This document shows, in pieces, positions 1-40,839 of a DNA stretch of 40,839 nt. The stretch lies in the NCBI GenBank assembly GCA_021298155.1, contig JAJTEN010000020.1:1-40839 (forward strand). The letters are read 5' to 3'. This stretch comes from Sphingobacteriales bacterium. GTDB lineage: Bacteria > Bacteroidota > Bacteroidia > UKL13-3. Made by a program: the position numbers and the translations under genes. How positions within the stretch are numbered: the first letter of the stretch is position 1; each line of letters begins with the position of its first letter. The notes under the pieces are model-generated. The model had not been told where the DNA came from. It did not search any database and saw only the letters and a program-made list of their open reading frames with translations.

Positions 1-60
1 AAAAAAAACGGATTACAAATTACGATGGGCTTTGTTCCACAACCGTAATTTGTAATCCGT
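1..60 (-). terminator. Hairpin plus T-run after the act operon
   Basis: A perfect 17-bp inverted repeat (arms 8-24 and 44-60, 19-nt loop) lies 24 bases beyond the actF stop codon. Read on the minus strand it is followed by eight T (positions 8-1), the form of an intrinsic terminator, and would end the act transcript. The arms are built from repeated units such as ATTACGG/ATTACAA, and copies of the unit continue to about position 78, so it may also be a dispersed palindromic repeat. The window edge hides what lies beyond. Confidence 0.65.
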
Positions 61-83
61 AATCCGTAATTCGTAATTAAAGA

Positions 84-1394
84 TTAAACGCCTACATCAT
101 GTAGGGCAGATTCTTTAATATAAGGGTGTTTGGTTGGATAAAGGTTTGCTTTGGTTAAGGCTTTTAGGGTCATCCATAAAAACAAACCAGCAAATAAACA
201 TAAGAACCCTATTTCCATTACACCAATTCCTTGAGAAGCTACTTTAATAACGCCTGCGGGGTGCGCATCACTTGGATCGGTTGCCAAATTCATTGCACCA
301 GGCATTACCATTAAATATACATCCATCCAGTGACCAATTAATAAAGCGCCACCCACAAAGTATCCTACACTTCTGCTGCGTTTCGCATTTCTTCCCATGA
401 AGAAGAAGAAAGGAACTAAAAAGTTTACCAATACAACAAAATAGAAGTAGAACTTGTACGAACCAAACATACGCTCTTTATAATAAGCAACCTCTTCAGG
501 AATATTTGCGTACCAAATTAATAAGAACTGTGCTACCCACATGTATGTCCAAAATACAGAGAAAGCAAACATAAACTTACCTAAATCATGTTGGTGTTCG
601 TCTGTTGCAATACCTTGCAAATACCCATTCTTTCTTAAGTAATGAACAAATAAGTAAGTAATGGTTAAAGCACTTACCCAACCTGTAGCAAAGTTATAGA
701 TGGAGAAAATGGTAGAATACCAATGTGCATCGATACTCATCATTTGATCCCAGCTAAACATAGAGAAGGTAAAGGCAAAAATCACCATGTATGCGGTAGA
801 TAAGTTATAGTTCTTTTCGAACATAGATAAACCACCAATAACATCTTCATTGCGAGAGTTTTTGCGGAACATGTGCGCACAAAACATCCAGAATCCCATA
901 AATAAAATCATTCTGATAAAGAAGAATGGCTTATTTAAGTACCAGCTTTTACTTGCCAATAAGGCATCAAAATTACTGGCTCCTTCTGTCATAATACCTT
1001 CATGTGCCCAATGGTATAAGGTAGAAATACCCAATAAACTAACGATGATTAAAATAGGTCCGCCTACCAATGAATATTCGCTCATAGCCTCAGGAATTCT
1101 TCTGATGGCTACGTACCAGCCTGCGTTGGCAACCTGACTAATAGCAATAAATGTAGCGGCACAAATTGAAACGATGAAAAAGAAATATCCATTCACCAAT
1201 AGATTACTCAACAAACGCTTTTGGCTTAAGTGATGTAAATCGGTTTCAGATAATCCTTCTATGTGAGGGTGGTAGGTAAAATAGCCAATAGCAGCTAAAA
1301 TCAAACCTACGATCATTAAACCAAAAGCCCATTTTTTATTGCCTTCGGTAATCTTATATCTTTCTTCTTTGATATGAACTTCTGCGTGTTCCAT
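84..1394 (-). CDS. actF: ActF, quinol:cytochrome c oxidoreductase membrane subunit
   Basis: This 436-residue polytopic membrane protein is the last gene of the act operon. It resembles the second NrfD/PSR-like quinol-binding membrane subunit of Alternative Complex III (ACIII), which passes electrons from menaquinol to cytochrome c or an oxidase. About ten hydrophobic segments are visible, starting near residues 24-42 and ending near 390-410, with Trp/Phe-rich motifs in the middle. The ATG at 1394 is preceded by GGAGAA and lies 25 bases after the actE stop. Assignment rests on operon position as much as on sequence, because ActC and ActF are related. No truncation is seen. Confidence 0.93.
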   Translation of the reverse strand: MEHAEVHIKEERYKITEGNKKWAFGLMIVGLILAAIGYFTYHPHIEGLSETDLHHLSQKRLLSNLLVNGYFFFIVSICAATFIAISQVANAGWYVAIRRIPEAMSEYSLVGGPILIIVSLLGISTLYHWAHEGIMTEGASNFDALLASKSWYLNKPFFFIRMILFMGFWMFCAHMFRKNSRNEDVIGGLSMFEKNYNLSTAYMVIFAFTFSMFSWDQMMSIDAHWYSTIFSIYNFATGWVSALTITYLFVHYLRKNGYLQGIATDEHQHDLGKFMFAFSVFWTYMWVAQFLLIWYANIPEEVAYYKERMFGSYKFYFYFVVLVNFLVPFFFFMGRNAKRSRSVGYFVGGALLIGHWMDVYLMVMPGAMNLATDPSDAHPAGVIKVASQGIGVMEIGFLCLFAGLFLWMTLKALTKANLYPTKHPYIKESALHDVGV

Positions 1395-1419
1395 TGTAAA
1401 TATGTTCTCCGGTTAATGA

Positions 1420-2037
1420 TTAATTAGAAGCGTTATTAGCAGTAGCTGCACCTTTGTACGGACCGCTTACTGTGCGGATATAATGAACTACTTTCCAAAT
1501 TTGAGTTGGATTTAATGCGGTACCATATGCACCCATCAAATTTTTACCATAACGAATAGAGTAAAACATTTGACCATCAGGTGTGGTTTTTATCCTATCC
1601 GATTCGTATGAAGGTGGTGGTGGGTATTTACCGGCAGCCACAATTGTTCCATCTCCTAAACCTTTATCGCCATGACAAGGTGTACAGTGAATATTAAACA
1701 AAGTTTGTCCTTCTGCTATTACAGCTGGCGATGCAGCAATTGGATTTTTTAATGCAGCGGCTGCTTCGTAAGAAGCATTACTCACCGTAAATCCATATTT
1801 TGCATAATCCATTTGTCCACGCGCAATTGTATTTTTTACTGGTAAACGCATGTTCATACCATTTGGATTAATGGTATTAGGCTTATCTGCTTCTTGAGAT
1901 AATGGCTCATAAGCAAATGAATGGTACATATTTGGGGCATACTCGTAACCTGTACTTTCTCCACCCGCACTGCAGCTTGCAATGATTGCTGCAGTTGAAC
2001 CTATTAAAATAGCGGTATATAATGATTTTAATCTCAT
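1420..2037 (-). CDS. actE: ActE, monoheme cytochrome c lipoprotein of ACIII
   Basis: This 205-residue protein has an N-terminal lipoprotein signal with Cys22 after IIAS, so it should be lipid-anchored on the periplasmic side. One c-type heme motif, C118-T-P-C121-H122, is followed by GDKGLGDG, and Met168 in the NLMGAYG segment is a likely axial ligand. This is the standard form of the ACIII monoheme subunit, which takes electrons from the ActA heme wire. Its start overlaps the actD stop by 4 bases (ATGA), implying translational coupling. It is 25 bases ahead of actF. Confidence 0.95.
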   Translation of the reverse strand: MRLKSLYTAILIGSTAAIIASCSAGGESTGYEYAPNMYHSFAYEPLSQEADKPNTINPNGMNMRLPVKNTIARGQMDYAKYGFTVSNASYEAAAALKNPIAASPAVIAEGQTLFNIHCTPCHGDKGLGDGTIVAAGKYPPPPSYESDRIKTTPDGQMFYSIRYGKNLMGAYGTALNPTQIWKVVHYIRTVSGPYKGAATANNASN

Positions 2038-2564
2038 AACTCTTTGGTCCTTTCTCTCACTTCAATGGCACCGCCATCTATTAATAACTGGTTCAAAGAA
2101 CCCATATCGGCTTTGCTCTTTTTAACATCAATGGCAATTACAAACAAATCGTCTGTAACACGTAAATCCATAATATCTGCATTTTTACCCCAAAACATTT
2201 TGTTTACAATAAAGAATGCAGTTACCATTCCAAAAGCAGTAAACAAAATACTTAACTCAAAAGTAATTGGAATATAAGTTGGGATGTGCAATGATGGCTT
2301 TCCACCAACGTTCATTTGCCAATCGAAATAACTTACATATACCTGAAAAGTTACCGCTAAACTTAAACCCAACATCGCACAACAGAAAGCAGCTACGGTT
2401 AAACGCGAACGCTTAATACCCATAACCCTATCTAAACCGTGAATAGCAAATGGAGAGTATACATCGTATACGCTAAATCCATTACTGATTAATTTCTTAG
2501 TTGTAGCGTATGTTTTATCTGGGTTATCGTAAATACCCAAAATTAGTTTTTTACTAGTTTCCAT
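2034..2564 (-). CDS. actD: ActD, DUF3341 membrane subunit of ACIII
   Basis: This protein of about 176 residues has a soluble N-terminal part and two transmembrane helices (segments beginning [10 protein letters not shown] and [10 protein letters not shown]), the form of the DUF3341 subunit ActD of Alternative Complex III. It is a structural subunit with no cofactor motif. A longer reading with a TTG start at 2582 is possible, but I chose the ATG at 2564: it follows AAAGGAG at good spacing and the first residues are then METSKK. With this start the gene overlaps the actC end by 11 bases and the actE start by 4 bases. Confidence 0.92.
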
Positions 2565-3978
2565 GTAAAGCTCCTTTCTCAACTACATCATGACTATGGT
2601 GCGCGCCGTGTGCGTGACTATCATGGTCGTGTGCGTGGGTTGGTATGATACTTTTTACCTCAGCCATATTAATAGAAGGTAAAAATTTGATGAATAAGAA
2701 AAATAAGAAGAAGAATAAACCAAATGACCCAATTAAGATACTCACCTCAGTAATGGTAGGCGTGTACATAGCCCAAGATGATGGTAAGAAATCTCTGTGT
2801 AATGAGGTTACAATAATTACGAAACGCTCAAACCACATTCCAATATTTACGATGATAGACATCACAAATAAGAATGCTGGATTGGTTCTTAATTTTCTGA
2901 ACCAAAATACCTGCGGCGCAATTAAGTTACAACTCATCATGGTCCAATATGCCCACCAGTAAGGACCAAAAGCCCTGTTTAAGAATGCATATTGTTCATA
3001 TTCTACTCCAGAATAAGCGGCCACAAAGAATTCAGTGATATAAGCCATACCTACCATGGTACCTGTAACTAATATAATTTTAGCCATGGCATCTAAGTGC
3101 TCTTCTGTAATATAATCTTTATAATTCATTACTTCGCGGGCAATAACCAAAAGGGTTAATACCATACCAAATCCAGAGAAGATAGCACCTGCCACAAAGT
3201 ATGGAGGGAAGATTGTGGTATGCCAACCTGGTACTAATGAGGTTGCAAAGTCCATTGATACAATAGAGTGTACAGATAATACAAGCGGTGTAGAAATACC
3301 AGCTAAAATTAAACTGATAACTTCATACCTATGCCAAGTGCGGGTAGAACCCGTCCAACCCATGGCAAATAAACCATACCAGAATTTTCTTCCAGCAGTG
3401 GTAGCTCTATCTCTCACGGTAGCAATATCTGGAATTAAACCTACATACCAGAATACCAAGGATACCGAGAAGTAAGTTGAAATTGCAAATACGTCCCACA
3501 CAAGTGGTGAGTTAAAGTTTACCCACAAGGTACCAAATGCATTTGGCAATGGAATTGGCCAATAAGCTACCCACGGTCTACCCATGTGAGATAAAATGAA
3601 TGATGCCGCACAAATTACAGCGAAAATAGTCATAGCCTCCGCAGAGCGGTTGATAGACATTCTCCATTTTTGGCGAAACAATAATAATACAGCTGAGATA
3701 AGGGTACCAGCGTGACCAATACCTACCCAGAACACGAAGTTGGTAATATCAAAAGCCCAACCTACGGTCTTGTTTAATCCCCAGGCTCCCAAACCAACTA
3801 CCATCGTATAGGTGGTTGATCCAATCCAAAGGGCTAAAGTCAAAGTTGCAAGGATAAAGCCAATCCACCAGCCTTTGGTGGGTGCATTTTCCAATGGACG
3901 CGTAATGTCTCTGGTGACATCACGGTATGTTTTTCCACCGGTTACTAACTGATCTCTAATTGGTGATTCGTATGACAT
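2554..3978 (-). CDS. actC: ActC, NrfD-like quinol-binding subunit of ACIII
   Basis: This 474-residue integral membrane protein of the NrfD/PsrC family has about ten transmembrane segments from residue 36 onward. It is the ACIII subunit known to bind the quinol and sit beneath the iron-sulfur subunit ActB. The region after residue 60, with conserved Gly/Trp and the HAGTLISA segment, is typical of the family. The C-terminus is a His-rich tail from about residue 450 (repeated [11 protein letters not shown]-type residues), possibly metal-binding or simply a cytoplasmic tail. It starts 22 bases after actB and overlaps actD by 11 bases. Confidence 0.95.
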
Positions 3979-4000
3979 GTGTTACTACTTGTTTACAATT

Positions 4001-7000
4001 TTAAGAATGTGATTCAACTTGTTTTTCTACCTGCTTGGCATCATGTGGCGCAGCAGCAACGTGGTGACCGCCATCGGCAAGGTCTTCATTCACGTTTCTT
4101 ACTTTGGTCATATATGCCACAGATGGCTGCACATTGTATTCTTCCAACAAGAAGAATGCACGGTCGTTTTCAAAGTACTTTCTAACCTCGCTCTTCTCAT
4201 CGTTGATATCTCCGAAGATAATCGCGTCGGCCGGACAACTTTGCTGACAGGCTGTTTTAATATCGCCATCAACAATGGTTCTGTTTTCTAACTTCGCTTT
4301 TAACTTACCAGCTTGAATACGTTGAACACAGAAAGAACATTTTTCCATAACACCTCTAGAACGTACAGTTACATCTGGATTGATAACCATACGACCTAAA
4401 TCATTGTTAAAGTTGAAATCGAACTGCGAATTATCTCTGTATTTAAACCAGTTGAAACGACGTACTTTGTACGGACAGTTGTTTGCGCAATAACGTGTAC
4501 CCACACAACGGTTGTACGCCATGTGATTTAATCCTTCGCTGCTGTGTACTGTGGCTAAAACCGGACAAACAGTTTCGCAAGGTGCGTGTCCACATTGCTG
4601 ACACATTAAAGGTTGGAAAGTAACACTTACATTCTCAAAATCTACACCAGTAGCTTCGTTGTTGTATTCTTTCTCTTTGGTAATATTGTTGTTTTCCTTG
4701 TTGCGGAAACGGTAGTATCTATCGATACGGATCCAGTGCATTTCGCGGCGGTTAATAACCTCTTGGCGACCAACAACAGGAACATTGTTTTCTGCATTAC
4801 AAGCTACTACACAAGATCCACAACCAGTACATTTGTTTAAGTCTACGGCCATTGCCCAACGGTGACCTTTGCTATCGCGTTCGGCCCATAAGGTTAATAA
4901 ATTTCCGTTTTCTTTTAATGCTTTATGGTGATCGTGGTTACCTGCTTTGGTATCTTTAGTATACTCGTTTAAAGAAGCTTCTTTTATTAAGGCTCTGCCT
5001 TCAATAGTATGGTGCGTTTGCGTTTGCGCCAATTCATAAGAACCTGCAGCTTTTTCAATGCTTACTTCAATAGCTCCGTTTTCAGGAACAAACACAAAAG
5101 CATTTTTACCTACATTTAAACCTGTTTTACCACCAGCAGTTCTTCCATATCCAATGGCTAATGCAATTACATTATTTGGCTGGCCTGGCTGAACCAAAAC
5201 AGGAACCGCTTCTAGCTTACCAGACTTAGCTGTGATATTGATAACATCGCCATCTTTAACACCTAATTCTTTAGCTGTAGCAGCGCTGATGTTAGCATAA
5301 TTATCCCAACATACTTTACTAATTGGATCAGGCATTTCTTGTAACCAAGGATTGTGTGCGTGTGCACCATCATTAATGGCTACCTTGCTGTATAACTCTA
5401 ATTCTAATTTGGTTTTGGTGTTGGTATACGTATTATAAGCTGGAGCAACTACCGAAGATAAATCTGCATTGAATGCAACACTTACTGCAGCAGGTGCAAC
5501 TTGATGGAAACCATCGTGAATAGCTTTTGTCCATGCATCCCCACTTAAGCTACCAGCCCAATTGGCTTTCATAAAATCATAGAAGCTCGCTGGTGCATCA
5601 GCCCAAGTTAATAAACTTTCTTGCATTTGACGGGTGTCGAATACAGGTGAAATAGTTGGCTGGGTAAAAGTGAAATAACCGGCTTTTGGTTCATTGTCGT
5701 TCCAAGCTTCCAAGAAATGATTATCTGGTGTATTGTAGTTACATACACTAGCTGTTTCATCTAAATTACTGTTAGAAGCAATAGAAACTTTTAATTTCTT
5801 AATGCCTTCTGCTAACTCAGCACCTTTGGCATGACTGTATACAGGGTTTACATTATAGAAAATAGCTGCATCAACTGAACCAGCATTTACCTCTTTTACG
5901 AATGCCTCAAAAGCTGCATCATCAGAATAATGTTGGTTACTGCTGTTAGTAAAATCAACAGTAGTTCCGTTGTTTCCTAACATGGTATTAATAGCATGAA
6001 CCAATAATTGGTAATCTACATTGTTTGAACCACACACAACCAATGAACTGCCTTTAGCTGCCCATAATTCTTTTGCAGCATTAGCAATACCATCTAATGG
6101 TAATTCTACTGCTGGCATGGTTCCTAATGCAGGAGCACCGGCTAAAGCAGCAATTTTATTGTATAAACTAACCAAGTAAGCACCTTCTGCAGATGGCTTA
6201 ATTGGGTAGCGAACATCCGCATTAGAACCACTTAATGATAGGTGAGATTCTAATTGGATATGGCGACTCATATTTTTGTTTTCTGCCTTTCTGTTGGCAG
6301 TCCATTGCTTAGTAAACTCAACTGGAGAAATCCAAGTGCCTAAGAAATCGGCTCCAAAGCTTACAATTACTTTAGCTAAATCAAAACGGTAACCCGGAAC
6401 TGTATTTTTTCCAAACGCACGCTTGCTGGCTTCAGCAATGGCACCCATTGAATTGGCTTCATATTGAATATGCTGGGTTTGCGGATATTTCGCGATAAAA
6501 GTTGCAATGGCTTTCTTGGTAGACGGGCTGTTAACAGTACCTGTAACCAAACGAATGCTTTTTGCTGAAGCTAAACCTGCTTTGATATCTTTATCTGCTG
6601 CAGCCCAAGTTGCATCTGCTCCTTTGGCTTTTGGTGAACGCAAACGCTCATTGTCATATAAACCTAATAAGCTGGCCTGTCCGGTAGCACAAGCTCCTCC
6701 TTTGAATATTGGAGAATCGCTATTGCCCTCAATTTTCACTGGGCGACCCTCACGGGTTTTAACTAAAATGCTACAATTGGCAGAACAAGCATTACAAGTA
6801 GAGGCGTACCAATTTGGAATACCTGGTGTAATGTTTTCTGGCTTTACGATGTAAGGAATGGCATTTTTTACCGGCGTTTTATTACAAGCAGCCAAAGCTA
6901 CTGCCGAAATGCTAAATCCAAAATACTTGAGGAAGTCGCGACGGTTAGCGTTTAAGCCACCATCTTCTTCAGTAAAAACCTCCTCTAAAGGAATACCTTC

Positions 7001-7087
7001 AGCAAATTCATGCTTTTTGGATGCTAAGAATTTAGGGTCATTATTTAACTCCTCTAAACCTCTCCAGTATTGATTTTTATTTTCCAT
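4001..7087 (-). CDS. actB: ActB, Tat-exported molybdopterin-like/iron-sulfur subunit of ACIII
   Basis: This 1028-residue fused subunit carries electrons from quinol to the hemes of ActA. A Tat-type signal (NRRDFLK at 48-54) is followed by a hydrophobic stretch ending in a possible lipobox, Cys68. The N-terminal two thirds resemble a molybdopterin oxidoreductase domain, which in characterised ACIII holds no molybdenum cofactor. The C-terminal part (about 740-960) is a ferredoxin-like domain with Cys at 753, 756, 759, 763; 829, 832, 837, 841; 861, 867, 871; 917, 920; and 947, 951. These fit the four clusters known for the family. Unusually, a four-Cys motif (98, 101, 105, 133) also remains in the N-terminal domain. 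The gene lies 56 bases after actA. Confidence 0.97.
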   Translation of the reverse strand: MENKNQYWRGLEELNNDPKFLASKKHEFAEGIPLEEVFTEEDGGLNANRRDFLKYFGFSISAVALAACNKTPVKNAIPYIVKPENITPGIPNWYASTCNACSANCSILVKTREGRPVKIEGNSDSPIFKGGACATGQASLLGLYDNERLRSPKAKGADATWAAADKDIKAGLASAKSIRLVTGTVNSPSTKKAIATFIAKYPQTQHIQYEANSMGAIAEASKRAFGKNTVPGYRFDLAKVIVSFGADFLGTWISPVEFTKQWTANRKAENKNMSRHIQLESHLSLSGSNADVRYPIKPSAEGAYLVSLYNKIAALAGAPALGTMPAVELPLDGIANAAKELWAAKGSSLVVCGSNNVDYQLLVHAINTMLGNNGTTVDFTNSSNQHYSDDAAFEAFVKEVNAGSVDAAIFYNVNPVYSHAKGAELAEGIKKLKVSIASNSNLDETASVCNYNTPDNHFLEAWNDNEPKAGYFTFTQPTISPVFDTRQMQESLLTWADAPASFYDFMKANWAGSLSGDAWTKAIHDGFHQVAPAAVSVAFNADLSSVVAPAYNTYTNTKTKLELELYSKVAINDGAHAHNPWLQEMPDPISKVCWDNYANISAATAKELGVKDGDVINITAKSGKLEAVPVLVQPGQPNNVIALAIGYGRTAGGKTGLNVGKNAFVFVPENGAIEVSIEKAAGSYELAQTQTHHTIEGRALIKEASLNEYTKDTKAGNHDHHKALKENGNLLTLWAERDSKGHRWAMAVDLNKCTGCGSCVVACNAENNVPVVGRQEVINRREMHWIRIDRYYRFRNKENNNITKEKEYNNEATGVDFENVSVTFQPLMCQQCGHAPCETVCPVLATVHSSEGLNHMAYNRCVGTRYCANNCPYKVRRFNWFKYRDNSQFDFNFNNDLGRMVINPDVTVRSRGVMEKCSFCVQRIQAGKLKAKLENRTIVDGDIKTACQQSCPADAIIFGDINDEKSEVRKYFENDRAFFLLEEYNVQPSVAYMTKVRNVNEDLADGGHHVAAAPHDAKQVEKQVESHS

Positions 7088-7143
7088 TGATAATTTTTTT
7101 CCTGTTAAACTGTAAATACTATTACTTTAAACTAAACGCACAA

Positions 7144-8433
7144 CTAGTAGTGACACTTACCACATTCTAGTCCGCCATTTTGAGCAACGGTTACAAAATC
7201 TTTACCGTCTACTTTCAAATCAGCATGTAATTTTTCGTAGTAATCATTGTTGGCCACATCCACTTTGGCTTCGCGGTGACAATTAATACACCAACCCATT
7301 TGCAAGCTTCTTTGCTGAGAAACAACTGGCATGGTTTCGATTGGACCATGACAAGCTTGACACTCTACCTTACCAATTTTTACGTGTTGCGCATGGTTAA
7401 AGTAAGCATGGTCTGGTAAATTATGGATACGCACCCATTTAATTGGCGTTTGAGGCTTACTTGGATCGTAGGCACGTTTCTCTGGATCCCAACCTACTGC
7501 ATTGTAAATCTTAGCAATTTCTGGAGAAACTTTTCCATCGTATTTATCTTTAGCCGTAACGTGTGCATGGCAATTCATACACGTACTTGCAGATGGAATA
7601 GAAGCTTGTTTGCCCTCAGCAGCACCCGTGTGGCAGTACAAACAGTTAATTTTGTATGTACCTGCATGTAACTCGTGCGAGTAATTGATTGGTTGCGCTG
7701 GAGCGTAGCCTTTTTGTACACCAATTTCTTTGTTTCCATAATCAAAACCATATAGGCCAAAAACCAACATAAAGCCTAGTGACACAAATATGGTTCCTAC
7801 AACAGGATGCTTTTTAAACAGCTTATATCTGAAATCTAATGGATTCTCCTTCCAGCTAATGCTTGGTTCGCCAACCTCAGCAGCATAAGCCTCAGGGAAT
7901 TTTTGAATATACAAATCTTCTACTACAGATTTTAAACGGTATAATACAAATAAAATGACAACTAGGATAAGCGCCATTATAAGTAAACCGTAAAATGTAG
8001 TGCTAGAATAGAAACCTGAGCCTCCATTATCTGCAGCCGGCATGTCTACGCTTGTAGTACCAGCCACAACTGGTGCAGGAGCTGGCGCCTCGCTTTCACG
8101 CTTGATGTAATCTACAATGGAAGTGATTTCTGCATCACTCAATTGCTCAAATGAAGTCATTAATGCTTCATTGTTTTCTTTGTAAACTTTTACTGCTTGG
8201 GGATCACCAGCCTTAACCAAGGCTTGAGAATTTTTCACCCACTTCAACAACCACTTCATGTCGTACTTTTTGTGCACGTCTTTGAGGGCTGGACCCACCA
8301 CTTTTTCGTTTAGGGCATGACAAGCCGTACAGTTGGCTTGATACAGTTTTTCTCCTTCGGCGGCATCAGCGAATGCTAATTGCATAGAGAAAAGAATCGA
8401 AACAGCTAATGATAATAGTTTAGATAGCTTCAT
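7144..8433 (-). CDS. actA: ActA, multiheme cytochrome c with extra N-terminal cytochrome domain
   Basis: This 429-residue protein is the first gene of the act operon. A signal peptide (about 1-24) leads into a small cytochrome c domain with heme motif C35-T-A-C38-H39. An Ala/Pro linker, a transmembrane helix at 147-166, a short cytoplasmic loop and a second helix at 210-230 follow. The C-terminal pentaheme domain has CxxCH at 264, 285, 358, 382 and 424; the last heme His is the penultimate residue. The pentaheme part is the ACIII electron wire. The added monoheme domain makes six heme sites and may pass electrons on to a terminal oxidase (inference). The start codon is an ATG at 8433. Confidence 0.96.
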   Translation of the reverse strand: MKLSKLLSLAVSILFSMQLAFADAAEGEKLYQANCTACHALNEKVVGPALKDVHKKYDMKWLLKWVKNSQALVKAGDPQAVKVYKENNEALMTSFEQLSDAEITSIVDYIKRESEAPAPAPVVAGTTSVDMPAADNGGSGFYSSTTFYGLLIMALILVVILFVLYRLKSVVEDLYIQKFPEAYAAEVGEPSISWKENPLDFRYKLFKKHPVVGTIFVSLGFMLVFGLYGFDYGNKEIGVQKGYAPAQPINYSHELHAGTYKINCLYCHTGAAEGKQASIPSASTCMNCHAHVTAKDKYDGKVSPEIAKIYNAVGWDPEKRAYDPSKPQTPIKWVRIHNLPDHAYFNHAQHVKIGKVECQACHGPIETMPVVSQQRSLQMGWCINCHREAKVDVANNDYYEKLHADLKVDGKDFVTVAQNGGLECGKCHY

Positions 8434-8770
8434 TTATTTGGAATAATTATTTCAATAAATTGGTGAATTGTAAAGGCATTGTCATTTTTGTTTTGAACAA
8501 GGCACTTTTAGCAATTCAGCCGCGAATATAAGCACATTTCATATTTGGACTAAGCATGTTAAAAAAAAATACTATTTAGACTTTATCTAAATAAACCTTT
8601 TTAAATTGAACATTATTGAAAACCAAAAACTTATTTGAAAATAGTACTGAATTTATCCAAAACAGTTTTTTTTTAATGTGCATAAACGTCCTAAAACTTT
8701 ACAAAAAAGTTCAATTTTTATTTCAAGTTTTATGCGTTTTGTTCGGTTCGAACCTATTACTTTGCAGCTA
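8434..8770. promoter_or_regulatory. Divergent intergenic region upstream of actA and the 8771 gene
   Basis: These 337 bases hold no gene that I can support. On the minus strand a -7-like box TATATTCG (8523-8530) lies about 90 bases before actA and differs at one position from the Bacteroidota TAnnTTTG consensus; I see no clear -33 TTG. A 7-bp inverted repeat (8574-8580 and 8586-8592, 5-nt loop) and a perfect 10-base palindrome GGTTCGAACC (8745-8754) could be regulator sites. The second lies just before the plus-strand gene. All regulatory roles here are inference. Confidence 0.45.
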
Positions 8771-9517
8771 ATGAAATTGCTGTTGAAACTTTTTATTTCA
8801 TTTGCTTTGCTTTTGGTGAGCAGGTTTACTTGGGCGCAAACCGAGCCTAAAACACTGCTGTTAAAAGGCTATGTGTTGGGCATAGATACCAATAATACCA
8901 TTCCATTAGCCAATATTTTGAAAAAACCTTCGGGTGATCGGTTTATAAGCAATAGATATGGGGCTTTTGGCATTCAAGTAGTAGAAACAGATACCCTCAT
9001 TTTTTCGGTGATTGGGTATCAAAATTTCGTATTACCCGTTGCTAAATATGTGTTAAACAATTATACCGACCCCATTCGCGTTCGTTTAAAATCTACCACC
9101 TACCGCTTAAAAGAGGCAGAAATTAATTATCATCAAAAAAAGCGAGACAGTTTGGCGCGACAAGCCGCAAAGGTTTTAAAAACGAGTCCCCTTTTGAACA
9201 ACTATAACCATTACCAGTCGTGGGTAAGCGGTAGCACTGGCTCGCCCATAACAGACATGTTTGCCAATAGTAATAAAAAACTGCAAGAGTATAATAAGTT
9301 GCAGCGACTCATAGAATTGTACCACGAGCAAGAAATGGTGGATGCCCGCTATACCAATGATATTATTAAACGGACCACCAAACTACCCAATGATCAAATT
9401 ATGGCTTTTAAAAAGTACTGCAACATGCCGCATTATTTTATATTAAATGCCACCGATTATGATTTGGTGCTGGCCATCAAAAATTGTTACCAAGAGTATA
9501 TTAGGCAAAATAGATAG
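8771..9517 (+). CDS. Exported carboxypeptidase-regulatory-like domain protein
   Basis: This protein of 248 residues starts at an ATG that gives a clean signal peptide ending in WAQ. The track of codons is open upstream to a GTG at 8678, but that start would bury the signal peptide. The first ~90 mature residues (KGYVLGIDT, then NRYGAFGI and DTLIFSVIGYQ) look like the beta-sandwich carboxypeptidase regulatory-like domain common in Bacteroidota outer-membrane and periplasmic proteins. The rest is basic and helical with no catalytic motif I recognise. A -7-like TACTTTG lies 6 bases before the ATG. Function is unknown. Confidence 0.75.
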   Translation: MKLLLKLFISFALLLVSRFTWAQTEPKTLLLKGYVLGIDTNNTIPLANILKKPSGDRFISNRYGAFGIQVVETDTLIFSVIGYQNFVLPVAKYVLNNYTDPIRVRLKSTTYRLKEAEINYHQKKRDSLARQAAKVLKTSPLLNNYNHYQSWVSGSTGSPITDMFANSNKKLQEYNKLQRLIELYHEQEMVDARYTNDIIKRTTKLPNDQIMAFKKYCNMPHYFILNATDYDLVLAIKNCYQEYIRQNR

Positions 9518-9548
9518 TAAAGCGTGTAATCTATACACATATTCTTTT

Positions 9549-9556
9549 TACCTTTG
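9549..9556 (+). promoter_or_regulatory. -7 box TACCTTTG 4 bases before a start codon
   Basis: TACCTTTG matches the Bacteroidota -7 consensus TAnnTTTG exactly and ends 4 bases before the ATG at 9561. Transcription would start at or next to the start codon, giving a leaderless or nearly leaderless mRNA. No clear TTG is visible at the -33 position. Confidence 0.45.
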
Positions 9557-9560
9557 TCAC

Positions 9561-9965
9561 ATGTTAAAAGATATTGTTACAGAAAGTCTACCTGGCGTTG
9601 CGGTAGCTGTTATTAGAGAACTAAATGATAGCAAAGATTGGGAGTGGAATGTATATGCCATTAATTATAGCAAAGCACATTTAAGCGGCGTTTTAGTGAG
9701 CAGTAAAGGCTACGGGTGGCATGAGGGCGAAGAAGTAAAGACAAGTACTTTACGTCATTTTTTAGACCAATTACCGCCTTTAAGTTATATAAAAATTGAG
9801 CCCATTCAAGAGGATGTATTTAAGCTAAACAACGAATATTGGATGAGTTATTATGCCAATGAAACCATGTATGAGCGCAAATATATTTTTGAACCAAACA
9901 CCATAGCCATAGAACATTTAGAGGTGGTAAGTTTGGTGAATGAGCTCGGAATATTAATTGACTGA
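9561..9965 (+). CDS. Conserved-looking protein of unknown function, 134 residues
   Basis: This is a soluble acidic protein with no signal peptide, no membrane segment and no catalytic motif I recognise. The chosen ATG is the only in-frame one that does not run deep into the preceding gene; codons upstream overlap the 8771-9517 gene in another frame. It has many aromatic residues (WEWNVYAINYS, NEYWMSYYAN) and alternating strand-like segments, suggesting a small alpha/beta fold. The 3' end overlaps the convergent DUF5329 gene by 12 bases. Normal codon use and the promoter-like box just upstream support a real gene. I cannot assign a function. Confidence 0.72.
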   Translation: MLKDIVTESLPGVAVAVIRELNDSKDWEWNVYAINYSKAHLSGVLVSSKGYGWHEGEEVKTSTLRHFLDQLPPLSYIKIEPIQEDVFKLNNEYWMSYYANETMYERKYIFEPNTIAIEHLEVVSLVNELGILID

Positions 9966-10373
9966 TGCTGGATTGGTTTCGAGCTTTTTTAACTGATGAT
10001 ATAAAATATCTCTCACGGGTAAGCTTGTTCCATTCTTAAATTTCATTAGGTAAGGCTCACCACTCATGCTCGATTTACTGGCTAAAAAATCGATGAACTG
10101 CTTAGCAGTAGTAATTTTTTTACCTGCTTTCTCACGCTTCATACGCAAGTGTTTGGCAGCATCTACTCCACTGTACTCGGTGCCATTACGAATGAATTTA
10201 GCCTCTGTAGCTTCTATATAAGCAATGAGTTTGTCGATCTTCTGAGCTTCGCTTAATTCACTTACTTGTTCCATTTGTTTGGAAGGCACAATTTTATTTT
10301 GAGCACGAATTGGCGCTAAACTACAAAAAAACAAACAACTACAGACAATACTTAATTTAAACATATGCGCCAT
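9954..10373 (-). CDS. DUF5329 family exported protein
   Basis: This 139-residue protein has a signal peptide of about 24 residues ending in RAQ. The mature part has the pattern I associate with DUF5329: KIDKLIAYIE, then FIRNGTEY, AAKHLRMKREKAGKK, an SSMSGEPYL segment and a final helix. Members are small periplasmic proteins of unknown role. The Met four residues later (10364) is an alternative start. A -7-like TATATTCG lies at 10393-10400 on the minus strand, with a TTG 21 bases further upstream. Its 3' end overlaps the 9561-9965 gene tail to tail. Confidence 0.8.
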   Translation of the reverse strand: MAHMFKLSIVCSCLFFCSLAPIRAQNKIVPSKQMEQVSELSEAQKIDKLIAYIEATEAKFIRNGTEYSGVDAAKHLRMKREKAGKKITTAKQFIDFLASKSSMSGEPYLMKFKNGTSLPVRDILYHQLKKLETNPASVN

Positions 10374-10457
10374 AAAACTATTGATATCGTTGCGAATATA
10401 AATAAGTAGGGCAAATTAATCCAATTTTCAACAAAACTTCCTTACTATTGTTACCCA

Positions 10458-11315
10458 ATGGATATCGTAACATACTTTGATGAATCTGTGCTAGAACTGC
10501 AAGCACTGTACCCAGAAAACGAGGCCAAAGCGCTCATGTATTGGCTATACGAGGATATTCTTTTAATCAAAAAAGCCCATCTCCATCTCTTTAGTAAAGA
10601 ACTCAGTTTTACCGAAGCGCTACAACTCAACACACTCAAAAATCGCCTCCTAAACGGAGAACCTATTCAGTATGTATTAGGTTACGCTTATTTCATGGAT
10701 TTGCTCATACAGGTAAATCCTGCGGTGCTTATTCCGCGGCCAGAAACAGAGGAATTGGTTCAGGCTGTTCTTGCGGCCTATAAAACGTGGGCTGAACCAA
10801 AACCTACAGCTATTTTAGATATTTGCACTGGCAGCGGTTGCATTGCTTTGGCGCTTAAAAAAGCCTTGGTTGAACCGAGCGTTTTTGCACTAGATGTCTC
10901 GGAAGAGGCTATTCAAACGGCCCAACACAATGCCACACAATTAAAGCTATCTATTCAATTTGAACACCTATCGGTGCTAGATGAAATAGGAATGAACTAC
11001 CTGCACCAAACAGATGCGGCCATTTGGGTGAGCAATCCGCCATATATTTGCGAAGCCGAAAAAGCAGAGATGCACGTAAATGTGTTGCAGTATGAACCTC
11101 ACTTGGCGCTATTTGTTGAATCGGAAGATCCTATTTTATTTTATAGAAAAATAGCACAAGCTTTTTGTTTGAACCCCAATGCCCAAGAACTGTATTTTGA
11201 AATTAGCGAGTTTCAGGTAGAAGCGCTTACACAGCTTGCAAAGGAGCTGGCACTTAGGCCTACTTTTAAGAAAGACTTACAAGCAAAATGGCGCATCTTA
11301 GAACTTAGAAAATAA
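10458..11315 (+). CDS. prmC: Peptide chain release factor N5-glutamine methyltransferase PrmC
   Basis: PrmC (HemK) methylates the Gln of the GGQ motif in release factors RF1 and RF2 using S-adenosylmethionine, which is needed for efficient translation termination. The 285-residue length is normal. Visible landmarks are the helical N-terminal domain (1-80), IPRPETEEL at 92-100, the SAM-binding motif DICTGSGCIAL at 121-131 and the catalytic NPPY at 193-196. A -7-like TACTATTG ends 7 bases before the ATG. The gene stands alone between a DUF5329 gene and a small CxxC ORF. Confidence 0.97.
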   Translation: MDIVTYFDESVLELQALYPENEAKALMYWLYEDILLIKKAHLHLFSKELSFTEALQLNTLKNRLLNGEPIQYVLGYAYFMDLLIQVNPAVLIPRPETEELVQAVLAAYKTWAEPKPTAILDICTGSGCIALALKKALVEPSVFALDVSEEAIQTAQHNATQLKLSIQFEHLSVLDEIGMNYLHQTDAAIWVSNPPYICEAEKAEMHVNVLQYEPHLALFVESEDPILFYRKIAQAFCLNPNAQELYFEISEFQVEALTQLAKELALRPTFKKDLQAKWRILELRK

Positions 11316-11371
11316 ACATTGCGCTTTAAGAAAGCCCTTAGCCAACTCAAAAAAAAATTTATGCTAAAAGT

Positions 11372-11393
11372 CTGCGCCTTATTCCAAGCGCAG
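11372..11393 (-). terminator. Weak hairpin downstream of the small CxxC ORF
   Basis: A 6-bp GC-rich stem (CTGCGC 11372-11377 with GCGCAG 11388-11393) lies 27 bases past the small minus-strand ORF and is followed on that strand by ACTTTT and later a long T-run (11350-11358). The stem is short and the T-run is interrupted, so termination is only possible, not shown. Confidence 0.3.
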
Positions 11394-11419
11394 GGAGGAA
11401 TCTAAAACTCATTTTACAA

Positions 11420-11539
11420 TTATACCTCATTCTCTTCCTCTTCTCTCACTACCCTATTTTGCGTGCAATAATCGCAATCGCTGCCATCTTCTAAGATGGT
11501 TTTCCCTTCGCAAAGGGGACAAACATAACCACATGTCAT
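11420..11539 (-). CDS. Tiny zinc-ribbon-like CxxC protein (39 residues)
   Basis: The reading frame encodes a short protein with two closely spaced Cys pairs (CPLC, then CDYC eleven residues later) plus another Cys near the start, followed by an acidic tail of five glutamates. This looks like a small zinc ribbon of the kind found in DnaJ-type or rubredoxin-type knuckles. The frame is open to 11635, but longer starts (11593 or 11635) run toward the divergent M16 gene, so I prefer the internal ATG at 11539. It could be a chance ORF; the regular Cys spacing is the main support. Confidence 0.45.
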   Translation of the reverse strand: MTCGYVCPLCEGKTILEDGSDCDYCTQNRVVREEEENEV

Positions 11540-11639
11540 GCCGCAAATAAAGGAATTTAAACCGCTTAAAAAAAGCTTATTATTGGAATACATTTTTACA
11601 CTTATAAACCCTAAATTGCCAAACTTTATATCCAATCAC

Positions 11640-14579
11640 ATGAGAAAAATTTTCATCCTTATTGCCTGTATCGGCTTATTGGTTCAGGCCAAAGCCCAAA
11701 ACAAAAATTTTAATACTGAAGTGCTGCAATCTGCAGATGGTAAATACACTTACACGGTAGTTACAAACGACCCGATGAAAGTGCGCACCTATGTGCTTAA
11801 AAATGGCTTAACGGTTATGATGGCCATTAACAAAAAAGAGCCACGCATACAAACGTATATTGCTACCAAAGCAGGTAGTAAAAACGACCCGGCTGACAAT
11901 ACAGGTTTGGCTCACTACCTAGAACACATGTTGTTTAAGGGAACAGACAAATACGGAACCAAAGATTGGGCAAAAGAAAAAGAACAATTGGATAAAATTG
12001 ATGGCTTGTACGAGCAATATAACAAGACCACTGATGAAGTAAAACGCAAAAGAATTTATAAGCAAATTGATTCTGTAAGTGGCATTGCCTCTAAATATGC
12101 AATTGCCAATGAATATGATAAATTGATGCAAAGCATTGGTGCACAAGGAACCAATGCCTTTACTTCATTAGAACAAACCGTGTATGTAAACGATATTCCA
12201 GAAAACAATTTAGCTAAGTGGATTAACATAGAAGCAGAGCGTTTTAGAAATCCTATTTTACGTTTATTTCATACCGAGTTAGAGGCAGTGTATGAAGAGA
12301 AAAACATCTCAATGGATAATGATGGCCGCAAGGTATTTGAAGCCATGATGACTTCATTATTTAAAAACCATACCTACGGAACCCAAACCACCATTGGTAC
12401 AGTGGAACATTTGAAAAACCCTTCTTTGGTTAAAATTAGAAACTATTTTAATACGTATTATGTGCCCAATAACATGGCGATCATTTTATCGGGCGATTTA
12501 GATCCAGATGCTACTATTGCAATGATCGACAAAGCATTTGCCTACATGCAAGCGAAGCCTATTCCTGCGTTTACATTTGGTAAAGAACCAGCTTTGGTTC
12601 AGCCAGAAATTGTAAATGTATACGGACCAGATGCAGAGAATTTAATGATTGGCTATAGATTACCTGGCGCTGGCACCAAAGAATCTAAAATGATGCAAAT
12701 TGTAGACATGATTTTATCTAATGCTAAAGCAGGTTTAATAGACTTAAACTTAAGTAAAAAACAAGCTGTATTAAGTGCCAGTTCATCTACTTGGGTAAAC
12801 AAAGATTATAGTATTGCCTTTTTAACGGGTAAACCAAAAAATGGTCAGACTTTAGAGGAAGTGAAAGACTTATTAATGGCGCAAATTGAGAAGGTAAAGT
12901 CTGGCGAATTTGATGCACAAACCTTACAGGCAATTATTGCTAACTTAAAAGTATATAAAATTAATGAGCGCCAAAGCAACAGCGGCAGAGCTGGAGCCAT
13001 GTTAGATGCTTTTACTGCTGAACGTAAATGGGAAGAAGTAGTGGCAGAATTAGATGAAATGGAGAAAATAACCAAAGAAGAATTGGTTGCTTTTGCACAA
13101 AAATATTATACCAATAATGCAGTTATTGTATACAAAAGAGTTGGAGAAGATAAAAGCATTCAAAAAATTGAAAAGCCAGAGATAACTCCTGTTGAAGTAA
13201 ACAGAGATGATGTATCTGCATTTGTGAAAGAGATGATTCAAACCCCTGCTCCAAAAATTGAACCTAAATTTATAGACTTTAATAAAGAAATTGCGATTGG
13301 AAAAACAGGTTACGCGCCTATTCAATATGTAAAAAACAGCGACAATGAATTGTTTGAGTTATACTATGTATTAGACATGGGCAAGTTTCACGATTTAAAG
13401 TTACCTATGGCTGTAAACTTGCTTCCATATTTGGGTACAGACAAATATACCGCTGATCAAATTAGTCAGGAATTCTTTAAACTCGCTTGCGATTTTAATG
13501 TGAATGTGGGTAATGAGCAGGTATATGTATCGTTAAAAGGCTTGAACCAAAACTTTGAAGCGGCAGTTAAGTTATTTGAACATTTATTAGCCAATGCCAA
13601 ACCCGATCAGGTGGCCTTAGAAAAATTGGTAGACCGTACCTTAAAAGGCAGAGCTGATGCCAAAAAGAATAAAAATTTAATCTTCCGAGCAGCCTTGCAA
13701 AACTATGCCATGTATGGCAGTAATAATCCATTTAAACATGAATTAAAAGAAGCTGAATTAAAAGCGCTTCAGGCAACAGAATTAACCAGTTATTTAAAAA
13801 AGCTGAATGCATACCAACACAAAATTTGGTATTTTGGTCCGCAATCTCTTGAGCAACTTACCCAAGTGCTAAACAAAGAACACAAATTGGCCAAGAAGCC
13901 TTTATCTTATCCAACGCCAGTTTCTTTTACCCGAAATGAAACCAACGAAAACAAAGTATACTTTGTAGATTATAAAATGGTTCAAGCAGAAATTATGTGG
14001 ATCAACAAAGCGATGAATGGTTTTGATCCAAGCAAATCGCCAGTAATCACTTTATTTAATGAATATTTTGGTGGCGGAATGTCGTCTATTGTTTTCCAAA
14101 CCATTCGCGAATCTAAGGCATTGGCTTATTCTACTTACTCTAGATTTAATACACCAGCAAAGCAAAACGACCCGTATTATATTATTGCTTATGTAGGCAC
14201 ACAGGCCGATAAATTTAATGATGCGATTCCTGCTATGAATGAATTGTTAAACCAAATGCCTCAGTCGGATAACGCCTTTATCTCTGCCAAAACAAGTATT
14301 GTAAATGCCATTGAAACGGAAAGAATAAATGATATGGGTATTATTTTTGCCTATGCTGCTGCACAAAAATTAGGTATAAACTATGATGCTAGAAAAGCAG
14401 TGTACGAGGCAATGCCTAATTTATCGTTTAAAGATATTGCCGAATTCCAAAAATCAACCTATACAGGCAAACCATATACCTATTGTATCTTGGCTTCTAA
14501 AGACAAATTAAAGTCGGAAGATTTACAAAAATTAGGTAAGGTGCAAGAGCTAAGTTTGGAAGAAATTTTTGGTTACTAA
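11640..14579 (+). CDS. Secreted M16 family zinc metallopeptidase (pitrilysin-like)
   Basis: This protein of 979 residues has a signal peptide of about 20 residues ending in AKAQ, so it acts in the periplasm or outside. The inverted zinc motif HYLEH lies at 92-96 (H92, E95, H96) and the third ligand is probably Glu220 in the ELEAVYEEKN segment (213-222). A Lys/Glu-rich insertion lies between them. Two M16 halves follow each other, the second lacking HxxEH, as in single-chain pitrilysin and insulysin-type enzymes. The ATG at 11640 was chosen because an upstream in-frame ATG (11538) would hide the signal peptide. It stands alone, followed by a palindromic repeat. Confidence 0.95.
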   Translation: MRKIFILIACIGLLVQAKAQNKNFNTEVLQSADGKYTYTVVTNDPMKVRTYVLKNGLTVMMAINKKEPRIQTYIATKAGSKNDPADNTGLAHYLEHMLFKGTDKYGTKDWAKEKEQLDKIDGLYEQYNKTTDEVKRKRIYKQIDSVSGIASKYAIANEYDKLMQSIGAQGTNAFTSLEQTVYVNDIPENNLAKWINIEAERFRNPILRLFHTELEAVYEEKNISMDNDGRKVFEAMMTSLFKNHTYGTQTTIGTVEHLKNPSLVKIRNYFNTYYVPNNMAIILSGDLDPDATIAMIDKAFAYMQAKPIPAFTFGKEPALVQPEIVNVYGPDAENLMIGYRLPGAGTKESKMMQIVDMILSNAKAGLIDLNLSKKQAVLSASSSTWVNKDYSIAFLTGKPKNGQTLEEVKDLLMAQIEKVKSGEFDAQTLQAIIANLKVYKINERQSNSGRAGAMLDAFTAERKWEEVVAELDEMEKITKEELVAFAQKYYTNNAVIVYKRVGEDKSIQKIEKPEITPVEVNRDDVSAFVKEMIQTPAPKIEPKFIDFNKEIAIGKTGYAPIQYVKNSDNELFELYYVLDMGKFHDLKLPMAVNLLPYLGTDKYTADQISQEFFKLACDFNVNVGNEQVYVSLKGLNQNFEAAVKLFEHLLANAKPDQVALEKLVDRTLKGRADAKKNKNLIFRAALQNYAMYGSNNPFKHELKEAELKALQATELTSYLKKLNAYQHKIWYFGPQSLEQLTQVLNKEHKLAKKPLSYPTPVSFTRNETNENKVYFVDYKMVQAEIMWINKAMNGFDPSKSPVITLFNEYFGGGMSSIVFQTIRESKALAYSTYSRFNTPAKQNDPYYIIAYVGTQADKFNDAIPAMNELLNQMPQSDNAFISAKTSIVNAIETERINDMGIIFAYAAAQKLGINYDARKAVYEAMPNLSFKDIAEFQKSTYTGKPYTYCILASKDKLKSEDLQKLGKVQELSLEEIFGY

Positions 14580-14582
14580 AAA

Positions 14583-14657
14583 AGAAGCGAGAGACGAGAA
14601 GCGAGCGCACAGCGCTATAATGCTTGTCTCGTCTCTCGCTTCTCGCTTCTCGTCTCT
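14583..14657. repeat. Palindromic GA/CT tandem-unit element
   Basis: Four bases after the M16 stop codon lies a purine-rich block (14583-14605) of GAAGCGAGA/GACGAGA units, a spacer near 14606-14626, and the complementary pyrimidine-rich block (14627-14657). A perfect 17-bp stem forms between 14583-14599 and 14627-14643, and a second, 15-bp stem is possible between 14591-14605 and 14642-14656. No clear T-run follows. It resembles intergenic repeats in Bacteroidota rather than a gene. Confidence 0.75.
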
Positions 14658-14684
14658 AGATTCTAAATTTTCAATTCATCATTC

Positions 14685-15386
14685 ATGGAATTAAACAATA
14701 AAGTAGCGGTAGTTACCGGGGTAAGTAAGGGAATTGGACATGCGCTGTGTAGGCAATTATTAAACAAGGGCATGCAAGTGTATGGCTTGGGCAGGAATAA
14801 TGCAGCTGATTTAGCCCATGAAAATTTTCATTTTATGGCTTGCGATGTACAAAGCAGCGAATCTGTGAAGTTGGCATTTACAGCCATTTACAAGGAAGTG
14901 AATGAAATTCATGTATTGGTAAATAATGCAGGATTAGGTTACTTTGGGAATTTGGAAGAGGTACCAGAGCATGAATGGCACGAAATGTTTAATACCAATA
15001 TACATGGAATCTTTTACTGCCTAAAACACGTATTGCCACAAATGAAAAAATCGCAGTACGGCCACATCATTAATATAGCCTCTACTGCAGCATTAGAAGG
15101 GATGCCAATGGTAAGTGCCTATTGTGCCACCAAGTGGGCTGTTAAAGGATTAAGCGAATCATTGTTTAGGGAGCTAAGAGATTTTCAAATTAAGGTAACC
15201 TGTGTTTACCCAGGTTCTACTAAAACAGATTTTTTCAGAAATAGTCCGGGAATTAAACCCCACGATTATATGCTAATGCCCGATGATGTGGCTTTGCTAA
15301 TGGTTCAAGCCCTTGAAATGCCTGATAATTTTCATACCGTTAATTTAGAGATTAGACCTTTGCAACCTAAAGGTCCAAAAAAATAA
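14685..15386 (+). CDS. Short-chain dehydrogenase/reductase
   Basis: This 233-residue protein is a classical SDR enzyme that uses NAD(P)H in a Rossmann fold. The cofactor motif TGVSKGIG is at 11-18, NNAG at 80-83, the structural Asn in FNTNIHG at 103-105 and the catalytic set Ser133, Tyr146, Lys150 (SAYCATK). The length fits the FabG-like/3-oxoacyl reductase group, but the substrate cannot be read from the sequence. Its 3' end is 3 bases from the convergent transglutaminase-like gene. Confidence 0.92.
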   Translation: MELNNKVAVVTGVSKGIGHALCRQLLNKGMQVYGLGRNNAADLAHENFHFMACDVQSSESVKLAFTAIYKEVNEIHVLVNNAGLGYFGNLEEVPEHEWHEMFNTNIHGIFYCLKHVLPQMKKSQYGHIINIASTAALEGMPMVSAYCATKWAVKGLSESLFRELRDFQIKVTCVYPGSTKTDFFRNSPGIKPHDYMLMPDDVALLMVQALEMPDNFHTVNLEIRPLQPKGPKK

Positions 15387-15389
15387 AAC

Positions 15390-16559
15390 TTACCAAGCCA
15401 CAATATTGGCATTTTTCCAATCGTATACATTCTCTCCTGCTTGGAGTCCGGGACCCGAAGGCTCGCAGACAATGTACTTTTGATTGTTGTAAATGAAGTT
15501 ATATTGTGTTCCGCTAACGGCAACTGCCACATTCAAGTGATTTTGGTGAATATAAACGAGCGCAAGAGACGGCAATTGAAGAACCTCTTTCACCAAATAG
15601 GCAAATAAAATAGATTTATCTTCACAATCACCTGCCTTATTTCCAAGAACCTCCTCTGCAAAAGCAAATTTTTCTCTGCCTACCAATGCTTGATCTGTTT
15701 GATAAGGAATAACCACTTGTGTAAAATGTAATAAGAAATCTAATTGTTGACGCGTAGGCATGTTTTTAACCGCTTTTTTTAAGTCGCCAATAAGTTGCTT
15801 ATACGCTAGATCTGATAAATGATAATTGAGGTAAATTTCACCAAAGCTAATGCTAGGTAAATCGCGGTAATAGTTTATTAAACTTTGATTTAATTCCCCT
15901 TGGAAGGAGTAGCTTTTCCCTTTAAACTCGGTTTCAAAATGATACCTTGTTTGTAAGGCATTAAACAAAGGAGCCTTGTGTTGATTTACCTCAATGGTTT
16001 TACTTCCCTCACTGCACTCAATTAGTTGTTCTTCGCAAAGGGCTAAATTTTGATTAAAAGATAAATCTGAATACAGCACATTACAATAATTAACCTCCGC
16101 AACATTGGCTAAATCATATAGGAAATGACCATACACCGTTACCTGTTCTGATGTATACCCGAGTAATAATTGGTATCCTTTTTCTTTAAGCAATTGGTAC
16201 TGGAAAATTTTAGCCATGTTTGGGTCGGACCAAAAATGTGCCGCTACCTTTTGAGTAAACAATACAAAAGCCAAATCATCTAACTGATAACTTGATGCAA
16301 AAGCATCCATCTCTTGCTTGAGTTGCCCTAATTTTAATTTATCTGTTTGTTGCAATATTCCATTTACCTGTAAGCGCGTGATGGGATAGGTTAATTGCGG
16401 ATAAAAAAGTTTTGTTTTACATGAAAAAAAATGCCCATATACCTCAATTTTTGTAGTATTGACGGCAGGTTCTGCGTGCAAAGGACCAAATAAAATAGCC
16501 ACGATGCCCAGCATCAAAAATACATGTGTAATTATTTTATTTCTCTCTTTATTAAGCAC
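15390..16559 (-). CDS. Exported transglutaminase-like protein
   Basis: This 389-residue protein has an N-terminal signal peptide (basic start, hydrophobic 13-25, cleavage near LHA). The C-terminal domain carries a papain-like transglutaminase triad: Cys312 in GDCEDKS, His341 in NHLNVAV and Glu366 in CEPSGPG. Such domains in bacteria act as peptidases or cross-linking enzymes. The first 280 residues are not recognised. The start is GTG at 16559, chosen because the basic n-region is needed for the signal peptide and because a -7-like TAACTTCG ends 4 bases before it; the next Met (residue 16) would cut the signal peptide. Confidence 0.82.
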   Translation of the reverse strand: MLNKERNKIITHVFLMLGIVAILFGPLHAEPAVNTTKIEVYGHFFSCKTKLFYPQLTYPITRLQVNGILQQTDKLKLGQLKQEMDAFASSYQLDDLAFVLFTQKVAAHFWSDPNMAKIFQYQLLKEKGYQLLLGYTSEQVTVYGHFLYDLANVAEVNYCNVLYSDLSFNQNLALCEEQLIECSEGSKTIEVNQHKAPLFNALQTRYHFETEFKGKSYSFQGELNQSLINYYRDLPSISFGEIYLNYHLSDLAYKQLIGDLKKAVKNMPTRQQLDFLLHFTQVVIPYQTDQALVGREKFAFAEEVLGNKAGDCEDKSILFAYLVKEVLQLPSLALVYIHQNHLNVAVAVSGTQYNFIYNNQKYIVCEPSGPGLQAGENVYDWKNANIVAW

Positions 16560-16563
16560 CTAA

Positions 16564-16571
16564 CGAAGTTA
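16564..16571 (-). promoter_or_regulatory. -7-like box 4 bases before the GTG start
   Basis: On the minus strand TAACTTCG (one change from TAnnTTTG) ends 4 bases before the GTG at 16559. The spacing is the same as at 9549-9556 and 34302-34309, so a leaderless transcript is possible. It also supports the GTG start. Confidence 0.35.
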
Positions 16572-16694
16572 GCAATTTTTTATCATTAATTTAACAATTT
16601 AGTAATATTGAAAAAAAATAGTCGTACAATTCAGCATTTACGCATTCATCACAAGTCTGTATTCGTAATTTCTGCCCTATTTAATAAAAATATC

Positions 16695-16724
16695 TTTGAT
16701 ATAAGCCAATAGCTTCTATTTTTG
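16695..16724 (+). promoter_or_regulatory. Promoter of pyruvate dehydrogenase E1 beta
   Basis: TTTG at 16695-16698 and TATTTTTG at 16717-16724 are separated by 18 bases and match the Bacteroidota -33/-7 pair (TTG and TAnnTTTG). The start codon is 20 bases downstream of the -7 box. Confidence 0.75.
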
Positions 16725-16744
16725 CGGTTCTTTTAAAATAAACC

Positions 16745-17725
16745 ATGAGAGTAATACAATTTAGAGAAGCTTTACGCGAAGCCTTGAGCGAAGAAATGCG
16801 CAGAGACGAAAACGTGTTTTTAATGGGTGAAGAGGTTGCTGAATACAATGGCGCCTACAAAGTGAGTCAGGGTATGCTTGATGAATTTGGAGCAAAAAGA
16901 ATTATAGATACACCTATTGCAGAACTTGGTTTTGCCGGTATTGGAGTGGGTGCAGCTATGAATGGGCTAAGACCTGTTATAGAATTTATGACTTTTAACT
17001 TTTCTTTGGTGGCAATAGATCAAGTGATAAATTCTGCAGCTAAAATGTACCAAATGAGTGGCGGACAATTTAATATTCCAATGGTATTTCGTGGTCCAAC
17101 AGGCAGTGCCGGACAATTAGGGGCGCAGCACAGTCAGGCTTTCGAGAATTGGTATGCCAATTGTCCGGGTTTAAAAGTAGTGGTTCCAGCTAACCCTTAT
17201 GATGCCAAAGGCTTGTTAAAATCGGCCATTAGAGATAACGACCCCGTTATTTTTATGGAGAGCGAACAAATGTATGGCGACAAAGGAGAAGTTCCAGAGG
17301 AAGAATACTTAATACCAATTGGTAAAGCTGATGTGAAAAGAGTTGGGTCAGACGTTACCATTGTTTCCTTTGGAAAAATCTTAAAAGTAGCATTAGCTTC
17401 GGCAGAAGAGTTAGAAAAAGAAGGCATTAGTTGCGAAGTAATAGATTTGATGACCGTTCGCCCAATAGATTATGATACGGTTATTGAAAGTGTCAAAAAA
17501 ACAAACCGTTTGGTTATTGTAGAAGAGGCTTGGCCATTGGCTTCAATCTCAACTGAAATAACTTATATGGTTCAGAAAAGAGCTTTTGATTATTTAGACG
17601 CACCTGTGCATCGCATTTGCACACAAGATACTCCACTTGGCTATGCGCCAACTTTTGTGCAAGAATTTTTGCCAGATGTTGCCAGAACTACTAAGGCCAT
17701 CAAAGAAGTATTGTATAGAAAGTAA
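16745..17725 (+). CDS. pdhB: Pyruvate dehydrogenase E1 component, beta subunit
   Basis: This 326-residue protein is the beta half of the thiamine-diphosphate-dependent E1 enzyme that decarboxylates pyruvate (or a branched-chain 2-oxo acid) in the dehydrogenase complex. The EEVAEYNGAYK segment, the DTPIAE loop, the RGPTG segment and the C-terminal transketolase domain (from about 200, with LMTVRPID) are typical. Length is normal. The alpha subunit and E2 are not adjacent. A clear promoter precedes it and a shared terminator follows, so it is transcribed alone. Specificity for pyruvate over branched-chain acids is inferred from overall likeness. Confidence 0.93.
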   Translation: MRVIQFREALREALSEEMRRDENVFLMGEEVAEYNGAYKVSQGMLDEFGAKRIIDTPIAELGFAGIGVGAAMNGLRPVIEFMTFNFSLVAIDQVINSAAKMYQMSGGQFNIPMVFRGPTGSAGQLGAQHSQAFENWYANCPGLKVVVPANPYDAKGLLKSAIRDNDPVIFMESEQMYGDKGEVPEEEYLIPIGKADVKRVGSDVTIVSFGKILKVALASAEELEKEGISCEVIDLMTVRPIDYDTVIESVKKTNRLVIVEEAWPLASISTEITYMVQKRAFDYLDAPVHRICTQDTPLGYAPTFVQEFLPDVARTTKAIKEVLYRK

Positions 17726-17762
17726 TATGAATTAAGCGGCATATACCTACTTATTCAAATAT

Positions 17763-17799
17763 AAAATATGGGTTCAATACACTATTGAACCCATATTTT
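17763..17799. terminator. Bidirectional terminator between convergent genes
   Basis: A perfect 17-bp inverted repeat (17763-17779 and 17783-17799, 3-nt loop) runs into a T-rich tract on the plus strand and an A/T-rich tract on the minus strand. It sits between pdhB and the convergent T9SS gene and overlaps the latter's stop codon (17782-17784), so it can serve both transcripts. Confidence 0.88.
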
Positions 17800-18897
17800 T
17801 TTGCACCAATTGCTAGCATTTTTCTCTGTAACAACTAATATATATACACCTGAAGCCAAACTTGGCAAGGCCAATTCAGCATCTGTTACATGCGCATATT
17901 GGGCCATTAGCGTGCCATCTAAGGCATATATTCTCACTTGTTGAATGGTATTTATTTGGCTGAACCAAATACTATTGGCAGCTACAGATACAAAAAAATT
18001 GGTTTTTATAGGTTCATTGGGAGAATAGCTTATTACTTTTGAATACGTGTACTTCCCATCAAAATCTACCTGTTTAATGCGAAAATGTGTTGGTTCAATA
18101 GGCATATGGGTTAACGCGAATTGGTAACGTGAAATTTGCTCTGCATTGCCCTTACCGGGTAAACTACCAATTGGTAAAAAATCTACTCCATTTAAACTTG
18201 CTTCTATTTCAAATCTCTCATTATTTTTTTCTTGTGCCGTGCTCCAATGCAAGGCCAAGTTACTTCCCTCGTCTTCTGTTATAAAAAAATCTAACCATCG
18301 AACAGGCAATACCGTAACCGAAAATGATTTTATATAAACAGCATCTCCAGATGAACTGCTATTCCCATTTGCCGCATTAAACGCCAAATAGAAAGTAGCA
18401 CCACCTGCAAAAGCACTGGGTGTTTGCCAATTAAAGGTATAAGATTTTGAACCCGATGTAGCAGAAACCCCCGTTGCGGTTTGGGTCAGATATACCCTAT
18501 TGGGAGTGGTAGAAGTAGTTGTTTGTATATCTGGATTACTACCCACTGAAAAACTTCCGATAGAAGAAGAAGAACTGGTTGCTGAATTTGGCAATACACA
18601 CAACTGAAATCCAAAATCTGTGCTGGTGGCCGATTCTAAATTAAGGGTTAAGGTATTTGAGGTGTTAGGTAGTATGGTATTTAATCCACCCGTGCGGGTT
18701 AAGGTTAAATTATTCCAAGTTGCACCGCTGCTAATGGCCGTTCCGGCGTGACAACTGGTGCAATTTCCTTCGCCTGGGGCATTGGAATAACCAGAAGGTG
18801 CACCACCAGAATAGGTATGAACCAATTCGGCCAAACTCAATAATGTAATAAGTATAAAGGCCTTTTTAAAATTAGAAGCGGTAATTGTTGTTTTCAT
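17782..18897 (-). CDS. T9SS-exported choice-of-anchor V protein with CxxCH motif
   Basis: This 371-residue protein has a signal peptide (about 1-29) followed by GGAPSGYSNAPGEGNCTSCH, the start of a choice-of-anchor-V-type domain. C46-x2-C49-H50 is a potential c-heme site. A Reelin-like beta-sandwich (about 55-195) follows, then an FN-type segment and a C-terminal type A sorting domain (about 295-371) ending in GVYILVVTEKNASNWCKKIWV, which directs export by the type IX system. It is therefore a surface or secreted protein. Whether heme is bound is not shown; in the family the Cys pair may be structural. Confidence 0.85.
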   Translation of the reverse strand: MKTTITASNFKKAFILITLLSLAELVHTYSGGAPSGYSNAPGEGNCTSCHAGTAISSGATWNNLTLTRTGGLNTILPNTSNTLTLNLESATSTDFGFQLCVLPNSATSSSSSIGSFSVGSNPDIQTTTSTTPNRVYLTQTATGVSATSGSKSYTFNWQTPSAFAGGATFYLAFNAANGNSSSSGDAVYIKSFSVTVLPVRWLDFFITEDEGSNLALHWSTAQEKNNERFEIEASLNGVDFLPIGSLPGKGNAEQISRYQFALTHMPIEPTHFRIKQVDFDGKYTYSKVISYSPNEPIKTNFFVSVAANSIWFSQINTIQQVRIYALDGTLMAQYAHVTDAELALPSLASGVYILVVTEKNASNWCKKIWVQ

Positions 18898-18915
18898 AGC
18901 TACTCATTGAATAAT

Positions 18916-18923
18916 CAAATATA
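18916..18923 (-). promoter_or_regulatory. -7 box of the choice-of-anchor V gene
   Basis: Minus-strand TATATTTG matches TAnnTTTG exactly, 18 bases before the ATG at 18897. The -33 region is T-rich but has no clear TTG, so only half of the promoter is supported. Confidence 0.55.
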
Positions 18924-18967
18924 CCTATTAATTAGCGCTAAAAAAACTACAATTACCCACCTTAAAA

Positions 18968-19456
18968 CTATAAGTCGATAGGCAGCTTATTGATGCGCTT
19001 TAACGGACCACTACAATAATCTTTGTGACAACTTACGCAAGATGCTATCATTAAGTTATAATACTTTACTTGCTCTTTTGGGTGTTTAAACATTTCCATA
19101 TACGCCGCTTGATGCAATCGCGATTTCTCGAAAAAATTAGGCTCCAAAACATTGGGATCTGTTGGTTCAACCAAATAGAATTTAATAAATCTAAACTGCA
19201 AAGAATCTAGGGTTTCATTCCGCAAAATGCGTTGTTTCATGCTATCTGCATTGATAACCATTTGACGCATCATAAGCGCCATTGGTTTTGCCTGATTAGG
19301 ATCCATAATTGTTGCTTGAGCGCATGAAGCAGCAGAATCTGTAGGGGTGATATTTTGCGCTGACTGAGATGCGGTTTGATTGGCATCTTGTTGGCAAGCT
19401 ACTTGAACAATAAATAGCAATGCAATGGATAATACAATAGAGAATTTATTTTTCAT
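18968..19456 (-). CDS. Lipoprotein with a single C-terminal c-heme motif
   Basis: This 162-residue protein has a lipoprotein signal with Cys21 after VQVA, then a Gln/Ser-rich linker and a mostly helical domain. C140-V-S-C143-H144 near the C-terminus is a c-type heme motif, followed by another Cys at 148. A helical bundle with a C-terminal CxxCH recalls cytochrome c'-like or small sensor cytochromes. The protein should be attached to a membrane facing the periplasm. Its ATG lies only 4 bases after the T-run of a hairpin that follows the DUF4920 gene. Function is unknown. Confidence 0.82.
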   Translation of the reverse strand: MKNKFSIVLSIALLFIVQVACQQDANQTASQSAQNITPTDSAASCAQATIMDPNQAKPMALMMRQMVINADSMKQRILRNETLDSLQFRFIKFYLVEPTDPNVLEPNFFEKSRLHQAAYMEMFKHPKEQVKYYNLMIASCVSCHKDYCSGPLKRINKLPIDL

Positions 19457-19460
19457 AAGA

Positions 19461-19494
19461 CAAAAAAGACCATAAGAAATTAATCTTATGGTCT
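19461..19494 (-). terminator. Terminator-like hairpin directly before a start codon
   Basis: A 10-bp stem (19467-19476 with 19485-19494, 8-nt loop) is followed on the minus strand by TTTTTT (19467-19462). It lies 19 bases after the DUF4920 stop, so it can end that transcript. The T-run ends 5 bases from the ATG of the next lipoprotein gene, which raises the possibility of attenuation. Confidence 0.75.
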
Positions 19495-19513
19495 GGTTAT
19501 ATATTGGTATTAA

Positions 19514-20026
19514 TTATTTTAAGATAACGCCGTTTGCTTCAAACACGAGTTCTTTCTTAGGCTCTTTAATTGCATCAATAGCTGCTTTATCATCACCTGC
19601 ATCTTTAGCATATTCTTTTAAATCTGCTATACTCGTAACTTCAACTTTCGCTATACCAGCCATAATCGCGGTTTTACCAGCCGCATCTTTAGGCATAAAA
19701 AAGCCATAATCTTTAAAGGTTACACGCAACGGAGCACCAGCCGCATTTTTGATTTCCATCCAACAACCTTTTTTCTGGCATACATCAGTAATTTCGCCTG
19801 TAATTTTAATTGGCATCTCAGCTTTATCACCCATTAATGCAGCTAATTCACTTACTGCAACAGCGCTATCTTCAGTAATTTTTTCGCCATAAAAACTAGC
19901 TGTTACTGCTGCATTTTCTGTTGGAGCAGTTTGTAGGGAGTCGGCAGCCGGAGCCTGTTGGTTGGCATTGCCACCGCAAGCAAATAAAAGGGTAGCGCAA
20001 GAGGCTACTAAGAACATTTTTTTCAT
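19514..20026 (-). CDS. DUF4920 lipoprotein
   Basis: This 170-residue protein has a lipoprotein signal (Cys17 in LFACGG) and an Ala/Pro/Gln-rich linker. The globular part from about 45 (FYGEKITEDSAVAVSELAAL, then TDVCQKKGCWMEI and VTFKDYGFFMPKDAAGK) is the DUF4920 domain, an OB-like fold of unknown function. The two Cys in CQKKGCW are conserved in what I know of the family and could bind a metal or form a disulfide. The ATG at 20026 is preceded by a good promoter. It is upstream of the CxxCH lipoprotein and may be co-transcribed by readthrough. Confidence 0.88.
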   Translation of the reverse strand: MKKMFLVASCATLLFACGGNANQQAPAADSLQTAPTENAAVTASFYGEKITEDSAVAVSELAALMGDKAEMPIKITGEITDVCQKKGCWMEIKNAAGAPLRVTFKDYGFFMPKDAAGKTAIMAGIAKVEVTSIADLKEYAKDAGDDKAAIDAIKEPKKELVFEANGVILK

Positions 20027-20075
20027 GTATTGATTATATATAAATTAAACTTTTAAAAAGCTACTAAGTAGTATG

Positions 20076-20107
20076 CAAAAATACAGGTAAAAGCTTAAGA
20101 TTAACAA
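20076..20107 (-). promoter_or_regulatory. Promoter of the DUF4920 gene
   Basis: On the minus strand TTG (20107-20105) and TATTTTTG (20083-20076) are 21 bases apart, a full Bacteroidota pair. Between the -7 box and the ATG lies an 11-base palindrome, CTACTAAGTAG (20061-20071), which could be an operator. Confidence 0.6.
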
Positions 20108-20134
20108 TAATTATCCTTATTTATTTTATTTGGC

Positions 20135-20164
20135 TTGAACGCTAATAAAAAAAAACTATATTTG
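20135..20164 (+). promoter_or_regulatory. Promoter of tRNA-Cys
   Basis: TTG (20135-20137) and TATATTTG (20157-20164) are separated by 19 bases and match the -33/-7 consensus. The mature tRNA begins 16 bases after the -7 box. Confidence 0.8.
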
Positions 20165-20179
20165 CTCCCACCAAAAAAT

Positions 20180-20253
20180 GGTCCTGTGGCCGAGAGGCTA
20201 GGCAAGGCTCTGCAAAAGCTTCTACAGCGGTTCGAATCCGCTCGGGACCTCCA
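20180..20253 (+). tRNA. tRNA-Cys (anticodon GCA)
   Basis: A full cloverleaf folds: acceptor stem 20180-20186 with 20243-20249 (one G-U pair), D stem GCC/GGC (20189-20191 and 20201-20203), anticodon stem AGGCT/AGCTT with loop CTGCAAA and anticodon GCA at 20212-20214, and T stem AGCGG/CCGCT with loop TTCGAAT. The discriminator base is T (U73), which is the identity base for Cys. CCA is encoded at 20251-20253. Confidence 0.97.
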
Positions 20254-20287
20254 AAAAACCTTCTGTGAAAACGGAAGGTTTTTTTTT
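20253..20287 (+). terminator. Terminator of tRNA-Cys
   Basis: An 11-bp stem (20253-20263 with 20274-20284, 10-nt loop) runs into a T-run ending at 20287. It directly follows the tRNA and should end a monocistronic transcript. Confidence 0.9.
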
Positions 20288-20328
20288 GCATGTGATAGTA
20301 GGAATAAAGTAATCAATACCAATAGGAC

Positions 20329-20360
20329 AAAAAAAAGGGGCGCTTACTCAAGGCGCCCCT
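20329..20360 (-). terminator. Strong terminator of the NodB-like gene
   Basis: An 8-bp GC-rich stem (20336-20343 with 20353-20360, 9-nt loop) is followed on the minus strand by eight T (20336-20329). It is the last of several hairpins after the gene that ends at 20453. Confidence 0.9.
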
Positions 20361-20452
20361 CGTTGCTTACGCAACCTTAATTATGAAAATTAACTCACTC
20401 GGCAAATTAAACGAGCTGCAGTCAATTTTGTTTCATTTATTTATTAAAATTA
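20361..20452 (-). ncRNA. Possible structured 3' UTR or small RNA
   Basis: Between the NodB-like gene's stop codon and its terminator, the minus strand can form small stems: CTCG/CGAG (20398-20401 and 20412-20415), TTAATT/AATTAA (20377-20382 and 20388-20393) and GTTGC/GCAAC (20362-20366 and 20371-20375). The last is closed by a GTAA loop of the stable GNRA class. Together with the terminator this could be a 3'-UTR-derived small RNA. I do not recognise it as a known family, and the AT-rich stems are weak. Confidence 0.3.
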
Positions 20453-23098
20453 TTAATTTTTGATTATTTTCCGTGTATAAACTTGATTTTCAGAATATAA
20501 TTTTAACACATACAATCCACTTTCGAGTTCAGGTAATTGAATTTTGTTTTCCATTCCACCCTTAATCTCCATTTTTGGCTCAAATAACAGCGCACCAGAG
20601 AAAGAGAAGAGCTGCAGTTTCCAGTTTCCATTAGGCACATTTCTGAGATTTATCTCATTGGAAAATGGATTAGGAAATAGAGTCATTTGATCTATTAAAT
20701 TATCCTCATTTAGTGAAGTAGGATAGGTACTACTGAACAAGGTATGCAGGCTTGCGTTGCAGGTTGGACTTGCCACAAACAATTCGGTTTTTATTACACC
20801 ACTAAAGCCTACTGGCTTAGGTATAGTAATGGTTTGATTGGTTATGTTTGGCACTGCACTGCTTGGGTTTCCATATTGGTAAACCTTCAAGTGCGCAGGA
20901 TAATTTAAGGTATAAGTAAGACTATTTGCTGCACCAAAATGTTTGGTTTCAGTTGCACCTAAAACCGTTACACTTGGCAATACCTCAACCAAAATAGAAT
21001 CTGTTCTTTTAGTAGTATTTTTAAAGGTAATGGTGTTCGTATATTTTGTGTTTGAGGCAGGTTTAACCCACACGCTAGCTGTATTGCTTGGATTCAAAAT
21101 TGGATCAGCCGGAAATGCAGTAAAAGCGTAGGATTGATCAATTAATGAATCTGTATTGATTGAAATAGGTGCAATTGCACCCATACATAGTTTACCGGGT
21201 GTAGATTGAACATAAAACCAAGCTGTATCTGCTGTATTATCTGGCGCCCTTACTCGAATCTGAAGAGAATCTATACCTATCCAAAAGCGATTGTTCTTTG
21301 GTATCAACCGTAATTCTCTCAAATTAATTAGGCTCGCATTTAAATGAATAGGTGCCCTCAAAATGGCAAATTGTAATTGTGCGGCAGTATAGCCATTACA
21401 CGCAGCAAAATTGGATAAATTTATAGGCTGAAAAGCCTCATGCGCATTTCGTTTTATGCGTGCCGTTTTGAAAGATGGCTTTTTAAATGTTCTCAATTTA
21501 ATGCCACTCAAAAATGCCCTTTGATTGGTTTGAGTATTATAGCTAACCGTTATGTTGAGATAGCTTACCCCAGCAGGAACTTCTATATCAAAGCTGCGCT
21601 CTGTATAGGTAGGCGTATTTGTAAATACTTGAAACATTCGAGTGGCATTCACTTCCGGCATATCAATTAATACATTAAAATAATCATTCAAACTTGCCCC
21701 ACCTCTGGTAGAAAGAGAAATGGTATTTTTGCCTCTGCTTACTCCATATAAACCATTAATACTAAAAACATTTGTAGTAGTTGCGGCAGAGAAACACACA
21801 TTTTTGCTGTAGGCTGTTCCATTAATGGTGTCGCGCAAACTTGGATTGGTCATTTTTAAACCATCTGGCACTTTGTCTTTATCAAAGTCGTTTTGCAAAG
21901 GTGGGAAAATATCAAAGGTTTGATCAAAATAAGAATCAGCTATTACCTGAACCCAATCTCTATAGGTTTTGATGGGTATGTTATTGGTTTTGCACCAAAT
22001 AATGGTTTGTTCAAGGCGACCCAGCATTTGATCAAATGAATTGCCTGCACCCAATGCATTTAAATGATTTATTGATACAGTAATGGTATTTTTAGCATGA
22101 AATTCTGCGAGATGCGCATAAATCTCTGTTAAAGAATTATTTTCTGGGGTTATATCACCCCCTTGTAATAAAAATTGTTTTACACCTTTGGGATTATTGT
22201 GGGTAATCCCGGGACGTTCGAATGGATAAGAAGCACCACCTTTGATACCCAGTGGTTCTAATGCATTTTTTAAGGCCTCACTACTTATATAGGGATGCTG
22301 CCCACCAGGGTGAATAAAAGTAACTGGCAATGGAAGCGCATATTTGGCAAAAATCTTTTGCGAATATTCTACCATTGTTTGTAGTCCTTCTTTTTCAATG
22401 CCTAAATCATATATGGCTATTTTCTTGTAGTCGATATTAGAAGCGGTACCCAGATCAATTGTTTCTTTCCAAAAATTGGAAACAAAAATAGTATCTGGAT
22501 CATTCGCATTGGCATTGAGAATATTGCCCATACTTAAAAGCATATTTCTTGAAGGCAGGAATAAATGTGAAGTTATTCTGGTATTGGCTAATTTTTGCCA
22601 TGAAAATTCACCCTTAGCCTTACTAATGATTCTATTTCCAAGCACATCTATTTTACCTTCATCTCCGCCACCTGCCGCAGACAACAAATTATACTTTAAA
22701 CATACTTTATTAGAACCTGCAGTAACATGATCTACACCTGGTCTACCCGACAAGCTTTGTGCTTCTTGAACCGTTTTGGTAATAAAAAAATGGGATACAT
22801 CAGTGGGCGTTTGATCTGCCAATTCATGTCCATCTCGCACAACTATTTTGAGCAAATTCCAAAAATTTGAATCTCCGTATGCTTCAGCAATACCCGTATT
22901 TAATGCATAGGTAAACTTCACATTGTGTTTATTGAAAATATCTAATACCCGTAAAAGTTTTGCAGGTTCTTGATAATCATCAAACCGAAAACACATTCCC
23001 CCTTTTTTAGGAAGATATGTTTGCGCATTTATTTGGGGTCGAACCAAAAGTGCAAATACTACCAAAAAGAAAACATGGGCATTAAATTTCAATTGCAT
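20453..23098 (-). CDS. T9SS-exported NodB/polysaccharide-deacetylase-like protein
   Basis: This 881-residue protein has a signal peptide (1-26, ending INAQ). Residues about 30-390 resemble the NodB polysaccharide deacetylase fold: the first motif is FRFDDY with Asp40-Asp41, and GHELADQT follows at 90-97. The usual metal-binding HxxxH of the second motif reads Gln96 and Asp100, so catalysis may be altered or absent. The middle holds beta-rich modules, and the C-terminus (about 800-881) is a type A T9SS sorting domain with LFPNPFSNEINL and GLYVLKLYS. It should be secreted and act on surface or external glycans, if active. It ends in a strong terminator. Confidence 0.85.
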   Translation of the reverse strand: MQLKFNAHVFFLVVFALLVRPQINAQTYLPKKGGMCFRFDDYQEPAKLLRVLDIFNKHNVKFTYALNTGIAEAYGDSNFWNLLKIVVRDGHELADQTPTDVSHFFITKTVQEAQSLSGRPGVDHVTAGSNKVCLKYNLLSAAGGGDEGKIDVLGNRIISKAKGEFSWQKLANTRITSHLFLPSRNMLLSMGNILNANANDPDTIFVSNFWKETIDLGTASNIDYKKIAIYDLGIEKEGLQTMVEYSQKIFAKYALPLPVTFIHPGGQHPYISSEALKNALEPLGIKGGASYPFERPGITHNNPKGVKQFLLQGGDITPENNSLTEIYAHLAEFHAKNTITVSINHLNALGAGNSFDQMLGRLEQTIIWCKTNNIPIKTYRDWVQVIADSYFDQTFDIFPPLQNDFDKDKVPDGLKMTNPSLRDTINGTAYSKNVCFSAATTTNVFSINGLYGVSRGKNTISLSTRGGASLNDYFNVLIDMPEVNATRMFQVFTNTPTYTERSFDIEVPAGVSYLNITVSYNTQTNQRAFLSGIKLRTFKKPSFKTARIKRNAHEAFQPINLSNFAACNGYTAAQLQFAILRAPIHLNASLINLRELRLIPKNNRFWIGIDSLQIRVRAPDNTADTAWFYVQSTPGKLCMGAIAPISINTDSLIDQSYAFTAFPADPILNPSNTASVWVKPASNTKYTNTITFKNTTKRTDSILVEVLPSVTVLGATETKHFGAANSLTYTLNYPAHLKVYQYGNPSSAVPNITNQTITIPKPVGFSGVIKTELFVASPTCNASLHTLFSSTYPTSLNEDNLIDQMTLFPNPFSNEINLRNVPNGNWKLQLFSFSGALLFEPKMEIKGGMENKIQLPELESGLYVLKLYSENQVYTRKIIKN

Positions 23099-23150
23099 AT
23101 GTAATAGTTTGCTTAAAATCAGTTATTTTAGCAAAAATAATAAAATCCAC

Positions 23151-24050
23151 ATGCAATCCAATTTCACTAAAACGGGATTTCCATTTGAGTGGAAAGATAT
23201 TCACAATCCAGACCAGGCAGAGTTAGAAGCTTTGGCAGAAATGCATCAATTACCCAAAGCTGCGGTAATAGATTGCATGCAATCTGAGCACTTACCAAAG
23301 TATGAAAAATTTGAAAACTATCATTTTATCATAGTTCGATTTTATGACACTGAATGTGATAATAATAGTGATACCATACAAAAACTAACTAGGAAGGTTG
23401 CGATCTTTTACAATGATCAATTTATGTTGAGCATACACCGCTCTGAGTCGGTCTTTATTAGAAAAGTAGCCGAAAAATATGCCAATAACAAACACCTGCT
23501 TCACCCCTTTGATTTAAGCTGCAAGCTCATAAAAAATGCTTTAGAAACTTTTGAAGTACCTATTGAAAAAATGGAGCATGAAATCGATTTATATGAAAGT
23601 AAAATATTCTTACGTAAAAAAGCGCCAGATTTATTAAAGCATTTGTATTATATCAAACGAAAAAGTTCAGTGATTAAAAAACTGAACACTATCACTGGCA
23701 AGGTGATTGAAAATAGTTATCAATTGCATAAGCGCAATGCTTTTTATGAAGATTTAAAAGACTATCACTTGCACCTAGAGACAGATACTGATGACTTGCA
23801 TGATAATATACATCAATTGCTCAATATTTACATCTCATTATCGTCTCAAAAAACAAATGAGGTAATGCGCATTTTAACCGTATTTTCTGCGTTCTTTTTA
23901 CCCCTTACTTTTATTGTTGGGATATATGGAATGAATTTCCAATGGATGCCCGAACTTCAAGCTCAGTATGGATATCCGGCCGTAATGGGATTTATGGCTT
24001 TGGTCACCTTACTTATTTTTCAATGGTTTAAACGAAAAAATTGGCTATAA
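23151..24050 (+). CDS. corA: CorA family divalent cation transporter
   Basis: This protein of 299 residues has an N-terminal cytoplasmic domain, a long helical stretch (about 140-230) and two transmembrane helices at the C-terminus. The first helix ends in the signature GMN (segment IYGMNFQWMPE). CorA proteins are pentameric Mg2+/Co2+ channels; some relatives export Zn2+. I chose the ATG at 23151 instead of the in-frame ATG at 23109, because the first lies 10 bases from the divergent gene's start and the extra residues look non-coding. The 3' end overlaps the Ldh gene by 6 bases. Confidence 0.93.
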   Translation: MQSNFTKTGFPFEWKDIHNPDQAELEALAEMHQLPKAAVIDCMQSEHLPKYEKFENYHFIIVRFYDTECDNNSDTIQKLTRKVAIFYNDQFMLSIHRSESVFIRKVAEKYANNKHLLHPFDLSCKLIKNALETFEVPIEKMEHEIDLYESKIFLRKKAPDLLKHLYYIKRKSSVIKKLNTITGKVIENSYQLHKRNAFYEDLKDYHLHLETDTDDLHDNIHQLLNIYISLSSQKTNEVMRILTVFSAFFLPLTFIVGIYGMNFQWMPELQAQYGYPAVMGFMALVTLLIFQWFKRKNWL

Positions 24051-25094
24051 ACTCAATCCAAACTTTTCTGCCAATTTTTGTAAATCTGATGCTACACTTG
24101 GATGCAATGGAATACCTTCCTTTTCTCTTTGTAATGTGAGTCTATATTCTGGTTCGCCCGGAATTAATACTTCTTGATTGGCATCAATTCTTTCTGCGTT
24201 TTTAAACCGATTGATCCAAAGATCCATTTGGTGGTTAAAGTCGCTCGCAGGCCTAAAGGCATCGATACGCATGGCACCTAAAAAATGGCCAATACCCTTG
24301 CCTGGCAAATCTGGCAAAGGATTTAAAAATGCCACAAAAGGAGGCACCCAAGGTCCGAAATTTGCGCCAGATAAAACACCACTTAAAATATCTACCGCAG
24401 CTGCTAAACCATAGCCTTTATGTCCACCCAAGGGCAGTAAAGCCCCTCCATGCTTTAGTTCGTTGGCATTGGTACTTGGCTCCCCTGATTGAGTTTGAAC
24501 CCAACCCAAAGGAATATCTTTTTCTAAACGTTGCGCTATTTCTAATTTCCCATTAGCGGCAGCAGAACTGGCCATGTCTAACACAAATGGCCATTCCTTA
24601 CCTGCAGGAATAGCAATACAAATTGGGTTAGTACCCAGCATGCGTTCTTTGGAATGGGTTGGGGCAACAAGCGGACTCGCATTGGTCATACTAATACCAA
24701 TCATATTTTTAGGCAATGCCTTCATTGCATGATAGGCAGCAATACCAAAGTGATTAGAATGTTGAATAGCAACCCAACCTGTACCAACCTGTTCTGCTTT
24801 TTCTATGGCTAAATCCATGGCTTTGGGCGCCACAACCAAACCTAAACCACCATCTGCATCTATGGTTGCCGTTGAAGGTGTTTGGTGAATAATTTGATGT
24901 TTGGCATGCATGTTAGCACGCCCTGCCTCATGCAAGCGAACATATCCGCTGAGGCGGGCCACACCATGAGAATCTATACCTCGTAAATCTGCCGCTATGA
25001 GCACATCGGCGGCAAGGATGGCATCGGGCAATGGCATGCCACAAGCAAGAAATACCTCTTGGGTAAACTGCCTAAGTTTGTTTGAAGCAATCAT
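24045..25094 (-). CDS. Ldh_2 family malate/L-lactate-type dehydrogenase
   Basis: This 349-residue protein belongs to the NAD(P)-dependent Ldh_2 family, which oxidises 2-hydroxy acids such as malate, lactate, ureidoglycolate or sulfolactate. The signature GIDSHGVARLSGY at 39-51 contains the catalytic His43. HSNHFGIAAYHA, TNASPLVAPTHSKERMLGTNP and GGHKGYGLA are further family motifs. The gene is third in an operon with a transporter and a LutA-like protein (3-base gap), suggesting use of an organic acid. The substrate cannot be decided from sequence alone. Confidence 0.92.
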   Translation of the reverse strand: MIASNKLRQFTQEVFLACGMPLPDAILAADVLIAADLRGIDSHGVARLSGYVRLHEAGRANMHAKHQIIHQTPSTATIDADGGLGLVVAPKAMDLAIEKAEQVGTGWVAIQHSNHFGIAAYHAMKALPKNMIGISMTNASPLVAPTHSKERMLGTNPICIAIPAGKEWPFVLDMASSAAANGKLEIAQRLEKDIPLGWVQTQSGEPSTNANELKHGGALLPLGGHKGYGLAAAVDILSGVLSGANFGPWVPPFVAFLNPLPDLPGKGIGHFLGAMRIDAFRPASDFNHQMDLWINRFKNAERIDANQEVLIPGEPEYRLTLQREKEGIPLHPSVASDLQKLAEKFGLSL

Positions 25095-25097
25095 ATT

Positions 25098-25820
25098 TTA
25101 TTTACTACCTGCAACCAATACATCGGCAAGGTGCATTACCTTAAGTGGTAAATTATTTTTTGTGATATAGCTACCAAGATGCAATAAACAAGCATAATCT
25201 GTTGAGACAATAATTTCTGCACCTACGGCCAATACATGTTGAATTTTTTGTTCGGCCATTTGTATGCTAATGGCTTCTGCATTTACAGAGAAGGTACCAC
25301 CAAACCCACAGCATTCATTGGCACAAGGTATTTCAATCAATTGTAAACCTTCTACCATAGACAATAACTTTCTAGGCTGATCCTTGATTCTGCAATGGTT
25401 TAAAGCCTGGCATGCATCTATAAAGGCAACTTTAGCATGGAGCTGGGCAGGTAAAGTTTCTATTTTAAGCACATCAACTAAAAACTCACTGAGCTCAAAA
25501 TTTCTTTTTTGCAATTGCCTGTACTTATTGTGAAAGCTAGAATTCTGAAAAAGTAAATCATATGAATTTCTAATCATGGCCGTGCAGGATGCGGCACCAC
25601 ACACCAAGGTTTTATCTAAAGCTATTTCATTTAATACCTTTTCACCAATTTCTCGAGAATCTTCCCAATGTCCGGCATTAAAAGCAGGCGCACCACAGCA
25701 GGTTTGCTCTGGATTATAGTGTACCGTACAGCCAACAGATTCTAATAATTTAAGCATATTAAAACCGGTTTCCGGACTAAACTGATCAACGAAACAGGGC
25801 ACAAATAATTCAACCTTCAT
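25098..25820 (-). CDS. LutA/YkgE-like CCG-domain iron-sulfur protein
   Basis: This 240-residue protein has two cysteine-rich CCG domains: Cys9, Cys41-Cys42-Gly43 and Cys74/Cys79 in the first half, Cys137/Cys143/Cys166 and Cys170-Cys171-Gly172 in the second. In LutA/LldE these take part in oxidation of L-lactate together with LutB and LutC. Those partners are not here; instead it shares an operon with an Ldh_2 enzyme and a UMF1 transporter. The usual DSCH motif reads DACQ. Its ATG overlaps the transporter's stop by one base (TAATG), so translation is coupled. Confidence 0.88.
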   Translation of the reverse strand: MKVELFVPCFVDQFSPETGFNMLKLLESVGCTVHYNPEQTCCGAPAFNAGHWEDSREIGEKVLNEIALDKTLVCGAASCTAMIRNSYDLLFQNSSFHNKYRQLQKRNFELSEFLVDVLKIETLPAQLHAKVAFIDACQALNHCRIKDQPRKLLSMVEGLQLIEIPCANECCGFGGTFSVNAEAISIQMAEQKIQHVLAVGAEIIVSTDYACLLHLGSYITKNNLPLKVMHLADVLVAGSK

Positions 25821-27226
25821 TATGGATGCTTTTCTTTAAAATTTTCGATTCTAGCAATAAAAAACAGTGCTAATATAAAGAATATGATTAAAGCCAACAC
25901 AGAAGTCCGCATATTTTCTGTATAATTATTGATAAACCCAAACACAAAGGTTCCAAAAACAGTGGCTAATTTCTCTGCTACATCATAAAAACTAAAATAG
26001 GAGGCAGGTTCTTTTGTGCCATCTGGAATAAGCTTAGCAAAGGTACTTCTGAACATAGATTGAATACCACCCATAACCATACCTACCACAGCAGCCAGGG
26101 TATAAAATTGTATTTCGGTTTGAACCAAATAGGCCGCGGTAGTGATACCAATCCACACAACAAGCATGAGCAGGAGCGCATGTATGTTACCAATAATGGC
26201 CGATATTTTGGCAAAACCCCAAGCCCCAACAATGGCTATTAATTGAATAATTAAAACGGTGGCAATTAATTTACCCAATTCCATATGTAATTCTTGTTTG
26301 CCAAATAAACTGGCCACATACATAACCGTTTGAACCCCCATTGCGCTGAAGAAAAAACCAATTAAATAGCGCTTAATAACTTTATTTTGTGGCTCACCAA
26401 TTTCTTTCCATACCTTCTTAATTTCGAGTAGGCCTTTGTATAAGATACGTTCACCTTTCACCTTTGCCAAACTTCTTTCAGGTAAATTTCTGAAGGTAAT
26501 TTGTGCGAAGCCTGCCCACCATAAGCCAACACTTACAAACGCTAATCTGCTCGCAATGCTGGTATAATGCGCGCTTGCCTTGCTTAGTGCAGTTGCCTCA
26601 GTTAAACTTGGGTCAAGCGCAAGCAATTCTGTAACCTTACTGGCAACAGGAAAAAAAAGTGAAACGTTTAGGATAACAATTAAGTTAATAATCAATAACA
26701 ATACGCTACCGATGTATCCCATACTAAAACCCTTTGCACTCAAAGAATCGTATTGATCTTCACTAGCTATTTCGGGCAAAAATGCATTGTAGAAAACCAA
26801 ACTTCCACCAAATCCAAACAATGCTAATACAAAAAATAGGATACCAAAATGTAAGGTTTCCGGTGTAAAAAAGTACAACATAATACTGCAAAAAGAGCCC
26901 AGGTAGCAAAAAAATTGCATGAACTTTTTCTTAGACTGTTGTACATCTGCAATACCAGATAAAATAGGATTAAAAATAGCTACCAATAAAAAGCCGAGGG
27001 AAATGGCATAGGAATATAAAGCACTATTTACAATTTTAAATCCTAAAATATCTATGTAATAAATACCATTTACTACATTTCCACTTGCCTCTGCTGCCGC
27101 CTTACTCACACCCTCAAAATAGGGAGGAAAAATAGCGGTTGTAATGGTTAAAGAAAAAACAGAATTTGCCCAATCGTACATGGTCCACGCCCGCGTAACT
27201 TTTGGGTTATTTAGTTGGTTGTTCAT
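25820..27226 (-). CDS. UMF1/Atg22-type MFS transporter
   Basis: This protein of 468 residues has about 12 transmembrane segments and the N-terminal signature RAWTMYDWANSVFSLTITT of the UMF1 (unknown major facilitator 1, Atg22-like) group. The late GGIQSMFRSTFAKLIP motif is the conserved MFS loop. Atg22 exports amino acids from the yeast vacuole; bacterial members have unknown substrates. An upstream TTG (27235) is possible, but I chose the ATG at 27226. Being first in an operon with two organic-acid redox proteins, it may carry their substrate (inference). Confidence 0.88.
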   Translation of the reverse strand: MNNQLNNPKVTRAWTMYDWANSVFSLTITTAIFPPYFEGVSKAAAEASGNVVNGIYYIDILGFKIVNSALYSYAISLGFLLVAIFNPILSGIADVQQSKKKFMQFFCYLGSFCSIMLYFFTPETLHFGILFFVLALFGFGGSLVFYNAFLPEIASEDQYDSLSAKGFSMGYIGSVLLLIINLIVILNVSLFFPVASKVTELLALDPSLTEATALSKASAHYTSIASRLAFVSVGLWWAGFAQITFRNLPERSLAKVKGERILYKGLLEIKKVWKEIGEPQNKVIKRYLIGFFFSAMGVQTVMYVASLFGKQELHMELGKLIATVLIIQLIAIVGAWGFAKISAIIGNIHALLLMLVVWIGITTAAYLVQTEIQFYTLAAVVGMVMGGIQSMFRSTFAKLIPDGTKEPASYFSFYDVAEKLATVFGTFVFGFINNYTENMRTSVLALIIFFILALFFIARIENFKEKHP

Positions 27227-27318
27227 TGGTTGCAAATTACTGATTAGCTATAAATTTACAAGAACCAATCAAAAAATAATGAGCTACATAAAGTTGTAAC
27301 TACATTTGGCAGCTAAAA

Positions 27319-28551
27319 TTACGCCGCCTGAAAATTTTTCAAACGAACCAATTCCATTTTCTTTTTGGCGTCTTTAGCGCTTATGTTAATGGTTTTACTA
27401 TTTCCTGCACTTGGTGCATCATACATATAATCTATCATCAATGCCTCGCAAATACTCCGTAAACCTCTTGCACCCAACTTTAGTTCAAAAGCCGTATCTA
27501 CAATGGCATCGATAACCTCATCTTCAAAAGTTAAGGTAATATTTTCTAAAGACATTAAATGAATGTATTGCTTAATCAATGCATTTTTAGGTTCAACCAG
27601 AATGCGTTTTAAAGTAGCTTTATCAAGTGGGTCGAGGTGACAAATAACGGGTAATCTACCAATAATTTCTGGAATGAGTCCGTAACTTCTCAAATCGGCT
27701 GCAGAAACATATTGTAAGAGATTATTATCTTCACCATTGGTTGGCAATTCTGTTGTTTTAAAACCAATCGCTTGCGTTTGCAAACGACGTGCAATCATTT
27801 TATCAATACCATCAAAAGCGCCACCACAGATAAACAAAATATTTTCTGTATTAATCTGAATCATTTTTTGATCGGGGTGCTTTCTGCCTCCTTGCGGTGG
27901 AACATTGGAGATTGTACCTTCTAAAATTTTCAATAATGCCTGTTGCACACCCTCACCGCTTACATCTCTGGTGATGCTTGGGTTATCGCTTTTTCTGCTA
28001 ATCTTATCCATCTCATCAATGTAAATAATGCCACGCTCAGCAGCAGCTACATCATAATTGGCAGATTGCAACAAACGTGTTAGCACACTTTCTACATCTT
28101 CACCAACATAACCAGCCTCGGTAAGCACGGTTGCGTCTGCAATACAAAAAGGAACCTGCAGCATGCGAGCAAGCGTTTTGGCTAATAAAGTTTTACCGGT
28201 ACCCGTTTCACCTACAATTAAAATATTAGATTTTTCTAATTCAACCTCATTGGTTTTTTTTGCCAAAACCCTTTTAAAGTGATTATACACAGCCACACTC
28301 AGCACTTTTTTGGCCTCTGATTGCCCAATCACATATTGATCTAAGTATGCACTTATTTCAGCCGGCTTCAACAGTTGTATTGCCTTTTCTGCACTGCTTT
28401 GATCACCTACTTCTTTATCTTCATTTATAATACGAAAGGCTTGTCCGATACAATTTTCGCAGATTAGTGCATCTAAACCAGAAATTAAATAATTCACTTC
28501 ACTCCTACTTCTTCCACAGAAAGAGCATACATCTTCTTTTTTCTTTGCCAT
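27319..28551 (-). CDS. clpX: ATP-dependent Clp protease ATP-binding subunit ClpX
   Basis: ClpX is the AAA+ unfoldase that feeds tagged proteins to ClpP. The 410-residue sequence is complete: zinc-binding domain with Cys9, Cys12, Cys31 and Cys34; Walker A GETGTGKT at 114-121; pore loop GYVG at 147-150; Walker B IIYIDEMD at 175-182; sensor and C-terminal domain. It lies 72 bases after clpP, with a hairpin and a -7 box in the gap, so it can be read both with clpP and from its own promoter. Confidence 0.98.
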
Positions 28552-28573
28552 ATTGGGTCAATATAAAATAATA

Positions 28574-28609
28574 CAGGCTGCTCTGTATAGAGAGCAGCCT
28601 GCAAATATA
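28574..28609 (-). promoter_or_regulatory. clpX leader hairpin and -7 box
   Basis: On the minus strand TATATTTG (28609-28602) matches the -7 consensus, although no -33 TTG is visible. Right after it lies a perfect 11-bp stem (28601-28591 with 28584-28574, 6-nt loop) followed by TATTATTTTAT. The stem would sit at the very 5' end of a clpX transcript, or act as a leaky terminator of clpP. Confidence 0.5.
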
Positions 28610-28623
28610 ATAACAAATAAATG

Positions 28624-29313
28624 CTATTTAGTTTCTTCTTTTTTATGTTTTAATAAAACATCATCAATCATACCATACTCTTTTGCTTCTGCTGCGATCA
28701 TCCAATAATCACGGTCGCTATCGGCCTGAACACGATCAAAAGGTTGACCACTGTGGGTGGCAATAATATCATATAACTCTTTCTTCAATTTTTGAATTTC
28801 ACGTGCAGTGATTTCGATATCAGAGGCCTGACCTTGTGCACCACCTAATGGCTGATGAATCATCACTCTCGCATGGGGCAAAGCAGAGCGCTTACCTTTT
28901 TCTCCGGCGCACAACAATACAGCTGCCATAGAAGCGGCCAATCCAGTACAAATAGTGGCCACATTTGGATTAACCCATTGCATGGTATCATAAATACCTA
29001 AGCCAGCGTATACAGACCCACCAGGCGAGTTAATATACATCTGAATATCGCGGCGTGCATCCATTGAATCTAAAAATAACAATTGAGCTTGAACAATATT
29101 GGCTACATAATCATCAATAGGCATACCTAAAAACAAAATACGATCAGCCATTAAACGCGAGAACACATCTATTTCTCTGAAGTTCATTGGACGCTCCTCA
29201 ATTACTGTTCGGGTCATACCTTCCATGGTACTCTCCATATAGGCATCCACTTTAATACTGCTAATTCCCTTGTGTTTTACCGCGTATTTGCGGAATTCAT
29301 TTCCTATGTTCAT
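28624..29313 (-). CDS. clpP: ATP-dependent Clp protease proteolytic subunit ClpP
   Basis: ClpP is the serine peptidase that forms the barrel of the Clp protease. In this 229-residue protein the catalytic triad is Ser128 (GLAASMA), His153 (MIHQP) and Asp202 (DRDYW). INSPGGSVYAGLGIYD and the Gly-rich handle segment are typical. The N-terminal 30 residues are a possible propeptide. It starts a clpP-clpX unit with a good promoter; no trigger factor gene is adjacent. Confidence 0.98.
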   Translation of the reverse strand: MNIGNEFRKYAVKHKGISSIKVDAYMESTMEGMTRTVIEERPMNFREIDVFSRLMADRILFLGMPIDDYVANIVQAQLLFLDSMDARRDIQMYINSPGGSVYAGLGIYDTMQWVNPNVATICTGLAASMAAVLLCAGEKGKRSALPHARVMIHQPLGGAQGQASDIEITAREIQKLKKELYDIIATHSGQPFDRVQADSDRDYWMIAAEAKEYGMIDDVLLKHKKEETK

Positions 29314-29330
29314 CGTTATCTTGTTTTGGT

Positions 29331-29360
29331 CAAATATATAACATTTTTAAAACAGCCAAA
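29331..29360 (-). promoter_or_regulatory. Promoter of clpP
   Basis: On the minus strand TTTG (29360-29357) and TATATTTG (29338-29331) are 18 bases apart, an exact match to the Bacteroidota consensus. The clpP ATG is 17 bases downstream of the -7 box. Confidence 0.78.
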
Positions 29361-29380
29361 TAGTGTGAAAAGTTTTTGAG

Positions 29381-30745
29381 TTAGTTTGGCAACTCAATTC
29401 CCTTTAATTTCCGATACAAACTAATGGCATGTCTATCGGTTAAGCCAGCTACAAACTCACATACTGATATAATTTGCAAATACGTACTTTCTTTTATTTC
29501 AGGTTTGGGTGATTGTAAATGAGCAGGTAGCAGCTCGGCTATTTTTTTGTGTTTGTATTGGGTTTTATGGGGATCCGACTTACACAATTGTTGCAAGGCT
29601 TGAAGAAACAAATCTAACAAACCACCAATCACTTCAAATCCCGCAGCTTCAATTTCAATAACCTGTTTGGCCTTGTATACTTTCTGTAGAGATATTGCTT
29701 TAATCTGGTCTATTTCTTGTTTGTGCGCGCTTAAATGCAACAGCGAAGTATCAAATTCTCCTTTCAAAATTTCCGCTTCATGTTTTAGAAATAGCTCTGC
29801 CATCTCATTGATAAGACTATTTATGGCTACTGCCCGCAAATAAGAAGCCTTTTCTTCTTTCAAAGAAATAGCCTCGTAACTGGCCCGGTAAAAAGCATTG
29901 CCGGCAATTGGCAAAAGTAATTTCTCGGCCCACTCAAAATCTATCCATTGCATGCGAAGTCCATCCTCAAAATCAATAATGTGGTAACAAATATCATCTG
30001 CAGCCTCTACCAAAAACGCCAATGGATGTCGCCTAAAATAATTGCCATCTGGATGATTTACTTGCATTAAACCTAATTTTACAGCCAGTTCCTCAAACAA
30101 AGGTTGCTCACTTTGAAAGAAACCAAACTTCTTTTCACTCGCTCTTCCTTTTGGCAAAATAGGCAAACTCTCTTTTGGATATTTGGTAAATGCAGCCAAG
30201 GTAGGATAACTTAAGCGCAAGCCCCCTGCGTGCGCATTAGAGGCATTAGTTAAAATGCGAAAGCCATTTGCATTTCCTTCAAATCGGGTAATATCATTCC
30301 ATTCTGATTCCGATAATTTAGATTGATATTGGGCACCTAAGCCATTTAAAAAATATTCTGAAATGGCAGATTCACCACTATGGCCAAAAGGCGGATTACC
30401 GATATCATGTGCCAAACTAGCTGCGGCCACAATGGCTCCAAAATCATGGTGACTAATAGACAATTCTTTTAAAGCTGGATATTTTTCGAGTAGGGCTGTT
30501 CCAACCATTTTACCCAGTGTGCGCCCAACACTACTCACCTCAATACTATGCGTAAGTCTGTTGTGCACAAAATCATATTCTGGCAAGGGAATAACTTGCG
30601 TTTTATCTTGTAACCTTCTAAAAGGAGTGGAAAATATAATGCGGTCATAATCTTGCTCAAAAATACTTCGATTCTGAGCTTCATCCATAACCCTTGGCAG
30701 CTGATCTCCGTGCCTAAATGCGCCTAATAAATTGATCCAGTTCAT
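29381..30745 (-). CDS. dgt: dGTP triphosphohydrolase-like HD protein
   Basis: This 454-residue protein is of the dNTP triphosphohydrolase family, which cleaves dGTP (or dNTPs) to the nucleoside and triphosphate. The N-terminus has FRRLQDKTQV; the metal-binding HD residues are His66 in HNRLTHS, His113-Asp114 in AHDIGNPPFGH and a downstream Asp in EAADDICYHI. Length is normal for Bacteroidota members. A -7-like TATATTCG lies at 30759-30766 (minus strand), 13 bases before the ATG. It is divergent from the lipid kinase gene. Confidence 0.94.
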   Translation of the reverse strand: MNWINLLGAFRHGDQLPRVMDEAQNRSIFEQDYDRIIFSTPFRRLQDKTQVIPLPEYDFVHNRLTHSIEVSSVGRTLGKMVGTALLEKYPALKELSISHHDFGAIVAAASLAHDIGNPPFGHSGESAISEYFLNGLGAQYQSKLSESEWNDITRFEGNANGFRILTNASNAHAGGLRLSYPTLAAFTKYPKESLPILPKGRASEKKFGFFQSEQPLFEELAVKLGLMQVNHPDGNYFRRHPLAFLVEAADDICYHIIDFEDGLRMQWIDFEWAEKLLLPIAGNAFYRASYEAISLKEEKASYLRAVAINSLINEMAELFLKHEAEILKGEFDTSLLHLSAHKQEIDQIKAISLQKVYKAKQVIEIEAAGFEVIGGLLDLFLQALQQLCKSDPHKTQYKHKKIAELLPAHLQSPKPEIKESTYLQIISVCEFVAGLTDRHAISLYRKLKGIELPN

Positions 30746-30813
30746 TAAAATATTTTGTCGAATATACTATTTGTAGAACGAATGAATACCTTTACCGAAA
30801 AATTTCGCACTAC

Positions 30814-31710
30814 ATGTCGGATATCAAGCGCGTTAGATTCATTATAAACCCCATTTCAGGCGGCAAATCTAAATCAGAAATTCCTGCTTTGGCTGAACAA
30901 ATTTTGCCTAAAACACAATTCAATATCGATTATACCTTTACTAAAAATACAGAACATACTTGTTTTTTGGCAAAAGAATGCGTGCAGCAAGCATACGATT
31001 GGGTGATTGCGGTTGGTGGAGACGGAACCATAAATCAGGTGGCAGCTCAACTCATACACACACCAATTGCCCTTGGAATTGTTCCCTTTGGTTCAGGAAA
31101 CGGACTTGCCCGAGCCTTGCAAATACCCATGCAAAGCAAAAAAGCTATATCAAACCTGAACCAAAGTATCATTCAATCCATTGATACAGGCTTAGCTAAT
31201 ACCACCCCTTTTGTTAATGTTTGTGGATTTGGATTTGATGCACATGTAAGTGCAGGGTTTTCACAAATGGGCACGCGTGGTTTTAAAACCTATGCCAAAG
31301 TTAGCTTGCAAACAATTAGAAAATTTAAATCTGAAACCCTACACATTGAAATAAACGATTTACACAAAAAAGAAAAAGCCTTTATTCTGGCCATATGTAA
31401 TGGCCCCCAATATGGTAATAATGCATTTATTGCACCACAAGCAGAATTAACAGACGGACAATTTCACATAACACATATTGAAGAGGTAAATTGGAAAAAC
31501 ATACTTGGATTAGGCACAAAACTATTTCTAAAAAACATCCATCAGTCGCCATTAGTTAAAACCTCCGTAGCAAAGCAATTAACCATACACCGAGCACATG
31601 ATAATTATGTAAATATTGATGGCGAACCCATATGGCTTGAAAAATCGGTGAAAATTAAAATGCAACCTTTATCTTTGAACATATTGATTCCAAATAGCAA
31701 TCATGAGTAA
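30814..31710 (+). CDS. Diacylglycerol kinase family lipid kinase
   Basis: This 298-residue protein has the DAGK catalytic domain: INPISGGKS at 11-19, GGDGT at 68-72 and PFGSGNGLAR at 91-100, followed by the beta-rich C-terminal domain. Members phosphorylate diacylglycerol or related lipids (YegS/DgkB) at the inner membrane; some phosphorylate sphingoid bases, relevant because some Bacteroidota make sphingolipids. The exact substrate is not evident. Its stop overlaps the start of the SUI1 gene by 8 bases. Confidence 0.92.
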   Translation: MSDIKRVRFIINPISGGKSKSEIPALAEQILPKTQFNIDYTFTKNTEHTCFLAKECVQQAYDWVIAVGGDGTINQVAAQLIHTPIALGIVPFGSGNGLARALQIPMQSKKAISNLNQSIIQSIDTGLANTTPFVNVCGFGFDAHVSAGFSQMGTRGFKTYAKVSLQTIRKFKSETLHIEINDLHKKEKAFILAICNGPQYGNNAFIAPQAELTDGQFHITHIEEVNWKNILGLGTKLFLKNIHQSPLVKTSVAKQLTIHRAHDNYVNIDGEPIWLEKSVKIKMQPLSLNILIPNSNHE

Positions 31711-32044
31711 TAAAAATAAAAACCGAAATGGGGTAGTTTATTCTACAGATACAAACTTTGCATTCCAAGAAAATATTGAAGAAAGCAGCATTACCTTACC
31801 TGCCAATCAACAACAACTTAAAATTTATTTAGATAGAAAAGGGGGAGGAAAGTTGGTTTCAAGAGTAACGGGATTTATTGGCACAGATGCCGACCTAAAT
31901 AATTTAGGAACCCAATTAAAAAAACAATGTGGAGTTGGTGGAAGTGCGAAAGATGGCGAAATTTTAATTCAAGGCGACTTTAGAGATAAGCTTATCCATT
32001 ACCTAAATTTACAAGGGTATAAATGCAAAAAAGCAGGCGGTTAA
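31703..32044 (+). CDS. SUI1/eIF1-like translation factor (YciH family)
   Basis: This 113-residue protein has a disordered basic N-terminus and a SUI1 fold in the second half: RKGGGKLVSRVTGF, then LNNLGTQLKKQCGVGGSAKDG and IQGDFRDKLIHYL. YciH-type bacterial factors resemble eIF1 and influence start-site fidelity or stress-time translation. It overlaps the lipid kinase gene by 8 bases, so translation is coupled. The following 115 bases hold the next promoter. Confidence 0.94.
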   Translation: MSNKNKNRNGVVYSTDTNFAFQENIEESSITLPANQQQLKIYLDRKGGGKLVSRVTGFIGTDADLNNLGTQLKKQCGVGGSAKDGEILIQGDFRDKLIHYLNLQGYKCKKAGG

Positions 32045-32116
32045 AATTGGCTTAAAACACGCTAAAATTAAGGGAATTTTAAGAGAAAATTTAGTAAATA
32101 TTAATCATATATTTTC

Positions 32117-32146
32117 TTTGTTAATCAAAATTTATATTTATTATTG
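32117..32146 (+). promoter_or_regulatory. Promoter of the two-component system
   Basis: TTTG (32117-32120) and TATTATTG (32139-32146) are 18 bases apart; the -7 box has one change from TAnnTTTG. The ATG is 13 bases further. It explains separate expression of the regulator genes from the upstream pair. Confidence 0.55.
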
Positions 32147-32159
32147 TTAACAGAAAAAT

Positions 32160-32843
32160 ATGAAATTATTAATAGTTGAAGATGAACCAAAGGTTGCATC
32201 ATTTTTAAAGCAAGGATTAGAAGAACAGAACAATGAAGTAAGCGTAGCTTATGACGGAATTTTTGCAAAAAAAATGGCCACCGACAACGAATTTGATGCA
32301 ATCATTTTAGATGTAATGATTCCGTATATGAATGGCATGGAAGTAGCCAAAGAATTGCGTAATCAAGGGATAAAAACACCTATTTTAATGCTCACTGCAT
32401 TAGGTGCAACAGATGAAAAGGTTGCAGGACTAGATGCAGGTGCAGATGATTACTTGGTGAAGCCTTTTGAGTTCAGAGAGCTATTGGCTCGCCTTCGCGC
32501 CCTTACCAAGAGATACTCGCAAACTCCTGTAGAAGAAAAGAAAGTATTGGTGCTTGAAGATTTAGAATTAGATTTAAACAGAAAAGTAGCCAGACGTGGT
32601 GGAAAAACAATTGACCTTACCGCCAAAGAATTTTCGCTACTAGAATACTTAATTCGAAATAAAAATAGGGTAATTTCAAGAAACGAAATTTTAGAAAAAG
32701 TTTGGGTAGCAGGTTTTGATACCACCACCAATGTAATTGATGTGTATATTAATTTTCTGCGTAAAAAAATTGATAAAGACTTCTCAAAAAAAATAATTCA
32801 TACCATGGTTGGCATGGGCTATATTGTGAAAACCGACAATTAA
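32160..32843 (+). CDS. OmpR-family response regulator
   Basis: This 227-residue regulator has a receiver domain (1-118) with the acidic pocket Glu7-Asp8, phospho-acceptor Asp51, Thr79 and Lys101, and a C-terminal winged-helix DNA-binding domain (about 130-225, ending VGMGYIVK). It pairs with the histidine kinase 19 bases downstream. It resembles the CusR/CopR-like subgroup of OmpR regulators by general layout, but the signal and targets cannot be read here. Confidence 0.95.
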   Translation: MKLLIVEDEPKVASFLKQGLEEQNNEVSVAYDGIFAKKMATDNEFDAIILDVMIPYMNGMEVAKELRNQGIKTPILMLTALGATDEKVAGLDAGADDYLVKPFEFRELLARLRALTKRYSQTPVEEKKVLVLEDLELDLNRKVARRGGKTIDLTAKEFSLLEYLIRNKNRVISRNEILEKVWVAGFDTTTNVIDVYINFLRKKIDKDFSKKIIHTMVGMGYIVKTDN

Positions 32844-32862
32844 CGATTGGTAAATAACCCTT

Positions 32863-34269
32863 ATGAATATTAAGAACTCGCTTACATTAAAGTTTACTGT
32901 AATTGTAGCGAGTATCTTACTCATCTTCTCCATTTTTACGTATCAATTTTCTGAACTTTTTAGAAAAGATGAATTTACCATTAGGCTCAAAAATGTATCT
33001 ACTAATGTTGTAAAAAATTACCTAGATAAGGTAGAACTTACGCCAGAAATTTTAAGGTTGATGTACCAAAAACAACTGAATAGATTTCCGGAAGAGCGCT
33101 TAGTTATTGCCGATCAAAACCATGAGGTTGTATTCGCCTCTCATGCGCTATTAGATATTGAAATAGATTTATTAAAACAACTTTACATAACAGGCGCACC
33201 TTTTGAAATTAATGATGATGCAACAGATTATATTGCCTATATATTTAACTTTAAAGGGGCAAATTATTATATCATAAGCAGCGCTATTGATAATGCCGGA
33301 AAAAATAAATTAAAATTCCTTCGCCTTTTATTAATTCTATTAAACATAGCTTTCATCTTACTTGCTGCAATAAGTGGTTGGTACTTTTCTAAACAAGCCT
33401 TACAACCCATAAAAAAAATTATTCATGAGGTAGAAAACATTACAGAAATTAGCTTAAATCACCGGGTTAGTATTGGAAATGGGAAAGATGAAATAGCCCA
33501 ATTAGCCATGGTGTTTAATACTATGTTGGATAGAATTCAAAACTCATATGAATTACAAAAGCTCTTTGTTGCCAATGCCTCTCATGAATTTAGAACTCCA
33601 CTAACTGCCATGAAAGGGCAAATTGAGGTGCTACTACTTAAAAAAAGAAGTGATGCAGATTATTTGCGCACTTTCGATTCTTTGCTAGATGACGTGCAAA
33701 ATCTCATTGCATTGATAAATGGATTGACTGACTTGGCAAAGGCAAATGCCGAATTTCCGGACACCAAACTGAGTACAGTTTCTATCTTAGATGTGGTAAT
33801 GGATGCCAAAGACGAGCTTTTAAGAAGAAAACCTCATTATAAAATAAAATTGAATTGGGGCGACTTCCCTGATGAGGAACAAAGACTTCAAACGCTTGGT
33901 GATTATGCTCTGCTTAAATCTGCGCTTAATAACCTACTCGATAATGCATGTAAATTCTCAGGAAACAATGAGGCATCGATGGATGTACGCTTTTATATGG
34001 ACTCTATTTTTATCCAAATAATCGATACAGGCCCGGGTATTAGCAGCAAAGACCTACCACATATTTTTGAACCATTCTTCAGGTCGAATGAAACCAGGCA
34101 AATTGGTGGCTATGGAATCGGACTAAGCCTTGTTAAGAAAACCATCGATTTACATTTGGGTCAGATTGAATTTAAATCGAAACAAGGAGAAGGCACAGAA
34201 GTAATTGTTCGTTTACCTAATATACAAAAAGCACTGGGCCAAAGTAACAAAGAATTCGAGTTCTTATAA
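32863..34269 (+). CDS. Sensor histidine kinase
   Basis: This 468-residue membrane kinase has a first helix at about 10-28, a periplasmic sensor segment of about 120 residues with no family I recognise, a second helix at 152-174, a HAMP domain (about 175-228), the phospho-acceptor His241 in ASHEFRTPL and an HATPase domain with NNLLDNACKFS, DTGPGIS and GGYGIGLSL. All catalytic boxes are intact. It forms a two-component pair with the gene directly upstream. Confidence 0.95.
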   Translation: MNIKNSLTLKFTVIVASILLIFSIFTYQFSELFRKDEFTIRLKNVSTNVVKNYLDKVELTPEILRLMYQKQLNRFPEERLVIADQNHEVVFASHALLDIEIDLLKQLYITGAPFEINDDATDYIAYIFNFKGANYYIISSAIDNAGKNKLKFLRLLLILLNIAFILLAAISGWYFSKQALQPIKKIIHEVENITEISLNHRVSIGNGKDEIAQLAMVFNTMLDRIQNSYELQKLFVANASHEFRTPLTAMKGQIEVLLLKKRSDADYLRTFDSLLDDVQNLIALINGLTDLAKANAEFPDTKLSTVSILDVVMDAKDELLRRKPHYKIKLNWGDFPDEEQRLQTLGDYALLKSALNNLLDNACKFSGNNEASMDVRFYMDSIFIQIIDTGPGISSKDLPHIFEPFFRSNETRQIGGYGIGLSLVKKTIDLHLGQIEFKSKQGEGTEVIVRLPNIQKALGQSNKEFEFL

Positions 34270-34301
34270 GACCTAACGCAAACAAGTAGCCTAGATTAAC
34301 G

Positions 34302-34309
34302 TATGTTTG
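34302..34309 (+). promoter_or_regulatory. -7 box TATGTTTG 4 bases before a start codon
   Basis: TATGTTTG fits TAnnTTTG exactly and ends 4 bases before the ATG at 34314. There is no clear -33 TTG. If used, the mRNA is leaderless, and the gene is expressed apart from the kinase. Confidence 0.45.
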
Positions 34310-34313
34310 CACT

Positions 34314-35489
34314 ATGAATTGGAACAGAAAGTTTGGCATTTACCCTTGGCACAAAATCAATGAAATACCTTTGCTTTTGAGCGGTGCTCCTTTCTTCACA
34401 GAACTATTACAGCGCATCCATCAGGCAAAAAAAAGCATCCATATTCAAGTATATATTTTTGATGGAGATGAAACGGGTAATATTGTTTATACCGCACTAT
34501 GTGATGCCATTCAAAGAGGCGTAAAAGTTAACTTAGTTTTAGACGCATTCGGAAGTAAAAATTTCCCAAAAAATTGGCGAGATAAATTAATCAGTTTAGG
34601 CGCAAATGTATTGTTCTTCTCTCGCTTTAAACTGGCTTTTACCATTCATACAGGCACCCGTTTACACCACAAAATATTTATATTTGATGAAGAAAAAGCC
34701 CTTATTGGTGGCATAAATATCAGCAACCATTACAGTGCATTCGGTGATGAAATAACTTGGCTGGATTTTGGAGTAGCCATAGAAGGAAATTTGGTGCTCG
34801 ACTTATTACACATTTGTCGTACCATTGAAAATCCTTTTCCAATTAAAAAACCAACTATATCTTATCAGGTTCAAACAGGACAAATAAAAGCGCGTATATT
34901 GCAAAACCACTGGGCAAAAGCACGTTTTGGAATTAGCAGACAATACCGGCAGAAAATTAGCACTTCAAAGGAACAAATTACACTCGTTGCCAGTTACTTT
35001 TTACCCTCAATCGCTTTAAAAAGAATGCTCAAGAAAGCGCAAAAAAGAGGTGTTCAAGTAAGACTTATTTTAGGTGGTATTTCAGATGTACCCATTGTAC
35101 GAAATGCAACGCATTATTATTATATAGATCTACTAAAAGCTGGTGTTAGCATTTATGAATGGCAAGCCAGTGTGTTACATGCTAAAATGGCTTTTATAGA
35201 TCAGGATTGGACATGCATTGGCTCATACAATATGAACCATTTAAGCGATTTTGGTAGCACAGAATGCAATATAGAAATTATAGATAAAAACTATCAGTCT
35301 CAAAGTTTAGCAGTATTGCAAGCGCTATTAGATAAATCTTCCCTAAAAATTGAAGCAAGTACCTATTTTAAAAATCTAAGTAGCTTACAAAAAATAAGCA
35401 ATTTGTGCGCCTATGTGTTGGTTCGATTTTCGTTTAGCATTTTATTCTACTTTCAAAACGATCTAAAATCGCGTTTGAAGCGCCATTAA
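34314..35489 (+). CDS. Phospholipase D/cardiolipin synthase-like enzyme
   Basis: This 391-residue protein has two HKD motifs: His118-x-Lys120-x4-Asp125 (with GGINISNHY after it) and His289-x-Lys291-x4-Asp296 (with GSYNMNHLS). Both halves are therefore complete, as in cardiolipin synthases and phosphatidyltransferases that join two phospholipids. It lacks the N-terminal transmembrane helices of classical ClsA and is closer in layout to ClsB-type proteins. The lipid specificity is inferred. It ends one base before the convergent tcdA. Confidence 0.9.
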   Translation: MNWNRKFGIYPWHKINEIPLLLSGAPFFTELLQRIHQAKKSIHIQVYIFDGDETGNIVYTALCDAIQRGVKVNLVLDAFGSKNFPKNWRDKLISLGANVLFFSRFKLAFTIHTGTRLHHKIFIFDEEKALIGGINISNHYSAFGDEITWLDFGVAIEGNLVLDLLHICRTIENPFPIKKPTISYQVQTGQIKARILQNHWAKARFGISRQYRQKISTSKEQITLVASYFLPSIALKRMLKKAQKRGVQVRLILGGISDVPIVRNATHYYYIDLLKAGVSIYEWQASVLHAKMAFIDQDWTCIGSYNMNHLSDFGSTECNIEIIDKNYQSQSLAVLQALLDKSSLKIEASTYFKNLSSLQKISNLCAYVLVRFSFSILFYFQNDLKSRLKRH

Positions 35490-36221
35490 TTAACGGTTAC
35501 ACAAATCTCTGATTGCCACAGAAGCAACTGTACACCCAAACACGGTTGGCATGTAGGAAATAGTTCCCGGTGCCGATTTTTTATTTCGGCCATTCATTAG
35601 CATCAATTGCGAATTAGTATAAGGCTTTTCGGCAGAAAAAACCGATTTAACACCCTTATATACACCTAATCTATGCAAGTATTTACGGGTATACCGTGCT
35701 AAATGGCAGTTGTAGGTTTCAGAAATATCTGCTACCTTAACCTGAGTTGGATCAACCTTAGAACCCGCACCCATACTGCTAATAATAGGAATTCCTCTAT
35801 CTACACATGCCTTAATATAATACACTTTTGGCGAAAGCGTATCAATGCAATCTAGTGCATAATCAAACTTGTTATTATCGAGCACATCAAAAGTAAGTTG
35901 ATCTCTAAAATATTCTGGAATAACCTGCAATTGTAAATCCGGGTTGATATCCAATAAACGCTCGGCTAACACATCTGCCTTTACCTTTCCCTCTGTACTT
36001 TTTAAGGCTGGAATTTGTCTGTTTCTATTCGTTGGATCTACCGTATCGGCATCTACTATAGTCATTTGCATTACACCCGATCTGGCAATCATTTCAGCGG
36101 CAATGCCCCCTACTCCACCCAAACCAACTACCAATACATTTGAATTGATTAATTTAGTTAATTGTTCAGAACCTAAAAGAAGTTCTGTTCTACCCATCCA
36201 GTCCTGAATTTGAAACGACAT
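35490..36221 (-). CDS. tcdA: tRNA threonylcarbamoyladenosine dehydratase TcdA
   Basis: This 243-residue ThiF/E1-like protein has the nucleotide-binding motif VVGLGGVGG near 31-39, DADTVDPTNRNRQ near 57-69 and the substrate segment ALDCIDTLSPK. TcdA (CsdL) uses ATP to cyclise t6A to ct6A at position 37 of tRNAs decoding ANN codons. Length and motifs fit TcdA better than MoeB or ThiF. It follows the metF remnant by 18 bases on the same strand and may share its transcript. Confidence 0.93.
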   Translation of the reverse strand: MSFQIQDWMGRTELLLGSEQLTKLINSNVLVVGLGGVGGIAAEMIARSGVMQMTIVDADTVDPTNRNRQIPALKSTEGKVKADVLAERLLDINPDLQLQVIPEYFRDQLTFDVLDNNKFDYALDCIDTLSPKVYYIKACVDRGIPIISSMGAGSKVDPTQVKVADISETYNCHLARYTRKYLHRLGVYKGVKSVFSAEKPYTNSQLMLMNGRNKKSAPGTISYMPTVFGCTVASVAIRDLCNR

Positions 36222-36239
36222 ACTTAAATCGAAGAATAA

Positions 36240-37047
36240 TTAAAAAACGTGTGAGGCAATTGCTTTAGTAACCTCTCCTAAACCCATAGTGTAATAGTGT
36301 AAAACGGGCACCTTGGCTTTCTTTAAAGCTTTACTTTGCTGCACTGCCCAATCAATACCAACTTGCTTTACGGCCTTATCGTCTTTACAATTTTCTACGG
36401 CCTGAACCAAATCTTCTGGAATATCTATATGAAACACTTTTGGCAGAACGGTAAGCTGTTTTTTAGTGGTTAATGGTTTTAAACCAGGTATTATAGGTAT
36501 AGTTATTCCAGCGTTTTTACATGTTTCTACAAACTCAAAATACTTGTCGTTATTAAAAAACATTTGTGTTACAATGTATTCAGCACCTGCATCTACCTTT
36601 TGCTTTAACCAGCGTAAATCACTAATTCCCATCTGGTTCTGGCACAAAATTGGGTTCATTTTTAATATTATCACCACGTAAAACCAACACATTATCAATT
36701 CCCAAAAAATGTAAATCGATCAAGGCATTTTCCGTTTCTTCCTTGCTAAAGCCACCACAAATCAAATGTGGAACGGTATCAATGTGATACTTATTCATTA
36801 AAGCTGCACAAATAGCAACCGTTCCCGGACGTTTACGGGTGTACACTTTATCAAATCCACCATCTTTTCTTTTGCGTAACACAAACTCTTCTCTGTGGTA
36901 AGTAACATCAATAAATGCGGGCTTAAACTCCATTAAGGGATCTAAACCATGGTAAATGGAATTAATGTCTTTACCCTTCAAAGGCGGTAAAATCTCAATG
37001 GAAAACAAGGTTTCCTTGGCATTTTTTATATGATCAGTAACTTTCAT
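36240..37047 (-). pseudogene. metF: metF (methylenetetrahydrofolate reductase) with internal deletion and frameshift
   Basis: MetF reduces 5,10-methylenetetrahydrofolate to the 5-methyl form for methionine synthesis. The N-terminal part (37047-36622, 141 codons) is well conserved through FSIEILPPLKG, FIDVTYHREE, RKRPGT and VPHLICGGFSKEETENALI, then stops at TAG after VPEPDGN. The C-terminal part continues in another frame from about 36635 (SDLRWLKQKVDAGAEYIVTQ) to HYYTMG near the end. Compared with the usual ~318 residues, about 50 central residues, including the YPE-x-H region, are missing at the joint. The loss is not a frameshift alone, so readthrough cannot restore the enzyme. Confidence 0.9.
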
Positions 37048-37099
37048 TGGTATGGCAAAATAAGTGAAATATCTTTTAAAAACTTTATATCAAAACAAA

Positions 37100-38116
37100 T
37101 CAATGGGCATTTTGATTCATTTCCAATATAATTTTCCCAAACTGTTTTCCTTCGTTCATGTATTTTGCAGCTTCTTCGCATTGGTTCAAGCCAAATGTTT
37201 TTGCCACTACAGGAACCATTTTATGTTGGCTTACAAAGTTGAGCATTTCTTCAAATTGTTCATCGCTACCCATGGTTGAACCCAAAATATCTATTTGCTT
37301 CCAAAACACTTTTGCTGGCGCACCTGCATTCCACACTCCAGCTGTGGCACCATAAACGGCTATTCTTCCACCTGGTTTACACAAGTCTATTAACTTGGCA
37401 AAATCTGAACCACCTGCGCCATCAATGATAACATCAAAACCGCCCGTTTCTTTAGCTAATTGCTTATGCCAATCTGCTGTTTTATAATTCGCATATCCGC
37501 TAACTCCCATTGCCATGGCCTGATCCAATTTTTCTTGACTGCCACTGGTAACATAAACCTTGCAGGAAGCAGCTAAAGCAAATTGAGCAGCCATTAAAGC
37601 CACGCCACCACCAATGCCTGTTATTAATACATGTTCACCCGCTTGCGCTTTTGCTCGGCCTATCAAGGCCCTAAATGCTGTTAAACCGGCCAAAGGTAAA
37701 GCTGCTGCCGCTTCACTTGTTAAATGTGCTGGCTTGGGGTAAATCAAACGAGCAGGAACCTTCACATATTCTGCAAAAGTGCCATGATTTGGCAAACCAA
37801 GTATAACATAATCTTTAGCTTGCACCCTAGCATTACCACCCCAATTCAAAGAAGGGTTTATAATTACCTCCTTGCCCAATAAGTCTGTATTTACCGCAGT
37901 GCCAATTTCTTCAACTATTCCACAAGCATCACTTCCACAAATGATAGGAAATACCAAGCCAGCATATTGCCCTTTTTGTATCCAAACATCTCGGTGGTTC
38001 ATCGCTGCATGTTGCACCCTAATTAAAACCTCATTTGGTTCAATAAGCGGTTTTTCAAAATCTTGAAATTGATATGCCTCATTTATTCCATGTAAAACAG
38101 CTGCTTTCATACCCAT
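37100..38116 (-). CDS. MDR-family zinc-binding-type oxidoreductase
   Basis: This 338-residue medium-chain dehydrogenase/reductase has the GroES-like N-terminal domain (MNHRDVWIQKGQY at about 39-51) and a Rossmann NAD(P) domain with VLITGIGGGVALMAAQ. The four-Cys structural zinc loop of true alcohol dehydrogenases is absent: the region reads LNWGGNARVQ. It is therefore closer to quinone oxidoreductases or enoyl reductases; the substrate is unknown. Its ATG overlaps the porZ stop by one base (TAATG). Confidence 0.9.
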   Translation of the reverse strand: MGMKAAVLHGINEAYQFQDFEKPLIEPNEVLIRVQHAAMNHRDVWIQKGQYAGLVFPIICGSDACGIVEEIGTAVNTDLLGKEVIINPSLNWGGNARVQAKDYVILGLPNHGTFAEYVKVPARLIYPKPAHLTSEAAAALPLAGLTAFRALIGRAKAQAGEHVLITGIGGGVALMAAQFALAASCKVYVTSGSQEKLDQAMAMGVSGYANYKTADWHKQLAKETGGFDVIIDGAGGSDFAKLIDLCKPGGRIAVYGATAGVWNAGAPAKVFWKQIDILGSTMGSDEQFEEMLNFVSQHKMVPVVAKTFGLNQCEEAAKYMNEGKQFGKIILEMNQNAH

Positions 38117-40416
38117 TAATTAATAAACAATAATTTCCCCACATGTGTTTGCGAACCATCTTTATTGGCTGCAAAAATAAGGTATACACCCGTGCTCACT
38201 CGCCTACCATTCATACTTCTGCCATCCCATGAAGCAAAGCCTCCATTGGAAGTGGTTTCATACACAAGTTGACCACTAATATCTGTAACTTTTACAGTAG
38301 AATTGTCTATAAGTCCCCTAATAGAAACACTACCCGTAAAATCTGGTCTTACGGGATTAGGGAAAATCTCCACATTTCCATACCCTTTTGCGCCTTCACT
38401 TGCATCGCCCATGTATGAGATTAAACCCTTTTCTGTACCAAAAAACACTTCACCAGACGACTCATCAATCCCAATTTCCATTACATTATTAGAGAGCAAT
38501 GGCGCATTAGCAGTAGTAAAATTTTTGATAACGGTGTAGCCATCATCAGAAAGCAACCAAACCCCATTTGGCGTACCAATCCACTTTCTGTTGGCAGGAT
38601 CCACTTTGATACAATTGATTTGCTCCTTTCCTAAGAAAATTTCATAGTTACTTCCCACTTTTATAATAATCTGCCGGGCATCAAAATCTTCTTTTTTAGA
38701 AGAAAATATATTTCTTGGATTACTCAGTATGGCTAAACCCTGGCTAGACCCAATCCACATTTCGCCTCTTAGGTCTTTTGTTGCACACAAAATAGTATTA
38801 GATGGAAGCGCCCCTTGCCCAACTTCTTTTGTGAGCATTTTATATTGATCATCATTTATGTTTTGAGGTGTACCATTGTCGTTATAAACCAATATGCCTT
38901 TATCCCTTACACTTAACACCCACTTGTTGTTGTAATCGTCGCAGGTTAACCACCCTAGTTCATTGCCTCCTGTTATAGTGCCCACATTAAAAGAATACCA
39001 ACCTGTTTTTGTTTTCACACTTAAGGGCTTATTCACCCCAAAATTGCTTACCCACAAATTGCCCAAATTATCAAAATCCATTCCGCCACTTAGCAAGGGT
39101 TTGTAATTGGTATCAACAACACTTAATCTTTGTAAAGTACTATTGCTAGCATCAAATTTATTGGTTATTTTATCTCCAATCATTTCAATAATTCCACCAC
39201 CGAAACTAGAGAAATACAACTCGTTTCCATACGGATTTTTCCGCACATCAATAAAATCTGACATACCTGATAGCAGTGGAAAATCACTTTCCTTATAATT
39301 AAACCAAGAATGGTTTTGAAAGTGAAAGAACTTACTACCATTATACATGAGTGGATCCCACCTATCATTCACAGATCCGCCAGTTACCCATAATTTACCC
39401 TGAGCATAGGCCATCTTTCCAAAAGTTTTAGCTACGGGTCCGTTAGGTATAAAATAATCCAATTCACCACGCATTTTATTTACAATGGTTAATCCATAAT
39501 TATCGTCTACCATGCATATATAACCCCTTTTATCATACACTGCATCTAAGCGATAGGTTTCTAAAATTTGTTCCGGACTCATTTCGCCTTTTTCTACATA
39601 AATGAGATTCGGTGTAATCACAAGTAAATGGGCTCCTGCAGATTCATAAGCACTCAATTGCAATGCAGTTATGCTTTTACCTGCACTTGGCGCGTAGGCC
39701 TGATAACTAATTCCATCGTATACCTGTAAACCTCCATCAATTGTTAAATACAATTTACCCCGATACACCATACTTAGGCCGCTATTGGTGGAGGTTTTGG
39801 TTAAAATCCAGAAATTAAAATCACTTAAGTTTGGGGCATTTAATGAAGCTACATAAACACCATTGGCAGCACAGGCAAAAATTTGATTTTCATATATAGC
39901 TACCGAAAAAAAAGCAAGTTGTGTTCCGCCAGGCCCCAAATTTTGATACGAATCAACGATTTGTTTTTTATCTAAATCTAAGACCACAATTCCAAAACTA
40001 CAGGCCAAATAAGCTTTATTTTGAAAGAAACAAACATGATTGATGGCCTTAGCACCAATAATGCTTTTCATAAAAACATCTGGAATATTGTAAATCCGGT
40101 TATTGGCGTGATCAATTAAATCGATATTGGTATTTTGATAGATAATAACCGAAATATTTTTTGCCACATTGTGTTTTATAATCTTAACTTCCACATCAGA
40201 CAATCCACTGATTTTAGACAAGCGCTCTATGCTGCCATCTTCCACATCGTAGGTAAATAATCCGCTGTTTGATCCACAATACACTTTAGTGCCAGCAACC
40301 GTAACAGAGGCATTTTTAAAATAAGGTAAGTGCACGCGCCAACCTTCAAAATTTATCTGGGCCTGAACCAAAACACCCAAGAAAAGCAAAACTAAAACTA
40401 CAAGATATTTCTTCAT
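38116..40416 (-). CDS. porZ: PorZ-like type IX secretion beta-propeller protein
   Basis: This 766-residue protein has a signal peptide (1-19, ending VQAQ), then two seven-bladed-type beta-propeller regions like those of two-component regulator sensors (blade motifs such as LWVSNFGVNKPL, MWIGSSQGLAIL, KWIGTPNGVWLL). The C-terminus (about 685-766) is a type A sorting domain with IFPNPVRPDFTGSVSI and GVYLIFAANKDG. This matches PorZ, a cell-surface T9SS component that in Porphyromonas presents anionic LPS to the sortase PorU. A PorZ role is likely from length, order and start (WRVHLPYFKNASVTVAGTK). Confidence 0.88.
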   Translation of the reverse strand: MKKYLVVLVLLFLGVLVQAQINFEGWRVHLPYFKNASVTVAGTKVYCGSNSGLFTYDVEDGSIERLSKISGLSDVEVKIIKHNVAKNISVIIYQNTNIDLIDHANNRIYNIPDVFMKSIIGAKAINHVCFFQNKAYLACSFGIVVLDLDKKQIVDSYQNLGPGGTQLAFFSVAIYENQIFACAANGVYVASLNAPNLSDFNFWILTKTSTNSGLSMVYRGKLYLTIDGGLQVYDGISYQAYAPSAGKSITALQLSAYESAGAHLLVITPNLIYVEKGEMSPEQILETYRLDAVYDKRGYICMVDDNYGLTIVNKMRGELDYFIPNGPVAKTFGKMAYAQGKLWVTGGSVNDRWDPLMYNGSKFFHFQNHSWFNYKESDFPLLSGMSDFIDVRKNPYGNELYFSSFGGGIIEMIGDKITNKFDASNSTLQRLSVVDTNYKPLLSGGMDFDNLGNLWVSNFGVNKPLSVKTKTGWYSFNVGTITGGNELGWLTCDDYNNKWVLSVRDKGILVYNDNGTPQNINDDQYKMLTKEVGQGALPSNTILCATKDLRGEMWIGSSQGLAILSNPRNIFSSKKEDFDARQIIIKVGSNYEIFLGKEQINCIKVDPANRKWIGTPNGVWLLSDDGYTVIKNFTTANAPLLSNNVMEIGIDESSGEVFFGTEKGLISYMGDASEGAKGYGNVEIFPNPVRPDFTGSVSIRGLIDNSTVKVTDISGQLVYETTSNGGFASWDGRSMNGRRVSTGVYLIFAANKDGSQTHVGKLLFIN

Positions 40417-40506
40417 ATATTTTTACATCCACAAATAAACGATATTGTTCTTAATGTTAGTGTAAATTTAATGCAAGTTACGATTGAAGGGCAGGAAATG
40501 AGGTAA

Positions 40507-40536
40507 TGTAGGAGCGAAAAAATTTCCGCCCCTACA
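40507..40536 (-). repeat. GTAGGGGCG-type palindrome
   Basis: Thirty bases form a 14-bp stem on the minus-strand RNA (two G-U pairs) closed by a 2-base loop; the core is TGTAGGGGCGGAAA. It overlaps the stop codon of the partial T9SS gene and has no T-run after it. It looks like a dispersed palindromic repeat rather than a terminator. Confidence 0.65.
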
Positions 40537-40839
40537 ATACCACCATCATTTTTGTTTGCCTAGTTTGTTCGTCCAATTGTATGCTGTAATAATAAATGCC
40601 AGCAGGCAGTTGTGTGGCATCAAACTCAATGCTACCAATGGGTTTTGTTATGTTTTGGGTATATATTGTTTTACCCATTACATCTGTAACTACTAACTGC
40701 GCATGACTGTATTGGTTTAGTATCCGCCAATTAATTTGGGTTGAACCTAAAAATGGATTAGGTGCGTTGCTTAATTGGATACCTTCGTTTTTGATAGTGC
40801 GTTTTTGGGCATTACTTACTGTATGACCGCTAGGGTTTT
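40532..40839 (-). CDS. 3' end of a T9SS cargo protein (partial)
   Basis: An open frame without a start runs in from the right edge and ends at TAG (40534-40532). Its 101 visible codons include NAPNPFLGSTQINWRIL, AQLVVTDVMGKTIY, LPAGIYYYSIQL and a final TKMMVV, which is a complete type A T9SS sorting domain of about 80 residues. The cargo itself lies beyond the window. The stop codon lies inside a palindromic repeat. Confidence 0.88.
   Translation of the reverse strand, partial: NPSGHTVSNAQKRTIKNEGIQLSNAPNPFLGSTQINWRILNQYSHAQLVVTDVMGKTIYTQNITKPIGSIEFDATQLPAGIYYYSIQLDEQTRQTKMMVVL

Follow-up and report, generated by a model that had tools for sequence, protein, structure and literature searches.

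The metF locus and the extent of the deletion

The window analysed here, 40,839 bp long, is the whole of contig C33 (positions 1-40839) of G000, a 2.50-Mb draft genome in 71 contigs, from an uncultured Bacteroidota bacterium of freshwater type, that is 98.7% complete. It contains, between two intact genes, two pieces of a gene that belong to the MetF family (5,10-methylenetetrahydrofolate reductase; PF02219, TIGR00676):

35490..36221, minus strand: ThiF-family protein, downstream neighbour, intact (PF00899, E 2e-39; full length against relatives)
36240-37047, minus strand: metF, both pieces, 808 bp
36240..36623, minus strand: metF 3' piece, in another frame than the 5' piece (PF02219 profile 158-284, E 3.9e-35)
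36622..37047, minus strand: metF 5' piece, residues 1-141 (PF02219 profile 3-118, E 6.5e-17), with TAG at the joint
36624..36625, no strand: metF joint, where 146 bp of the relatives are missing (DNA alignments with 8, then 12 relatives)
37100..38116, minus strand: zinc-binding alcohol dehydrogenase-like protein, upstream neighbour, intact (PF00107, PF08240; full length against relatives)

The order, strand and genomic neighbours of the two pieces match those in relatives. In the nearest relatives metF encodes 317 amino acids (954 bp with its stop), and the window gene differs from these by a single 146-bp gap and no other indel, which bears out the internal, out-of-frame deletion proposed in a first-pass annotation of this DNA; the alignment with close relatives that it recommended places the joint between positions 36625 and 36624. 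As 146 is not a multiple of three, the first frame meets TAG right after N141, and homology restarts at S191 in the second piece, which corresponds to residues 191-317 of the intact protein in the relative, followed by the stop, and lies in a second ORF within 36240-36698. The two halves sum to 268 residues (141 + 127) against 317, where about 269 against roughly 318 had been estimated. The approximately 49 codons lost (residues 142-190) belong to the central part of the TIM barrel and include, as the annotation had also claimed for some 50 central residues, the YPE-x-H region: the YPEKH motif, at residues 179-183 of the relative, aligns with YPEGH of the Thermus MTHFR 1v93.

Both pieces score above the PF02219 cut-off, but at 150 and 94 bits they fall far under the TIGR00676 cut-off of 293.7, which the intact MetF of a relative passes with 298.7. 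The window gene thus departs from its family in lacking a complete barrel in one frame, with 49 central residues absent and the frame broken. Both pieces are conserved and their frames overlap by a few bases, as might be expected if they acted together as a split MetF, or if a frameshift yielded a shortened active enzyme; yet residues 142-190 are missing in any reading, among them a motif conserved as far as the Thermus enzyme, and such a form occurs in no relative, so that we regard a working product of either kind as very improbable.

The bases at the joint are GGGAAT / TAGTGAT, for which the relatives offer no repeat match of useful length. A blunt loss of 146 bp and an in-frame loss of 147 bp at a shared GAAT with one inserted T fit the alignment equally well. 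Deletion between direct repeats was considered and rejected, since the breakpoint regions of the relatives have at most 5 bases in common and the 5-base word is not at the joint. The joint sequence was not found in viral contigs.

Conservation in relatives and age of the lesion

Among public genomes, the nearest relative (L003, with the same protein in G017) carries an intact 317-aa MetF, and the gene is likewise intact and in one frame in all 18 of the other genus genomes, so that the window gene is the only one in the genus with a disabling lesion. More widely, 95 of 98 related loci are full length in one frame; of the three exceptions, two are truncated where the available sequence ends. 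The third, L014 from another draft genome, has a different metF frameshift, at about position 3798 in the C-terminal third (around residues 243-266).

The two pieces have kept a strong mark of selection. Amino-acid identity to the sister species is 99% for the 5' piece and 95% for the 3' piece, and differences at codon positions 1/2/3 number 9/1/109, giving a dN of 0.018 against a dS of about 1.5, the latter being near saturation and hence rough. By parsimony, 49 synonymous and 5 nonsynonymous changes fall on the window branch, compared with 55 and 3 on the sister branch. Had the window branch been neutral throughout, approximately 190 nonsynonymous changes would be expected, and at most about 5.5% of the branch (95% upper bound) can have passed free of selection. 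Further decay, in the form of other indels or stops, was not seen in the fragments.

These patterns bear on whether MetF was lost long ago in a lineage that has since adapted. Such an old pseudogene would find some encouragement in the methionine pathway, whose usual form is incomplete in G000 anyway (neither metX nor metA was found), but the substitution pattern, the want of additional lesions and the intact gene in all relatives count against it, and we think it highly unlikely. Judged by the selection still evident in both fragments, the lesion arose within about the final 5% of the branch or is absent from the organism; that is, it is very young or in the assembly only. The recent event that had been claimed from the conservation of the two halves is in keeping with this. 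Recent internal-deletion pseudogenes of bacteria likewise combine one out-of-frame deletion with conserved flanks and an orthologue intact in relatives; the window gene differs from them only in the gene affected, and is known here from an assembly alone.

Copy number and assembly quality

A search of G000 for a second metF or a displaced copy of the missing segment, within its 98.7% completeness, found neither, and PF02219 recovers only the two pieces. The joint lies inside the contig, 3.8 kb away from its end, and no N occurs in the DNA examined. The window is collinear with the genome of a genus relative, G012, and no other conserved window gene is broken. We also surveyed breaks between 716 kb of G000 and 880 kb of G012, in which 152 G012 ORFs each had a match at a single place covering at least 80%; metF was the sole ORF of these to be split between frames. 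Five other ORFs were flagged for in-frame stops, and these involved an opposite longer frame or a stop near the gene end. From the collinearity and the lack of another clear break in about 150 genes, the assembly appears good in general, and a generally error-prone assembly was set aside as the cause. In the reverse comparison, two genes that are intact in G000 look frame-split in G012 C1 (the matches of loci L137 and L188).

A more local fault is a serious contender, though one to which we give somewhat less than even odds: a mis-join, a gap-closing error or a mixed-strain consensus, with a functional metF in the organism itself or in the bulk of its population. The strong selection under which both pieces have remained until now, the intact gene in every genus relative, the intact metH, which relies on the MetF product, the 71-contig draft state of the genome and the separate metF break in the L014 draft all point this way, and an artefact would look just like the undecayed fragments seen here. 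Against it stand the roughly 150 other genes with no comparable break and the breakpoints, which offer no long repeat to mislead a k-mer assembler. With no breakpoint word longer than 5 bases in the relatives, collapse of a repeated k-mer by the assembler is disfavoured as the explanation; this absence of a long repeat still leaves room for a gap-closing error or a mixture of strains, either of which may have produced the joint.

On balance we slightly favour a real and recent event, in which the sequenced cells would carry a very young 146-bp deletion in their only metF, leaving a pseudogene (probability roughly 0.55). The clean single gap, the conserved flanks and the lack of metX and metA in G000 speak for this reading. 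Of the interpretation offered in the first-pass annotation, then, the deletion, the lost motif and the recency have stood, with no second metF found; its choice between loss in the lineage and assembly error persists, with loss a little ahead.

Methionine metabolism in the genus and possible consequences of a metF loss

The search for metH and metE that the annotation had also recommended recovered an intact metH, and metE was not found in G000, which speaks against a bypass through MetE. A real deletion would therefore block homocysteine remethylation via methyl-THF. Complete synthesis of methionine by the usual routes seems doubtful even before the metF break, because the known homoserine acyltransferases are absent: MetX in G000 amounts to a 22-bit partial match, compared with a full-length 342-bit match in G009, and metA was not found. 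Among the 19 genus genomes surveyed (G000-G018), a strong MetX match occurs only in G009 and, at a contig end, in G003; for MetA no genome gave one. G000 does encode one strong PLP enzyme of Cys/Met metabolism; a MetQ-type lipoprotein was not found there. The genus thus combines metF intact in 18 genomes and metH in G000 with known homoserine acyltransferases that are mostly absent. We infer that MetF and MetH serve in this genus probably in the main for homocysteine remethylation, not for complete methionine synthesis, and that its methionine would be at least partly external, or homocysteine might come by an unrecognised route.

Under the favoured reading of a real deletion, translation of the first piece would end at the joint, and any frameshifted product would still be without some 49 mid-barrel residues including YPEKH. 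The protein would then be dead and the reduction of methylene-THF to methyl-THF lost; the intact MetH would be deprived of its methyl donor, making the cell dependent on an external supply of methionine. Cells may tolerate this loss, since MetF and MetH probably only recycle homocysteine, most of the genus being already without known homoserine acyltransferases. It is possible, and we offer this tentatively, that MTHFR has only just disappeared from an aquatic bacterium whose B12-dependent MetH is still intact, as a first step in losing homocysteine remethylation.

Should the deletion prove real, it would add a fresh case of methionine dependence arising step by step in freshwater-type Bacteroidota, seen before other decay has set in; should it be an artefact, it shows the danger of inferring auxotrophy when a single gene is broken in a draft genome. 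Pseudogene or artefact, the kind of event is ordinary, and general understanding is unchanged under both readings. The literature on metF pseudogenes, methionine auxotrophy in freshwater Bacteroidetes and UKL13-3 yielded nothing specific to a loss of metF here.

MetH is encoded on contig C4 of G000 by two intact genes (342 and 899 aa), and the same split in G012 indicates that it is natural. Between them, on the minus strand, lies a small ORF (L109 10960-11374, G000:C4) that by eye resembles the four-helix-bundle protein of 23S rRNA insertions.
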